The position numbers and the translations under genes are program-made. From assembly GCA_946183415.1 (NCBI GenBank), contig CAMHAM010000004.1:82470-146469 (forward strand): 64,000 nucleotides of DNA. Direction: 5' to 3'. Below, in pieces: positions 1-64,000 of this stretch. The notes beneath the pieces are model-generated. The model had not been told where the DNA came from and made no database searches. It was given only the letters and a program-made list of their open reading frames with translations. This stretch comes from an uncultured Prevotella sp. (GTDB lineage Bacteria; Bacteroidota; Bacteroidia; Bacteroidales; Bacteroidaceae). Within the stretch, counting starts at the first letter, position 1; every line of letters begins with the position of its first letter.

Positions 1-2
1 GG

Positions 3-842
3 GAGGCGCTTGGCGAAGGTGGTGCCACCCGCCACTCCTTACTCATCAACTTAGGAGGAGGGATGGTGACCGACTTAGGAGGTTTTGCTGCCTCGACTTT
101 TAAAAGAGGCATCAACTACATCAACATACCCACTACCCTACTCTCGATGGTCGATGCCAGTGTGGGCGGGAAGACGGGTATCAACTTCAGAGGACTGAAG
201 AACGAGATTGGCGTGTTTAACAATGCAGCGACCGTGATCCTCGACACCCAGTTCCTGAAGACTCTCGATGCAGAGAATATCTTGTCGGGCTACGCGGAGA
301 TGCTGAAGCACGGACTGATTGACAGTGAGGCCCATTGGGCAGAGCTGGTGAATTTTAGTCTAGGCAACATAGAATCCATAGAAACTCTAGGAAATCTATC
401 CAAGATTCTTGAAAAGAGTGTCGCCGTGAAGCAGCGCATTGTGACGGAGGATCCTACAGAACAGGGTATCCGGAAGGCGCTGAACCTCGGACATACGGCA
501 GGGCATGCCTTTGAGAGTTTTGCCCTGAAGCATCAGCCCATCCTGCATGGCTACGCTGTGGCCTACGGACTGGTGTGCGAGCTTTACCTGAGTTGCATCA
601 AGACGGGGTTCCCCACAGACAAGATGCACCAGACAGTCAACTTTATCCATGAGCACTACGGGAAGATGGCTATCACCTGTGATGACTACCCGCAGCTGAT
701 GGAACTGATGACGCACGACAAGAAAAACGTGGCAGGGATAATCAACTTCACGCTGTTGGGTGGTATCGGTGATATCCGTATCAACCAGACGGCGACGAAG
801 GATGAGATATACGAGGCGCTCGACTTCTACAGAGAGTCATAG
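3..842 (+). CDS. aroB: 3-dehydroquinate synthase, 5'-truncated by window edge
   Basis: Frame is open from base 3 (EALGEGGATRHSLLINLGGGMVTDLGGFAAS...); motifs LSMVDASVGGKTGIN, LNLGHTAGHAFE. Confidence 0.95.
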   Translation, partial: EALGEGGATRHSLLINLGGGMVTDLGGFAASTFKRGINYINIPTTLLSMVDASVGGKTGINFRGLKNEIGVFNNAATVILDTQFLKTLDAENILSGYAEMLKHGLIDSEAHWAELVNFSLGNIESIETLGNLSKILEKSVAVKQRIVTEDPTEQGIRKALNLGHTAGHAFESFALKHQPILHGYAVAYGLVCELYLSCIKTGFPTDKMHQTVNFIHEHYGKMAITCDDYPQLMELMTHDKKNVAGIINFTLLGGIGDIRINQTATKDEIYEALDFYRES

Positions 843-905
843 TCCCCCCCTCGAACACCCTACCAATATACTTAGTAGGCCTAATCATATTACTAACTAA
901 TCGCA

Positions 906-935
906 GATAGGGTTGCCCGCGAGGGTAGCCCTATC
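906..935. terminator. Hairpin GATAGGGttgCCCgcgaGGGtagCCCTATC downstream of aroB
   Basis: Inverted repeat directly seen. Confidence 0.6.
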
Positions 936-964
936 TCATTTTGCAGACAGAAGAACAGAATTTT

Positions 965-1279
965 TTTAGATAATAAGAACAAAAGAACAGAATTATAATC
1001 TCCCATAGAGTGCGCAAGCCCTTATGTTTCTTATGTTCTTATTATCCAAAAGAACACGTGCGCAGCTTTATGTTTCTTATGTTCTTATTATCCAAAAAAC
1101 ACGTGCGCAAGCCCTTATGTCTCTTATGTTCTTATTATCTAAAAAGCCATGCGCAGCCTTTATGTTCTTATGTTCTTATTATCCAAAAAACACGTGCGCA
1201 AGCCCTTATGTCTCTTATGTTCTTATTATCCAAAAAACCATGCGCAGCCTTTATGTTCTTATGTTCTTATTATCTAAAA
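965..1279. repeat. Inverted-repeat element (R1): one left arm, conserved loop, then six tandem right-arm units of about 45 bp
   Basis: TTAGATAATAAGAACAAAAGAACA ... ATCTCCCATAGAGTGCGCAAGCC ... repeated (CTTATGTTTCTTATGTTCTTATTATCcAAAA). Confidence 0.9.
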
Positions 1280-2333
1280 AAGAAAGGACTTTCTGGCGGG
1301 CGGGTTTGGAGGTTTCGGTGAGGGGGATGTGGTCGATGTGGAGGTACGCCTTGGGCTGGTGGTACTTGGGGAGGATGCGCTCGCAGACGGTACGGGCTTC
1401 TGCGGGAGAACCCTCGGTGACGAGCACCACGACCTCACCAAACTTCTCATCAGGACGCTTACTAATTATAAAAGGTACGCGCATGTGAGAGCGCAACTGG
1501 CGTTCGAGTTCCTCCGCCTGTATCTTCAGTCCACCGGAACAGATCACATTATCCTTTCGCCCGAGGATGCGGAAGACCACACCCCTACCCTCCCCGTGGG
1601 GAGCAAATTCTGCGATATCGTTGGTGATGAGGGGTTCGGCACAGACCTCAGGGGCATCGATGATCAGACAACCTTCGTCGGAGAGGGACAGATGGACAGA
1701 GGGGAAGGGCGTGTACCACTCAGAGGCCTCTGGGCCACTGATGCGACGGAGGGCGATATGTGAGAGGGTCTCCGTCATGCCATAGGTGCTCCAGACAGCA
1801 TTCGGGAACTGTCGGAGTTCGGTCTCCATCGCCTCGTCGATGGCGCCTCCACCAATGATGAGGTGCTCTACTTGCATCAGGCGCTCGCGCTCCTCGGGTA
1901 CCTGGAGGGTGTTGTAGACCTGGAGAGGGACCATGGCGGTGAAGCGAGGAGGGATATCCGAGGAAGGAGGAAGGAGGAAGGAGGAAGGAGAGTCGTTGGA
2001 CGAGGAAGGAGGAAGGATATCCGAGGAAGGAGGAAGGAGAAAGGAGGAAGGAGTCGAAAGGGGGTGGCCGGTGGGGGGGACGGTGAGGAGGTGGAGGTGA
2101 CGCTCGATGGCGCGCACGACCATCATCTTGCCGGCGATATAGTCGAGTGACATACAGAGTAGGGCTGTGTCGCCGGGGCGCAGGCCAAGGAAGTCGCAGG
2201 TGATACGGGCGGAAGCGAGCATACGACGCTTCTCGACCAGCATCCTTTTTGGTTCACCAGTACTCCCACTGGTCTTCACCTCGATAAAAGGACTATCGTT
2301 ATTCCATTCAGATAAAAATTCTTCTAAAGACAT
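1251..2333 (-). CDS. menE: O-succinylbenzoate--CoA ligase-like (AMP-binding); start re-set to MSLEEFLSEW
   Basis: TSGSTGEPK motif, STYGMTETLSHIA, C-terminal LPKYHQPKAYLHIDHIPLTETSK; men cluster context. Confidence 0.88.
   Translation of the reverse strand: MSLEEFLSEWNNDSPFIEVKTSGSTGEPKRMLVEKRRMLASARITCDFLGLRPGDTALLCMSLDYIAGKMMVVRAIERHLHLLTVPPTGHPLSTPSSFLLPPSSDILPPSSSNDSPSSFLLPPSSDIPPRFTAMVPLQVYNTLQVPEERERLMQVEHLIIGGGAIDEAMETELRQFPNAVWSTYGMTETLSHIALRRISGPEASEWYTPFPSVHLSLSDEGCLIIDAPEVCAEPLITNDIAEFAPHGEGRGVVFRILGRKDNVICSGGLKIQAEELERQLRSHMRVPFIISKRPDEKFGEVVVLVTEGSPAEARTVCERILPKYHQPKAYLHIDHIPLTETSKPARQKVLSFLDNKNIRT
1960..2053. repeat. GAGGAAG heptamer repeats inside menE
   Basis: Runs of GAGGAAG with GATATCC spacers; encodes PSSFLLPPSSDI. 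Confidence 0.9.
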
Positions 2334-2350
2334 AAGAACATATATTTTTT

Positions 2351-2530
2351 TTAGACAGAAGAACAAAAGAACAAATATTTTTTGACAGAAGCGCTCGGCT
2401 TTGCCGCTTGGCTCGTCCAAGAACAGAAGGACAGAATTTTTTATTTTAGATAATAAGAACAAAAGAACATAAATTTTTTATCTCCCTCGATCAGTGCGCA
2501 GCCTTATGTTTCTTATGTTCTTTTTATCTA
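2351..2530. repeat. R1 element copies between menE and menC, including a full left arm-loop-right arm copy (about 2444-2530)
   Basis: TTAGATAATAAGAACAAAAGAACATAA / loop ATCTCCCTCGATCAGTGCGCAGCC / TTATGTTTCTTATGTTCTTTTTATCTAA. Confidence 0.9.
2392..2418. repeat. Short R2 insert (CGCTCGGCTTTGCCGCTTGGCTCGTCC) inside an R1 arm, flanked by AAG
   Basis: TTGACAGAAG | insert | AAGAACAG. Confidence 0.7.
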
Positions 2531-3555
2531 AGAAAAAGGCTGTCACCGCGGATGGTGAGGGGGAGGGGGATGTTGTCGGTGAAGAGTTGGCCGGTGCCTA
2601 AGCCTTGGGGAAGGGAGATGTGGGGACCGTAGACAGCGGAGGCAAACTGGGCGATGGCATTCAGACCGATGTTGCTTTCAAGGGCAGAGGTGATCCACGA
2701 GCCGATACCCTGTTCGCGAGCAGCAGCAATCCACTCACGACAACCGATCATACCACCATGCAACGAAGGCTTGAGGATGATGTATCGGGGTTTGATGATA
2801 TGGAGCATGTGCGCCTTCATCTCAGGATCATTCACGCCAATGAGTTCCTCATCGAGAGCGATGGGCAGAGGCGACTCCCTACAGAGTTCCGCCATGTAGG
2901 CCCACTGACCTTGTTTGATAGGTTGTTCGATACTGTGGATGGCATACTGGGAGAGGAGCTCCAGTTTATAGAGGGCTTCCTCATAGGGAAACGCACCATT
3001 GGCATCGAGGCGCAGTTCGACCTCATGGAAGGAGAAGCGGTCGCGGATGCGACGGATCAGGTCGAGCTCTTGTTCGAAGTCGATGGCGCCTATCTTGAGT
3101 TTCACGCAGCGGAAGCCTTTCTCCAGTTTCTCTTCGAGGCGCTGGAGCATCTCGTCGTGACTACCCATCCAGACGAGTCCGTTGATGGGAATACCTTCTT
3201 CGCCTCTACTGAATGGGGTATCGAATAGAAGTGAAGAGTGAAAAGAGCGAAGTGAAAGGAGGGCTGTTTCGAGGCCAAAGAGCATGGAGGGGTAGTCGCG
3301 CAGGGCGTCGGTATCGAGCTCGCCTGTCTGACAGAGGTTCTGACAGAAGTGATGGAGTTTGGCTTCATAGGTCTCGTCGGGCAGTGCGTCACAGCTCAGG
3401 TCGGGCAGTGGCGCGCATTCGCCCACGCCCTGATGTTCTCCATCAGACAGAGTAACTAACCAGATTGTCCTGGTCGTATACACCCCCCGCGAGGTCCCCG
3501 CCGGCTGCTTGAAATGCAATTCTTTTTTTTCCAGATAATAAGAACAGAAGGACAT
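2524..3555 (-). CDS. menC: o-succinylbenzoate synthase; probable start MSFCSYYLEKKELHFKQPAGTSRG lies in R1 repeat
   Basis: Enolase-superfamily sequence: LHFKQPAGTSRGVYTTR, VKLKIGAIDFEQEL, LRLDANGAF, EQP, ALDEE; men context. Confidence 0.9.
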   Translation of the reverse strand: MSFCSYYLEKKELHFKQPAGTSRGVYTTRTIWLVTLSDGEHQGVGECAPLPDLSCDALPDETYEAKLHHFCQNLCQTGELDTDALRDYPSMLFGLETALLSLRSFHSSLLFDTPFSRGEEGIPINGLVWMGSHDEMLQRLEEKLEKGFRCVKLKIGAIDFEQELDLIRRIRDRFSFHEVELRLDANGAFPYEEALYKLELLSQYAIHSIEQPIKQGQWAYMAELCRESPLPIALDEELIGVNDPEMKAHMLHIIKPRYIILKPSLHGGMIGCREWIAAAREQGIGSWITSALESNIGLNAIAQFASAVYGPHISLPQGLGTGQLFTDNIPLPLTIRGDSLFLR

Positions 3556-3712
3556 ATTTATTTGTTTTTTAGATAATAAGAACAAAAGGACATATTTATT
3601 TGTTTTTTAGATAATAAGAACAGAAGAACATATTTATTTGTTTTTTAGATAATAAGAACAGAAGAACAGAATTATATACTTTTTTAGATAACAAGAACAG
3701 AATTATTTCAGA
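3529..3712. repeat. Five tandem R1 left-arm units between the GxxExxY gene and menC
   Basis: TTTTTTAGATAATAAGAACAGAAGAACATATTTATTTG repeated. Confidence 0.9.
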
Positions 3713-4077
3713 TAGTGACAATATTTTCGTTTGATTTCAATTTTCGGAGCACCGAAATTAATAAGGAGTCCATGATCTACTTGTGTAGCATGCAAATAAT
3801 TTACTAACTGAACCTCATGGGCAGGCTGTAAGGTGTTCACAGCCTTCAATTCAACAATTACTCGATGATCGACTAAAATATCAGCTCTGAACTCTCCTAC
3901 TACTTCATCTTTGTAGAACACATTCATCGGATACTCAAAAGCAAAAGGAATATTCTGTTTTTTCAGTTCTACTCCTAATGCATTTTTGTATACAGACTCC
4001 AAGAATCCTGGTCCTAAGACCATTCTAACATTATAAGCACAATCAACGATAGTTCTTATCAGCTCCTCTATTTCCAT
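3703..4077 (-). CDS. GxxExxY family protein (PD-(D/E)XK-like)
   Basis: VLGPGFLESVYKNAL, EFRADILVDHRVIVELKAV, NYLHATQVDHGLLINFG. Confidence 0.9.
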   Translation of the reverse strand: MEIEELIRTIVDCAYNVRMVLGPGFLESVYKNALGVELKKQNIPFAFEYPMNVFYKDEVVGEFRADILVDHRVIVELKAVNTLQPAHEVQLVNYLHATQVDHGLLINFGAPKIEIKRKYCHYLK

Positions 4078-4078
4078 A

Positions 4079-4122
4079 CCATGCGCAGCCTTTATGTTTC
4101 TTATGTTCTTTTTATCTAAATA
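4079..4122. repeat. R1 right-arm unit
   Basis: ATGCGCAGCCTTTATGTTTCTTATGTTCTTTTTATCTAAA. Confidence 0.85.
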
Positions 4123-4977
4123 TTAAGGGAGTTTGGGGTATTTTTTGAAGTCGGGCTTGCGCTTTTCTAAGAAGGCTTTGCCGCCTTCTTGGGCTTCGTC
4201 GAGGAAGTAGTAGAGCATGGTGCAGTCGCCGGCGAGTTCCTGGATACCAGCCTGACCGTCGAGTTCGGCATTCAGACCGGCCTTGATCATACGCAGGGCG
4301 AGGGGCGAGCGCTCCATCATGATCTCTGCCCACTCGACACACTCGTCTTCAAGACGTTCGATGGGCACCACCTTGTTCACCATCCCCATCGCCTCAGCCT
4401 CCTTGGCAGAATACTGACGACAGAGGAACCAGATCTCACGGGCCTTCTTCTGACCTACGATACGGGCGAGATAGGAAGAGCCAAAGCCTGCATCGAACGA
4501 GCCCACCTTAGGACCCGTCTGACCAAAGATGGCGTTCTCGGAGGCAATGGTGAGATCGCATACGAGGTGGAGCACATGACCACCACCGATGGCATAGCCG
4601 TTGACCATCGCAATGACTGGTTTAGGCAGTCGGCGGATCTGCATCTGTACATCGAGTACAGAGAGACGGGGCACGCCTTCTTCGTCGACATAGCCGCCAC
4701 GTCCCTTGACATGCATATCGCCTCCAGAGCAGAAGGCGTGTTTCACATCGGCCAGGGTCTTACCCTCGGGTACCTCAGACATCGCGCCTGTGAGTAGTAC
4801 GACGGAGATGTCCTGCATCTCACGACACATGGAGAAGGCCTGTGAGAGTTCCCAAGTGGTCTTTGGGGTGAAGGCATTGCGGTACTGCGGGCGATTGATG
4901 GTGATCTTCGCTATACCGTTATAAGACTCAAACAGAATTTCTTTGAATTCTCTAATTGTATTCCAATTTCTTGACAT
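4123..4977 (-). CDS. menB: 1,4-dihydroxy-2-naphthoyl-CoA synthase
   Basis: Crotonase fold: [56 protein letters not shown]. Confidence 0.95.
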
Positions 4978-4983
4978 AATATT

Positions 4984-5165
4984 TATTTTTTTGATAATAA
5001 GAACATAAGAACAAAAATATATGCGCTCCCAATTTTATTTTTAGATAAAAAGAACAAAAGAACATAAATTTTTAATCTCCCTCGATCAGTGCGCAGCCTT
5101 ATGTTTCTTATGTTCTTTTTATCTAAATAATCATGTCCTTATGTCCTTTTTATCTAAGAACATAA
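4984..5165. repeat. R1 copies between menB and menD, with a compensatory arm variant (AGATAAAAAGAAC / GTTCTTTTTATCT)
   Basis: Direct reading, full copy about 5041-5128. Confidence 0.9.
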
Positions 5166-6693
5166 AGAACGACTGGAGGGCGGTGGCGTCGGGGGAGGGG
5201 GAGGTGAAGATTTCCAGGAGGACGGGGCGGGGGCTCTCTATATTTAATAAGGTGTCGATGCCGGCACGCATCTGAGGCATGTCGGAGGCAGAGAGATAGA
5301 CGATGTCGTTCTCCTGACAGATACCCTCAGCCGAGGTGTGGTGCTCAGCAGCCACATAAGCGTCGCGGGCAGGACTCTGTTCGAGTCCGGGGAGCATCTC
5401 GAAGATACCACCCTTGCCATTGTTCAGGAGCAAGATACGCAAGTTACCCTTCAGATTCTGATTCCACAGTGCATTCTGATCGTAAAAGAAACTCAGGTCG
5501 CCAATGACACAGAACACCGGTTTGTCGGTGACACAGGAGAAGCCTGCTGCTGTGGAGAGCGACCCTTCGATGCCGTTCACCCCCCGGTTGCACCACACAG
5601 GATGCTGTGCAAAAATGTTGGCCAGTCGGATGGCCGAGCTGTTGGCATAATGTACCTCAGCATCACCCACCAGATGTTCGAAATACTTCACTGCTGCCAT
5701 CTCAGAATAGGCAGGCTCGTAAGCCTCTACCTGTTGACGGATAGAGGCCAGCAGAGCATCCCACTGTTGTACGAAGGGATGGGGCTCCATCACCAACATA
5801 AAACGAATATGATCGGCCACAGCCTCACCGTCGCCCTGAAAGACATGGGTGAGATTCATAAAGGTATCGGTCACCTCGCCTGAGGCATTCACCACCCACG
5901 TCTCCTTAGCCTTGCGCAGGAAGCGCTTCAGGCGTTTGCTGACAATCGAGCCACCGATATACAGTACGAAATCAGGGATATAAGCCTCATCCTCGCCCAC
6001 CAGGCTGACCGCCTCGTCGAGCAGAGGGTTCATGGGTTGACCAGTGATGAGCATGGGGCGTTTGGCCTGGAGGAACATCCGTGTGACATGACTCAACGTG
6101 GCCGGAGACATATCGGCAGCCACAGCCTCGATTAGGCGTTCCTGAGGCAGTTCGGCAACAGTATAGTCGAAGAGTGGTTCGGTGATAGGCACGTTGATAT
6201 GTACAGGTCCGCCCCCACCCTGTCTGGCAGCAATCAGGGCCTCGTTGACCAAACGGTTACAGTACCAGCGTGTATCATCATCGGTAGGTTCTGGCAAAGA
6301 AACGGCCTTACGCACAAAACGTCCTAAAGCATCAGGCTGTGGAAGCGTCTGTCCATCGAGCTGGTCGATCCACTGTGGAGGACGGTCAGCTGAGATGGCC
6401 ACGAGGGGGATGTGCTGATAGTAAGCCTCTGCCACCGCCGGAGCGAGGTTCAGAAGAGCGGTACCACTGGTGACGCACACCACCACAGGTTTCCGCAGGG
6501 CCTGTGCCATCCCCAGGGCATAGAAGCCTGCCGAGCGCTCGTCGGTGACAGGGAAGCACTGGATGTCGGGGCACTCGTGGAGGTTGTGTACTATCGCGGA
6601 GTTCCTACTGCCCGGACACACCACTGCACACTGCACTCCATGTCGCACCAACAGTGCTGTTAAGATATTTACGTTTTCTTTGTTACTATACAT
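5131..6693 (-). CDS. menD: 2-succinyl-5-enolpyruvyl-6-hydroxy-3-cyclohexene-1-carboxylate synthase
   Basis: CPGSRNSAIVH, DERSAGFYALGMAQ, VTSGTALLNLAPAVAEAYY, GDLSFFYDQNALW. Confidence 0.95.
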   Translation of the reverse strand: MYSNKENVNILTALLVRHGVQCAVVCPGSRNSAIVHNLHECPDIQCFPVTDERSAGFYALGMAQALRKPVVVCVTSGTALLNLAPAVAEAYYQHIPLVAISADRPPQWIDQLDGQTLPQPDALGRFVRKAVSLPEPTDDDTRWYCNRLVNEALIAARQGGGGPVHINVPITEPLFDYTVAELPQERLIEAVAADMSPATLSHVTRMFLQAKRPMLITGQPMNPLLDEAVSLVGEDEAYIPDFVLYIGGSIVSKRLKRFLRKAKETWVVNASGEVTDTFMNLTHVFQGDGEAVADHIRFMLVMEPHPFVQQWDALLASIRQQVEAYEPAYSEMAAVKYFEHLVGDAEVHYANSSAIRLANIFAQHPVWCNRGVNGIEGSLSTAAGFSCVTDKPVFCVIGDLSFFYDQNALWNQNLKGNLRILLLNNGKGGIFEMLPGLEQSPARDAYVAAEHHTSAEGICQENDIVYLSASDMPQMRAGIDTLLNIESPRPVLLEIFTSPSPDATALQSFFMFLDKKDIRT

Positions 6694-6702
6694 ATTCTAT
6701 TT

Positions 6703-6890
6703 TATTTTTTGACAGAAGAACTTTTTTGTGGCTCCATTTTTTAGACAGAAGAACAAAAGAACAAATTTCATGTGCTCCTTTTCCTTTTTGACAGAAGAAC
6801 AAAAGAACAGATTTTTAATCTCCCATAGATTGCGCAGCCTTATGTTTCTTATGTTCTTATGTCTAAAAACTCTTATGTTCTTATGTCTAA
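6703..6890. repeat. R1 copies (GACAGAAG arm subtype) between menD and menF
   Basis: TTGACAGAAGAACAAAAGAACAG / AATCTCCCATAGATTGCGCAGCC / TTATGTTTCTTATGTTCTTATGTCTAAAA. Confidence 0.9.
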
Positions 6891-8012
6891 AAGTTTTCGG
6901 ATGGTTTCGAGTTTGGCTTCAGTCTCTTGCCATTCCTGTTCGAGGATGCTGTCTTTGAGCAGGCCGCCACCAGCATAGAGATGACAGGTGTCGCGCTCGA
7001 TGTTCATACAACGGAGTGACACATAGAGATGCGTCTCGTCTGTACCTAACGGCCCCATGAAGCCGCTGTAATAACGGCGCGGGGTATGTTCGTTCTTGAC
7101 AATAAACTGGAAGGCTTCACGTTTTGGGAGGCCACAGACAGCCGGCGTGGGATGCAGGGCCTGGAGAAGATTGCCGATATGGGCATGATCAGACAGTCGG
7201 AAGGTGAAGTCGCTCCTGAGGTGAACGAGGTTGGCAGCTCTCACCGTACGGGGCCCCTCTTCACGGAATTCGCTCGTAAACTGTTCCAGACACTCCGTGA
7301 TATAGGTGGCCACGATGCGCTGTTCCTGAATGTTCTTCGTACTCCATGTCAAGGATTCGCCCTCGCCATTGAGTTGATCACCCTCCAGTTTCATCGTACC
7401 AGCCAAGGCGATGGTTCGCCAGTCAGAGCCTTGTCCATCCAAGAGTATCTCGGGTGTGGCCGTGAGCCAACACCCACTCTTAGGTGTATCCACGAGAGCG
7501 ATAAAGAGTCGTGGATAGAGTGCGCACGCGCGATAGAACAGTTCCATTGGCTCCAGCCCCTCTGGCATTTTCTCATCCGCACAACGTGCGAGGACAATCT
7601 TCTGGAAGGCATCGTTCTCCAGTTGGGCATGGTAATTGGCGAAGTCGATGGAGTAATACCGAGGAAGGAGGAAGGAGGAACGAGGAACGAGGAAGGAGGA
7701 AGGAGGAACGAGGAACGAGGAGCGAGGAACGAGATTACCCCCTGCCTCCAAACTATTCTCCTTCCTCGTTCCTCCTTCCTCGTTCCTCGAAAAAGAATCC
7801 TCGCTCCTCGACAACTCGATACACTCTGTTTCATCTGGTCGGATGATGAGAATGGGCTGATCGGGGGTAATCTCGAAGGGGGCGATGACAAAGCCCTGAT
7901 GACCGTTCAGAGCCTGACAGCTGGACAGTTCCAAAGGTTCTCCCTCAGTCTGTCGGACAAGGGTGGCCTGTTTTGCATAAGGTAAACGGTAGACAGCAAA
8001 TCCCCCCATCAC
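6873..8012 (-). CDS. menF: Isochorismate synthase (chorismate-binding)
   Basis: Chorismate-binding motifs: TATPEILL, IALAGTMKLEGD, LHPTPAVCGLPK, YYSGFMGPL. Confidence 0.9.
   Translation of the reverse strand: MMGGFAVYRLPYAKQATLVRQTEGEPLELSSCQALNGHQGFVIAPFEITPDQPILIIRPDETECIELSRSEDSFSRNEEGGTRKENSLEAGGNLVPRSSFLVPPSSFLVPRSSFLLPRYYSIDFANYHAQLENDAFQKIVLARCADEKMPEGLEPMELFYRACALYPRLFIALVDTPKSGCWLTATPEILLDGQGSDWRTIALAGTMKLEGDQLNGEGESLTWSTKNIQEQRIVATYITECLEQFTSEFREEGPRTVRAANLVHLRSDFTFRLSDHAHIGNLLQALHPTPAVCGLPKREAFQFIVKNEHTPRRYYSGFMGPLGTDETHLYVSLRCMNIERDTCHLYAGGGLLKDSILEQEWQETEAKLETIRKLLDIRT
7661..7733. repeat. Ten tandem 7-bp units (GAGGAAG/C) inside menF
   Basis: 73 bp = 10 x 7 + 3, counted directly. 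Confidence 0.92.
7758..7789. repeat. Inverted heptamer array (CTTCCTC/GTTCCTC) inside menF, able to pair with 7661-7733
   Basis: Reverse complement CGAGGAACGAGGAAGGAGGAA is present in the first array. Confidence 0.88.
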
Positions 8013-8425
8013 TTCCGTTGCAGATTGATGATATAGTTGGTGACACGCACGTTAGAGATGAGATCGCCGGAGGTGTCCTTGATGTCCACATTCCACACAT
8101 GAAGGGCAGACCCCTTGTGCAACAGACGGGCATAGGCAGTGACGGTGTCGCCTTCAGACACTGCCTTCACATGACTGCCGCTGACCTCGATACCCACGCA
8201 GGCTCGCCCCGGACAGAGTGCGCTGGAGCCCACGCCTGCCACATTCTCAGCCAGTGCCAACGTAGCTCCACCACTCAGATAGCCAAAGGGCTGGCGGTTA
8301 CGTTCATCTACTTTCATACGTGCCATACAAGTATCGTCCTCGGGTGTGGAGAGGAACTCCATCCCGAGGGCAGTACTTAAATTTGGTTTTTCCTTGATAA
8401 TATTATTGATTACTTCTACGTCCAC
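8009..8425 (-). CDS. Hotdog-fold (PaaI-like) thioesterase, probably DHNA-CoA hydrolase; likely GTG start, exact start uncertain
   Basis: VNNIIKEKPNLSTALGMEF..., YLSGGATLALAENVAGVGS; stop overlaps menF start. Confidence 0.8.
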   Translation of the reverse strand: MDVEVINNIIKEKPNLSTALGMEFLSTPEDDTCMARMKVDERNRQPFGYLSGGATLALAENVAGVGSSALCPGRACVGIEVSGSHVKAVSEGDTVTAYARLLHKGSALHVWNVDIKDTSGDLISNVRVTNYIINLQRK

Positions 8426-8435
8426 TTTATTTACT

Positions 8436-8640
8436 TTTTGACAGAAGAACAAAAGAATATAACTAATGCGCTCCTTAATTTTTTTGACAGAAGAACATAA
8501 GAACATAATTTATGAGCTCCTTATTATATTAGACAAAAGAACATCTTTTTTCAAACTATGCGCAGCTTTTATGTTTCTTTTGTTCTTATGTCTAAAAAAG
8601 CTTATGTCTCTTTTGTTCTTATTATCTAAAAACTATTTGA
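8436..8640. repeat. R1 copies upstream of the thioesterase
   Basis: TTGACAGAAGAACAAAAGAA, TTGACAGAAGAACATAAGAACATAA, TATGCGCAGCTTTTATGTTTCTTTTGTTCTTATGTCTAAAA. Confidence 0.88.
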
Positions 8641-9613
8641 AGAGGGAGTATTCGGGGACGGACCAGGCGAGGGCGCTGGCGCCCAGGACATCGCGCTCAC
8701 GATTGTCGAGCTTCGATATCAGAATCTTCACCTTACCACGGAGATTGCCGAACACATGACTTTCAAATGCTTCGCATGCCGGATCAACTAACCATTTGCC
8801 AGCTTTCGAGATACCACCTGTGAGAATAATAGCCTCAGGATCAACAATAGAGGCATAGTTGGCCATACCTAAACCTAAATATTCGCCTGTACGACGGAAC
8901 ACCTCTATAGCCAGTTCATCCCCCTTTTCGCAACACTCCACGATGGTGCGTGGAGAAAGTTTCGCCAAGTCGCGCATCAACGTCGGACGGCCAGATTCCT
9001 GCATGAGCTCACGCGCTGTCAAGACGATGCCCTTCGCACCGACATAAGCCTCAAGACACCCATGATGACCACAGCCACACTGACGACCATTTAACACCAG
9101 ACTGGTATGTCCGAACTCACCGGCATAGCCCAAGTGTCCCCGATGTTCCACACCCCCGGCAAAAAAGCAGCTGCCGATACCTACACCCAGACTGATAATG
9201 ATGAAGTTCTTCATGCCGTGAGCCATACCGAAGGCCTGCTCGCCCAGGGCAGAGATATGGGCATCGTTGGATAATCCCACAGCCAGTCCGATCTGCTCGC
9301 GCAGCATCACTGCCAGCGGAATAACACCCTTCCAGGGGAGGTTGGCTGCATTCTCGATGCAACCAGAAACCGAGCTGGCACTGGGCGCACTCACACCGAT
9401 GGAGCGGATGGACTCATAACCACCGTTATCCTCCACAAGTTCTACGATTTTTTCACTCAAATGGGTCACAAAAGCGTTGATGTCAGGATACTCCTCTGTC
9501 GAGAACGAGCTCTCGGCAATAATGTTGCCACGCACATCAACAATGGCGTAGGTGGTGCTCTCATTACTGATGTCGACACCGACCACTCGAGACTTAATCT
9601 GTACTTCTTCCAT
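8633..9613 (-). CDS. ROK-family sugar kinase (glucokinase-like); start re-set to MEEVQIKSRVVGVDIS
   Basis: VVGVDISNESTTYAIVD, ISLGVGIGSCFFAGG, GEFGHTSLVLNGRQCGCGHHGCLEAYVG. Confidence 0.92.
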   Translation of the reverse strand: MEEVQIKSRVVGVDISNESTTYAIVDVRGNIIAESSFSTEEYPDINAFVTHLSEKIVELVEDNGGYESIRSIGVSAPSASSVSGCIENAANLPWKGVIPLAVMLREQIGLAVGLSNDAHISALGEQAFGMAHGMKNFIIISLGVGIGSCFFAGGVEHRGHLGYAGEFGHTSLVLNGRQCGCGHHGCLEAYVGAKGIVLTARELMQESGRPTLMRDLAKLSPRTIVECCEKGDELAIEVFRRTGEYLGLGMANYASIVDPEAIILTGGISKAGKWLVDPACEAFESHVFGNLRGKVKILISKLDNRERDVLGASALAWSVPEYSLFK

Positions 9614-9739
9614 GTTATATCTATATCCAGTTGTTGGTAAAGTTGTGGCAAATATAAACATTTTTTCTATTTCCAACAAATCTTTCGTCTTTTTTTTGCA
9701 AATATTTACCCTATCCTTGCATTTTTCGGGATAATTTCG

Positions 9740-9748
9740 TAACTTTGC
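9740..9748 (+). promoter_or_regulatory. Bacteroidetes -7 box TAACTTTGC upstream of lysS
   Basis: Match to TAnnTTTG. Confidence 0.6.
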
Positions 9749-9779
9749 ACCCACTTATGCATCATATTCGAATATTAAG

Positions 9780-11528
9780 ATGAACATTTTAGAGTTAAGC
9801 GAACAAGAAATCGGCAGGCGTCAGAGTCTGCAGGAATTGCGGAATATGGGTATCGACCCCTACCCCGCAGCCGAGTTCCCCACAAACGCTTTCAGTACAG
9901 AGATTATTAAGAACGTAGAGAGTGGCGTGTGGAGTGTGGAGGAAGATGAGAAGCACGAAGTTGTCATTGCAGGTCGCATGATGAGCCGTCGCGTGATGGG
10001 CAAAGCCTCTTTTGCAGAGCTTCAGGACTCCAAAGGCCGTATTCAAGTGTATATCACCCGCGATGACATCTGTCCGGGTGAGAACAAGGACCTATATAAT
10101 AATGTATTTAAGCGACTGCTCGATATCGGTGATTTCATCGGTGTGAAGGGACAGGTGTTCCGTACGCAGACAGGTGAGATCTCTGTGCATGCTTCCGAGT
10201 TGAAGTTGCTCTCGAAGAGTCTGAAGCCCCTGCCCATTGTTAAATACAAGGACGGAGTGGCCTATGATAAGTTTGATGACCCAGAGTTGCGCTACCGCCA
10301 GCGCTATGTCGACCTGGTGGTGAATGAGGGTGTGAAGGACACCTTCCTGCAGCGTGCTACAGTCATCCGCACCTTAAGAAAGGTGCTCGACGAGGCTGGC
10401 TATACCGAGGTGGAAACCCCTACCCTGCAGATGATTGCCGGAGGAGCTTCAGCCCGTCCATTTATCACCCATTTCAATGCGCTCGACCAGGACATGTACA
10501 TGCGTATCGCCACCGAGTTGTATCTGAAGCGCCTCATCGTGGGCGGTTTCGAGGGTGTCTATGAGATTGGCAAGAACTTCCGCAACGAGGGTATGGACCG
10601 CAACCACAACCCAGAGTTCACCTGTATGGAGCTTTATGTGCAGTATAAGGACTACAACTGGATGATGTCGTTCACCGAGAAGCTCCTGGAGACCATCTGT
10701 ATTGCTGTGAACGGTAAGCCCGAGCGCGAGATCGACGGTAACATTGTGTCGTTCAAGGCACCTTACCGCCGTCTGCCCATCCTCGAGGCTATACAGGAGA
10801 AGACCGGTTTCGACTGCAACGGCAAGAGCGAGGAGGAGATTCGTGCCTTCTGCAAGTCAAAGGGTATGGATGTCGACGAGACCATGGGTAAGGGTAAGCT
10901 GATAGACGAGCTCTTCGGTGAATTCTGCGAGGGCACCTTCATCCAGCCAACTTTCATCACCGACTATCCTGTCGAGATGAGTCCACTTACCAAGATGCAC
11001 CGCAGCAAGCCCGGACTGACCGAGCGCTTCGAACTGATGGTGAATGGTAAGGAGTTGGCCAACGCCTACTCTGAGCTCAATGACCCCATTGATCAGGAAG
11101 AGCGTTTCGTAGAGCAGATGAAGTTGGCTGACAAGGGTGATGACGAGGCGATGATCATTGATCAGGATTTCCTCCGTGCCCTGCAGTACGGTATGCCTCC
11201 CACCAGCGGTATCGGTATCGGTATCGACCGCTTGGTGATGCTTATGACAGGCAAGACCTTCATCCAGGAAGTGCTGTTCTTCCCACAGATGAAGCCTGAG
11301 AAGAAGATTCCTCAGTCGACAGTAGCTGAGTGGGCTGAGATTGGCGTAGCTGAGGAGTGGGTTCCTGTGCTTCGCAAGGCAGGTTTCAATCTGGTACAGA
11401 ACATCAGCGGCGAGAAAGCTCAGGGTCTGCAGCAGAAGATTGGCGACATTGTGAAGAAGTACAAGCTCGACATGCAGAAGCCCTCAGTCGATGAAGTCGC
11501 TGCCTGGATAGACAAAAGTAACAAATAG
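9780..11528 (+). CDS. lysS: Lysyl-tRNA synthetase
   Basis: Class II aaRS motifs: FLQRATVIRTLRKVLDEAGYTEVETPTL, RNEGMDRNHNPEFTCMELY, GIGIGIDRLVMLMTG. Confidence 0.97.
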   Translation: MNILELSEQEIGRRQSLQELRNMGIDPYPAAEFPTNAFSTEIIKNVESGVWSVEEDEKHEVVIAGRMMSRRVMGKASFAELQDSKGRIQVYITRDDICPGENKDLYNNVFKRLLDIGDFIGVKGQVFRTQTGEISVHASELKLLSKSLKPLPIVKYKDGVAYDKFDDPELRYRQRYVDLVVNEGVKDTFLQRATVIRTLRKVLDEAGYTEVETPTLQMIAGGASARPFITHFNALDQDMYMRIATELYLKRLIVGGFEGVYEIGKNFRNEGMDRNHNPEFTCMELYVQYKDYNWMMSFTEKLLETICIAVNGKPEREIDGNIVSFKAPYRRLPILEAIQEKTGFDCNGKSEEEIRAFCKSKGMDVDETMGKGKLIDELFGEFCEGTFIQPTFITDYPVEMSPLTKMHRSKPGLTERFELMVNGKELANAYSELNDPIDQEERFVEQMKLADKGDDEAMIIDQDFLRALQYGMPPTSGIGIGIDRLVMLMTGKTFIQEVLFFPQMKPEKKIPQSTVAEWAEIGVAEEWVPVLRKAGFNLVQNISGEKAQGLQQKIGDIVKKYKLDMQKPSVDEVAAWIDKSNK

Positions 11529-11600
11529 TTTTTTAGACAGAAGAACATAAGGACATAAGGCTGCGCAAAAAAATTATGTTCTTTTGTTCTTCTGTCAAAA
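11529..11600. repeat. R1 hairpin between lysS and gpsA
   Basis: TTAGACAGAAGAACATAAGGACATAA GGCTGCGCAAAAAAA TTATGTTCTTTTGTTCTTCTGTCAAAA. Confidence 0.9.
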
Positions 11601-11609
11601 GAAGAAAAG

Positions 11610-12608
11610 ATGTACGACTGTGGTAAGATAGCGATTATTGGTGGTGGGTCGTGGGCAACGGCGATAGCCAAGATTGTGGTGAGTCATACCCACCACATTG
11701 GCTGGTATATGCGCCGTGACGACCGTATCGACGATTTCCGCCGCATGGGGCACAACCCTGCCTATCTGACCAGTGTACACTTCGATATAGACGAGATCTA
11801 CTTCGACAGTGACATCAATCGCATCTGTCAGCAGTACGACACGCTCGTCTTTGTCACACCCTCACCCTACCTGAAGAGTCATCTGAAGAAACTCAAGACG
11901 CGCATCCGTGATAAGTTCATCCTGACGGCTATCAAGGGTATCGTTCCCGACGAGAACCTCGTCTGCTCGGAATACTTCCATCAGGTATACGATGTGCCCT
12001 ACGAGAATCTGGCCTGCATCGGTGGTCCCTCGCATGCAGAGGAGGTGGCACTCGAACGACTCTCCTACCTCACGGTGGGCTGTTCAGACCACGACAAGGC
12101 ACAGGCCTTCTGCGACGTGCTCTCCAGCGAGTTTATCAAGACCAAGACCTCCAGTGACGTGGTGGGTATCGAGTATTCCTCCGTCCTGAAGAATGTCTAT
12201 GCCATCGCAGCAGGTATCTGTAGCGGACTGAAGTACGGTGATAACTTCCAGGCTGTGCTCATGGCCAATGCCGTACAGGAGATGAACCGTTTCCTCACGG
12301 CAGTCTATCCTCTGGATGACCGCAGTATCTATGACAGTGTCTATCTGGGGGACCTGTTGGTGACAGGCTACTCTAACTTCTCGCGCAACCGCACGTTTGG
12401 TTCGATGATTGGGAAGGGCTACAGTGTCAAGTCGGCACAGATCGAGATGGAGATGATTGCCGAGGGCTACTTCGGTACGAAGTGTATGAAGGAGATTAAT
12501 CGCCACTGTCATGTGAACATGCCTATTCTCGATGCTGTCTACAATATCCTCTACGAGCGCATCGCCCCGCAGATTGAGATCAAGCTGCTGACTGATTCGT
12601 TTAGATAA
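11610..12608 (+). CDS. gpsA: NAD(P)-dependent glycerol-3-phosphate dehydrogenase
   Basis: AIIGGGSWATAIAKI, AIKGIVPDENL, CIGGPSHAEEVALERLSYLTV, SVLKNVYAIAAGICSGLKYGDN. Confidence 0.93.
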   Translation: MYDCGKIAIIGGGSWATAIAKIVVSHTHHIGWYMRRDDRIDDFRRMGHNPAYLTSVHFDIDEIYFDSDINRICQQYDTLVFVTPSPYLKSHLKKLKTRIRDKFILTAIKGIVPDENLVCSEYFHQVYDVPYENLACIGGPSHAEEVALERLSYLTVGCSDHDKAQAFCDVLSSEFIKTKTSSDVVGIEYSSVLKNVYAIAAGICSGLKYGDNFQAVLMANAVQEMNRFLTAVYPLDDRSIYDSVYLGDLLVTGYSNFSRNRTFGSMIGKGYSVKSAQIEMEMIAEGYFGTKCMKEINRHCHVNMPILDAVYNILYERIAPQIEIKLLTDSFR

Positions 12609-12670
12609 AATTTAGACAGAAGAACAAAAGGACATATTTTTTAGATAATAAGGACAAAAGGACAAAAAAA
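12608..12670. repeat. R1 left-arm units between gpsA and pgi
   Basis: TTTAGACAGAAGAACAAAAGGACATATTTTTTAGATAATAAGGACAAAAGGACA. Confidence 0.85.
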
Positions 12671-12710
12671 AGAACTTAAAATATTCATAACAAATAAAAA
12701 AACAAGATCT

Positions 12711-14066
12711 ATGAGCAACATCAAATTAGACATTACGAAAGCTGCTTGCTTCCTTGAGGCTGGCACTGTTGAGAGTTTTGAACCCAAAGTAAAGGAGGCC
12801 CAGAAGGCACTCGAAGAGGGCACATGCCCAGGTAACGATTTCCTCGGATGGCTTCATCTGCCCTCCAGTATCACCCCTGCCTTCCTCGACGAGCTCCAGG
12901 CTTGTGCCAATGTGCTCCGTGAGAACTGTGAGGCTGTGGTCGTAGCTGGTATCGGTGGTTCCTATCTGGGTGCACGTGCCGTGATTGAGGCTCTTGGCAA
13001 CTCGTTTGCATGGTTGGTAGCTGACAAGAAGAATCCCACCATCCTCTTCGCTGGCAACAATATCGGTGAGGACTACCTCTTCGAACTCACAGAGTACCTG
13101 AAGGGAAAGAAATTCGGTGTGATCAACATCTCCAAGAGTGGTACCACCACTGAGACCGCCCTCACCTTCCGTCTGTTGAAGAAGCAGTGCGAGGCTCAGC
13201 GGGGTAAGGAAGAGGCCAAGAAGGTCATTGTGGCTGTTACCGATGCCAAGCGCGGTGCTGCCCGCACCTGTGCCGATAAGGAGGGTTACAAGAGCTTTAT
13301 CATCCCCGACAACGTAGGTGGCCGTTTCTCAGTGCTCACCCCAGTCGGTCTGCTGCCTATCGCCTGTGCTGGATTCGACATCAAGGCACTCGTTGCCGGT
13401 GCACAGGAGATGGAGAAGGCCTGTGGTAAGGACGTTCCCTTCGCTGAGAACCCCGCTGCCCAGTATGCTGCCGTACGTAACGCTCTCTACCAGAGTGGCA
13501 AGAAGATTGAGATCATGGTCAACTTCCAGCCCAAGCTCCACTTCATGAGCGAGTGGTGGAAGCAGCTCTACGGCGAGTCTGAAGGTAAGGACAAGAAGGG
13601 TATCTTCCCTGCATCAGTCGACTTCACGACAGACCTCCACTCTATGGGACAGTGGATACAGGACGGCGAGCGCACCATCTTCGAGACCGTTATCTCTGTT
13701 GAGGAGCCTGAGAAGAAACTGCTCTTCCCCGCTGATGAGGAGAATCTCGACGGTCTGAACTTCCTCGCTGGCAAGCGCGTAGATGAAGTCAACAAGATGG
13801 CAGAGCTCGGTACGAAGCTGGCACATGTCGATGGTGGCGTACCCAACATCCGCATCTCCATGCCTCGCCTCAACGAGCGCTACCTTGGTCAGCTCATCTA
13901 TTTCTTCGAAATCGGCTGTGGCATCAGCGGCAATGTGCTCGGTGTGAACCCCTTCAACCAGCCTGGTGTAGAAGCTTACAAGAAGAACATGTTTGCCCTG
14001 CTCGACAAGCCTGGCTACGAGGCCGACTCAAAGGCCATCAAGGAGCGTCTCGCTAAAGAGGCATAA
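12711..14066 (+). CDS. pgi: Glucose-6-phosphate isomerase
   Basis: [52 protein letters not shown]. Confidence 0.97.
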
Positions 14067-14789
14067 ATGTTTGCACTTGCTATTAAGAAATACCTGGAAG
14101 AACACGACTTTGAGGCACTTAGCCCCAAGGTCGTGCTCTTTGACATGGACGGCGTACTCTACGACTCTATGCCCAATCATGCCATTGCCTGGCAGGAGTC
14201 GATGGCCAAGTACGGTATCCACATGACAGCTGATGATGCCTATGCTACCGAGGGAGCGCGCGGAGTAGACACCATCCGTGAGATGGTACGCCGGCAGCAG
14301 CACCGTGACATTGACGAGGTAGAGGCCCAGAAGATGTACGACCTTAAGTCGCAGACTTTCCACAGTCTGCCCGAAGCGCCTATCATGCCTGGTATTCTCG
14401 ATCTCATGCGCCAGATCCATGCAAGCGGTCTTCAGTGCGGTGTGGTCACAGGCAGTGGCCAGCGCCCACTCATCAACCGTATCCTGAAGGATTTCGGCAA
14501 CTATGTCGACGAGACCCATATCACCACCGCATACGATGTCACCCGAGGCAAGCCCCAGCCTGATCCCTATCTCATGGGACTCCACAAGGCAGGCGACCTC
14601 GCCCCCTGGCAGGCTGTTGTTGTAGAGAATGCCCCTCTGGGGGTGCGCTCAGGCCATGCCGCCCACATCTTCACCATCGCCGTCAACACAGGGCCACTGC
14701 CCAACAACGAACTGCTCGCCGCAGGAGCCAACCTCATCTTCGCGAGCATGACCGACTTCAGCGAACACTGGACAGAGCTAAATTTTTAA
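14067..14789 (+). CDS. HAD-family hydrolase (beta-phosphoglucomutase-like)
   Basis: VVLFDMDGVLYDSMPNHAIAW, VVTGSGQRPLINRI, GKPQPDPYLMGL, VVENAPLGVRSG. Confidence 0.9.
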   Translation: MFALAIKKYLEEHDFEALSPKVVLFDMDGVLYDSMPNHAIAWQESMAKYGIHMTADDAYATEGARGVDTIREMVRRQQHRDIDEVEAQKMYDLKSQTFHSLPEAPIMPGILDLMRQIHASGLQCGVVTGSGQRPLINRILKDFGNYVDETHITTAYDVTRGKPQPDPYLMGLHKAGDLAPWQAVVVENAPLGVRSGHAAHIFTIAVNTGPLPNNELLAAGANLIFASMTDFSEHWTELNF

Positions 14790-14835
14790 TTAGAAGAAAT
14801 CAAATGAAATCTTTGGGGATTACAGAGAAAATGCT

Positions 14836-14844
14836 TACCTTTGC
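14836..14844 (+). promoter_or_regulatory. -7 box TACCTTTGC 4 nt before ATG of the PAP2 gene
   Basis: CTTACCTTTGCGCCATG. Confidence 0.55.
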
Positions 14845-14847
14845 GCC

Positions 14848-15516
14848 ATGAAAAAAACGTTTGCTTTTTATGGCATAGGGTATCTGGTGCTACTGATCGT
14901 TGTGCTGGGATTGATGTATGCCTATCCCAAGCTGGAGCTCCATCTGATGCTGAATGCCCATCACTCCCCCATTCTGGACACCTTCTTTACCTATTACTCC
15001 ATCCTGGCGGAATGGCCCATCTACGTGTTGGCGCTACTGCCCGTATTCTGGAAAGAATACAGACTGACCATCTTCTTTGGTCTCTGCGAGTTGTCCGGAG
15101 GAGCATTCTTACAACTCCTGAAACACTTGTTCAGCAGTCCGCGTCCAGAAGCTGCGTTCGAGGGTTACCATTTACCCTTGCCAGCGGTGGAGGGCATCAA
15201 TCTGTATTCTGGCAATTCCTTCCCGTCTGGTCACGCCTCTACATTCTTCGTCTTCTCTACATGCATCGCGTTATTATTGGCATACCGCTATAGACATATC
15301 GCAGAACAAGACCGCCAGAAAAAGTATCTGATTGGGCTGCTGTTCCTGGTGCTGCTGGCACTTGCTGCGCTGGGAGCCTTCTCACGCGTCTACCTCTCAC
15401 AGCACTTCCTGTCGGATATATGCGTGGGCAGCATCATCGGTTTTGCAACCCCGTGCCTGATGTTCTACTTTGCAGGAGAGAAGATCCTGAAACTCAAAAA
15501 GAATGAGATAGAATGA
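14848..15516 (+). CDS. PAP2-family phosphatase (membrane)
   Basis: KHLFSSPRPE, SFPSGHAST, RVYLSQHFLSDICVG. Confidence 0.9.
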   Translation: MKKTFAFYGIGYLVLLIVVLGLMYAYPKLELHLMLNAHHSPILDTFFTYYSILAEWPIYVLALLPVFWKEYRLTIFFGLCELSGGAFLQLLKHLFSSPRPEAAFEGYHLPLPAVEGINLYSGNSFPSGHASTFFVFSTCIALLLAYRYRHIAEQDRQKKYLIGLLFLVLLALAALGAFSRVYLSQHFLSDICVGSIIGFATPCLMFYFAGEKILKLKKNEIE

Positions 15517-17057
15517 AGAAATTTTCACGCAAGCCCATTTCGCTTTTTACCTTTTCGTGCATCCTCAGTATAGCAACACTGTTGTTATACAATATACCAT
15601 TCTTTAATTATGTAGCCGAGACCAGCAATGCGACAGCAGGAGGCCGACTGTTCCTGTTGGGCTCGCTGGTTGTCATCATGTTGGTACTCCACTTCATGAT
15701 GGCCTATCTCACGATGTTTCTCATGCGTATTGTCGGGCGTATCCTGCTGGCCATCCTCGCCATCATCAATGCAACGGCCGTCTATTTCATCATCACCTAC
15801 AGTGTGATGATTGATGCGACAACCATTGAGAACGTCTTCAATACCCGATATTCCGAAGCCTCAGGCTTCTTCAGTTGGTCGCTGTGGACATTTATCTTTG
15901 TCTGCGGTGTACTCCCCGCCCTGTTCTGTCTGCTACAGCCAGTGGTCATCGGCAAAGCCAAGAAGTTGGGCATCTACTGCGGCAGTTCATTGGCCATCAT
16001 TCTCATCATTGCTGCCATGAATATCAGCCAGACGCTATGGATCAGTCAGCACGATACCGAACTGGGGGGACTCCTGCAGCCTTGGTCCTATCTGGTGAAC
16101 ACAGGTCGCGTCATCAGCTTCAGTCAGGAAGAGCAAGCCGAGGAGATTAAGTTGCCCGATGGAAAAATCATGGATGATGAGAAGGCCGTAGTGGTACTCG
16201 TCATTGGCGAGTCGGCACGAAAGGCCAACTTCCAACTCTACGGCTATGAGCGCAAGAACAATCCCCTGCTGTCGAAGGTAGAAGACCTGAAGGTGTATCA
16301 GGCCAACTCATGCGCCACTTACACCACTGCAGGTACGAAAGCCATCCTGGAGCCCAAGAATAGCGACGATCTCTATGAACTGTTGCCCAACTACGCCTAC
16401 CGCATGGGAGCAGATGTCACATGGCGCACCTCCAACTGGGGAGAGCCACCCATCCATATCGGTGAGGGAGAGTATATCACCGACCCAGAACTTGGCAAGC
16501 AATACGGTGTGCCTAACACCTATGACAACATCCTCCTACAAGGGCTGCGTGAGCGCATTGCATCCAGTCAGAAAAACAAGCTGCTCATCGTGCTGCACAC
16601 CAGTACCAGTCACGGTCCGAACTATGCCGATAAATATCCCAAAGAATTCGAGGTGTTTAAGCCGGTGGCCAGAAACGTAGAAGAAGGCGAAAAGAATGTC
16701 GGCACACTGGTCAATGCCTACGACAATACCATCCTCTACACCGACTACCTGTTGGACAGTCTCATCAAGACATTGCGCGGCATGAGCGACAGGAAGTGTG
16801 CGATGATCTTCATCTCCGATCACGGCGAGTCGCTGGGAGAGAACAAGATGTTCATGCACGGTCTGCCCATGAGGCTGGCACCCAAGGAGCAGTATGAGAT
16901 ACCGTTCCTCGTATGGACCTCGAAAGATTTCAGAGACTATAAGACAGCAGATGAACTGCCAAAGGTGCTCGAACAGCATTTCATCTTCCACTCCATTCTC
17001 AACCTGCTGTCCATCCAGTCACCTGCCTACGACCCCAATTTCGATATCTTCAAATAA
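15513..17057 (+). CDS. Phosphoethanolamine transferase (EptA/sulfatase family)
   Basis: VVLVIGESARKANFQLYGYERKNNP, LHTSTSHGPNYADKYP, FISDHGESLGENKMFMHGLP; overlaps upstream gene by 4 nt. Confidence 0.92.
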   Translation: MKKFSRKPISLFTFSCILSIATLLLYNIPFFNYVAETSNATAGGRLFLLGSLVVIMLVLHFMMAYLTMFLMRIVGRILLAILAIINATAVYFIITYSVMIDATTIENVFNTRYSEASGFFSWSLWTFIFVCGVLPALFCLLQPVVIGKAKKLGIYCGSSLAIILIIAAMNISQTLWISQHDTELGGLLQPWSYLVNTGRVISFSQEEQAEEIKLPDGKIMDDEKAVVVLVIGESARKANFQLYGYERKNNPLLSKVEDLKVYQANSCATYTTAGTKAILEPKNSDDLYELLPNYAYRMGADVTWRTSNWGEPPIHIGEGEYITDPELGKQYGVPNTYDNILLQGLRERIASSQKNKLLIVLHTSTSHGPNYADKYPKEFEVFKPVARNVEEGEKNVGTLVNAYDNTILYTDYLLDSLIKTLRGMSDRKCAMIFISDHGESLGENKMFMHGLPMRLAPKEQYEIPFLVWTSKDFRDYKTADELPKVLEQHFIFHSILNLLSIQSPAYDPNFDIFK

Positions 17058-17090
17058 CAATAATCCCTCGCTTTTGGCGAGGGATTGTTG
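17058..17090. terminator. Hairpin CAATAATCCCTCGcttttgGCGAGGGATTGTTG between convergent genes
   Basis: Inverted repeat. Confidence 0.75.
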
Positions 17091-17100
17091 ATGAAAGAAT

Positions 17101-17649
17101 CTATTTCTGTGCGAAAAGTTCATCGAGGAAAGTATAGAAGGCGGGATCTTCACCGACTACGACTTTCACGAGCTTTCCTTCGGGATCAACGACCACCTTG
17201 GTGGGAAAGCCCTCGATGTTATACTTGGCTCCTAAATCAGGCAATTGCTCGTCGGCACAGCGCACATGCAGCCAAGGCAGCTGATGCTCCTCAACGGCAG
17301 CCTTCCATTTCGTTTCTGTGTCGCGGCAGTCGATGCCGAGAATCTCCATCTTATCCTTATACTTGGCATAGACCTCTTTCATGGCTGGGATACCACGGAT
17401 GCACCAGATGCACCATGAGCCCCAGAAATCGAGAATCACATACTTGCCACGGAGCGATGAGAGCTTCAGAGGATTGCCCTGAAGGTCGGGCAGTTCGAAA
17501 TCGGGCGCCAGGTCAGCATCGGCAGTAGCTGCCTCTACTTGTTCTGCCTCAGTAGCAGGCGCCTCAACGGTTTTCGGGCGTAGCCCACAGGAAGCCACCA
17601 GCGACAATGCAACTGACAGCAGGATCATGGTCAAAAATGATTTTTTCAT
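17101..17649 (-). CDS. TlpA-like thiol-disulfide lipoprotein (variant CIWC)
   Basis: Lipobox VASCG; DFELPDLQGNPLKLSSLRGKYVILDFWGSWCIWC. Confidence 0.9.
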   Translation of the reverse strand: MKKSFLTMILLSVALSLVASCGLRPKTVEAPATEAEQVEAATADADLAPDFELPDLQGNPLKLSSLRGKYVILDFWGSWCIWCIRGIPAMKEVYAKYKDKMEILGIDCRDTETKWKAAVEEHQLPWLHVRCADEQLPDLGAKYNIEGFPTKVVVDPEGKLVKVVVGEDPAFYTFLDELFAQK

Positions 17650-17696
17650 ATTCTACGTTTTATTTGTCCTTGACTGGGTGCAAAGATACAAAAAAT

Positions 17697-17722
17697 CCGC
17701 GAAACCAACTAAAGTTTCGCGG
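17697..17722 (-). terminator. Hairpin CCGCGAAAC..GTTTCGCGG with T-run on minus strand, downstream of symporter
   Basis: Inverted repeat. Confidence 0.75.
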
Positions 17723-17750
17723 AAAAAGTGATTTGAAAGTCCTTACACCC

Positions 17751-19274
17751 CTATTCGTAGCACTTGAAAATGCTGTCGACAGTCTGCTGAGGGAGTTTCT
17801 TCGTGAAGAGGCTGACAAGCCAGCAAATAGGGAATCCACCCACCATCGCGATAGCACCACAGTTGATCGGATTGATGGGATTGCCCAGGAGCATGTTGAC
17901 AACCGTGATACCTACACCCCAGGCAAAGCAAGCCCAGACAGAGGCGGTGGTGATGCCACGCCAGTATAGACCAAGCATAAAGGGTGCGAGGAAAGCCCCG
18001 GCAAGGGCTCCCCAAGAGATTCCCATGAGCTGAGCGATAAATGTAGGAGGATTCAGTGCGATAAGCAGGGAAATGGCAATGAAGAACATGATGAGCACGC
18101 GCATCACCACAACCTTACGACGCTCGATCTTCTCAGCCACGATATCGTCGATCGCCCCATCTTCCACCTCACCAGGGAGTGACTTCTTGTCGCGATAGAT
18201 GAGGTCGAGGGTCATGGTCGAGGAAGAGGTGAGCACGAGTGAGGCCAAGGTCGACATGGAGGCTGAGAGTACCAGCAGCACTACCAAGGCAATGAGCACA
18301 TCGGGCAACGTGACAAGCATCGAAGGGACAATAGAGTCGAAGGCGAGCTTGCCGTTGGGCAGCACGGGAGGCATGCCAAAGAGGCGTCCAAAACCTCCGA
18401 GGAAGTAACAGCCACCAGCCACGACGAAGGCGAAGACGGTGGAGATGACAGTTCCACGATGGATGGCACTCTCGTCGGTGATAGAATAGAACTTACCAAC
18501 CATCTGAGGGAGGCCCCAGGTGCCGAGCGAAGTCAGGACGACGACACCCAACAGATTCCACGGATCAGGTCCGAACCATGAGGCAAACCCGCCATTGACT
18601 GCAGGATCAGTATCGGAAGGCATGGCAGCCAGACGCTCGACAGCATTGAAGAGACCGCCCTGAATATTGAGTACAGCGAGGATGACAGCCACAATGCCAA
18701 AGAGCATGATGATACCCTGAATGAAATCGTTCATGGCAGTAGCCTTGTAACCACCGAGGATGACATAGACAGCCGTGAGGGCAGCCATAATGATCACACA
18801 GTACTCATAAGGGATGCCGAAACCCATCTCGAAGAGCGTAGAGATGCCCTTGTAGACACCAGCCGTGTAAGGAATGAGGAACACAAAGGCAATGACCGAG
18901 GCCACGATGCGCAGTCCCTGATCGGCAAAACGGGTACCAAAGAAGTCGGGCATCGTGCGCGACTCAATATGCTGGGTCATCAGCTTGGTGCGACGTCCCA
19001 GGATGAGCCAGGCGAGCAGCGAACCGATGACTGCATTACCCACACCAATCCAGGTAGAGGAAAGACCATATTTCCAACCGAACTGTCCGGCATAGCCCAC
19101 GAAGACCACTGCTGAGAAATAAGAGGTACCAAAGGCGAAGGCTGTGAGCCAGGGACCTACGGAACGCCCGCCCAATACGAATCCATCGACACTGCTGGTC
19201 TGCTTGCGGGTGTAGATTCCCACGCCAATCATCACGGCCAGAAAGATGATCGTTAATGTTATCTTGATAATCAT
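17751..19274 (-). CDS. Sodium:solute symporter
   Basis: SSS family sequence GGRSVGPWLTAFAFGTSYFSAVVFVGYAGQFGWKYG; 13 TM-like segments. Confidence 0.9.
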   Translation of the reverse strand: MIIKITLTIIFLAVMIGVGIYTRKQTSSVDGFVLGGRSVGPWLTAFAFGTSYFSAVVFVGYAGQFGWKYGLSSTWIGVGNAVIGSLLAWLILGRRTKLMTQHIESRTMPDFFGTRFADQGLRIVASVIAFVFLIPYTAGVYKGISTLFEMGFGIPYEYCVIIMAALTAVYVILGGYKATAMNDFIQGIIMLFGIVAVILAVLNIQGGLFNAVERLAAMPSDTDPAVNGGFASWFGPDPWNLLGVVVLTSLGTWGLPQMVGKFYSITDESAIHRGTVISTVFAFVVAGGCYFLGGFGRLFGMPPVLPNGKLAFDSIVPSMLVTLPDVLIALVVLLVLSASMSTLASLVLTSSSTMTLDLIYRDKKSLPGEVEDGAIDDIVAEKIERRKVVVMRVLIMFFIAISLLIALNPPTFIAQLMGISWGALAGAFLAPFMLGLYWRGITTASVWACFAWGVGITVVNMLLGNPINPINCGAIAMVGGFPICWLVSLFTKKLPQQTVDSIFKCYE

Positions 19275-19316
19275 TTCTTTACCTTTTTACTTTTTTACTT
19301 TTTTACCTTTTTACCT

Positions 19317-20414
19317 TTAAAACGCCACCTGCACCTGGGCCTGAAGCCAATTGTAGTCGTTGGTGGAGATGTTCTCGCCAACGAGGCAGCGAGTATACTG
19401 CAACTGCAAGCGGCACTTCTTATAGAACCAGTACTGAAGACCGATGGTCAGATTGGTCTGATCCCAACCGTCAACCTTCGTATTACGGTCGAAAGTCTCA
19501 CCACTGGCTACGACATCGAGTGCATCGACTACAGGAATACAGATGGTGGCATAGCCACCGCGAGAGCCGACATCGCCATCCTGACCACCAAGCCACTCGG
19601 CACGGATGCTGGCAGGACGAGCTTCTTTATATTTGGCAGGTGAGTAGGCCCGGGTCTTATACTCGACACCCACGCTGTAACGGTTGCGCTTGTAATTGTC
19701 GCCCACCTTGATGTCCGGGTTCCACGCTGCCGTTCCTACGGCACAGCCTGTGCCCAGGTATCCTGAGGCCACGAAGCGCAAGCCGGCCACCGGGCGCACT
19801 TCAAGCTTGGCGATGAAATCTTTCTGGTTGTTCTGGTCCTTACGGTTGATGCCCTGTCCGCTCATCAGTGCAAGCTCGTAGTGTAAGAGTCCCTTGGCGA
19901 GGTCACCAAAGACTTCGAGACCCATGTCGCGGCCATAGTTCACGCCATTAAGAGGATCGGGACCTTCGCCCGCCAAATAGAGCACGGCCTGCGAATAGAC
20001 ATCGATCAACTCGAGCTGTGTCGGCGAAAGGGGATTCTCCATAGTGTAGGAGTGCTTGAACTGTCCGAGACGGACGGTCAGCTCATTGCCCTTGGAAAAG
20101 CGATAGTCTGTATAGAATTCCTGTACGACACTCGAGAAGTCGTGCATGAAGAGGAATGACCAGCGATCGGTGATGCGTGCCTTTGCCCATAGTAGCGTGC
20201 GTTTAAGGTTATACGAATTGGTGTTGACTCCATTGGGATTCTGGTATGACCAGCCCGCCTGCGCATAGCCGTTAAAAGTGATGCGACTCGTGAGTTCCTT
20301 CAGCCAATTGGGCTCTTTACTCTTCTTCTCTGTCTGTTGCCCCATAGCGGCAACGCTGCTGAACACGGCCAGAACGACGGCCAGTGTACGCCATTTGTTT
20401 GTTTTCTGTTTCAT
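19317..20414 (-). CDS. Porin (phosphate-selective OprO/OprP-like)
   Basis: Signal peptide; FNGYAQAGWSYQNPNG, VRLGQFKHSYTMENPLSPTQLELID, terminal F (LQAQVQVAF). Confidence 0.85.
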   Translation of the reverse strand: MKQKTNKWRTLAVVLAVFSSVAAMGQQTEKKSKEPNWLKELTSRITFNGYAQAGWSYQNPNGVNTNSYNLKRTLLWAKARITDRWSFLFMHDFSSVVQEFYTDYRFSKGNELTVRLGQFKHSYTMENPLSPTQLELIDVYSQAVLYLAGEGPDPLNGVNYGRDMGLEVFGDLAKGLLHYELALMSGQGINRKDQNNQKDFIAKLEVRPVAGLRFVASGYLGTGCAVGTAAWNPDIKVGDNYKRNRYSVGVEYKTRAYSPAKYKEARPASIRAEWLGGQDGDVGSRGGYATICIPVVDALDVVASGETFDRNTKVDGWDQTNLTIGLQYWFYKKCRLQLQYTRCLVGENISTNDYNWLQAQVQVAF

Positions 20415-20438
20415 CTTGTCATTGTTTTTTATTGGTTG

Positions 20439-21554
20439 TTATTTATTGATCAGTTTGTTTTCGATGCGTTTGGCACGAGCCTCAGAGGCAGCAGAGAGCT
20501 TGCCTTTGAGATAAGCCTCCATCATAAGTCCTGCGACAGGAGCAGCGAGGTCGGCACCAAAGCCACCATGTTCGATATATACCGAGATAGCAATCTTCGG
20601 ATCGTTCATGGGTGCAAAGGCGATAAAAGCCGAGTGATCTTCTCCAGAGTTCTCGATGGTGCCTGTCTTCCCACAGATGGGATAAGAAGTCTTGATGCTG
20701 GTGGCAGTGCCCTTCTCAACGGCGAGGCGCATACCTTCGATGACAGGTGCATAAGCCTCAGGCTTCACCTTCGTCCGGCGCTTGGTGAGATACCGCTGGT
20801 TCTTCGTATCCTTATGGATATGAGGCACATAATACCAACCACGATTAGCGATGGTGACAGCGAGGTTACAGAGTTGCAATGGCGTGCAGGTGACATCCCC
20901 CTGCCCCATACCAGCCCACCAGATGGTCTTTCCGTCCCATCCGTCTTTATAGCGGCGGTTCAGATAGTCGGCACCAGCCAAGAGTCCTCCTTGTTCGCCC
21001 TGGATATCAATGTGCATGGGACCTCCCAGTCCCATCGACTGCATATACGTCCGCCAGGTATTGATGGCTTCATCGCGGGAGTCGTACATAAAATCATCAT
21101 TGATCATCGAACCGAAGTTCACGATAAACCAAGTGTTGCACGACTGTGCGAGGGCATCTCTCAGATTGAGTGGCGAACGGTGCTTATGACACCCCACCTT
21201 GATATTACCATCTGTAATGCCACTATTGCACTCCATCTTCGTATCAGGGGTGACAAAGCCTTCTGACAAGAGCGTCAGCGCCTGAGCCGTCTTGAAGGTA
21301 GAGCCTGGGGCCTGAGGCTTGCCGATGGCCTGGCGCACATCACTGCCATTGGGCGTGTTCGTAGCCAGACAGAGAATCTCGCCATTGGCCGGATTGATGG
21401 CCACGATAGCCCCCGTCTTTCCCTTCAGCAGGCGCTCACCCAACTGCTGAAGCACAGGGCGCAAGGTCAATGATCCGTCAGCGGGTAATCCCTGTGCAGC
21501 GACCCGAATGACCAAAGTCAGACAGCAGAAGAGCGTAATCAGTGATCTGTGCAT
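20439..21554 (-). CDS. Penicillin-binding transpeptidase-only protein
   Basis: Signal peptide then KTGAIVAINPANGEILCLA, APGSTFK (SxxK), SCN, GKTGT (KTG). Confidence 0.9.
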   Translation of the reverse strand: MHRSLITLFCCLTLVIRVAAQGLPADGSLTLRPVLQQLGERLLKGKTGAIVAINPANGEILCLATNTPNGSDVRQAIGKPQAPGSTFKTAQALTLLSEGFVTPDTKMECNSGITDGNIKVGCHKHRSPLNLRDALAQSCNTWFIVNFGSMINDDFMYDSRDEAINTWRTYMQSMGLGGPMHIDIQGEQGGLLAGADYLNRRYKDGWDGKTIWWAGMGQGDVTCTPLQLCNLAVTIANRGWYYVPHIHKDTKNQRYLTKRRTKVKPEAYAPVIEGMRLAVEKGTATSIKTSYPICGKTGTIENSGEDHSAFIAFAPMNDPKIAISVYIEHGGFGADLAAPVAGLMMEAYLKGKLSAASEARAKRIENKLINK

Positions 21555-21568
21555 AGTGGATGAAGCAA

Positions 21569-23413
21569 TTATTCTACAGTGACAGACTTGGCCAAGTTAC
21601 GAGGCTGATCGACATTTTTGCCCTTGCACACAGCAACATGATAAGCCAGAAGCTGCAAAGGAATGGTGGCTACCAATGGTTCGAGGCACTCCATGACATC
21701 AGGCAGTTCGATGACCTCGTCGGCTATATGGGCAATGGTATCATCACCCTTCGAGACGAGGGCAATCACCCTACCCTGACGCGCCTTGATCTCCTGAATG
21801 TTGGAGAGCACTTTCTCATACATGGCATTATGGGTGGCAATGACGATAACAGGCATATCCGAGTCGATCAGGGCAATCGGACCATGCTTCATCTCTGCAG
21901 CAGGATAGCCCTCAGCATGGATATAAGAAATCTCCTTCAGCTTCAGGGCACCTTCGAGGGCTACGGGATAAGAGTAGCCTCGACCCAGATAGAGGAAGTT
22001 GTGGGCATAAGTAAAAGTACGGGCGAGGTCGGCCACCTTTTCATTGGTCTTCAGCACCTCACGGATCTTATCAGGAATCTCACTGAGTCCTTTCACTATC
22101 TTCAGATACTCATCGCGATGAATAGTGCCCTTGGCTTCGCCCATGGCAAGCGCTATCATCGTGAGCACCGTCACCTGACCCGTGAAAGCCTTCGTAGAAG
22201 CCACACCGATCTCAGGTCCTACATGAATATAGGTACCCGTATCGGTAGCTCTGGGAATCGACGAGCCGATGGCATTGCAGATGCCATAGATGAAAGCACC
22301 TTTCTCCTTAGCCAACTGAACAGCTGCCAGGGTATCGGCAGTCTCACCACTCTGGGAGATTGCCACCACGACATCATCCTTACCGACCACAGGGTTACGA
22401 TAACGGAACTCGCTGGCATACTCCACTTCGACGGGGATACGCACGAGCGACTCGATAATCTGCTTGCCTATCAGACCAGCATGCCACGATGTGCCACAGG
22501 CCACTATCACCACACGCTTGGCATTGAGCATCTGCCGACGGTAGTCTATCAGAGCAGAGAGTGTCACATGATCGGCCTCGACATTCACCCGTCCGCGCAT
22601 GCAGTTGGTGAGGCACTCTGGCTGTTCGAAGATCTCCTTGAGCATAAAGTGAGGATATCCGCCCTTCTCAATCTGTCCGAGATTGATATCGACGGTCTTC
22701 ACCGTCAGTTCCTGCTCCTCACCGAGGATGCTGACAACCTTCAGTTCCTCCCCACGACGGATCACAGCGATATTGCCATCCTCGAGATACACGACCTTGT
22801 CGGTATACTCCACGATGGGACTGGCATCAGAGCCCAAGAAGAACTCATCCTCGCCGATGCCGACCACCAGCGGACTCTGTTTACGAGCCGCAATGATCTG
22901 GTCAGGATTGCGCTTGTCGAGCACTGCAATGGCATAGGCTCCGATCACCTGATAGAGTGCCACCTGAACAGCCGTCAGGAGGTCGAGCTGTTTATGCTCC
23001 TTGATGTATTCTATGAGTTGTACGAGCACCTCCGTGTCTGTGTCAGACACAAAAGTAACGCCCTTTGCCTGGAGTTTCTCCTTCAACTCTGCATAATTCT
23101 CGATGATACCGTTATGAATGATCGCCAGGTTATGACTCTCTGAATAATGGGGATGGGCGTTGCGCGAAGACGGTTCGCCATGAGTGGCCCAACGCGTGTG
23201 GGCAATTCCGATATGCCCACTCACATCCTTATCGTTGCAATAATCGCAGAGATTATCTACTTTGCCCTTCGATTTATACACATTCAGCTCGCCGGCACTA
23301 TTAATCATAGCCACACCAGCACTGTCGTAACCACGATATTCCAAACGGCGTAAGCCCTTTATCAGGATAGGGAAAGCGTCTTTATTTCCTATATAACCAA
23401 CTATTCCACACAT
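21569..23413 (-). CDS. glmS: Glutamine--fructose-6-phosphate aminotransferase
   Basis: MCGIVGYIGNKDAFPILIKGLRRLEYRGYDSAGVA; SIS domains; C-terminus NLAKSVTVE. Confidence 0.98.
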   Translation of the reverse strand: MCGIVGYIGNKDAFPILIKGLRRLEYRGYDSAGVAMINSAGELNVYKSKGKVDNLCDYCNDKDVSGHIGIAHTRWATHGEPSSRNAHPHYSESHNLAIIHNGIIENYAELKEKLQAKGVTFVSDTDTEVLVQLIEYIKEHKQLDLLTAVQVALYQVIGAYAIAVLDKRNPDQIIAARKQSPLVVGIGEDEFFLGSDASPIVEYTDKVVYLEDGNIAVIRRGEELKVVSILGEEQELTVKTVDINLGQIEKGGYPHFMLKEIFEQPECLTNCMRGRVNVEADHVTLSALIDYRRQMLNAKRVVIVACGTSWHAGLIGKQIIESLVRIPVEVEYASEFRYRNPVVGKDDVVVAISQSGETADTLAAVQLAKEKGAFIYGICNAIGSSIPRATDTGTYIHVGPEIGVASTKAFTGQVTVLTMIALAMGEAKGTIHRDEYLKIVKGLSEIPDKIREVLKTNEKVADLARTFTYAHNFLYLGRGYSYPVALEGALKLKEISYIHAEGYPAAEMKHGPIALIDSDMPVIVIATHNAMYEKVLSNIQEIKARQGRVIALVSKGDDTIAHIADEVIELPDVMECLEPLVATIPLQLLAYHVAVCKGKNVDQPRNLAKSVTVE

Positions 23414-23534
23414 ACTTCAGTCTGTCTTTTTGTCGTTAAAGTTTTGATTTCGGCTGCAAATTTACACATTATTCTCGAAAAACCAAGCAAAAAGACAGTA
23501 TTTTTTATTTATTTGTAGAAATACCCCGAGATGC

Positions 23535-23620
23535 TTGAAGCCTCCAGGAGGATCGTTTGGAGGCTCCAAAAGGGTCGTTTGGAGCCTCCATTCACCCCGT
23601 TTGGAGCCTCCAAACGTCCT
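23535..23620. repeat. Four palindromic TTTGGAG(C/G)CTCCAAA-like units at exact 22-bp period
   Basis: Core hexamers begin at 23540, 23562, 23584, 23606. Confidence 0.9.
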
Positions 23621-23635
23621 CCCCCGCCGCGGGGC

Positions 23636-23745
23636 CATGGTGGTCAGTCATGCCCCTACGGGTGAGCACCCCTCGTCATACCCCCTTCTTAAGGGGGTAT
23701 AGAGGGGGTACTGCTCACCCTACGGGAAGCATGACTACCACAATG
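23636..23745. repeat. About 110-nt imperfect hairpin (MITE-like)
   Basis: CATGGTGGTCAGTCATGCCCCTACGGGTGAGCA...CCCCCTTCTTAAGGGGGT...TGCTCACCCTACGGGAAGCATGACTACCACAATG. Confidence 0.85.
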
Positions 23746-23858
23746 CGGTTTTCGAACCATAAAATTTCGCTCAGAACGGGAAAATAAGACTGTTTTTGTT
23801 TGGTAGTTTCCGATATATTGACTAACTTTGCAGCAGAATAACCAATCACCATTAAAGT

Positions 23859-23951
23859 ATGAAGCAAAAACGAACTTTTCTTAACTGGCTTCTCCTGCTG
23901 ATGATGACGGTGGGAATGACGTCGTGCCAGGGGCTTCTGCTGTCTCGATGA
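23859..23951 (+). pseudogene. Lipoprotein 5' stub (MKQKRTFLNWLLLLMMTVGMTSCQGLLLSR*) joined to an unrelated antisense coding fragment
   Basis: -7 box TAACTTTGC upstream, signal/lipobox, immediate stop; antisense QAFRNRLFVRWFNLYEHRGRFIIETAEA frame follows. Confidence 0.6.
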
Positions 23952-24218
23952 TGAATCTGCCGCGATGTTCGTAGAGGTTGAACCAACGAACGAATAGCCT
24001 GTTACGGAAAGCCTGCTTACGGTCGCCTGTATCGGCCAAATAAAGAAATGTTGTACCTTTGCCGATGCAAACAAGATGCTACAACAGCATCTCAGGCAAT
24101 GCTGCAAGGCGGGAAAGTCCCGACCTGAAGAAGTGAATAACCGCCCCGAGGCCGAAGGGGCATTAACGGTAATGCAAGAAAAACAACCTAAAAATTTGGT
24201 TGTTTCGCCAGAAACCAT

Positions 24219-24227
24219 TACCTTTGC
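24219..24227 (+). promoter_or_regulatory. -7 box TACCTTTGC upstream of Rpn gene
   Basis: Match to TAnnTTTG. Confidence 0.55.
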
Positions 24228-24259
24228 AGGCGATAAACGATTGTTATAATTAAACTCTA

Positions 24260-25222
24260 ATGATTATGAGCACAAAAGAAGAAACGAAAAAAGGAGGCGT
24301 GACAATGAGAGGCAAGTATCTAAATCCCAAAGCAGACTTGATATTCAAGCTGGTTTTCGGCGAGCATCCCGACTTGGTGATGAGTTTGCTGAATGCCCTG
24401 CTGCCGCTGCCCGAAGACGGTCTGATTGAGAGTGTGGAGTACCTGACACCCGAGATGGTGCCCGAGAATCCCGCAAAGAAAGACAGTATCGTGGATGTGC
24501 GTTGCAAGGACCAGCAGGGGCGACAGTTCATCGTCGAGATGCAGCTCTACTGGAACGAGGAGTTCAAGCGGCGTGTGTTGCTCAACGCCTCGAAGGCCAT
24601 CGTGCGTCAGCTTGACAAGGGCGAGGACTATTCACTGATACAGCCGGTCTACTGTCTGAGTCTCGTCAACGACAAAGCCTTTGACTATGAGACCGATGAG
24701 TTCTATCACGACTACGCCATCGTAGACGTAGAGCATACCGACCGGCATATTGAAGGACTGCGCCTCGTGTTTGTAGAGCTGCCGAAGTTCAAGCCGCAGA
24801 GCATCGCCGAGAAGAAGATGGCCGTGCTGTGGCTGCGTTTCCTGACGGAGATTGCAGAAGACACCATCGAAGCCCCAGCCGAACTTCTGGAGAACGAGCA
24901 GACTCGTAAGGCACTAGGACTCGTGGAGAAATCGGCCATGACGGAAGGCCAGCTCTATGCCTATGAGAAGTTCTGGCTGGCCGTGGTCGATGAGCGCATC
25001 CTTCGTGAAGCCGCCACTAAGAAAGGCTATAACGAAGGCATGCAGAAAGGCATCGAAGAAGGCATGCAGAAAGGCATCGAAGAAGGCATGCAGAAAGGCA
25101 TCGAAGAAGGCATGCAGAAAGGCATCTACACCGTAGCTCGCAATATGAAGCAGATGGGGCTGCCCATTGCCGATATCGCCAAAGCAACAGGACTCTCTAA
25201 AGAAGAAATCCGTATATTATAA
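24260..25222 (+). CDS. Rpn family recombination-promoting nuclease/putative transposase (PD-(D/E)XK)
   Basis: KADLIFKLVFGEHPDLVMSLLNALL, SIVDVRCKDQQGRQFIVEMQ. Confidence 0.92.
   Translation: MIMSTKEETKKGGVTMRGKYLNPKADLIFKLVFGEHPDLVMSLLNALLPLPEDGLIESVEYLTPEMVPENPAKKDSIVDVRCKDQQGRQFIVEMQLYWNEEFKRRVLLNASKAIVRQLDKGEDYSLIQPVYCLSLVNDKAFDYETDEFYHDYAIVDVEHTDRHIEGLRLVFVELPKFKPQSIAEKKMAVLWLRFLTEIAEDTIEAPAELLENEQTRKALGLVEKSAMTEGQLYAYEKFWLAVVDERILREAATKKGYNEGMQKGIEEGMQKGIEEGMQKGIEEGMQKGIYTVARNMKQMGLPIADIAKATGLSKEEIRIL
25034..25125 (+). repeat. 24-bp tandem repeat (about 3.9 copies) in Rpn C-terminus: GMQKGIEE
   Basis: GAAGGCATGCAGAAAGGCATCGAA repeated. Confidence 0.95.
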
Positions 25223-25226
25223 CGAT

Positions 25227-25336
25227 ACAGGGCTTCGTAAGATCTTCCGTATGAATGTCACTGATGTTCCCCACGATCTACGGTATCGCCCTCGATGACC
25301 CTCTATGGCTTCAGGATCCACTATAAAAGGGAAAGA
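25227..25336 (+). pseudogene. Deletion-scarred relic of a fucP-type MFS transporter
   Basis: Three segments match 30310-30340, 31241-31280 and 31451-31490 of intact fucP in order. Confidence 0.85.
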
Positions 25337-25351
25337 TAAAACAAGAAAAAT

Positions 25352-26302
25352 ATGATATTTAACGAAATCGGAAAAACAGGTATGAAGGTGTCGAACCTCA
25401 GTTTCGGTGCCTCTTCACTCGGTGGGGTGTTCCACGGCATCCGTGAGGATGAAGGCATCCGCGCCGTCCATACGGCAGTAGATAACGGCATCAACTTTAT
25501 CGACGTATCTCCTTATTACGGTCATCTGAAGGCCGAGATGGTGCTGGGCAAGGCTCTGAAGGAGATTGCGCGCGACAAATATTTCCTTTCAACGAAGGTA
25601 GGGCGCTACGGCAAAGACGGCGTGAACACCTGGGACTACAGTGCCAAGCGCGTCACAGACAGCGTCTATGAGAGTATGGAGCGACTGAATGTCGACTATA
25701 TCGACCTTATCAATGTGCACGACATTGAATTCCAGGCCGCACTTGAGGGAGGCTTGCAGAAGGTCTGCGACGAGACACTACCCGCCCTCGTGGCTCTGAA
25801 GAAGAAAGGTGTCGTAGGTCATGTGGGCATCACCGACCTGCAGCCAGAGAACCTGCGCTGGGTCATCGAGCACTGCGAAGAGGGGACGGTGGAGAGTATC
25901 CTGAACTTCTGTCACTACAGTCTCAACGACACTTTATTAAAGGACTATCTGGGATTCTTTGAGCAGCACCACGTAGGCGTGATCAACGCCTCACCACTGT
26001 CGATGGGACTGCTCTCCATGCGAGGTGCCCCTGCCTGGCATCCTGCAGGTAAGGATCTGAAGAGCGCCTGCGCCCGTGCTGCGGCCTATTGCCAGGAGAA
26101 GGGCTATCCCATCGAGAAACTGGCCATTCAGTTTTCGACGAGCTACAATCCCCGTATTGCCACCACACTCTTTAGCAGTGCCAATCCAGACAACGTACTC
26201 AAGAACATCAACTTCGTGAATGAGCCGATGGACGAAACGCTTGTGGAAGAAGTACAGCAGATTATCGGTGACCAGATGTTCGTCAGATGGAAGAACTCTT
26301 AA
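25352..26302 (+). CDS. Aldo/keto reductase (L-fucose/L-galactose dehydrogenase-like)
   Basis: NEIGKTGMKVSNLSFGASSLGGVF, INFIDVSPYYG, STKVGRYG. Confidence 0.88.
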   Translation: MIFNEIGKTGMKVSNLSFGASSLGGVFHGIREDEGIRAVHTAVDNGINFIDVSPYYGHLKAEMVLGKALKEIARDKYFLSTKVGRYGKDGVNTWDYSAKRVTDSVYESMERLNVDYIDLINVHDIEFQAALEGGLQKVCDETLPALVALKKKGVVGHVGITDLQPENLRWVIEHCEEGTVESILNFCHYSLNDTLLKDYLGFFEQHHVGVINASPLSMGLLSMRGAPAWHPAGKDLKSACARAAAYCQEKGYPIEKLAIQFSTSYNPRIATTLFSSANPDNVLKNINFVNEPMDETLVEEVQQIIGDQMFVRWKNS

Positions 26303-26312
26303 TCACTCAGGT

Positions 26313-27251
26313 ATGAACTATCCCATTATTGATGCCCACAGCCATTTATGGCTTCAACAAGACACTGTGTGGAACGGGAAACCCATCCACAGCCTGCAAA
26401 ACGGTCGATCACTCTTTTTAGGTGAGATAGTGCAGATGCTCCCGCCTTTCATGATCGACGGTAAGAATACGGCCGAGGTTTTCCTCTCTAATATGGACTA
26501 CGCACAAGTGTCGGCAGCCGTCGTGGTACAGGAGTTTATCGATGGTCTGCAGAATGATTACCTCGCATCCGTCAGTACACAATATCCCAACAGGTTTATC
26601 ACCTGCGGCATGGCCGACTATCTGCACGACGGGTTCTACGAGCAGGCGCTCCAGCTCATGGCTGTCAAGGATTTCAAAGGCATGGCCATTCCTGGACACC
26701 GTCTGCTGGGCAGGAGTCTGACCTCTCCGGGGATGATGCGTATGTTCCACGAGATGGAACGGCGCAACGTTTTCCTATCCATCACCCTCGCCGATGGTGA
26801 CAGACAGGTTGCAGAACTGCAGGAAGTCATCAGCGAGTGTCCACGACTCCGCATCGCCATCGGTCATCTTGGCATGGCCAATCCGCCTCAGACACCTTGT
26901 TGGGAGAACAATGACTGGCGAGAACAGATCAAACTGGCACAGCATCCGAGCGTCATGATTGAGACGGGGGGTATCACATGGCTCTACAACTCGGAATTCT
27001 ACCCTTATCCTTCCGCCATCCGTGCCATCCGCGAGGCTGCGGATCTCGTGGGGATGGACCATCTGATGTGGGGCAGCGACTACCCGCGCACCATCACGGC
27101 CATCACCTACCGCATGTCGTACGATTTCATCGTGAAGAGCCAAGAGCTCTCCGACAAGGACAAGCGACTGTTGCTGGGCGAGAATGCACGCCGATTCTAC
27201 GGCTTCGAAAGACTCATAGAATTAAATTACATAAAAAATATGTCAGAATGA
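26313..27251 (+). CDS. Amidohydrolase family, fuconolactonase-like
   Basis: Start re-set to MNYPIIDAHSHLWL; WGSDYPRTITAITY. Confidence 0.8.
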   Translation: MNYPIIDAHSHLWLQQDTVWNGKPIHSLQNGRSLFLGEIVQMLPPFMIDGKNTAEVFLSNMDYAQVSAAVVVQEFIDGLQNDYLASVSTQYPNRFITCGMADYLHDGFYEQALQLMAVKDFKGMAIPGHRLLGRSLTSPGMMRMFHEMERRNVFLSITLADGDRQVAELQEVISECPRLRIAIGHLGMANPPQTPCWENNDWREQIKLAQHPSVMIETGGITWLYNSEFYPYPSAIRAIREAADLVGMDHLMWGSDYPRTITAITYRMSYDFIVKSQELSDKDKRLLLGENARRFYGFERLIELNYIKNMSE

Positions 27252-28276
27252 AAGCAATACAGATCAGCGAACCTTCTGTGATGAAGGTGATTGATATCGC
27301 CGAACCCCAAATGGGCGATGATGAGGTATTATTGAAGATGAAGTATGTCGGTTTCTGTGGTAGCGACCTCAGCACCTTCCGTGGTGGTAACCCGATGGTG
27401 AAGATGCCCGTTGTGCCAGGTCATGAGGTAGGAGCCGAGATTGTCAGCGTTGGCAAGAATGTGCCCGAAGGACTGAAACCAGGTATGACCGTCACGGTCA
27501 ATCCTTATACCAACTGCGGCAAATGTGCATCCTGCCGGAACGGTCGTGTAAATGCCTGTCAGCATAATGAGACACTGGGAGTGCAGCGCTGGGGCGCCAT
27601 GCGTGAATACCTCGTACTACCTTGGGAGAAAGTCATTCCCGCAGGTCTGCTGACACCTCGTACCTGTGCTTTGGTTGAGCCCATGAGCGTGGGATTCCAC
27701 GCCGTCAGCCGTGCCCAGGTCACTGATATAGATGTCGTAGTGGTGATAGGCTGTGGCATGGTGGGGATGGGCGCAGTCGTCCGTTCTGCCCAGCGCGGTG
27801 CTACCGTTGTGGCTGTAGACATTGATGATGACAAACTGGTTCTGGCTCGTCAGATGGGTGCCAGCTATACTATCAACAGCAAGACTGAAGATATCCACGC
27901 CCGCCTGCTGGAAATGACATCCGGCTTTGGTCCTGATGTTGTCATCGAGGCCGTGGGCAGTGCTCCGACCTACCAGATGGCTGTCGACGAGGTGGCCTTC
28001 ACAGGGCGCGTCATCTGTATCGGGTATGCCAAGACTGAGGTATCGTTCCAGACGAAATATTTCGTGCAGAAGGAGCTCGACATCCGTGGCTCACGTAATG
28101 CGCAGCCCTCAGACTTCCGTGCCGTTATCCATTATCTGGAGCGCGGCACTTGTCCCGTCGACCAACTCATCAGCCGTGTAGTGAAGCCGGAAGAGGCATT
28201 CGAGGCCATACGACAGTGGGACGTTGCCCCTGGCAAGGTATTCCGTATACTTGTAGACTTCGATGGCTGCGATTAA
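27248..28276 (+). CDS. Zinc-binding alcohol dehydrogenase
   Basis: Start re-set to MKAIQISEPSVMKV; GFCGSDLSTFRG, PGHEVGAEIV, NCGKCASCRNGRVNACQ; ATGA overlap with upstream gene. Confidence 0.9.
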   Translation: MKAIQISEPSVMKVIDIAEPQMGDDEVLLKMKYVGFCGSDLSTFRGGNPMVKMPVVPGHEVGAEIVSVGKNVPEGLKPGMTVTVNPYTNCGKCASCRNGRVNACQHNETLGVQRWGAMREYLVLPWEKVIPAGLLTPRTCALVEPMSVGFHAVSRAQVTDIDVVVVIGCGMVGMGAVVRSAQRGATVVAVDIDDDKLVLARQMGASYTINSKTEDIHARLLEMTSGFGPDVVIEAVGSAPTYQMAVDEVAFTGRVICIGYAKTEVSFQTKYFVQKELDIRGSRNAQPSDFRAVIHYLERGTCPVDQLISRVVKPEEAFEAIRQWDVAPGKVFRILVDFDGCD

Positions 28277-28316
28277 GCGAGAGCAGACTCGATATGAAAC
28301 ATCAACATTGAACATT

Positions 28317-30173
28317 ATGATTACTAAAATCCATAGAATGAAGTGGTGGATGTGTGCAGCACTTTTCATTTTTCACTTCTCACTTTTCATTACTCCTGCT
28401 ACAGCGCAGCAGGCTGTATCGCCTAACGGCAAGATCTCCATTGATCAGCAAGGCAACGGACTCGTCATCAGTTATCAGGCCCAGAAAGCTATCGAACTTA
28501 CCTCTGTGGGATTCGAAAATGCCTCTTCCCCGTCTAAACTGGTCTTCCGTCGTACGTTAAAGGAAAGTTACAACATGCTTGCAGGCAAACGTCTGCAATG
28601 CACCAACGAAGCTAATGAATACATTGCTTCACTCGGAGGCGACATGCTGTTGGTAGTCCGTCTTTACAATGATGGTGTGGCCTTCCGCTACGAACTGACA
28701 GATCTCAGTGACATCTCCATCCCCCGAGAACTCACCACCTGGCGCATCCCCGAAGGCATGAAGCGCTGGATGCAGAACTGGACAGACTCTTACGAGGAAT
28801 ACTTCCCTTTGACAACAACCTACAAGCAGGCTCCCCGCCTAAAGCATTATGACAAAAATGCAGAAGGTTATGCCTGCCGCTGGGGCTATCCCGCCTTGCT
28901 GGAACCCATCGACGGTGTCTTCGCCCTCATCTCCGAGGCGAATATAGAGCGCCGCCAAAGTGCGTCCTGCCTTTATAATGATGGCGAACTCTACCACGTC
29001 ATCCCTGCCGAGAACGACGTAAAAGTATCTGATGAATGGCATAGCCCCTGGCGCACACTGATCCTTGGCTCCCTGGCTGATGTCGTAGCCTCGACCCTCA
29101 TCACCGATGTCGCAGAGCCTTGTCAGTTGGCCGATACCGACTGGATCCAGCCTGGTGTGGTATCCTGGATCTACTGGGCCTACAATCATGGTAGCAATGA
29201 CTATAACATCATCTGCAAGTATGTTGATCTTGCCGTAAAACTAAAACTCCCTTATGTGCTCATAGATGCAGAGTGGGACGAGATGAAAGATGGCAAGACT
29301 GTAGAAGACGCTGTAAAATATGCTATAGGGAAAGGCATTAAGCCCATGATCTGGTACAATTCCTCAGTCGGCTGGATTGATGGTGCCCCCACCCCCAAGT
29401 TCCGCCTGAACAAACTCGATGATCGCGAACGTGAATTTGCCTGGTGCGAGGAGATTGGCGTGGCAGGTGTGAAGATCGACTTCTTCTCAGGCGACAGTCA
29501 GATGAACATGGACTACTGCATTGATCTGCTCCAAGATGCCGCGCGCCACCATCTGCTGGTCAATTTCCATGGTGCCACTATCCCCCGTGGCTGGCAGCGC
29601 ACTTATCCCAACCTGCTGTCTACTGAAGGTGTGCTTGGTGCTGAGTGGTACAACAACAATGGAGCCTTGACCTCACGTGCAGCCCGCCATAATGCCACTT
29701 TGCCTTTCACCCGCAACGTGATAGGTCCGATGGACTATACGCCTTGCGCCTTCAGCGACTCACAGAATCCCCACATCACCACCAATGCCCATGAGCTGGC
29801 GCTGACGGTGCTCTTCGAGAGTGGTCTACAGCACCTTGCCGACAGTCCTGAGAGTTTTCTCGCCCAGCCCGAAGAGGTACGGCAGTTCCTGGGAGAACTG
29901 CCTACCGTTTGGGACGAGACACGCCTCGTCAGTGGCTACCCTGGTGAGAGTGTCGTTCTCGCACGCCGTCATGGTAACACCTGGTATGTAGCAGGCCTCA
30001 ACGGCCGCGATGAAGTCCAAACTCTTTCTTTCGATCTCAGTTTCATCACTGCCAAACAAGTACAGATCTTCTCGGACTCAGCGGCGAAGCCTTGGGACAT
30101 CAGAACCCAAAAGGCACTTCCAACGCAGATGACCTGTCAACCTCGTGGCGGCTTTATATTCGTTATCAAATAA
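28317..30173 (+). CDS. Glycoside hydrolase family 97
   Basis: WIQPGVVSWIYWAYNHGSNDYNIICKYVDLA, VDAEW-like, VKIDFFSGDSQ, LLVNFHGATIPRGWQRTYPNLLSTEGVLGAEW. Confidence 0.92.
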   Translation: MITKIHRMKWWMCAALFIFHFSLFITPATAQQAVSPNGKISIDQQGNGLVISYQAQKAIELTSVGFENASSPSKLVFRRTLKESYNMLAGKRLQCTNEANEYIASLGGDMLLVVRLYNDGVAFRYELTDLSDISIPRELTTWRIPEGMKRWMQNWTDSYEEYFPLTTTYKQAPRLKHYDKNAEGYACRWGYPALLEPIDGVFALISEANIERRQSASCLYNDGELYHVIPAENDVKVSDEWHSPWRTLILGSLADVVASTLITDVAEPCQLADTDWIQPGVVSWIYWAYNHGSNDYNIICKYVDLAVKLKLPYVLIDAEWDEMKDGKTVEDAVKYAIGKGIKPMIWYNSSVGWIDGAPTPKFRLNKLDDREREFAWCEEIGVAGVKIDFFSGDSQMNMDYCIDLLQDAARHHLLVNFHGATIPRGWQRTYPNLLSTEGVLGAEWYNNNGALTSRAARHNATLPFTRNVIGPMDYTPCAFSDSQNPHITTNAHELALTVLFESGLQHLADSPESFLAQPEEVRQFLGELPTVWDETRLVSGYPGESVVLARRHGNTWYVAGLNGRDEVQTLSFDLSFITAKQVQIFSDSAAKPWDIRTQKALPTQMTCQPRGGFIFVIK

Positions 30174-30176
30174 GAT

Positions 30177-31493
30177 ATGGAAAAGCATCAACAATCTCTG
30201 ATAACAAAGGATGGTGTCAGCTTTCTGGTACCCTTTATCCTCGTCACCTTCTGTTTTGCGTTGTGGGGGTTCGCCAACGACATCACAAACCCCATGGTAA
30301 AGGCTTTCTCGAAAATCTTCCGTATGAGCGTCACTGATGGTACGCTTGTCCAAGTAGCTTTCTATGGCGGCTATTTTTGTATGGCCTTCCCCGCCGCCAT
30401 CTTTATCCGCAAACATAGTTACAAGGCGGGTGTGATGATGGGACTCGGTCTCTACGCTGCTGGCGCCCTGTTGTTTTTTCCCGCCAAGGCCGTCGGCATC
30501 TATGGATGTTTCCTCATCGCCTACTTTATTATGACCTGCGGCCTGTCGTTCCTCGAGACCTCGTGCAACCCTTATATTCTCACGATGGGACCCGAGGAGA
30601 CTGCCACGCGCCGTCTGAACATGGCCCAATGCTTCAACCCCTGCGGTTCTATCATCGGCATGTTCGTGGCCATGAACTTCATCCAAGCCAAGCTCAACCC
30701 TATGAGCAGCGATGAAAGAGCTTTGTTGGGTGATGCCGAATTCGAGGCATTGAAGGATGCCGACCTCAGTGTGCTGATCTCGCCCTATCTCATCATCGGG
30801 CTTGTCATTGTGGCTATGCTCATCATCATCCGTCTGGTGAAAATGCCCCGAATAGGCGATGCCAATCACGACGTGCACGTCTTCGTCACATTGAAGCGTA
30901 TCTTCTCGCTGAGATACTATACTGAGGGTGTCATTGCCCAGTTCTTCTACGTGGGTGCACAAATTATGTGCTGGACATTCATTATCCAATATGGAACACG
31001 TGTCTTCATGGCCGAAGGTATGGACGAGCAGAGTGCAGAGGTGCTCTCGCAGCAGTTCAATATCTACGCCATGCTCTTCTTCATCTGCTCGCGTTTCATC
31101 GCCACTTTCCTCATGAAGTATGTCAAGCCAGCTATGCTCCTGGCCATCTTCGGTGTACTGGCGATGGTGTTCACGGTGGGTGTCATCGCCTTCCAGAACC
31201 GTATGGGTATCTACTGTCTGGTGTGTGTCAGTGGTTGTATGTCACTGATGTTCCCCACGATCTACGGTATCGCCCTCGATGGTCTGGGCGATGATGCCAA
31301 GTTTGGTGCAGCAGGCCTCATCATGGCCATCCTGGGTGGTTCCGTACTCCCCCCATTACAGGCGATGATTATCGATCTTGGAACGGTCTTCGGAGACTTC
31401 CCAGCTACGAACGCCTCGTTTGTGCTGCCCTTCGTCTGCTTTATCATCGTCACCCTCTATGGTTTCAGAATCCACTATAAAAGGGAAATGTAG
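30177..31493 (+). CDS. fucP: L-fucose:H+ symporter family MFS transporter
   Basis: FCFALWGFANDITNPMVKAFSKIF, YGGYFCMAFPAAIF, ETSCNPYILTMGPEETATRRLNMAQCFNPCG. Confidence 0.9.
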   Translation: MEKHQQSLITKDGVSFLVPFILVTFCFALWGFANDITNPMVKAFSKIFRMSVTDGTLVQVAFYGGYFCMAFPAAIFIRKHSYKAGVMMGLGLYAAGALLFFPAKAVGIYGCFLIAYFIMTCGLSFLETSCNPYILTMGPEETATRRLNMAQCFNPCGSIIGMFVAMNFIQAKLNPMSSDERALLGDAEFEALKDADLSVLISPYLIIGLVIVAMLIIIRLVKMPRIGDANHDVHVFVTLKRIFSLRYYTEGVIAQFFYVGAQIMCWTFIIQYGTRVFMAEGMDEQSAEVLSQQFNIYAMLFFICSRFIATFLMKYVKPAMLLAIFGVLAMVFTVGVIAFQNRMGIYCLVCVSGCMSLMFPTIYGIALDGLGDDAKFGAAGLIMAILGGSVLPPLQAMIIDLGTVFGDFPATNASFVLPFVCFIIVTLYGFRIHYKREM

Positions 31494-31507
31494 AAAGTAA
31501 AAAATGA

Positions 31508-31706
31508 CACAAAACCGATATCATTCAACTATTTATGAAGAAAACCATCATTTTTCTGACATCGAGAACATACGGGTAGACGGGTTGAAATGCCGTAAGG
31601 TCAGACAAGCTGCATTGGTATTGCAAGGTACCAAGCAGAAGCCGTACCCACACAAGTCACAGCCAAGGACAACCTTTTTGGAAACGACAAGTAAAGTTAT
31701 ATCTTA
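31508..31706 (+). pseudogene. Remnant gene: 5' leader and start (MKKTIIFLTSRTYG*) fused to a 3' tail
   Basis: CACAAAACC(G/T)ATATCATTCAACTATTTATGAAGA shared with leader at 46805; early stop. Confidence 0.5.
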
Positions 31707-34207
31707 ACGCCGATACTGGCGAGGAACCAGCGACCCTGCTGGGGGATAAGGTTCGTGTTCATGCCGCTACGGTTGTAACGGGTACCAAGGAGGTTGTGGA
31801 TGTTCAGGCCGAACGTGACAGGTCCCAATGTATATTCGCCTCCCAGATCGATGATGGCACGGGGTGGCATATCCTTATGCATGATGATGTAAGGAAGGAG
31901 TGCCGATGCTGCATCTCTGGCGGCCTTGACTCCATTTTCATCGTTTCTCTCTCCACAATCATAGGCTTTTACATATTCTTTCATATATAAAAGAACATTG
32001 TTGAGGTCAGTGTTGTAACTCGTCTGTTTACCCTCGAAAAGGAGGTGTGAGTGGAGCTTCAGACGGGGTGTAACCTGCCATCCTAGCACAAGGTTCGACA
32101 TGATGGCTGGTGTATTGTTATTGGCATCAATATCTGTTGTTTCATCAATTAATTCAAGCAACTTGCCCAGCTCCAAGCCCATGAGATTCGACTTAAAGGT
32201 GTTCGTCCAAGTGAGGTTAAAGTCAGCCGTAAACCTCGACAGCCTATAACTGGCCATCAGTTCTACGCCACAGGTTTGGTTCTTACTGGCATTCTTGTAA
32301 TCCAGGAGATGAGTCATGATGAGATCGCTGGCACGGTTATAGAAACCGTTGACCTCAAAATTCAAGCCTTTACTCCAGTTATTTCCACTAAAGGTGAGTT
32401 GGAAGGAATGGACACGCTCGGGCGAAAGATCGAAACCATTTGAAATTGGGCCAAGTTTCAACATCCACAAGGTACGGTAAATATAAGGTGCATCGACAAA
32501 CGATTTTGAGTAACTGAGTTTCAGGTTCCACTTGGGTCGCAGCAGGATCAAAGCAATTCGCGGTGACAACTCATTGACTTTACTATCGTCTCCGCGCAGC
32601 TTATAGTCGTAACGCAGTCCAGCGTTAAGGATGATCGATCGCCACTGGTGCTTCAGCTGCAGATAAACGTTGGCACTATTCTCGTTGTCCTGCCCTATCA
32701 TATACGTCTCAGGATCATCTCCAAATATGTTCACAAAGTCATAGCCTATATGATAGCGGATGTCATCAGAACGGAAGTGAGCATACTCTGCTCCGAAACT
32801 AATGTTGCCATGATGATCGATGCCCATCTTATAAGCATAGTTGCCCTTCAACTGGACACCGTAGTTCTGTTCCTGTCCGTTCAGGTAATTTGATAAACCA
32901 CCGTTTTTGGTAAACAAGGAGTCAATCTGTGGATTTAGGCCGAGCGCTGTGCCCAAAAGGGGAATCGGACTATCGCTGATGACCTGATAACGTGTATAAT
33001 CCGACTTATCGAAGGTAACGTCATACTGGAGATTCAGGTTTCCTAACTGGTGACTGTAACTCAGATCGGCATGGTGTGTGTAGTTGCTAAAACTCGGTCT
33101 CAAACCGTTGAACGTGCGGTATCGCTCTCTGTCGTATCTCTGCGCCAGCGATGTCATGGTGTAAGGTGCCACTTTCTGTGAGAAGTGCGTATCATACATG
33201 AACTGGAAACCTTTCCAGTCAACCTGCACGCCGAAGTCGTAGGTGGGGTGATCGCCGATGCGCCCCAGACGGACGAAATCGTCGCCATACCGTTCACCGC
33301 TGTTACGATAGCCACTACCCCAAACAAGCAGATCGACGTCGAAGTAGCGCTTGCCGAAGACGGCATCAACCTTCACCTGGCCATAATTACCTGCTGACAG
33401 CTTAGCCTGAAGACCATCGACATCGACACCCTGTTTGGTGATGATATTCACCACTCCCGTCAGTGCCACCCCCCCGTAGAGCGACGAAGCAGGGCCACGC
33501 AGCACCTCAATCTGCTTCACCTTCTCCAATGAGATACTGAAGTCGGGAGCTGCCGTATTCGTGGCATAGCTATTCAGGCGGTGACCGTTGAGCATGATGA
33601 GAATCTTCTCCTGTGTATTGCTATATATGCTACGCATACCAATGTTGATATCATCGTTGCAGTCAATCAGGTTCATGCCAGGCACATAGGCTGCCAGCAC
33701 CTCCTGCAGGTTACGGGCACCGCTAGTCTGAATCATCTCTGCCGTGATGAGCGTCGTAGGCACAGGCACCTCTGCCAGACTCTCTGCCTGATTGGACGCC
33801 GTGATGATGGTTGGAGTCATGCCTGCCTTGATATTGTTCACAATTTCTACGAAGGTCGCAGGGTCTTGTGACGACGGACTGTAATATGGGTTCTGCTCCA
33901 ACAGCCGTGTCACATACTGTTCGGTATGAGGGATATCATATTCGACCAAATAAGTAAGAGCGATCAGATGGAGTGCATTCTGACGCAAATTCCCTTGAAA
34001 GTTAGTGAGGTTTTGCAACAGCACATCCCGCGTTTGCTCAATGCGCCCCACCTTGTAGGCACTCTCTGCCTGAGCATACACTTCGCGCATCTTCTCACTG
34101 TCTTGCGCGGAAGCACTCATGTTAGTGAATAGCGAAAAGTAAATAGTGAATAGTGCTGCGCACAGCATCATTCTCCGTGATTTTTGTATCGTTGACTTTC
34201 CTCTCAT
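31697..34207 (-). CDS. TonB-dependent outer membrane receptor
   Basis: Plug domain (LAEVPVPTTLITAEMIQTSGARNLQEVLAAYVPGMNL), VLRGPASSLYGGVALTGVVNIITK. Confidence 0.93.
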   Translation of the reverse strand: MRGKSTIQKSRRMMLCAALFTIYFSLFTNMSASAQDSEKMREVYAQAESAYKVGRIEQTRDVLLQNLTNFQGNLRQNALHLIALTYLVEYDIPHTEQYVTRLLEQNPYYSPSSQDPATFVEIVNNIKAGMTPTIITASNQAESLAEVPVPTTLITAEMIQTSGARNLQEVLAAYVPGMNLIDCNDDINIGMRSIYSNTQEKILIMLNGHRLNSYATNTAAPDFSISLEKVKQIEVLRGPASSLYGGVALTGVVNIITKQGVDVDGLQAKLSAGNYGQVKVDAVFGKRYFDVDLLVWGSGYRNSGERYGDDFVRLGRIGDHPTYDFGVQVDWKGFQFMYDTHFSQKVAPYTMTSLAQRYDRERYRTFNGLRPSFSNYTHHADLSYSHQLGNLNLQYDVTFDKSDYTRYQVISDSPIPLLGTALGLNPQIDSLFTKNGGLSNYLNGQEQNYGVQLKGNYAYKMGIDHHGNISFGAEYAHFRSDDIRYHIGYDFVNIFGDDPETYMIGQDNENSANVYLQLKHQWRSIILNAGLRYDYKLRGDDSKVNELSPRIALILLRPKWNLKLSYSKSFVDAPYIYRTLWMLKLGPISNGFDLSPERVHSFQLTFSGNNWSKGLNFEVNGFYNRASDLIMTHLLDYKNASKNQTCGVELMASYRLSRFTADFNLTWTNTFKSNLMGLELGKLLELIDETTDIDANNNTPAIMSNLVLGWQVTPRLKLHSHLLFEGKQTSYNTDLNNVLLYMKEYVKAYDCGERNDENGVKAARDAASALLPYIIMHKDMPPRAIIDLGGEYTLGPVTFGLNIHNLLGTRYNRSGMNTNLIPQQGRWFLASIGVKI

Positions 34208-34213
34208 AACTAT

Positions 34214-36985
34214 TCACTTTTCATTATTCACTTTTAACTTTTCACCTTTCACTTTTGGCAAAGCAACAGTAACCTCTGTGTATTCGCCCTGAACTGACAC
34301 GACGCTGATATCACCCCCATGATTCTGGATAATCTCACGACTGAGGTATAGACCTACGCCCGCCGCCTCACCTGTAGGCTTGGTGGTGAAGAAGGGGTCG
34401 AAGATTTTGCTGAGATTCTTTTCTTCGATACCGACGCCGTTATCGTGGATCTTCAGGATATATTTCTCATCGGCGACGATGGCAGTGAGACGGATCATGG
34501 GGTCAGCGAGTTTGTCCCCATGATTCTTCTGCGTTTTCTTCACCACGGCATAGACGGCATTGTCCAAAAGATTGATGATGGCCTTGCTGAGCATATCCGG
34601 GTTGCCGTACAGAGGCATCGTGTCTTCTGGCAGATCAAAGGGTGTCTGGATGCCATACAATTCCTTCTCCTTGGTGTAGCGTTTAGCAAGTTGTTTCTCA
34701 ACCTGTTGCACAACTGGTAACAGATGGATATTGCCGTAGCCACCTGTACGATCCTTCAGAACATCCTCCATCGCCTTGAGAATACGAGTGGTGTTCTGGC
34801 CAAACTGATTGACCGAAGTCAGGTTCCTAGTCAGCATATCCAGCACGTCCAACGTATCCTCATAGTCGTTTTCGTCAATCTGCTCCTTGTTATGATCGAT
34901 ATTCTCCTTGAGGTCTACCAACAAATCGCTCGACATTTTGGAGTAGTTGATAATATAGTTCATGGGGTTGAGAATGCGGTCGACAAGTCCCTTGGTCAAT
35001 TTACCCACAGTAGCCATCTTCTCCTGGCGGATCAACTCGTGCTGTGCGTTGCGGAGGTCGGCAGTGCGTTCCTCTACGATGCGCTCCAATTTGATCTTGT
35101 CCTTCTCCAACCGTTTCAGGCGATATCGGAACAAGAGATAGATCATGCAAGCAAAGATGATGAGGTAAAGCACCAACATATACCAGCGCATCAACAGCGG
35201 ATAGGCAATGCAGAAATCAACGGTAGCGATCTCCGACAATTCCCCATTAGCCAATTGCGCCTGCACGGAGAGCGAAAACATGCCGTATGGCAGATTCAGG
35301 AACTCAACATCCTGCTTGTCGGTCCATGCACTCCAATGCCCCCCAGAAGAAAATAGGCTTTTATTGTTCAGACGGTAACGATAGAGCGTCTGGCCTGTCA
35401 ACGGTGCATAATCGAGCGCATAGAAGAAATGCAAATGTCCTTCGTCGCTATCTAATTGATATACATTATTGGGCATATCCCCATATCCGCCCCAAAGCAC
35501 ACTGTCGTTACCCATCACAATGGAGCAGAAACGCAAACGACGACTCTCTGATAGCTTCACAAGGTCTTTCTGTCCCATATCGATGACGGCAAGTTTTTCG
35601 TCACCCCCGATCCACAAATGGTCGCCATGAAGGTAATGGGTTCTGATCTTCATGTCGCTGAGGGGCTTTAGAAATGAAGAGTGAAGCTTGAAGAGTGAAG
35701 AATCAGCTACGGTGGGAACAGAACCTATGGTTTCGCCATTAACATTCTGGAACCAGAGATTACCTTGTTCGTCCTTCCCCATCTTCGTCACCAGTGGCAA
35801 CTCGTTTATCTTCCTCTCCCGTTCCATGGTCCATCGTCCATCATCCATCACATAAAGTTGGACACCATCAGGCTCACCAGCATAGACCTTATCACCATCA
35901 ACAAACATCGACGTGGTGGCATAAGAAGTCAGTCTGCTGCCCCTGCCATCTGCCGTAATTCTGTAGATGCCGCTGGAAGTAGCCACCAAAAGCGCATCGC
36001 GACTCTCGCAAAGTGCCCAGCAGATATTGCTGACGTCGGCCACGCGTTTATACTGCCATGAGTCGACCACATGAAGTCCATTGGTATCACCGACATAAAT
36101 CTTTCCGTTAAAGGCAGCGATGGCCAGCACCTTGCCAGTCAATCCGTCCTTTGGCAGGAAGTAACTATAGATAGACGGCAATTCAATGGCAAAGATGCCG
36201 TTTGCCGTAGCACCCCATAGCACCCCGTGGCCGTCATAGGCGACGTAGGCCACCTGATTAGAGCAGAGGCCATTGGCTTCTGTGATGGTATAGAGTTCAC
36301 GCCCTATGCTGTCTGCTATAATCAGACCGCCATTTCTTTTCACCTTCACTTGAAGACCACCGTCCAGTTTTTCTGTCTGGGTGATATCTTTCAAGATGAC
36401 ATCTTCATCAGACGCTCGCAGGGCCTCCAATGATACGACATCTGACTCCACGCCTGAACGGAACTTAACGTTGGTGTGTTTCAACAACGAAACGGTGGTA
36501 TCACGAACTTCGTAGATATTATTGTCACCAGCAACAAACTGCAGCGAAGCCCCCTCTTCATAGATTTCCATGACCTCACCAGCAAACTGGCCTTTCCGTC
36601 CAACCTGTTGCAAGTACAGTTCACCATTAGTACGCTTTCGCAGACGGGCCAGATAATCCAATCCACCCACCCAAAACGTATTCTTACTGTCGCGATAGAC
36701 CACTGTGGCACGTCTGAGTTCAGGTGCATGGATGATGCGCCACTGGGCACGGTCGTAATAGAGCAGTCCGTCAAAGTTACCCACGAACACCGTACCGTCC
36801 TCTCCAATCTCAACGTCGAAGTTGATGTTGTGGCCTCCATACTCTGCCGGCGTATAGTTCCGGATCAAGGGAAGACACTGCGCTGAAGAGGTGAAAAGTG
36901 AAAGATGAAAAGTGAAAAGTATTAAGAATGCAGCCTTAAGCAACATCCTACCTATTTTTCGTATGATATTCGTTCTACAACTCAT
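34214..36985 (-). CDS. Sensor with propeller + Y_Y_Y + TM + HATPase domain; H-box His replaced (GLVDRILNPMNY)
   Basis: Propeller repeats, TM, QEKMATVGKLTKGLVDRILNPMNYIINYS, N-box NLLDNAVYAV, DNGVGIEEKNLSKIFDPFFTTKPTGEAAGVGLYLSREII. Confidence 0.9.
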   Translation of the reverse strand: MSCRTNIIRKIGRMLLKAAFLILFTFHLSLFTSSAQCLPLIRNYTPAEYGGHNINFDVEIGEDGTVFVGNFDGLLYYDRAQWRIIHAPELRRATVVYRDSKNTFWVGGLDYLARLRKRTNGELYLQQVGRKGQFAGEVMEIYEEGASLQFVAGDNNIYEVRDTTVSLLKHTNVKFRSGVESDVVSLEALRASDEDVILKDITQTEKLDGGLQVKVKRNGGLIIADSIGRELYTITEANGLCSNQVAYVAYDGHGVLWGATANGIFAIELPSIYSYFLPKDGLTGKVLAIAAFNGKIYVGDTNGLHVVDSWQYKRVADVSNICWALCESRDALLVATSSGIYRITADGRGSRLTSYATTSMFVDGDKVYAGEPDGVQLYVMDDGRWTMERERKINELPLVTKMGKDEQGNLWFQNVNGETIGSVPTVADSSLFKLHSSFLKPLSDMKIRTHYLHGDHLWIGGDEKLAVIDMGQKDLVKLSESRRLRFCSIVMGNDSVLWGGYGDMPNNVYQLDSDEGHLHFFYALDYAPLTGQTLYRYRLNNKSLFSSGGHWSAWTDKQDVEFLNLPYGMFSLSVQAQLANGELSEIATVDFCIAYPLLMRWYMLVLYLIIFACMIYLLFRYRLKRLEKDKIKLERIVEERTADLRNAQHELIRQEKMATVGKLTKGLVDRILNPMNYIINYSKMSSDLLVDLKENIDHNKEQIDENDYEDTLDVLDMLTRNLTSVNQFGQNTTRILKAMEDVLKDRTGGYGNIHLLPVVQQVEKQLAKRYTKEKELYGIQTPFDLPEDTMPLYGNPDMLSKAIINLLDNAVYAVVKKTQKNHGDKLADPMIRLTAIVADEKYILKIHDNGVGIEEKNLSKIFDPFFTTKPTGEAAGVGLYLSREIIQNHGGDISVVSVQGEYTEVTVALPKVKGEKLKVNNEK

Positions 36986-36995
36986 TCCACATTCC

Positions 36996-38534
36996 TCATT
37001 CCATTTCTCTATACGGTATTCCCTTCCCTACGTAATAGTCCCACTCCTCCTGAGTGAAGTTGCGTTTTACGTTCTGACGGAGCCGCTGGGCAATCTTCGG
37101 CAGGGAGATAAGGTATTGGGTGACGACACCATTGTACTCGCCCGTCAAGATATAGTCCTTGTCGTTGCTAAAGGTAAAATCGGTCAGCCAATTGTCTGAT
37201 TGATACAGCGTAACTGCCTTGAAATAGGTGCTGCCCTCAATAGGCCAAAACAACAGTTTACCGTCATAGCTGGATGAGTAGAGACGCTGTCCGTTAAACT
37301 CCAATCTAGTTACGCGTGACAGATGCTCTACAAGCTTGTAAGTCTTGCCCATTCCATCGACCAGCCAGATCGTCCCGTCGGCCATGCCATAAGCTGCAAG
37401 ATCTTCTTTCCTGCTACTGGCATAGGCTGTAACCTTGCCGCTCGCAGGAACCTTCTCGGTGGTCATGTTATCCAGACTGTTCACGAGGTGCATATTTCCA
37501 CGATTGTCAAAGAGCAGTGGCTTGTTGTCACGTCGGCCAATACTTGTAGCACGAAAGTTGAGACGGCGCGATGCTATCACCTTATCAGTAGCGACATCAA
37601 AGAGAGCAACGCTCTCCTCGCCAACGATCAGCAGCCTTTTGCCATCGTTCAGGGCTTGAAGGCCAAAGGGCTTGATGACTGTTTCCAAATTGACGACACG
37701 CGTCTGTCGACCGTCGGTAATCACCAGGTGACCAGTACAACTGAGGGCATAAACTTTCCCCATAGGGGAAGCGAAGACATCGCAGAACCAATATCGCTTA
37801 TCGTTCAGGAGCGATGTTGTCTGAAGCTTTCCTCCCTTCAATTGGTGGAAGAACAGCTCACCAAAGGTACTTACCGAGAACAGACGGCCATCATGAGGTA
37901 ATAGGTAAAGACGCGTGATGTTGCCATTGTGACTATTCCGACTGAGGCGAGCGCCTGCAGATTGCGTCAGGGCCTGAAATACGGTGGGAGAATAGAGGTT
38001 GCCACCGTAATCATGGGTATAGAGGTAGGAAGCATACGCCAGCATATTGCCCAACTCTGTGTTGCCGGTCTGGTAGATCGAATATGATAGAGAACCAAGC
38101 GTCCTGCCTAATGAGATATAGTTCAGCGTATCAGTCACCATCCTGGCATGCTCTGCATTGAGTCGCTGGCGTTCCGCCATCTGATATGACGCCAACGCCT
38201 CAGCAGCTGAAGTTTCTGCCTCAGCCTGAGCCTTCAGGGCTTTTTGGCGCTCTGCTTCTGATCGGATGGTGGCGGCCTTTGCTATAGCCGACTGTCGGAT
38301 AGCTTCCTGGCTGCGCTCCTCTGAGAGTGCCTGCTGACCGTGGGCGATGATCTCCATCTGTTCGCTCACACTACGGTCTAGTTCTGAGTTTAATCCTTGT
38401 CGCTTGAGTGCGGTGACTTGCGCCTCTAATTCATGGATGCGGTCGTTGTCGCCATGACGTGTACTTATCAGCCACGCGCCCAATGCCAGCAACAGCCCTA
38501 CCAAACATCCTATGATCAACCTCTCACTCTTCAC
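36996..38534 (-). CDS. Membrane-anchored WD40-like repeat protein with coiled coil
   Basis: N-terminal TM, Ala/Glu-rich coiled coil, repeated beta-propeller-like segments, NVKRNFTQEEWDYYVGKGIPY end. Confidence 0.75.
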   Translation of the reverse strand: MKSERLIIGCLVGLLLALGAWLISTRHGDNDRIHELEAQVTALKRQGLNSELDRSVSEQMEIIAHGQQALSEERSQEAIRQSAIAKAATIRSEAERQKALKAQAEAETSAAEALASYQMAERQRLNAEHARMVTDTLNYISLGRTLGSLSYSIYQTGNTELGNMLAYASYLYTHDYGGNLYSPTVFQALTQSAGARLSRNSHNGNITRLYLLPHDGRLFSVSTFGELFFHQLKGGKLQTTSLLNDKRYWFCDVFASPMGKVYALSCTGHLVITDGRQTRVVNLETVIKPFGLQALNDGKRLLIVGEESVALFDVATDKVIASRRLNFRATSIGRRDNKPLLFDNRGNMHLVNSLDNMTTEKVPASGKVTAYASSRKEDLAAYGMADGTIWLVDGMGKTYKLVEHLSRVTRLEFNGQRLYSSSYDGKLLFWPIEGSTYFKAVTLYQSDNWLTDFTFSNDKDYILTGEYNGVVTQYLISLPKIAQRLRQNVKRNFTQEEWDYYVGKGIPYREME

Positions 38535-39694
38535 TTCCTTTTCAGAACTAACATAGTGATATCATCATTCTGTTCCGTATCGCCAACAAAGGCGTTGATA
38601 CCAGTCTTGATACCTTCGATGATCTTCTGGCTACTATTGCCTATTTGTCCACCAAGGACAAGGTCCAAGCGCTTACTGCCAAACATAGACCTTCCCCTTA
38701 TGGCCTCAGTCACACCATCAGTAAACATCACAAGCGTGTCACCATGTTCCAACTGCAGGGTACTCTCTTTATAATCCGAACCTTCTTTCAAACCTAAGAC
38801 CATGTTCTCAGGAAGGGGCAGTTCTTCGGTTGTGCCGTCAACCCGCAATACATGAGGCGGGATATGCCCTGCGTTGCAATAGGTGACGAGACCTGTCTTG
38901 GTATTGTAGACAGCATAGAAAACCGTGACGAACATGTAGTCAAACGAGTAGGAAGCCAACATGTGGTTCGACTCTGCCATACACACTCCCGGACTATCAT
39001 ATTGTATGCCCTTCGTACGGATAACGGTGCGGCTGACAGCCATATAGAGGGCAGCGGGAATGCCCTTGCCACAGACGTCGGCTATTACCAAGGCGATGCG
39101 GTCATCATCGATGCGGAAAAAGTCGTAGAAGTCGCCGCCGACATCCTTCGCTGCCTCCATCGATGCACAAATGTCTAGCTTGTCACTGTCTTCTGGGAAT
39201 GGCGGGAATACGCGCGGTAGGATAAACTGCTGAATCTGGTTGGCAGCGGCCAGGTCTTTCTCCAGCCCCTCCAGCTTCTTGTGCTCCTTCTGCGACTCAT
39301 GTACGAAGTCAATCTGACGGATGGCCTTCTCGATGGTGCGGGCAAGGTCGTCCATATCGATGGGCTTGGTTGCGAAGTCGAAGGCACCGTCGTTCATTGC
39401 CAGGCGGATATTCTCCAAGTCACCATAGGCACTCACCATGATGACGCGCTGAGCCGGGTTTTGCATCTCATTCACCTTGGACAGCATGGTCAGGCCATCC
39501 ATCTCAGGCATATTGATATCGCAGAGGATAATGTCGATGTCGGGATGGTCATTCAGCACAGCGAGCCCCTCCACACCAGTGCTTGCGAAGAAGAACTCAT
39601 ATTCGCCACTGCGGATCTTCCTTCTGAAATATTGCTTCATCAGGAATTCGATCTCTTCCTCGTCGTCAACGCTCAATATCTTTCTTACAGTCAT
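38531..39694 (-). CDS. Response regulator with SpoIIE/PP2C phosphatase domain
   Basis: ILSVDDEEEIEFLM, IILCDINMPEMDG; DVGGDFYDFFRIDDDRIALVIADVCGKGIPAALYM, MFTDGVTEA. Confidence 0.93.
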   Translation of the reverse strand: MTVRKILSVDDEEEIEFLMKQYFRRKIRSGEYEFFFASTGVEGLAVLNDHPDIDIILCDINMPEMDGLTMLSKVNEMQNPAQRVIMVSAYGDLENIRLAMNDGAFDFATKPIDMDDLARTIEKAIRQIDFVHESQKEHKKLEGLEKDLAAANQIQQFILPRVFPPFPEDSDKLDICASMEAAKDVGGDFYDFFRIDDDRIALVIADVCGKGIPAALYMAVSRTVIRTKGIQYDSPGVCMAESNHMLASYSFDYMFVTVFYAVYNTKTGLVTYCNAGHIPPHVLRVDGTTEELPLPENMVLGLKEGSDYKESTLQLEHGDTLVMFTDGVTEAIRGRSMFGSKRLDLVLGGQIGNSSQKIIEGIKTGINAFVGDTEQNDDITMLVLKRK

Positions 39695-39715
39695 CGCTCT
39701 TTCATCAACAGAAGA

Positions 39716-40387
39716 TTATTGATTGGTACTTTCAAGCCGTTTCAGTCTTTCTTCACCCTGCTTGGTAAGCCACTTCATGTGACCTTCTTCAATTTCCTTG
39801 AGTTTCTCGTTGTATATCTTATCACGCTGCTCGTACCAGGTTTTTGTCTGTTTTTCGCGGGCTTCCTTGACCTTCTTGATGTCTTCGTCGCTCTCACCCT
39901 CAGTGAGCTTGGCAAGCTTTGCGTCGTATTCGGCAGAGACGGCTTCCATCTGAGCCTTATTCTCCTCATAGAACGTTTTCGCACCGTTCTTCAGCACGTC
40001 ATAGCGGTCATCATCTACCTCAGGCATAGTCACATTGATATAATGTACATCATGCATATCAGGATTGTTCTCATCGGTAGAGATATCCACCTGCATCGTC
40101 TTCATCTCCTGCTTGAACTCAGGGTGATCCATAAAAATGGCTTGAGCCAGTGCGGGAATATCACCGTCGTAGTTAGGATACACCTGGAAGCTGAATTCAT
40201 CTTCCTGTCCTATCTGTGAACACGCTTCAAGTTTCTGAGGTTCACCCTCAATCATGGCCTCTATCGACAACAGCGATACGGGCTCTGCCTTCACGCACAG
40301 ATTCATCAGGCGATAGGCAAACTGGGCATTCAGCGTACTCAGCGCATCGCCCAGCATATCAAACTCCTTTATGATTTCTCTTTTCAT
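39716..40387 (-). CDS. Conserved hypothetical; C-terminal helical part loosely resembles ribosome recycling factor
   Basis: ORF in operon; VTMPEVDDDRYDVLKNGAKTFYEENKAQMEAVSAEYDAKL... Confidence 0.6.
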   Translation of the reverse strand: MKREIIKEFDMLGDALSTLNAQFAYRLMNLCVKAEPVSLLSIEAMIEGEPQKLEACSQIGQEDEFSFQVYPNYDGDIPALAQAIFMDHPEFKQEMKTMQVDISTDENNPDMHDVHYINVTMPEVDDDRYDVLKNGAKTFYEENKAQMEAVSAEYDAKLAKLTEGESDEDIKKVKEAREKQTKTWYEQRDKIYNEKLKEIEEGHMKWLTKQGEERLKRLESTNQ

Positions 40388-40415
40388 ATCTTTTCTCTTC
40401 TCACTTTTTCACTTC

Positions 40416-42386
40416 TCACTCCTTCGGCGCGTCCTCATTCTTCAGCTTCGTGCTCAGCTTGCTGCCGCCACTGGCGCCGCCCATGGCCATACCGTCGCTG
40501 ATATTTTTCGACTTGAAGGCACTCTTGGCCTCGACGCTGTCGCCAACCACCTTTGGTGCCTTGAGCTCGTCCTTCACCTCGGTCTTGCCGTTGATGGTGG
40601 TTTCACCATAGACCTGCGTCTTGCTGCCACCCACAGCAGCATTGCCACCGTCGAGCTGAACCGCAGCCTTGCCCTCGCCTTGCTGCATCTCCAGCGTCTT
40701 GTCGGCAAAAGCACCGATCTCTTCCGAAACCGTCTGAACCTTTTTGCTCTTCACATCCTTCGACTTGGCACCCACGTACATCTTTTCTGATACCAGGGTC
40801 ATTGTGCTGCCAGCAGCAAGCTTGGAGTCAGTAAGCTTCTCCTTGTCGACATCCATCGACTTCACGTTCACTGCCTTGGCATTGAGGTTGATGCTACCCG
40901 TAGCCTTGCCCTCAGTATCAGCTGCAATGACAGTCGTCTTCTCCGTGCGGATACCCAGTTTACCATCCTTCGTCAGAGCCTTCGTCGACAGCTTGCCGTC
41001 CTTCACCTCATAATCGAGGCTCTCGACGGTGACAGTCTTCGAGCGGATGATCACATCGCCCTCACCCTGGTATTCACCCTTGATGAGTTTGCCCTTCTCG
41101 TCGCGCTCGATGCCCTTCGGGTTGGCAGTCGATACCTCGACTGTCTTGGCGCTCATGGTGATCTTACCCTCCTTGGTGAGTTCCTTCTCCCAGAGCTGAT
41201 TCTTGTCGTTCATCTTATAGTCGATGGCCTCGAGGTTGATATCCTTCGACTGGATCTTCACCTTGCCTTCCATAGGCCATTCCTTGCCCTGATCCTTCGG
41301 ATTCACCGTGTTGAAAGTGATGTCCTTCGCACTGACGGAGAAATAGCCGTCCTTGACAAGGGCGCCCTGATCATCGTGCATGTTCAATCCCATACGCGGA
41401 GTCCTGACGCTGATGCCGGCACCAGGATTCGTATGCAGGTTGCCGTCGCCATCAGCTGTGGCGACACTGATACGCTCAGCCACTACCGACATCGAGGCAC
41501 CTGTGCTCTTCTTCTTGAAGTCGTCGCCAGTCTTGATGGTACCCTTCTCCTTCTCCAGCGCCTTCTTGCGGCGGTTCACCTCTGCCAGCTCCGACACAAG
41601 GTCGATAAAGGTCTGGGTGGAGCGATAGACCGACGGCATCAGGGCCTCCATCTGCTCATGAACCTTACTGATGTCGGTAAGGTTGGTGAAGGTGCTGTGA
41701 TCTTTCGGGGAATTCAGCTTTTCCTCCTTCTCAGCCAGCTTGATCATATCCTGTAGGAATTTGTCCACTGCCTTCTTCTGGTTCTCCACACTTTTCTTCA
41801 GCTCCTTACTCTGAGTATCGAGTCCCTTGATGACATCCTCGATCTGCTTCTTGCGCCGCTCGGCTGTGACGGCAGCCTCAATGTTGAATCGCTGGTCGGC
41901 ATGCAGGCTGATGCCGCCACGACCAGCATGTAGAGGCAACTGTGAGAACTCACCCTTGGCATCGCTGCTGTGGAGCACGATGTCGCAGGCCTGCGATACG
42001 ATCTCCGATGAGTCGCACACCACGTTCTCATGCCCATCGATACCCGGATTCACAGCCTTCTGATGGATGATGGGCGCACGGCTCACGATACGCCCCGTCT
42101 CTCCGACACCCTCTAAGGACACATCGCTGCCCTTGATGACTACAGTACCCACATAGCCACCGTTCAGGGCACCGCTCTTGTCCACGTTACCTATCACAAT
42201 CTCAGGGGCAGAGATCACGATACGCTCATCATCGTGATAATAGGCACCACGATCCAGACGATCAAAGATATCCGTCTTGATCTGCTGCACCTCAGCCTTC
42301 TGCTGGTGCATCTCCTCAACGCCCTTATCTACGCATTGCTGGAATTTCTCCAGCATTTTCTTCCATTCTTCAAATATATATGCCAT
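40416..42386 (-). CDS. Beta-helix-like repeat protein, VgrG-linked
   Basis: Repeated ITMSAKTVEVSTANPKG / VIIRSKTVTVESLDYEVKDG / INLNAKAVNVKSMDVDKEK segments; operon with VgrG. Confidence 0.65.
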   Translation of the reverse strand: MAYIFEEWKKMLEKFQQCVDKGVEEMHQQKAEVQQIKTDIFDRLDRGAYYHDDERIVISAPEIVIGNVDKSGALNGGYVGTVVIKGSDVSLEGVGETGRIVSRAPIIHQKAVNPGIDGHENVVCDSSEIVSQACDIVLHSSDAKGEFSQLPLHAGRGGISLHADQRFNIEAAVTAERRKKQIEDVIKGLDTQSKELKKSVENQKKAVDKFLQDMIKLAEKEEKLNSPKDHSTFTNLTDISKVHEQMEALMPSVYRSTQTFIDLVSELAEVNRRKKALEKEKGTIKTGDDFKKKSTGASMSVVAERISVATADGDGNLHTNPGAGISVRTPRMGLNMHDDQGALVKDGYFSVSAKDITFNTVNPKDQGKEWPMEGKVKIQSKDINLEAIDYKMNDKNQLWEKELTKEGKITMSAKTVEVSTANPKGIERDEKGKLIKGEYQGEGDVIIRSKTVTVESLDYEVKDGKLSTKALTKDGKLGIRTEKTTVIAADTEGKATGSINLNAKAVNVKSMDVDKEKLTDSKLAAGSTMTLVSEKMYVGAKSKDVKSKKVQTVSEEIGAFADKTLEMQQGEGKAAVQLDGGNAAVGGSKTQVYGETTINGKTEVKDELKAPKVVGDSVEAKSAFKSKNISDGMAMGGASGGSKLSTKLKNEDAPKE

Positions 42387-42400
42387 AATCCTATATCTTT

Positions 42401-45400
42401 TTAAATTTCTCTTAACACGTCCTTGATATTATTGAGGAAGGTCGTAATTTCTTCAACAGCCGCAAAATTTCCCACTTTAATTAATGGTTGGATTGTCTCA
42501 ATTTTATTCATGGTGGCATTATTACCCCTACCATCCACAGAATAGGTGTTATTCCCTGTTCCAAAAAGGATCTGGCCTTTATTACCATCACTCCAAGAAC
42601 ACTTTTCCTGATAAGCCTTCTTGAGGTTCATTGCTGCGACACCTTCCTTCATTGGCTTTACGAACGCATCTTTGAGGGCACCTCCCAAAGATGGAGATGG
42701 GGCGTCTTCACTCTTAAGTTCTGGCACCGCTTTGAGGCTGTTGATAAAAGCTACCCATACACTAGCATCAGAAATATTATCCATTGTTGGCTTTTCAGGT
42801 GGCTGCTGAGAATTTTCTGCATTTGCCCGTTTCTGATCAAGCTTCATTCCTTCAATCAAATTCAAACAGGCAAACCTCTTATATTTTGATATAATTTCAT
42901 CACCAACATTAATGGATCCACTTAAGGCCTTGTCAATAGCAGAGTTATCGAACATTATAAATTTGTTACATTTTCTCTTACTAATAGCATCTAACAATTT
43001 CATCTTGGAATCCTTAGGCGCGGTAGTCCATCGGAAGGATCCCAGAGAACTGTCAATATCCTTTTCAGTTATCTCATATTTTAGGACTTTGACAATAGCT
43101 TTCCTTAAATCATTGGCAGCTTGAAGGACAGCGGTCTTTGCTTTTTTCCTCTCTTCAATAATTTCCGCTGTTCCAGCCATCTCTGCATGGGCATTAGAAC
43201 ATTCTCTTGAAACATCTGTATCACTTACATTTTCAGCAAATCCCAGATCAGCCGATGTAATTTCTTTATCACCGCTCGCCCATAAAGTATCTTTCAAGTG
43301 ATCGAAAGACTTACAGGATTCTTTTGTCTTATCGTTTCTCCAAGCATCAAGTGCAGTAATAGATGATACAAATTGCTCTTTCTTAACTACACAATCATTG
43401 TAAAGTATTACCCAATTGTCAACCATAGCTTGAACTAATGATGGGATCTTCTGGAAGAGTTCCTTAACACCGTCGCTCGTTTTAGCAGCAACTTTCTTGA
43501 TCTCTTCTATCTTTCCTTCCGCAATCAATTTCTTCTTTACATCCAAGTTGTATGCCAATGTGGGATACTCACACGTGTTCTTGCCAGCCTCCAGTTTTAG
43601 GAAGCGGTTTGATTTCACAGTCAGTGCGCCCTCCACCGGACGCATCACAACCTCAACGACGGATCTGACGATGGATAAGTCGAGCAGTTTGGCCTTTTCA
43701 GCCACCTTGCTGGCAATGGCGGAGGAAACGGTCAATCCTAATGAGGCAGCAGAAAAGTCGCCGAACTTCTTGTCGTTGAACAGTTTCCAGCCAATATTCG
43801 TACCCGACTCAAGTTTCAAGTTATTTCCCGCCTCAATAGTGACGTTCTTACCCTTGATCTTTACATCGCCATTGGGGGCAGAAATCGTAATGCCTGTAAA
43901 AGCATCCATCTTTACATCACCCCAAGGCGAGCTAATCGTGACGTTACGCTTATCTGTTGAGCCGGAAATCTTATAGATGCCGTAATAGTCGCTCATCGTG
44001 AAACCACCCTCAAAGTATTTGTTCTTGCTCCAGACTTTATCATCTTTGAGCAGAGCGCCAAGACCCGGTATCCTATTCACAGGAACAAGATTGAATAAGG
44101 TTCCCACAGCTGGCGAGAAGGCCGAAGCTACAAAATTAGCCATTCCACCACCTGATCCGTCGGTCAGTCGCATGTGATGACCTCCCGGGGTGTCGAAATC
44201 CACATTAATGGTTGGATCACCAGGCACTTTCGTCTGTGTGGCGCCTATCACATACGGACGCTCAATATTGCCATCGATGAATCCCACCAGCACCTCGTCA
44301 TCCTTATTATGTTTACCTGTCGACGTCTTTCCATCGCCTTTGGCTGCGAAAGGCACCCAGGGTGTTGCATCTTTCACATCCGCATTGTCCTGCCAAGGGA
44401 ACACCACTCTCACTCGGTTTTTAAACGTGGGATCCGAGGCGTCTTTGATCTTAGCCATTTGCGGGCCTGAATACCTGACGTGGCCTGAAGGAATCACAGC
44501 AGGATAGAAGTCATAATAATCCTTACCGTCAATCGTTTGTTTATGTGCCCCGCTGCCCTGTACCTTGAACGTCAGTTGATTGTCTTTGTACGCTGCAGAG
44601 ATATCCACCACGATAAAACGTTCGCCATTCACCTGGATAATATTACCCAGCTTAAGCCCAGGCCAAGTGGTGTCGAAGTCGATAAAGACCATGTTCCTGC
44701 CAGCTTTCTGTTCAAGGCCGAAAGTCTTTTCATATCGTTTTGCGTCGTAGATATCATCTTTGTTGGCATAGGCAGAAGTGATTTCAGTAAACTCGTTAAA
44801 TCCATCCTTGCTCTCCGTCACATTATCATATAAGGTGAATGTATATTTGCCATACTGTTCGTCCGTGCCTTTCCCTGGGAAATACTTTTCGTTCTGAGCA
44901 TTATTAATCACTCTAGTACGATTCATCGCCAGAAGCACATTCGCGCCATCGTCAGTCAGCCTGCCGAAGGTCCATGATGGGACATTCTGGTCTGTATTGA
45001 AGAAAGAGGCAACCGTTCTCATAGCGTACTTGTCGCCTTGACCGTTAAACTTACCAAACTCAGCACGCACTAAACGAGGCGACTTCTGCACTGGCGTATC
45101 ATAAACGGTCTTGTCGTAAGCCGCTTCCGCCTCAAACTTACCATCTTTCACTTTCGACAAAAGACTTTCGCTCGTATCCTTATTTGAATAAGTGATTTTA
45201 TAGAATTTATCGACGGTCTTGACAGCATCCTGAGCATCGTTATATCCTATCTGCAACTTACCGTCCTCATAGTACATGAATTCGCCCCAGCGATTGGTGG
45301 TGCGAACCAGCAGGTCGTAGAAACTCTCGTTATACTGTACCAGATATGGGAAAATGTGTTCTACTATCTTAGGTTCTTTCTTAGTGTCTTTCGCGCCGTC

Positions 45401-46030
45401 TTTCTTGTCGTCTTTCTTGTCATCTTTCTTGTCGTCTTTCTTACTGACGTTCAAACTCTCGAACTTTAACCTCTTCATGAAAGTTGTATTGCACCCCAGA
45501 TTCTTAGAGCTGTCGTATGGCAAGGCGTATTTAGCCACTTCTTTTTCCAGGATGTCGCTTCCTAGTTTCTTCCCTACAAAGGAGCGGCTGGTCTGCTTCA
45601 GTGTCAGCATCTTGTCGAGACTAAAGATACGTAACCTCACGTTCATGCCGTCTTGCAAATATTCTGGAATCACCTCATGCACATAGAAATCATTAAAGAT
45701 TTCCTGAGCGACGTCATTTCCGTTAGCACTCATCAAACTGAGCGTGACCTTTCTGAACTTGAAAATGGTTTCAATTTTGGATCTGTCGATAGGCACCCAA
45801 TCATTCTTCGTGCTTTTGGCTATTGCTAAATCAGCTATAACTTCAACTGGCTGATACATCTGTTTTTTCATACTGAAGTTGTCGAGCGAGTAAGAATACC
45901 CGAACAACTCTGCTGTTTCTTTTTCCGTTGAAAGCGATATGGTCTCCTTCTTGCCTTCTGCTTCAGCGCATAAGTCATGCAATTTTAATTGTAGTCTTGC
46001 CATATGTGTTACCATTATTTTATTATTCAT
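42401..46030 (-). CDS. VgrG/Gp5-like spike protein with about 500-aa C-terminal extension
   Basis: NRVRVVFPWQDN..PWVPFA, NKDDEVLVGFIDGNIERPYVIGATQ, TPGGHHMRLTDGSGG, KIKGKNVTIEAGNNLKLE. Confidence 0.85.
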   Translation of the reverse strand: MNNKIMVTHMARLQLKLHDLCAEAEGKKETISLSTEKETAELFGYSYSLDNFSMKKQMYQPVEVIADLAIAKSTKNDWVPIDRSKIETIFKFRKVTLSLMSANGNDVAQEIFNDFYVHEVIPEYLQDGMNVRLRIFSLDKMLTLKQTSRSFVGKKLGSDILEKEVAKYALPYDSSKNLGCNTTFMKRLKFESLNVSKKDDKKDDKKDDKKDGAKDTKKEPKIVEHIFPYLVQYNESFYDLLVRTTNRWGEFMYYEDGKLQIGYNDAQDAVKTVDKFYKITYSNKDTSESLLSKVKDGKFEAEAAYDKTVYDTPVQKSPRLVRAEFGKFNGQGDKYAMRTVASFFNTDQNVPSWTFGRLTDDGANVLLAMNRTRVINNAQNEKYFPGKGTDEQYGKYTFTLYDNVTESKDGFNEFTEITSAYANKDDIYDAKRYEKTFGLEQKAGRNMVFIDFDTTWPGLKLGNIIQVNGERFIVVDISAAYKDNQLTFKVQGSGAHKQTIDGKDYYDFYPAVIPSGHVRYSGPQMAKIKDASDPTFKNRVRVVFPWQDNADVKDATPWVPFAAKGDGKTSTGKHNKDDEVLVGFIDGNIERPYVIGATQTKVPGDPTINVDFDTPGGHHMRLTDGSGGGMANFVASAFSPAVGTLFNLVPVNRIPGLGALLKDDKVWSKNKYFEGGFTMSDYYGIYKISGSTDKRNVTISSPWGDVKMDAFTGITISAPNGDVKIKGKNVTIEAGNNLKLESGTNIGWKLFNDKKFGDFSAASLGLTVSSAIASKVAEKAKLLDLSIVRSVVEVVMRPVEGALTVKSNRFLKLEAGKNTCEYPTLAYNLDVKKKLIAEGKIEEIKKVAAKTSDGVKELFQKIPSLVQAMVDNWVILYNDCVVKKEQFVSSITALDAWRNDKTKESCKSFDHLKDTLWASGDKEITSADLGFAENVSDTDVSRECSNAHAEMAGTAEIIEERKKAKTAVLQAANDLRKAIVKVLKYEITEKDIDSSLGSFRWTTAPKDSKMKLLDAISKRKCNKFIMFDNSAIDKALSGSINVGDEIISKYKRFACLNLIEGMKLDQKRANAENSQQPPEKPTMDNISDASVWVAFINSLKAVPELKSEDAPSPSLGGALKDAFVKPMKEGVAAMNLKKAYQEKCSWSDGNKGQILFGTGNNTYSVDGRGNNATMNKIETIQPLIKVGNFAAVEEITTFLNNIKDVLREI

Positions 46031-46532
46031 CTGTCTGTCCCAATTTCATTTGATAAACCACTACGTCGTTATTAGCAGAATATAATTCGAGCTGTTTCTG
46101 TCTGATATTCTCGAACTTTTCCTGCCACTCGGCATCGGCAGCCTCAGCATGGTCAGTCTGCCTGTTCTTGCGTTCGTCTTCAACGAAACCGATGAAGTTG
46201 CTGATGCCTGTAATCTGGAGTGTGTCGTAGATCTCTTTGGGACAATTCACAAACACGATCTTTGGTTTGTGGCCTATTTCCTGCTGAGCGAAATAGATGG
46301 TACGGATACCACTACTGGATAGAAACACCAGATCGGTGGTATCGAATACAATCTCCCTGATATCCTGACCCTGATAAGTGATCAGCATATTCTTCAGGGC
46401 ATCGGAATTGTTTACCGTCAGTTCAAAACCCAAGGTGACATGTAGGGTCGTCCCTTCCAGTTTTAATTCAAATTTTTTATCGTCCATGTTTGTAGCAATA
46501 TTGTTATTTCTAGATATAAGTGTTATCGGCAC
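46023..46532 (-). CDS. STAS-domain (anti-sigma factor antagonist-like) protein; start may be internal (MDDKKFELK)
   Basis: GFELTVNNSDALKNML, VFDTTDLVFLSSSGIRTIYF. Confidence 0.82.
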   Translation of the reverse strand: MPITLISRNNNIATNMDDKKFELKLEGTTLHVTLGFELTVNNSDALKNMLITYQGQDIREIVFDTTDLVFLSSSGIRTIYFAQQEIGHKPKIVFVNCPKEIYDTLQITGISNFIGFVEDERKNRQTDHAEAADAEWQEKFENIRQKQLELYSANNDVVVYQMKLGQTDE

Positions 46533-46675
46533 GAAGTAGTCCTTATGTCACTTTGAGGGGCAAAGTTAAACAAAAGATTTAAAACCACCAAATTTTTTCA
46601 GAATTAAATTGATGACTTTCATTATTATTTGGATTCGAAAGCAATGATATCACTCGAAAAGTAATGAATGATATT

Positions 46676-46740
46676 TGTCCCATGGGGTGGGACTATTTGT
46701 CCCAAGGGGTGGGACAAAGTGTCCCAGGGGCTGGGACAAA
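46676..46740. repeat. Three GTCCCA-N-GGGG-TGGGAC hairpin units at 21-22 bp period
   Basis: GTCCC starts at 46678, 46699, 46721. Confidence 0.92.
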
Positions 46741-46794
46741 CAGCCAAAAGGAAAAATAAATAGTTATTTATTTTGTACTTCGCTCGAATTTCAC

Positions 46795-46803
46795 TACCTT
46801 TGC
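46795..46803 (+). promoter_or_regulatory. -7 box TACCTTTGC upstream of CE1/GH43 gene
   Basis: Match to TAnnTTTG. Confidence 0.65.
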
Positions 46804-46831
46804 ACACAAAACCTATATCATTCAACTATTT

Positions 46832-49800
46832 ATGAAGAGAACTATCTTATTACAACTGTTTGTGGGCTGGGTAACGATGGCTTTTGCCCAGGGCTCGACC
46901 GTCTGCAATGAGGACGGAACGGTGACTTTCAAGTACAAGAACGATCAGGCGAAGGAGGTGCTGGTAGACGTGCAGTTTGCTGGGCGCAACGCCATGACGA
47001 AGGACGCACAGGGCATCTGGACGGCCACCGTCGGGCCTGCCGCACCAGACATGTACCCCTACTGCTTTATCGTCGACGGGGTGAGCGTGATGGATCCAGA
47101 GAACCCGCAGTACTTCCCCAACGAAGGCTTTAAGAACTCGCTGTTGGAGATTCCAGCCAAGACGGGCAGCCTGGCTCACGACATCAAGGACGTGCCCCAC
47201 GGCTCGATGGAGTATATCCACTATTATTCGAAGAGCCTCGGCGCCACGAACCAGGCGGTGGTCTACCTGCCAACTAAGTACAAGGAGCAGAAGGACAAGA
47301 AATACCCCGTGTTCTATCTCATCAGCGGTACGACTGACACAGAGGAGGTGTATTACAAGGTTGGGCGCGTGAACTATATCCTCGACAACCTTCTGGCAGA
47401 AGGCAAGGCAGAGGAGATGATTATCGTGCTGCCTTACGGCAACCCTTACAAGCTGTTACCGACTCCACCAACCATGGGACTGGGAGGCATGCCACAGACC
47501 CAGTTTGGGAAGGATGTATTCAGCCTTGACCTTACCAACGACCTGATGCCTTACGTGGAGAACCATTATCGCACTATCAATGATGCCGACCATCGTGCCA
47601 TCGGTGGTTTCTCACGAGGTGGTAATCAGGCGCTCTTCAATGGTCTGAGCCATCTCGATAAGTTCTCATATCTCTGCAGCTACAGCTCATTTACCTCGAC
47701 GGATATCCCAGGGGTCTACGACAATGCTCAAGACACCAACAGCAAGATCAACTTGTTCTGGCTCGGAGTAGGTACTGACGACTTCCTCTATGGCAATGCC
47801 CGAGACTATATGGAGTTTCTCGACAAGCACGGCATCACCAGCGTGAAGGAGTACACCAACGACAAATTCGGCCACACGTGGATGAACGCGAAATATTTCT
47901 TGAGCAAGACACTGCCCTTGCTCTTCAATCCCAAGGCATCGGCAGAGGCCATGAAGAACGCCCAGCCCACGAAGCCTGCAACGGGTAAGGAACAGCAGTT
48001 TACACCAGGTGTGATGGCACGTCTCTTCCCCAAGCCCATCATCTCGCCTGAATACAAATACGACAGTGTCATCTTTCGCATGAAGGCTCCTGAGGCCAAG
48101 GAGGTGTTGCTCGCTGCAGAGATCCTGCCCAAGCCAAAGGCTATGGAGCGTGACAGCGATGGCATCTGGAGCATTGAGGTCGATGAGCATATTTACGAGG
48201 CATTCACCTACTATTATATAATTGACGGTACGCCTGTGGCCGACCCTCAGAACATGTACCTCGCCCCCACGAAGGGCTTCAAGCCCAGCATCTGCAGCAA
48301 CCCCGCTGCCACTTTCAGCTATATGAACATGGGCGATATAGAGCATGGTGTGGTAAGTTACGACCTGAACACCAATATGGCTTGCTATCACCCCGCAGGA
48401 GGTGAGCCCAAGTTCGTGGTTCACTTGATTCCAGGAAAAGATGACACCCTGGAGAGCTGGTTCAAGATTGGCGGTGCCGACGTGATGGCCGATAAATTCA
48501 TCGCATCCAAGAAACTCCCGCCATTCTGCATCGGAGTGAAAAGTGAAGGAGTGAAATGTGAAAAGTGCTGCGAAGGCAAATGCGAGAAGAAAGTCTATAC
48601 ACTCAAGGCCGATGACTTTGCAAACTGGCCTGAGAGAAGGCACGCATTGGAGTCGCTGCTGGATTCGCTGATGCTGCAAGCAGCCGTGAAGGGTGAGATC
48701 AGTTTGAACCTGCCACTCTTCCAGACGAAATACACGGCAGATCCTTCGCCGCTGGTAGTAGGCGACAGACTCTTCCTTTTTACCTCACACGACGCTTCGC
48801 CCGAGGACATTCCCGATATCAACGAGAAGAGTTCTGCAGGCTTCTTCATGTACGACTGGCTCTTGTGGAGCACCACCGACATGGTGAACTGGACGGAACA
48901 CGGAGCCGTGGCCTCGCTGAAGGATATCCCTTGGCGCAGTCGTGAGAACGGAGCCTGGGCCATCCAGACGGTAGAGCGCAATGGGAAGTACTATCTCTAC
49001 GCCCCTCTGCACGGACACGGCATCGCCGTATTGGAAGCCGACTCTCCCTATGGTCCTTTTAAGGAGCCCCTGGGTAAGCCGTTGGTGTGGGACCAGAGCA
49101 ACTGGTACGACATCGACCCATCGGTATATACTGACGACGACGGACAGGCTTACCTATATTGGGGGAATCCTTACACTTTCTATGCGAAACTGAACGACGA
49201 CATGACTTCACTCAAGAGTGAGGTGGTGAAACTGCCGCATATCAAGCACTACCAGGAAGGACCATGGTTCTATAAGCGCAATGGCCATTATTATTGCGCT
49301 TTTGCCAGCACCTGTTGTCCTGAGGCTCTGGGCTACGCCATGAGCGACTCACCCACAGGCCCATGGGAGTGGAAGAACTATATCATGCGCCCCACCCTGC
49401 GCGACCGTGGTAACCATCCCGGCATCTGCGACTTCAAAGGGCACTCGTACATCTTCGGACAAAGCTACGACCTGATGCACCTCGACACGTTCGTACACCA
49501 CGAGCGTCGCAGTGTCTCAGCCTCAGAGATCACCTATAATGAGGACGGTACCATCCAAGAGATACCTTATTGGCTTGACCAAGAACCCATAAAGCAGCTT
49601 TGCTGGCTAAATCCTTACGAGCGTGTAGAAGCAGAGACCATGGCCTGGGGCTACGGACTGAAGAGTGCGAAGATGGGGATTGAGAATACGGGTGTTGTTG
49701 CCGACATGCCCACGTCTACAGGTAAGAAGAACATGTACATCTTCGACATCAACGATGGCGAGTTCATCAAACTCCGTGGTGTAGACTTTGCTCAAGGTGC

Positions 49801-50032
49801 CAGTAAGTTCAGCGTCACTGCGGCCTCTACAGGAAGTTGTAAGGTCACTTTGCGCCTCGACAACCAGAATGGTCCCGTCATCGGTGAAGTTACTATTTCA
49901 AGGACAAGAAACGTGGAGAATTACAAAGTTTTCAATACAAGGGTGAACAACGCCCAAGGCGTACACGATCTGTACCTCTGTTTCAGCAATACCGAGGGCG
50001 ACACCCGTCTTGACTGGTGGCAGTTTAAGTAA
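46832..50032 (+). CDS. Multidomain CE1-type esterase + partial second esterase + GH43 + CBM6-like
   Basis: Signal peptide; GGFSRGGNQALFNG; second E-set/esterase start; TADPSPLVVGDRLFLFTSHD, WYDIDPSVYTDDDGQAYLYWGN, VEAETMAWG...; C-terminal DWWQFK. Confidence 0.88.
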   Translation: MKRTILLQLFVGWVTMAFAQGSTVCNEDGTVTFKYKNDQAKEVLVDVQFAGRNAMTKDAQGIWTATVGPAAPDMYPYCFIVDGVSVMDPENPQYFPNEGFKNSLLEIPAKTGSLAHDIKDVPHGSMEYIHYYSKSLGATNQAVVYLPTKYKEQKDKKYPVFYLISGTTDTEEVYYKVGRVNYILDNLLAEGKAEEMIIVLPYGNPYKLLPTPPTMGLGGMPQTQFGKDVFSLDLTNDLMPYVENHYRTINDADHRAIGGFSRGGNQALFNGLSHLDKFSYLCSYSSFTSTDIPGVYDNAQDTNSKINLFWLGVGTDDFLYGNARDYMEFLDKHGITSVKEYTNDKFGHTWMNAKYFLSKTLPLLFNPKASAEAMKNAQPTKPATGKEQQFTPGVMARLFPKPIISPEYKYDSVIFRMKAPEAKEVLLAAEILPKPKAMERDSDGIWSIEVDEHIYEAFTYYYIIDGTPVADPQNMYLAPTKGFKPSICSNPAATFSYMNMGDIEHGVVSYDLNTNMACYHPAGGEPKFVVHLIPGKDDTLESWFKIGGADVMADKFIASKKLPPFCIGVKSEGVKCEKCCEGKCEKKVYTLKADDFANWPERRHALESLLDSLMLQAAVKGEISLNLPLFQTKYTADPSPLVVGDRLFLFTSHDASPEDIPDINEKSSAGFFMYDWLLWSTTDMVNWTEHGAVASLKDIPWRSRENGAWAIQTVERNGKYYLYAPLHGHGIAVLEADSPYGPFKEPLGKPLVWDQSNWYDIDPSVYTDDDGQAYLYWGNPYTFYAKLNDDMTSLKSEVVKLPHIKHYQEGPWFYKRNGHYYCAFASTCCPEALGYAMSDSPTGPWEWKNYIMRPTLRDRGNHPGICDFKGHSYIFGQSYDLMHLDTFVHHERRSVSASEITYNEDGTIQEIPYWLDQEPIKQLCWLNPYERVEAETMAWGYGLKSAKMGIENTGVVADMPTSTGKKNMYIFDINDGEFIKLRGVDFAQGASKFSVTAASTGSCKVTLRLDNQNGPVIGEVTISRTRNVENYKVFNTRVNNAQGVHDLYLCFSNTEGDTRLDWWQFK

Positions 50033-50064
50033 ATACAAAAATAAATCAATAAACAGATGAGATT

Positions 50065-52437
50065 ATGAAGAGGATTATCTTTTACCTTTCTTCCTTACCT
50101 TTTTTAGCAAGTTGCAACTCACCCGCTGATATTGAGCAGCAAGTGGATGAACTCTATCAGAAGATGCCCCAGGAGGAGCGCATTGCCCAGCTGAGGAGTA
50201 TGTATATGGACGAGCTCTTTAATGAACAGGGGCAACTCGACACAGCGAAGTGCCGTGAGCTAATCCCCTACGGCATCGGACACTTTTCACAATTCTGCAT
50301 GCAGCAGCCCAGAGACCCCAATGAACTACGAGACCGCGCCATTGCCATTCAGGAATGGCTAATTCACAACACCCCCAATGGCATTCCTGCCTTGTTGCAC
50401 GAAGAGGTACTCTCTGGTGTCAACACCCTTGGCTCCACCATTTATCCCCAGCAGATAGGTCAGGCAGGATCATTCAATCCTGAACTGGCTGAGCTGAAGA
50501 CCATCCAGACAAGTACGACCCTGCGTAAGATGGGTGGCATCTTTGCACTCTCACCCATGGTGGATGTATGCCGTACGCCCAGTTTCAACCGCCTCGAAGA
50601 ATCGTATGGTGAAGATGGCTATCTCTCTGCCGTGATGGGTACAGCCTTTGTGGAAGGTTTGCAGCAGAATAACCTGAAGAAAGGTGTAGGAGCTTGTTCC
50701 AAGCACTACCTCGGCTATGGAGGCGGAGGCGATGCTGACGAGAAAGTGCTGATGGAGGAAATTCTGCTACCTCACGAGACCATGATCCGCTTGACGGGTA
50801 GTGTGGCTGTGATGCCAGGCTATCACGCTATGAAGACTTCGCCCACCCCGTCAGAAGGCGATAAGAATGTCAACTGTGTAGCTAACAGCTGGATCCTGAC
50901 AGATATTCTGCGCGACTATGTAGGATTCAACGGGATGGTAGTGAGCGACTATACGGCCATCGACCAGATTCCAGGTTTGGAAACTACCGTAGAGAAGGCT
51001 GCTGCCGCTATTAATGCAGGCAACGATGTGGACTTCCCCTTCGGTGCCAACTACCAGTATCTGCAAGAGGCCATCGACAAGGGACTGGTAAAACCCGAGA
51101 TGCTGGAACGTGCTGTCAAGAACGTGCTCCGTATCAAGTTCCGCATGGGTCTCTTCGACAAAGATGCCTATCTTTATTCCAAAGAGAATATCACCCTTGA
51201 TACGCCAGAGGAGCGGCAGACGGCTTACGATATTGCCACTCAGTCGGTGGTACTATTGGAGAACAATGGCGTCCTGCCTTTGAAGGATATCAAGAATGTA
51301 CTCCTTACTGGTCCTAATGCCAACTCTATCTGGGCCATGTGCGGCGACTATACCTATCCCGCCATGTCATACTTCTGGAAGAAAGTGGAAGACGTGGCTG
51401 ATCGTGATAATCCCCACATCGTAAAACTGCTCGAAGGTATGCAGAACCGCAAGCCTGAGGGCATCAATGTAATGTACTCACGCGGTTGCGACTGGACAGA
51501 GGAGATCGAGACCAAATACGCTGAAGGCGGTGACGAGCGCGCTTGGGAGTATGAACTTCTGCACCGTAAGGTAGACTCTGGCGAGAAAGCCGACAAGGCT
51601 GAGGCACTGAGGATGGCAAAGGATGCCGATGTAATCATTGCAGCCGTGGGTGAGAACGTGATGCTCTGCGGTGAGAATCGTGACCGCGAGGGGCTCCGTC
51701 TGCCAGGTAAGCAGGAGCAGTATGTAGCAGAGTTGCTGAAGACAGGCAAGCCTGTAGTACTCGTCATGTTCGGAGGGCGTGCGCAGGTCATCTCAGGCAT
51801 CGCAGAGAAGTGTGCCGCCGTGATTCAGGCATGGTACCCTGGTGAGGAAGGCGGCAATGCTGTAGCCGATATCCTCTACGGTAAGGTCTCTCCATCTGCC
51901 AAGCTCTCCGTCAGCTATCCGAATACAGAGGTCTATGAGCCCATCTGTTACAACTACAGCACAGAGAAAGATGCCCGCGTGGCATGGCCCTTCGGCTACG
52001 GACTGAGCTACACCACGTTCGATTATCAGAACCTGCAGGTGAACAGTGAGGCACAAACTTCCGACGACTTCGTGGAACTCACCTTCCAGGTGAAGAACAC
52101 AGGTAGTGTGAAAGCCGACGAGGTAGCGCAAATTTATCTCTCACCCACAGCCGGGAGTCAGAATATCCGCCCGATTCAACTGCAAGGCTTTGCCCGCGTA
52201 TCGCTGGAACCAGGACAGGAGAAGACCGTCACCACCCGTCTCTATGTAGAGCAGTTTGGTTTCTACAGCCATAAGGGAGAGATACGCGAATGGAACATCG
52301 AGCCTGGAACCTTCGTCGTAAAGGTTGGTGCTTCTTCTACCGACATCAAGCTTCAGCAACAGGTAGAGCTCAAGGGCAAGGCTGTTACAAAGCCTCTACG
52401 CGACCATTATTTCTCAGAAAGTATCGTATCACAATAA
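50065..52437 (+). CDS. Glycoside hydrolase family 3 (beta-xylosidase/glucosidase-like)
   Basis: LSPMVDVCRTPSFNRLEESYGEDGYL, KHYLGYGGG, GMVVSDYTAIDQI, FGYGLSYTTF; fibronectin III-like end. Confidence 0.94.
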   Translation: MKRIIFYLSSLPFLASCNSPADIEQQVDELYQKMPQEERIAQLRSMYMDELFNEQGQLDTAKCRELIPYGIGHFSQFCMQQPRDPNELRDRAIAIQEWLIHNTPNGIPALLHEEVLSGVNTLGSTIYPQQIGQAGSFNPELAELKTIQTSTTLRKMGGIFALSPMVDVCRTPSFNRLEESYGEDGYLSAVMGTAFVEGLQQNNLKKGVGACSKHYLGYGGGGDADEKVLMEEILLPHETMIRLTGSVAVMPGYHAMKTSPTPSEGDKNVNCVANSWILTDILRDYVGFNGMVVSDYTAIDQIPGLETTVEKAAAAINAGNDVDFPFGANYQYLQEAIDKGLVKPEMLERAVKNVLRIKFRMGLFDKDAYLYSKENITLDTPEERQTAYDIATQSVVLLENNGVLPLKDIKNVLLTGPNANSIWAMCGDYTYPAMSYFWKKVEDVADRDNPHIVKLLEGMQNRKPEGINVMYSRGCDWTEEIETKYAEGGDERAWEYELLHRKVDSGEKADKAEALRMAKDADVIIAAVGENVMLCGENRDREGLRLPGKQEQYVAELLKTGKPVVLVMFGGRAQVISGIAEKCAAVIQAWYPGEEGGNAVADILYGKVSPSAKLSVSYPNTEVYEPICYNYSTEKDARVAWPFGYGLSYTTFDYQNLQVNSEAQTSDDFVELTFQVKNTGSVKADEVAQIYLSPTAGSQNIRPIQLQGFARVSLEPGQEKTVTTRLYVEQFGFYSHKGEIREWNIEPGTFVVKVGASSTDIKLQQQVELKGKAVTKPLRDHYFSESIVSQ

Positions 52438-52444
52438 AACAAAA

Positions 52445-54229
52445 ATGAAAAAGACACTATTATCAATTATCATGCTGTGCGTGGCTTCAATCGCTGTCGC
52501 ACAGCCTGCTGGCGGGTTTGGAGGCATCCAGGCTCCGCAAGTGAAACTTGAGACATCACAAGAGTTCAAAGACGTGAACTATGCCGGCGACGAGCAGGCT
52601 TACCACACCTGCGACATCTACCTGCCCAAACAGGAAAAAGCTTCATATCCCGTGGTAATCCATATATACGGCAGTGCATGGTTCAACAACAACGGCAAGG
52701 GCACGGCCGATCTTGGCACCATCGTCAATTCACTGCTGAAGGCAGGCTACGCCGTAGTTTGTCCAAACCATCGTTCGAGCATGGATGCCAAATGGCCAGC
52801 CCAGATCCATGACATCCGTGCCGTCATCCGCTTCGTGCGTGGCGAAGCGGCAAAGTATAAGTTCGACACCCAGTTTATTGCCACAAGCGGTTTCTCATCT
52901 GGCGGGCACCTGGCTTCTACGGCTGCCACCACCAGTGGCACGAAACAGACGAAAGTGGGCACTATCGACATCGATCTCGAAGGCGAGGTTGGCAACTATC
53001 TCAAGGAGAGTAGTGCTGTGAATGCTGCCTGCGACTGGAGTGGTCCTATCGATCTCACCGCCATGGATTGCGGTGAGGGCATGAAGATGGGTGAAAATTC
53101 ACCAGAAGACGTACTGCTTAATTCGAAACTTGCCAAAGAACCAGACAAATATATCAGTCTGAGTGCCAACCACTATGTAGACCCCAACGATCCTCCCATC
53201 ATCATTTTCCATGGTGACAAGGACAATGTGGTGCCCAACTGTCAGGGTAAGGCTTTCTATGAGACGCTGAAAGCTGCTGGTGTGAAGACCGAGGCCACCT
53301 TCCCTGCAGAGGGAAGTCATGGAGGTCCTGCCATGTACACTGAAGAGAACCTGCAGAAGATGGTGAACTTCCTTGATGAGGTGCGTACCAATCGTTCGCG
53401 TATCATCGAGAATGGTGGTACTGGTCAGTTCAAGGCCATCATGAAGGAAGATACTACCCTGCCCGAGCACACCATCTTCGTGCCACAGGATCTCTCTGCC
53501 TTCAGTGCCGAGAAGCCTCTGCCCGTACTCGTATGGGGCAATGGTGCCTGTGCCAACTCTCCCTGGGAGCACATGAACTTCCTCAACGAGATTGCCTCAC
53601 AGGGCTACATCGTGCTTGCTACGGGTATCATTCCTATGATCGACGATTGGTACAGGGGGCCGATGTCACGTTCAGAGCAGCAGATTGAGAGCATCGACTG
53701 GATTATTGCCCAAAATGCCAATCCTGCATCGCCTTACTATCAGAAGATCGACGTGAAGAATATCTGCGTGGCCGGTATGTCGTGCGGTGGATTGCAGACA
53801 CTCTTCAACTGTGCTGATCCTCGCATTTCCTGCCTGATGATCTGTAACAGCGGACTCTTCAACCAGCAGAATGCCAATCAGGCCGTGGGCGGCATGCCCA
53901 TGCCTCCCAAAGAGAAGCTGAAGGAGATCCACACACCGATCATGTACCTGCTCGGTGGTGAGACCGATATTGCCTATGGCAATGGTATGGACGACTTCCA
54001 CCGCATTGATCATGTACCTGCTGTCGCCACCAACTTCCCCGTAGGTCATGGTGGCACCTACCGTGAGCCTCATGGTGGTGAATTCACCGTCGTAGCCCTT
54101 GCTTGGCTCGACTGGCAACTGAAGGGTTGCAAAGAGGCAGCCAAGATGTTCGTAGGCAAGGATTGTGGCATCTCTAAGCGCGACAAGTGGACCATCGAAA
54201 AGAATGAAAAGTTCGAAACTCTGAAGTAA
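52445..54229 (+). CDS. Two-domain alpha/beta-hydrolase (esterase)
   Basis: First domain SGFSSGGHLAS; second domain AGMSCGGLQTLF. Confidence 0.85.
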   Translation: MKKTLLSIIMLCVASIAVAQPAGGFGGIQAPQVKLETSQEFKDVNYAGDEQAYHTCDIYLPKQEKASYPVVIHIYGSAWFNNNGKGTADLGTIVNSLLKAGYAVVCPNHRSSMDAKWPAQIHDIRAVIRFVRGEAAKYKFDTQFIATSGFSSGGHLASTAATTSGTKQTKVGTIDIDLEGEVGNYLKESSAVNAACDWSGPIDLTAMDCGEGMKMGENSPEDVLLNSKLAKEPDKYISLSANHYVDPNDPPIIIFHGDKDNVVPNCQGKAFYETLKAAGVKTEATFPAEGSHGGPAMYTEENLQKMVNFLDEVRTNRSRIIENGGTGQFKAIMKEDTTLPEHTIFVPQDLSAFSAEKPLPVLVWGNGACANSPWEHMNFLNEIASQGYIVLATGIIPMIDDWYRGPMSRSEQQIESIDWIIAQNANPASPYYQKIDVKNICVAGMSCGGLQTLFNCADPRISCLMICNSGLFNQQNANQAVGGMPMPPKEKLKEIHTPIMYLLGGETDIAYGNGMDDFHRIDHVPAVATNFPVGHGGTYREPHGGEFTVVALAWLDWQLKGCKEAAKMFVGKDCGISKRDKWTIEKNEKFETLK

Positions 54230-54230
54230 T

Positions 54231-56390
54231 ATGAAGAAGATACACGCCATCATTCTGTCAATGGCATTCTGCCTGAGCGCTACGGCACAGACGCCCTTCT
54301 CTGAAGGGCGCCTCACCGTGACACCTCTTTCGCGGAATGCCGTCCGCATCCAATACGCTAAGGGCGACATCAAGAGCGAGCTTCCAGAATGGATCTATGT
54401 CAAACAGGAGCCATTCAAGGAGCGTCAGGATATCTCTGTCGCTATCGATGCCAAGCAGCAAGAGGTTAAAGTCTGCAATGCCCAAGGCAAACCTGTGTTC
54501 ACAGCTACCGCCCATCAGTTCAAGGATGGCGAGGCCACACTCTCTTTCGTCTCTCCCGATGATGAGTTCCTCTTCGGACTCGGGCAGTTCCAGGATGGTT
54601 ATAGCAACGTGCGAGGACTTTCCCGTCGCCTCACTCAGGTGAACACCCAGATTTCCATTCCCATGCTCATCTCGAGCAAGGGCTACGGCATCTTGTGGAA
54701 CAACTACGGTCTGACGGAATTTAATCCCTGCAGTCAAAGCATCAGTCTGAAGAAGGCAGAAGGAAAGGGAAAGACGGAAGAAGTCGACGTGACGAGTACG
54801 GAAGGCAACAAGAAAGAAGTGCGCGAGCGTCATGTCTTCGAAGCTGCCATCGATGTCACAGAGGCAGGCGACTATACCCTGTTGCTCGATGTGGGTCAGA
54901 AGATGGCCCGTCGCCATAACCTTTGCATCGATGGGAAGACGGTCATTGAGATGCAGAACCTCTGGCTGCCCCCTACGGCTTCTGCCATCGTACACATCGA
55001 AGCTGGCCATCACGTGCTCACGGCAGAACTTACCAAGGACGATCAGCCCACCCTATATTATAATAAGGTTGGGAATCAGACCACCTTCCGTTCGCCCGTT
55101 GCCGATGCCGTAGACTATACCGTCTTCGTAGGCACCCCAGATGAGATCATCGCTTCCTATCGCGAACTGACAGGACCTTGTCCGCTGATGCCCGAGTGGG
55201 CACTGGGCTATATCCATTGCCGCGAACGTTTCCACTCCTCCGATGAGATCCTACAGACCGCACGCCGTTTCCGCGACGAGCAGATGCCCCTGAGCGTCAT
55301 CGTACAGGACTGGCAGTATTGGGGGAAATACGGCTGGAACTCCATGCAGTTTGATGAGGAGTTCTACCCCGATCCCAAGGCACTCACTGACAGTCTTCAC
55401 CAGATGGATGTCCGCTTGATGGTGAGCGTATGGAGTAAGATTGACAAGAACTCCGAGGTTGGTCGCCAGATGGAGCGCGACCAATATTATATCCCCGAGA
55501 CCGACTGGATCGACTTCTTCAATCCCGAAGCCGCTGCCGCCTACTGGAAGAATTTCCGTGGGCGCCTCGTCCCCTTAGGTATTGATGCGTGGTGGCAGGA
55601 TGCCACAGAGCCTGAGAACGATGATCTCGCAGGCCGCCGTGTGAACAATGGTCGCTGGAGCGGCGAACAGGTGCGCAACGTCTATCCCCTGCTTGTCAAC
55701 AAGACCGTCTATGAAGGACTGAAAGAAGCAGGCAAGGAACCTGTCATCCTGACCCGCTGCGGATTCCCCGGTATCCAGCGTTACGGCTCTGCCATGTGGA
55801 GTGGTGATGTGGGCAACGACTGGGAGACCTTCCGCCGCCAGATTACGGCAGGTCTTGGCATGCAGGCAGCAGGCATCCCCTGGTGGACCTATGATGCAGG
55901 CGGATTCTTCCGTCCCATGGACCAGTACACCAATCAGGACTATATCGAGCGCATGCTCCGTTGGATAGAGACCAGTGTCTACCTGCCCCTGATGCGTGTT
56001 CATGGTTATATGAGCAACACCGAGCCATGGAACTACGGCGAGGAGGCAAAGGCCATCATCGCCAATTGTCTGAAGGAGCGCGAACGTCTGCAGCCTTACA
56101 TTAGGAAATGTGCCGAGAGAGTTTCTACCGAAGGCTATACCCTGATGCGTCCCCTCGTGTTCGACTTTGCCAACGACCCCGAGGCTCTGCAGCAGAAGTA
56201 TGAGTATATGTTCGGTCCTGAACTGCTCATCAGTCCTGTCACCGAGGCAGGTGTTTCTGAGTGGCAGACCTATCTGCCGAAGAACGAAGGAGGGTGGCAC
56301 GACTATCGCACAGGACAGCATTATGAGGGCGGACAGACTGTAACTACGAAAATCGACAAAGCCCACATCCCTGTTTTCGTACGCGACTAA
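54231..56390 (+). CDS. Glycoside hydrolase family 31 (alpha-xylosidase/glucosidase-like)
   Basis: VQDWQYWGKYGWNSMQFDEEFYPDPKAL, GIDAWWQDATEPEND, YGSAMWSGDVGNDWETFRRQI. Confidence 0.95.
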   Translation: MKKIHAIILSMAFCLSATAQTPFSEGRLTVTPLSRNAVRIQYAKGDIKSELPEWIYVKQEPFKERQDISVAIDAKQQEVKVCNAQGKPVFTATAHQFKDGEATLSFVSPDDEFLFGLGQFQDGYSNVRGLSRRLTQVNTQISIPMLISSKGYGILWNNYGLTEFNPCSQSISLKKAEGKGKTEEVDVTSTEGNKKEVRERHVFEAAIDVTEAGDYTLLLDVGQKMARRHNLCIDGKTVIEMQNLWLPPTASAIVHIEAGHHVLTAELTKDDQPTLYYNKVGNQTTFRSPVADAVDYTVFVGTPDEIIASYRELTGPCPLMPEWALGYIHCRERFHSSDEILQTARRFRDEQMPLSVIVQDWQYWGKYGWNSMQFDEEFYPDPKALTDSLHQMDVRLMVSVWSKIDKNSEVGRQMERDQYYIPETDWIDFFNPEAAAAYWKNFRGRLVPLGIDAWWQDATEPENDDLAGRRVNNGRWSGEQVRNVYPLLVNKTVYEGLKEAGKEPVILTRCGFPGIQRYGSAMWSGDVGNDWETFRRQITAGLGMQAAGIPWWTYDAGGFFRPMDQYTNQDYIERMLRWIETSVYLPLMRVHGYMSNTEPWNYGEEAKAIIANCLKERERLQPYIRKCAERVSTEGYTLMRPLVFDFANDPEALQQKYEYMFGPELLISPVTEAGVSEWQTYLPKNEGGWHDYRTGQHYEGGQTVTTKIDKAHIPVFVRD

Positions 56391-56443
56391 ACCTTTGAGA
56401 GGTTTATGCGTCAAATAATGAAAGCCAACTTAAAACAACAATA

Positions 56444-57430
56444 ATGAATAAGGACAAGACTATGCGCGTCGGTATCATCGGCGCTGGATGGATTGCCGAG
56501 AAAGCAGCCATCACACTAAACGGACTGAAAGAATGTGAATGCTACGCCATTGCCTCGCGCTCGCTGGAAAAGGCAGAAGCCTTTGCACAGAAATGGAACA
56601 TGCCTAAGGCTTACGGCTCGTATGCGGAACTGATAGCTGATGAAGAGGTTGACCTCATTTACGTGGCTACCCCACACTCCCACCACTACGATGTGACGAA
56701 AGAGGCCTTGATGGCTGGTAAACCTTGTCTGGTGGAGAAGGCCTTTATGGCTAACTACCGTCAGGCCAAGGAAATAGTCGACCTAGCTCACGAACGGAAG
56801 GTGTTCTTGGCAGAAGCCATCTGGACGCGTTACCAGCCTGCTCTGAAAATGGTGAACGACCTCATCTGGAGCGGACGCATCGGAACCCCACGGTTGTTAA
56901 CAGCCACCTTAGGCTATTCGATGGGCGACAAGCCGCGCATCATGAGGGCTGATCTCTGTGGTGGAGCCCTGCTCGATTTGGGTGTCTACTGCCTGAACTT
57001 TGCCCGTATGTTCTGCCCTGCCGATATCGTAAGCATGGAGGGCCAGTGTGTCAAGAGCGATACGGGCATGGACCTGACGAATGCCATTACCCTGATACTG
57101 GCCGACGGTATGCTCTGCAACCTGCAGTCGAGTGCCTCTTGCGTAGGCGATAATATCGGCGTTATTGCTGGCACCGACGGCAATCTCATCATCGACAATG
57201 TCAACAACCCACAGAAGATCACGGTCAACACTTGTGACCGCGTGTTTGTAGAGGATATCCACGTGCCCCAGCAGATAACGGGCTACGAATACCAGTTCAT
57301 CGCCTGTAGGCAGGCACTCATTGACGGACTGCTGGAGCCTCGCGAGATGCCTCATGAGGAGACGCTCTACATCATGCAGCTGATGGACAGCCTGCGCCAG
57401 AAGTGGGGTGTACATTACCCTATGGACTAA
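56444..57430 (+). CDS. Gfo/Idh/MocA family oxidoreductase
   Basis: VGIIGAGWIAEKAAITL, YVATPHSHHYDVTKEALMAGKPCLVEK. Confidence 0.94.
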   Translation: MNKDKTMRVGIIGAGWIAEKAAITLNGLKECECYAIASRSLEKAEAFAQKWNMPKAYGSYAELIADEEVDLIYVATPHSHHYDVTKEALMAGKPCLVEKAFMANYRQAKEIVDLAHERKVFLAEAIWTRYQPALKMVNDLIWSGRIGTPRLLTATLGYSMGDKPRIMRADLCGGALLDLGVYCLNFARMFCPADIVSMEGQCVKSDTGMDLTNAITLILADGMLCNLQSSASCVGDNIGVIAGTDGNLIIDNVNNPQKITVNTCDRVFVEDIHVPQQITGYEYQFIACRQALIDGLLEPREMPHEETLYIMQLMDSLRQKWGVHYPMD

Positions 57431-57472
57431 GCAACAGACAGAATCAATAACCAATATCTTGTATTATCAATT

Positions 57473-59389
57473 ATGAAAATGAAGTGCTTCACCAAAATCG
57501 TTTTGGCAGCAATGGCCACATTGGCTGTGCTGCCTGCACAGGCAAAGTCAAAAGCTATGTTTAAGAATTTCAAAGTATCAACTTATATCCGCGCACAAGA
57601 CATTGCGAGGATGGACGATGACAAGTTCCTCAAGGATACATGGGAGACCGTGAGCTCACAGGTAGACCTCGACAAGATTTACCTCGAGACCCATCGCGAT
57701 GCTTTCATTGTACCCGAAAAGACACTCCTGAAGGTGAAGAAATTCTTTCTTCAGAAAGGACTCGAGGTAGGTGGCGGCATCACCTACACCCGTTCAGAGC
57801 CCACCGATTTCGAGACCTACAGCTATGCTCGTGAGAACGAGCGCCAGCAGGTCAAGGAGATTGCGGAATACACTGCCAAGCACTTCGATGACTTCATCCT
57901 CGACGACTTCTTCTTCATTGACCTGAAAAACGATGACGAGATAGCAGCCAAGGAGAAGAGCGGTAAGAGTTGGACGGAGTACCGTCTCAGACTCATGGCT
58001 GATGCTGGCCGCGAGCTCGTGGTGAATCCTGCCAAAGCAGTTAATCCCAAAGTGAAGGTCATCATCAAATATCCAAACTGGTACGACCATTTCCACGGAC
58101 TGGGATTCAATCTGGAAGAAGAGCCCCTCTACTTCGATGGTCTTTGGACAGGAACAGAAACCCGCGACCCTGGTTCTGCCCAGCACCTGCAAAACTATCT
58201 GAGCTATAACGTCGTGCGCTATTTCGACAACATCGCCCCTGGCAAGAATGGCGGTGGATGGGTCGATGCAGGTGGTATCCACATGAGCATGGACCGCTAT
58301 GCAGAACAGCTCCACCTGACAATGCTCTCAAAGACACCCGAAATCATCCTCTGGAACTACATGCAGCTCAACGATGTGAAAATAACGCCCAACATGCGTG
58401 CCCCCTGGCAGGATGCGGGCGGCAACAGTTTCCGCTACGACGAGATGGTGGCCCCATTCACCAAGGAAAAGGGAGGCAGGGCTATCCAACCCACCACTAT
58501 GGCGCGCTTCGCAAATGTGACTTTACACCAGACCGACGAGCTCATCGGGCAGTTAGGCAACCCCATAGGACTGGCCTCCTACAAGCCCTATCACTCCTCT
58601 GGCGAGGACTTCCTACAGAACTATCTCGGCATGATTGGACTACCGATGGACATGTACCCCCAGTGGCAGGAGCGCCAGCAGATACTGCTCACACAGCAGG
58701 CTGCAAAGGATCCTCAGATTGTCGAGAAGATCAAGGGCCAGCTCAAGAAAGGCGGCGACGTCATCATCACCACGGGTCTGCTGAAGGCCATCAAAGAGCA
58801 GCTGGCCGACGTCTGTGAACTCTACTGCGGCGACCTCAAAGCAATCGTCAACGACTTCGGCTGGTTCGGAAAGTCTGAACGCGAGTTCATCATCCCACAG
58901 GTGAAATACTTCACCAACGATGCATGGGAGGTGGTCAGTGCAGGCCGTCCACTGAATGGTGGTGTCTCTGGCTATCCCATCCTGCTGCGCGACACTTACT
59001 CGAAGGGCATGCTCTTCGTGCTTACTATCCCTGATGATTTCGGCAACCTCTACGACTATCCTGCAGGGGCACTCAATGTCATCCGTCGAGCCATGAGCAA
59101 GGATGTGGGCGCCTATATCGAAGGTCCTTCGAAGGTGGCACTCTTCCCCTATGACAACAAGACCCTGGTGATCGAGAATTTCAATGACGAAGCCGTCACC
59201 CTACGTGTTGTCATCAATCAGAAAGTCAGCTCCCTGCGCAATCTGATGACAGGCGACCAGCTGAAGCCAGCCACTCTGCCTCAAACTCGCCCCATGTGGG
59301 GTCGTAACCTGTTCTTCGGTTATCCCGATGGCGCTACAGTATTCGACCTCCAGCTTCCCGCTCACAGCTATATTGGATTAGGGTACTAA
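57473..59389 (+). CDS. Secreted protein with TIM-barrel-like glycosidase character, family not recognised
   Basis: Signal peptide; DFILDDFFFIDLK, VIIKYPNWYDHFHGLGFNLEEEPLYFDGLWTGTETRDP; carbohydrate gene cluster. Confidence 0.6.
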   Translation: MKMKCFTKIVLAAMATLAVLPAQAKSKAMFKNFKVSTYIRAQDIARMDDDKFLKDTWETVSSQVDLDKIYLETHRDAFIVPEKTLLKVKKFFLQKGLEVGGGITYTRSEPTDFETYSYARENERQQVKEIAEYTAKHFDDFILDDFFFIDLKNDDEIAAKEKSGKSWTEYRLRLMADAGRELVVNPAKAVNPKVKVIIKYPNWYDHFHGLGFNLEEEPLYFDGLWTGTETRDPGSAQHLQNYLSYNVVRYFDNIAPGKNGGGWVDAGGIHMSMDRYAEQLHLTMLSKTPEIILWNYMQLNDVKITPNMRAPWQDAGGNSFRYDEMVAPFTKEKGGRAIQPTTMARFANVTLHQTDELIGQLGNPIGLASYKPYHSSGEDFLQNYLGMIGLPMDMYPQWQERQQILLTQQAAKDPQIVEKIKGQLKKGGDVIITTGLLKAIKEQLADVCELYCGDLKAIVNDFGWFGKSEREFIIPQVKYFTNDAWEVVSAGRPLNGGVSGYPILLRDTYSKGMLFVLTIPDDFGNLYDYPAGALNVIRRAMSKDVGAYIEGPSKVALFPYDNKTLVIENFNDEAVTLRVVINQKVSSLRNLMTGDQLKPATLPQTRPMWGRNLFFGYPDGATVFDLQLPAHSYIGLGY

Positions 59390-59487
59390 AGATTCAATTT
59401 CCTATAGTAGTTAAATAGTCAGAAATTAAAGAAGTTAAGCCAAATGTTCAGGCCATCTACCAAATGGCCCGAGGCTAACACAAGGAA

Positions 59488-59522
59488 AATCCCCCACTCG
59501 AAGCTGAGTGGGGGATTTTCTT
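59488..59522. terminator. Hairpin AAAATCCCCCACTCGAAGCTGAGTGGGGGATTTT
   Basis: Inverted repeat with T-run. Confidence 0.85.
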
Positions 59523-59650
59523 TTAATTGTTCTAGAATTAAATGTGAGCGTAATCGCCGAATAATTACCAAACTACTCGGCGTTTGTTAAAAACATTAAA
59601 AAGAGGAATGAATTTAATATATAATATAAGGTGTAAATAAAATAAAATCG

Positions 59651-59659
59651 TATCTTTGC
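59651..59659 (+). promoter_or_regulatory. -7 box TATCTTTGC upstream of S8 protease
   Basis: Match to TAnnTTTG. Confidence 0.6.
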
Positions 59660-59700
59660 GGCATAGAAGCATGATTAAATAATAAAAAACCATTAGACTT

Positions 59701-62070
59701 ATGAGAAAACTTATACTTGCAACATTACTCTTGGGCACACTCACAGCCGGTGCGCAGGGATTCATCACGCGCAGGGCTCAGGTGGCCAAGCAGCAGTCGG
59801 AACTAAGTGCAAAGAAAGCTGCGACCCGCAGCGTAGCCTTGAAGGCGCAGCAGCAGCGCGGATTCTTCTTCGTGAACTGCGAAGCAAATGCTGACGCACA
59901 GCAGGTGGCTCATGCTCTGCAGACGGCAGGCGCAGCTGTCAGAGTGGTCAGGGGCGACCTGATACTGCTCGATGCTCCCTACTCGAAACTCGAGGCACTG
60001 GCCAGCGTTAACGGCGTGCGGAAAATCGATGTCAGCCCGAGAGTGAGCAAGAAAACGGACTACAGCCGCAAGGCGACTCAGGCTGCTGAGGTGATTAGCG
60101 GAACGGGCAGCAATCTGCCTCAGGCCTACACGGGCAAGGGCGTCACCGTGGGCATCTTCGACGCAGGATTCGACTTTACCCACCCGATGTTCAAGGATAA
60201 GGACGGCAACCTGCGCATCAAGGGTGTCTACGAGGCCGGCAACACCGCCTTTGGCGGCGACAGCGTGAGAATCGGCGAATGGACGCTGACCGGATCAGCC
60301 TACAGCAAAGCTGACGACATACTCGACACGCTGAAGGTGAAAGACACGGCAGGCTCGCACGGAAGCCACTGCATCAGCATCGCTGCAGGCAGCACAAGCG
60401 ACGTGAACGGCATCACCGGGCAGCCCCTTGGCGGCATGGCGCCTGAGGCCGACATCCTGATCTGTACGGTTAATGCCACCGAAGATTTCTATACCGACAT
60501 GCAGGACCAAGGACTCGACGCAAATGCCTACGCGCTGGGAGAAAGCTTTGAGTACATGATGGATCAGGCTAAGAAAATGAAACAGCCGCTCGTGGTAAGC
60601 CTCAGCTATAACTCGCACGACGGATGGCACGACGGCACCAGCAACATGTCAAAACTGATAGGCTCGTATGTGAAGGACTATAAGCTGCCGCTGATGCTCT
60701 GCACCAGCAACGAGGGAGGCGATAGGAACTACCTCCACTTGAAAAGTGCAGCCAAGGATACCATCAGCGTTCTCGCCAGCGGCGTACCAGACGGCTATGT
60801 ATGGGGCGGACTGAAAACTGCAAAGAATGTGAAGATGCAGATTGCCATCGTCAGCATGATAGACGGACATAAGTACTACCAGATGCCACTCACATTCAAC
60901 TCCGTCCCCGACGAGGGTAAATATGGCCAAGGCACTTACTTCTATGCCGGAGAGGATGCAGACAACAGTCACCTGGAGGGCCCAGAGAAAAAGGCCGTCG
61001 AGGAAATGCTGAAATACATCGAGAAGGGCAGCCCCCAGATATGGTGCTATCAGAATCAGGCGAACGACAAGGACAACAAGCCTTATACCTATTCTGAGGT
61101 GTACATCTCGATGGCAGAACTTGAATTCAAGCCGCAAATCTACGACAGAGGCAAGGAGAAGATGGACGATGCCCTCGGATTCAAACTGAACCTGATTCCT
61201 GACGAGGCCACTGAGCTGCACTGCTGGGGTGATCTGGGCGTTTCCCTGGTAGGACAGGACAATGACGGAAAATATCTGTATGGCGACGGCAGCGTATCAA
61301 TAGGCGATTGGAACACCTCGGGCGAGCCTGTATCCATTGGTGCTTATGCTGCCAACAATCTGGTGAAGACCATCGACGACAAGGAGCCTACTGAGCTAGA
61401 AGCATTCCCCGTTGGAGATTTCGCATGGTTCAGCAGCTACGGCACCGACCTGGCAGGGCACAAGCACCCCGACGTATGCTCACCTGGCGTCGTGGTGGTG
61501 GCTGCAGGTAACAGCTTTGACCCTGAAATGGATAATGTTCCTCCGTATGAGAAAAAGGGATATGCCAACCAGTTCACAGGACAGAAGGGCGATCGCGACT
61601 ATTCGTATATTTCTATGAGCGGCACCTCGATGGCTACGCCTGCCGCTGCTGGTGTCGTGGCCCTGTGGATGCAGGCTGCTATGGACAAGGGGAAGACGCT
61701 GACTTCTGCTGACATCAAGGACATCATCAAGCACTCGGCAGACAAAGACGAGCTTACGGAGAAGAGTCCTGAACGATTCGGCGAAGGCAAGATCAATGCC
61801 TATAAGGGCATCCTCTATGTGCTGGGCATCGACACGAGCATCCCCACGCTGAGCAAGGAGCAGCCTAAGGACGTGAACTTCCGCGTGAGTGGCGACATCG
61901 TCTATACCGACGGCGCTGAGGAAGGCACGGAGGCCACTATCTACAACCTGCAGGGCGTGCCCGTGAAGCAGACGACAGTGCAGGGCGGTGCCATCAGTCT
62001 GGAGGGACTGCAGCAAGGTGTGTATGCCGTACAATTAGGAAAGTTGGGATCGACACTGATCCGCAAATAA
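59701..62070 (+). CDS. Secreted S8 (subtilisin-like) serine protease with possible C-terminal sorting domain
   Basis: GVTVGIFDAGFDFTHPMF, GSHGSHCISIAAG, YISMSGTSMATPAAAGVVALW; end ATIYNLQGVPVKQ..GVYAVQLGKLGSTLIRK. Confidence 0.92.
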   Translation: MRKLILATLLLGTLTAGAQGFITRRAQVAKQQSELSAKKAATRSVALKAQQQRGFFFVNCEANADAQQVAHALQTAGAAVRVVRGDLILLDAPYSKLEALASVNGVRKIDVSPRVSKKTDYSRKATQAAEVISGTGSNLPQAYTGKGVTVGIFDAGFDFTHPMFKDKDGNLRIKGVYEAGNTAFGGDSVRIGEWTLTGSAYSKADDILDTLKVKDTAGSHGSHCISIAAGSTSDVNGITGQPLGGMAPEADILICTVNATEDFYTDMQDQGLDANAYALGESFEYMMDQAKKMKQPLVVSLSYNSHDGWHDGTSNMSKLIGSYVKDYKLPLMLCTSNEGGDRNYLHLKSAAKDTISVLASGVPDGYVWGGLKTAKNVKMQIAIVSMIDGHKYYQMPLTFNSVPDEGKYGQGTYFYAGEDADNSHLEGPEKKAVEEMLKYIEKGSPQIWCYQNQANDKDNKPYTYSEVYISMAELEFKPQIYDRGKEKMDDALGFKLNLIPDEATELHCWGDLGVSLVGQDNDGKYLYGDGSVSIGDWNTSGEPVSIGAYAANNLVKTIDDKEPTELEAFPVGDFAWFSSYGTDLAGHKHPDVCSPGVVVVAAGNSFDPEMDNVPPYEKKGYANQFTGQKGDRDYSYISMSGTSMATPAAAGVVALWMQAAMDKGKTLTSADIKDIIKHSADKDELTEKSPERFGEGKINAYKGILYVLGIDTSIPTLSKEQPKDVNFRVSGDIVYTDGAEEGTEATIYNLQGVPVKQTTVQGGAISLEGLQQGVYAVQLGKLGSTLIRK

Positions 62071-62101
62071 AAACTTAAAATTGTTCGAGCAATTTAGAAA
62101 T

Positions 62102-62136
62102 AAAGGAGGATGCGTCAATTTGACACATCCTCCTTT
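62102..62136. terminator. Hairpin AAAGGAGGATGCGTCAATTTGACACATCCTCCTTT between convergent genes
   Basis: Inverted repeat. Confidence 0.8.
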
Positions 62137-62140
62137 TCGG

Positions 62141-62566
62141 TTATTTAGGCTGTAGGTCGGCATACTCGCGGGCGACGTTGTCGATGCAGGGACAGGCCTT
62201 GTGGGGGTTCAGGTCGTGATGACCTACGATGAGGGCCTTGGGATAGCTTCGGTGCAACTGTCGGAGCAGCCAGCGCATGGCAGTCTTCTGCTCAGCCGTG
62301 CGCGTGTCGGCGGGTTGACCGCGGATGTCGAGCCCGCCCTCGTAGCAGACGCCGATCGAGTGGGCGTTGTGGTTCTTGCAGTGGGCGCCTATTAGCCATT
62401 CAGGTCTTCCGGGCTCAATCTCTCCGTTACGACGGACGACGTAGTGGTAGCCGATGCCGAGCTTCCAGCCCTGCTTGCGGTGCCAGGAATCGATCTGAGC
62501 CGCCGAACTCATCTGGTCGGGCCTCACTGCCGAACAGTGAATAACAATCAGTGTAATAGTTCTCAT
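62141..62566 (-). CDS. N-acetylmuramoyl-L-alanine amidase (amidase_2)
   Basis: VIHCSAVRPDQ, WKLGIGYHYVVRRNGEIEPGRP, GVCYEGGLD, VGHHDLNPHKACPC. Confidence 0.93.
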   Translation of the reverse strand: MRTITLIVIHCSAVRPDQMSSAAQIDSWHRKQGWKLGIGYHYVVRRNGEIEPGRPEWLIGAHCKNHNAHSIGVCYEGGLDIRGQPADTRTAEQKTAMRWLLRQLHRSYPKALIVGHHDLNPHKACPCIDNVAREYADLQPK

Positions 62567-62667
62567 AATGTACAGCTTCCAACAAAAAACGTTGTAATCA
62601 CCAGTGTAATCAGCGATCCCGTAAATTTCAGGATCTTCCCGATGTGAGACTTCTTGAATTTAAACAT
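62563..62667 (-). CDS. 34-aa smalltalk-like small membrane protein, MFKFKKSHIGKILKFTGSLITLVITTFFVGSCTL
   Basis: Absent from ORF track; translated by eye; ATGA overlap with amidase start; single TM plus Cys. Confidence 0.8.
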   Translation of the reverse strand: MFKFKKSHIGKILKFTGSLITLVITTFFVGSCTL

Positions 62668-62685
62668 GAAACAATAAAGATTCTT

Positions 62686-62726
62686 TTAGTCGGCTAGCGC
62701 CTTTGTAAAAGCGGCAAAGCCGAGCG
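62686..62726. repeat. R2 element (TTAGTCGGCTAGCGCCTTTGTAAAAGCGGCAAAGCCGAGCG)
   Basis: Near-identical copy at 63895-63935. Confidence 0.9.
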
Positions 62727-62741
62727 AAACATTAAACATAT

Positions 62742-62790
62742 CTCCTTCCTCGTTCCTCGTTCCTCCTTCCTCGTTCCTCCTTCCTCGGAA
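62742..62790. repeat. TTCCTC(C/G) heptamer array, intergenic
   Basis: Same units as in menF and menE. Confidence 0.9.
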
Positions 62791-62834
62791 CTCTGGCGCA
62801 GCCCTCGGGTCTGGCGCCAAAGTACAGTCGCCTG

Positions 62835-62909
62835 CGACTTTACTTTGGGGCCTGACCCCAGCATCCACCGCATCCCGACTTTACTTTGGGGCCTGACCCC
62901 AGCATCCAC
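62835..62909. repeat. 34-bp direct repeat, two copies (62835-62868, 62876-62909)
   Basis: CGACTTTACTTTGGGGCCTGACCCCAGCATCCAC, identical. Confidence 0.95.
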
Positions 62910-63446
62910 TTACGGATTCACTGGTCCATCGCCAGCGTCGTCGTTGACAGGACCGTCACCAGTCTCCGAACCAGTAGTTGAACCACCCTCGTTCTCAGGA
63001 TCCTCGACAGTGCCAGGGTCGTCAGAAGTCACACGCTTCACCTCGTCGCCGTTGCGGTCGTAGCAGGTGATGATGACGCTGGTGTTGGCCAGCTCGTCTT
63101 TCAGTTCCACGGTCGGGGTGAAGATGATACGACGACTGCGGATGAGCGAGGCCTTCACCTCGTTGACGTTCTCAACGGCCTTTGCGCGCAGTCCGAAGCG
63201 CATCGTGCCCAGTCCTGGCAGTGCCACCGAGTGACCCTCTGTAGCCCATGCCTTGATCACCTTGCCTGCACCGTCCCAGCAGGCCTGCATCACACCCTCG
63301 GTGACTCCCGAACGCAGGGCTGCCTCCTTGATCACCTTGTCCTGATCCAGTGTGGAATACAACTCGGGCAGCATCACGTAGCGGTACGTCCCTGGATTCT
63401 TGCCAATCTTCATCTGGCGTTCTTTTGCTTTTACTTTCAATGCCAT
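62910..63446 (-). CDS. HU-like DNA-binding protein
   Basis: MALKVKAKERQMKIGKNPGTYRYVMLPELYSTLDQDKVIKEAALRSGVTEGVMQACWDGAGKVI; low-complexity tail. Confidence 0.88.
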   Translation of the reverse strand: MALKVKAKERQMKIGKNPGTYRYVMLPELYSTLDQDKVIKEAALRSGVTEGVMQACWDGAGKVIKAWATEGHSVALPGLGTMRFGLRAKAVENVNEVKASLIRSRRIIFTPTVELKDELANTSVIITCYDRNGDEVKRVTSDDPGTVEDPENEGGSTTGSETGDGPVNDDAGDGPVNP

Positions 63447-63684
63447 AATGCAATTTTTTTTAATGAGTGAAACAATAAATTAACTATGCGGAGGAGATTT
63501 TCCTACAATTAATAGTAGCGCTTCCTAGAATTAATAGGAAAAAGTTCTGGAATTAAATCCCGTAAACGCTCCCTCCGACAATGCAAAGGTACGACATTCT
63601 GAAGACGCGTTTTCGCATGAGGGCAGGCAAGGCACAATAAAGCGGACAAGGCACAATAAAGCCTGCCAGGCTGAATCTGGCAGG

Positions 63685-63870
63685 CTAATCATCGATGTCG
63701 ATACAAAACTTCTCGGCGATGAACTTCACGATCTTCGGCGGCAGAACCCGGTCCTTCGGTTTCAGCCCCATGGCCTCGAACTCTTTCCTGTACGGCTTGC
63801 ACCAGTTCATCAGCACCTTCACACTTACCCCAGCCGCATCGGCCAGCTCACTCTTCGACATTGCTTTCAT
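63685..63870 (-). CDS. DUF4248 family small protein
   Basis: MKAMSKSELADAAGVSVKVLMNWCKPYRKEFEAMG; helix-turn-helix-like. Confidence 0.8.
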   Translation of the reverse strand: MKAMSKSELADAAGVSVKVLMNWCKPYRKEFEAMGLKPKDRVLPPKIVKFIAEKFCIDIDD

Positions 63871-63879
63871 AATTTATTT

Positions 63880-63949
63880 TGTTCTTTTGTTCTTTTAGTC
63901 GGCTGTCGCCTTTGTAAAAGCGGCATAGCCGAGCGCTTATGTCTAAAAA
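63880..63949. repeat. R1 right arm interrupted by R2 (63895-63935)
   Basis: TTGTTCTT | R2 | CTTATGTCTAAAA. Confidence 0.85.
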
Positions 63950-64000
63950 AAAACTGGACAGTGGACAGTAATTAACCATAGAATCTGAAAATCTACGCGT

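What the first reader, a model, noticed from the sequence alone, without database searches (positions are those of the whole stretch)
31697..46532. Candidate undescribed system: VgrG-like spike operon wired to partner-switching regulators
Tightly packed minus-strand genes: STAS -> VgrG (1209 aa) -> beta-helix protein -> RRF-like protein -> receiver-PP2C phosphatase -> WD40 membrane protein -> His-less kinase -> TonB receptor. Gaps are mostly under 30 nt and several genes overlap. No Hcp, sheath, ClpV, PAAR or effector/immunity genes lie in the window. A spike with dedicated STAS/PP2C/HATPase components suggests signal-gated assembly or release, or a spike repurposed for signalling or surface display.
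Basis: partly seen in the sequence, partly recalled or inferred. Interest (0 to 1): 0.85.

Follow-up and report, generated by a model that had tools for sequence, protein, structure and literature searches.

The report
Signal-switched spare spikes for bacterial spear
A gut Prevotella carries many interchangeable tips for its molecular spear (type VI secretion system), and most are encoded next to an on/off phosphorylation switch and its sensor, a pairing I could not find described before.

Summary
In detail: a tight minus-strand operon, STAS - VgrG - beta-rich spike protein (BHX) - RRF-like protein - receiver-PP2C - WD40 - kinase lacking its histidine - TonB receptor, behind a Bacteroidetes-type promoter. 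It is not a stand-alone system. The genome has nine such VgrG modules, one of them inside a divergent Bacteroidota T6SS locus (ClpV, TssB, TssC, Hcp, baseplate). The window operon is therefore an orphan spike module of that T6SS. In 89 BHX modules from own and related genomes (rumen-type Prevotella, Bacteroidaceae), RRF-like is in 85. STAS, mostly with a SpoIIE phosphatase, is in 40 of 71 modules away from the core and 1 of 18 at it. Some carry a full RsbU/V/W set or a SpoIIE-RsbW fusion. The STAS phospho-serine is invariant (47/47). Seven of eleven STAS genes in the genome lie within 5 kb of a long VgrG (p about 2e-8). The RRF-like protein has the true RRF fold but has lost the ribosome-binding arginines. 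Best reading: partner switching gates which spike is loaded or fired, probably after translation (inferred). I found no report of STAS/PP2C switching on T6SS spikes. Seen in passing: E1, ubiquitin-like and E2-like genes inside the T6SS core locus.

The parts
46561..46592 (-). Bacteroidetes-type promoter, TTTG-N20-TAACTTTG, in front of the operon
   Evidence: (8 matches in window, 0.93 expected), sequence; 33 of 71 module operon starts have such a site against 3.2% of random places
46023..46532 (-). STAS protein (RsbV/SpoIIAA-like); likely true start ATG at 46487; phospho-acceptor Ser is S73 of the ORF; conserved C-terminal tail NNDVVxYxMKxGQ
   Evidence: Pfam STAS; Ser invariant 47/47; tail in 15 module STAS; matches SpoIIAA and anti-sigma antagonists in PDB
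42401..46030 (-). VgrG-like spike protein, 1209 aa (likely start 46003): gp27-like part weak, OB/gp5 domain, short DUF2345-like beta part, about 400-aa helical C-terminal domain without known fold
   Evidence: T6SS VgrG in PDB, 5e-27; C-terminal model
40416..42386 (-). BHX: beta-rich spike-associated protein with central coiled coil, directly after VgrG in nearly all modules
   Evidence: coiled-coil match; no Pfam family
39716..40387 (-). RRF-like protein: full ribosome-recycling-factor fold, ribosome-binding RNxRR motif lost
   Evidence: Pfam RRF; PDB profile match 1e-10; AF2 model pLDDT 92; Foldseek RRFs 3e-10; motif loss
38531..39694 (-). Receiver-PP2C (SpoIIE-type) phosphatase with catalytic motifs GGDFYD, DVCGKG, FTDGVTE
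36996..38534 (-). Membrane-anchored WD40-type propeller protein, part of the signalling cassette
   Evidence: same order in orthologues
34214..36985 (-). Reg_prop/Y_Y_Y-like sensor kinase homologue with His to Asp in the H-box
31697..34207 (-). TonB-dependent receptor closing the operon
   Evidence: same place in six orthologous operons

Best explanation
The operon is one of at least nine interchangeable spike modules that serve a single divergent Bacteroidota T6SS in this genome. Shown: each module encodes a VgrG spike, nearly always a second beta-rich spike part (BHX) and an RRF-fold protein; most modules away from the core add a STAS protein with an intact phospho-serine and a sensor-linked SpoIIE phosphatase, and some also the RsbW-type kinase. 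Inferred: the kinase keeps STAS phosphorylated; when the linked sensor (here the TonB receptor / Asp-kinase / WD40 / receiver chain) detects its cue, the phosphatase dephosphorylates STAS. The STAS then changes partner and licenses loading or firing of its own spike, so the cell chooses a spike by signal. The RRF-like protein is most likely the spike's chaperone or adaptor, not a translation factor.
For: T6SS core with TssC, ClpV, TssB, Hcp, baseplate TssE/F, and possibly TssG/TssK, in the same genome around a sister VgrG-BHX-RRF. RRF-like in 85 of 89 modules; STAS in 40 of 71 orphan but 1 of 18 core-linked modules. 7 of 11 genomic STAS within 5 kb of a long VgrG, p = 1.8e-8; 6 of 16 SpoIIE within 10 kb, p = 1.9e-4. 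Stand-alone RsbW beside STAS and PP2C in 8 modules and SpoIIE-RsbW fusions in 5 loci. Several gene orders on separate branches of the BHX tree. Phospho-Ser 47/47; PP2C motifs intact in most. A conserved STAS tail seen only in spike-linked STAS. Housekeeping-type promoters in front of the modules, which fits control after transcription.
Against: No direct evidence that STAS touches VgrG, BHX or RRF. The window module has no RsbW kinase of its own. The receiver-PP2C cassette also exists without spike genes, so it may answer to something else. About 40% of orphan modules have no same-strand STAS (some cut by contig ends). No effector is recognisable in the window module, so its cargo is unknown.
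Confidence: 0.6

Rival explanations
1. Transcriptional partner switching: RsbW-like kinases hold a sigma factor or other regulator, and dephospho-STAS frees it to switch on spike genes.
For: This is the classic output of RsbU/V/W sets; RsbW homologues are in the genome, four of them stand-alone.
Against: A Bacteroidetes housekeeping-type promoter precedes the window operon and 33 of 71 module starts. A search with one ECF sigma factor found none near the modules (one query only). One STAS/PP2C pair per spike makes little sense for a shared sigma factor.
Confidence: 0.2
2. The signalling genes are neighbours without a functional link to the spike: the receiver-PP2C-WD40-kinase-TonB cassette is a mobile nutrient-sensing unit that hitch-hikes.
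For: The same cassette occurs at C33 without spike genes and at C16 after a BHX.
Against: Different PP2C types with different sensor domains (receiver, dCache/HAMP, SpoIIE-RsbW fusions) recur beside spikes in several gene orders; STAS enrichment p about 2e-8; window-type order kept in six other genomes.
Confidence: 0.15
3. The spike is used without the T6SS, for surface display or signalling.
For: No sheath or tube gene in the operon; modules often lack a recognisable toxin; a TonB receptor is in the operon.
Against: Same module type inside a T6SS locus; an Hcp-toxin fusion in a sister module.
Confidence: 0.05

Closest known systems
Bacteroidota T6SSiii (GA1-GA3 loci; PMC4714493, PMC10781749)
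   Same: TssC PF17541, TssD/Hcp PF17642, VgrG, ClpV, TssB, gp25-like TssE and TssF-like baseplate; DUF4280 (PAAR-like) in the core locus
   Different: Only 27-40% identity in core parts to a T6SSiii of the same genus; TssR not found; VgrG twice as long; BHX and RRF-like parts added; STAS/PP2C modules; E1/Ub-like/E2-like genes in the core. PMC4714493 names TetR-type regulators and has no mention of STAS or phosphatase.
Orphan VgrG auxiliary modules of proteobacterial T6SS (e.g. Pseudomonas ogarae F113, PMC10671463)
   Same: VgrG genes away from the structural cluster that serve a T6SS made elsewhere (abstract)
   Different: That module mediates bacterial killing and is described as associated with other putative proteins, not switches; here the partners are sensors, phosphatases and STAS proteins, with no effector recognised in the window module
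Bordetella BtrU/BtrV/BtrW (PMC7498569)
   Same: SpoIIE phosphatase, STAS and RsbW-type kinase controlling an injection machine, with BtrU and BtrW thought to act on secretion itself
   Different: Type III, one switch per machine; here T6SS and one switch per spike module
Threonine phosphorylation pathway PpkA/PppA/Fha of T6SS (e.g. PMC6082577, PMC5995506; details from own knowledge)
   Same: A PP2C-type phosphatase tunes T6SS firing after translation
   Different: Other kinase class, no STAS; acts on the machine as a whole

Membership tests
VgrG / TssI spike | gp27-like hub plus gp5 OB fold and beta-helix | tested here: met
   OB domain above cut-off; gp27 (0.006) and DUF2345 (0.009) below cut-off in the window copy, but gp27 above cut-off in sister L001; profile matches T6SS VgrG structures at 5e-27
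T6SSiii (genome level) | TssB, TssC, Hcp, ClpV, VgrG, baseplate | tested here: met
   TssG and TssK assignments are weak (58.7 and 73.1% probability)
T6SSiii (genome level) | TssN-Q-O-P-R membrane complex | tested here: inconclusive
   TssR absent in G000 and G020, found in control G016; TssN/O not matched by Pfam in the core locus; genome 87% complete
eCIS / phage-type sheath | Phage_sheath_1 sheath | tested here: not met
RsbU/V/W partner-switching module | STAS with phosphorylatable Ser | tested here: met
   47/47
RsbU/V/W partner-switching module | SpoIIE-type PP2C phosphatase | tested here: met
RsbU/V/W partner-switching module | RsbW-type serine kinase in the same operon | tested here: not met
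   absent from the window operon; present in sister modules L049, L111, L113, L117, L120, L123, L124, L150 and as fusions
RsbU/V/W partner-switching module | phosphorylation-dependent exchange of binding partners | not testable with these tools
   needs biochemistry
Ribosome recycling factor | RRF fold | tested here: met
Ribosome recycling factor | conserved RNxRR ribosome-binding motif | tested here: not met
   commonest residues at these positions are D/E, A, N/S/Y and A in 70 sequences
Histidine kinase | phospho-accepting His in the H-box | tested here: not met
   His to Asp in 7 of 7

The most novel reading that the evidence does not exclude
One T6SS machine is offered a set of alternative spikes, each under its own phosphorylation switch and sensor, so the cell picks the spike by environmental cue; spike loading depends on an RRF-fold chaperone, and the core machine carries its own ubiquitin-like conjugation genes.
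Probability: 0.35. Interest if true: 0.9.

Novelty: new variant of a known kind. Interest (0 to 1): 0.74.

Why it matters
T6SS control is known mainly at the level of the whole machine; a separate switch for each spike would be a new layer of choice and would make signal-specific use of one machine testable. It also offers a candidate output for STAS/PP2C switches that is not a sigma factor, a second use for the RRF fold, and it lies in rumen-type Prevotella, including sequenced isolates (Prevotella sp. ne3005, Xylanibacter ruminicola D31d).

Tried and rejected
Stand-alone or display system: rejected, T6SS core found. eCIS: no phage-type sheath. Pfam TssF found nothing in the genome, but a TssF homologue was found through a same-genus T6SSiii, so the Pfam negative was false; VipB PF05943 also missed the sheath that PF17541 found. 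VgrG C-terminus as effector: helical, no PDB fold match, present in all VgrGs, so probably structural. BHX against VgrG by profile comparison gave only 7% probability, so beta-helix kinship is not shown. The long-type STAS tail was not found in any other protein of the loci. Literature searches for T6SS with STAS, partner switching or RRF found nothing relevant; a T6SS regulation review has no mention of STAS, partner switching or anti-sigma.

Full report
Observation. Domain searches give STAS, a VgrG with an OB/gp5 domain and weak gp27 and DUF2345 matches, a protein without Pfam family (BHX), an RRF-like protein, receiver plus SpoIIE phosphatase, a membrane-anchored WD40-type protein, a kinase homologue with weak Reg_prop/Y_Y_Y matches, and a TonB receptor. 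The His-less claim is right: the H-box reads GLVDRILNP, with Asp in place of His, in the window and in six orthologues. The STAS and VgrG starts are probably 15 and 9 codons further in (and homologue lengths). A Bacteroidetes-type promoter, TTTG-N20-TAACTTTG, lies at 46561-46592 on the minus strand.

Where the machine is. The window genome (3.38 Mb, 107 contigs, 87% complete) has nine long VgrG genes. One, on contig C1, sits in a T6SS locus: ClpV, TssB, an AraC-like gene, TssC (PF17541, 335 bits), two Hcp, a third Hcp-like protein, a 160-aa protein, VgrG, BHX, RRF-like, DUF4280. Further down the same locus lie a gp25-like TssE, a TssF homologue and weaker TssG and TssK candidates, recognised through the T6SSiii of a same-genus genome, G016. 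Core proteins are only 27-40% identical to that T6SSiii. TssR was not found in this genome or in G020, which has the same system, but was found in G016. So this is a divergent Bacteroidota T6SS whose membrane complex is still unclear, and the window operon is an orphan spike module of it.

The module is conserved. Profiles built from the nine own loci show VgrG and RRF-like in all nine and BHX in eight. A scan of public genomes with BHX gave 79 more loci, mostly rumen and other ruminant-gut Prevotella, with some Bacteroidaceae/Bacteroidales, including the isolates Prevotella sp. ne3005 and Xylanibacter ruminicola D31d. Over 89 BHX modules RRF-like is in 85. STAS on the same strand within 9 kb is in 40 of 71 orphan modules and 1 of 18 core-linked ones; 35 of the 40 also have a strong PP2C and eight a stand-alone RsbW-type kinase. 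Contig ends make these lower bounds. Gene orders include PP2C-STAS-VgrG-BHX-RRF, VgrG-BHX-RRF-STAS-PP2C, VgrG-BHX-RRF-STAS-RsbW-PP2C, and the window type with its receiver-PP2C-WD40-kinase-TonB tail, kept in six other genomes. SpoIIE-RsbW fusions occur in L109, L110, L118, L126 and L150. On the BHX tree these orders fall on separate branches.

Is it more than chance? In the window genome 7 of 11 STAS genes lie within 5 kb of the nine VgrGs (3.5% of the sequence; p = 1.8e-8), and 6 of 16 SpoIIE genes within 10 kb (p = 1.9e-4). The paralogues are related, so these values overstate independence, but the differing phosphatase types and gene orders speak against one frozen arrangement. As a contrast, same-genus VgrG loci of ordinary T6SSiii type in G016 have no BHX, RRF-like or STAS beside them.

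The parts. The STAS phospho-serine is invariant in 47 of 47. A C-terminal tail, NNDVVxYxMKxGQ, is found in 15 spike-linked STAS of the long type and in no other protein of the loci; the three other stand-alone STAS of the genome, at C6, C18 and C44, are short. The RRF-like protein matches ribosome recycling factors over its length (1e-10), its model (pLDDT 92) matches RRF structures (3e-10), yet the RNxRR motif is lost across the 70 aligned sequences, so a second use of the fold is likely. BHX has a coiled-coil stretch; a beta helix is plausible from its repeats but not shown. The VgrG C-terminal 400 residues are present in all copies, helical, and without a PDB match. One sister module has an Hcp fused to a papain-fold glutamine deamidase domain, so at least one module carries a toxin-like cargo.

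How it works. Best model: a sensor acts through the phosphatase on the STAS, whose change of partner licenses loading or firing of the neighbouring spike. Steps shown: co-occurrence, intact active residues, complete switch sets in sister modules. Steps inferred: that the STAS acts on the spike, that the window's switch uses a kinase from elsewhere in the genome or the Asp-kinase, and that control is after transcription. The last is favoured by housekeeping-type promoters at 33 of 71 module starts against 3.2% of random places. The main doubt is that the receiver-PP2C-WD40-kinase-TonB cassette also occurs alone at C33 and after a BHX at C16.

Comparison. Orphan VgrG modules are known (PMC10671463), T6SS control by a PP2C phosphatase is known (PMC6082577, PMC5995506), and a STAS/SpoIIE/RsbW switch on an injection machine is known from Bordetella type III secretion (PMC7498569). 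I found no account of STAS/PP2C switches tied to T6SS spikes; the library holds only open papers. Hence: a new variant of a known kind, with good interest because it is widespread, repeated and testable.

Noticed in passing
L045:18505-19635, L071:4866-5183, L071:5203-5799, L071:7828-10287 (own contig C1 T6SS core): A ubiquitin-like conjugation set inside the T6SS core: E1/ThiF (174 bits), a 105-aa ubiquitin-like candidate ending in DPIPG/DPFPG, an E2-like protein with conserved HPN and Cys (HPWHPNIRYFG.FAG.VCINM), and an 819-aa lipoprotein-like protein with a weak RING match; E1, Ub-like and E2-like are conserved in about 14 core loci. No literature match found.
   Followed up: partly
L047:4932-6251 (own contig C68): Hcp-like protein fused to a papain-fold glutamine deamidase toxin domain, next to RRF-like and STAS.
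   Followed up: no
L192 (own contig C33) and L193 (own contig C16): Further copies of the receiver-PP2C-WD40-kinase-TonB cassette; the C33 copy has no spike gene and an extra short kinase with an ordinary His.
   Followed up: partly
L066:150-1004, L067:7085-7969, L068:6840-7238: Isolated Hcp pairs or singles on contigs C5, C7 and C78, close to the core Hcp pair in sequence (89-95% identity), away from any spike.
   Followed up: no
L045:8646-9128 and N-termini of VgrG in L047, L142, L144, L147: A 160-aa protein of unknown family between Hcp-like and VgrG, in other loci fused to the VgrG N-terminus or to the Hcp-like protein.
   Followed up: no
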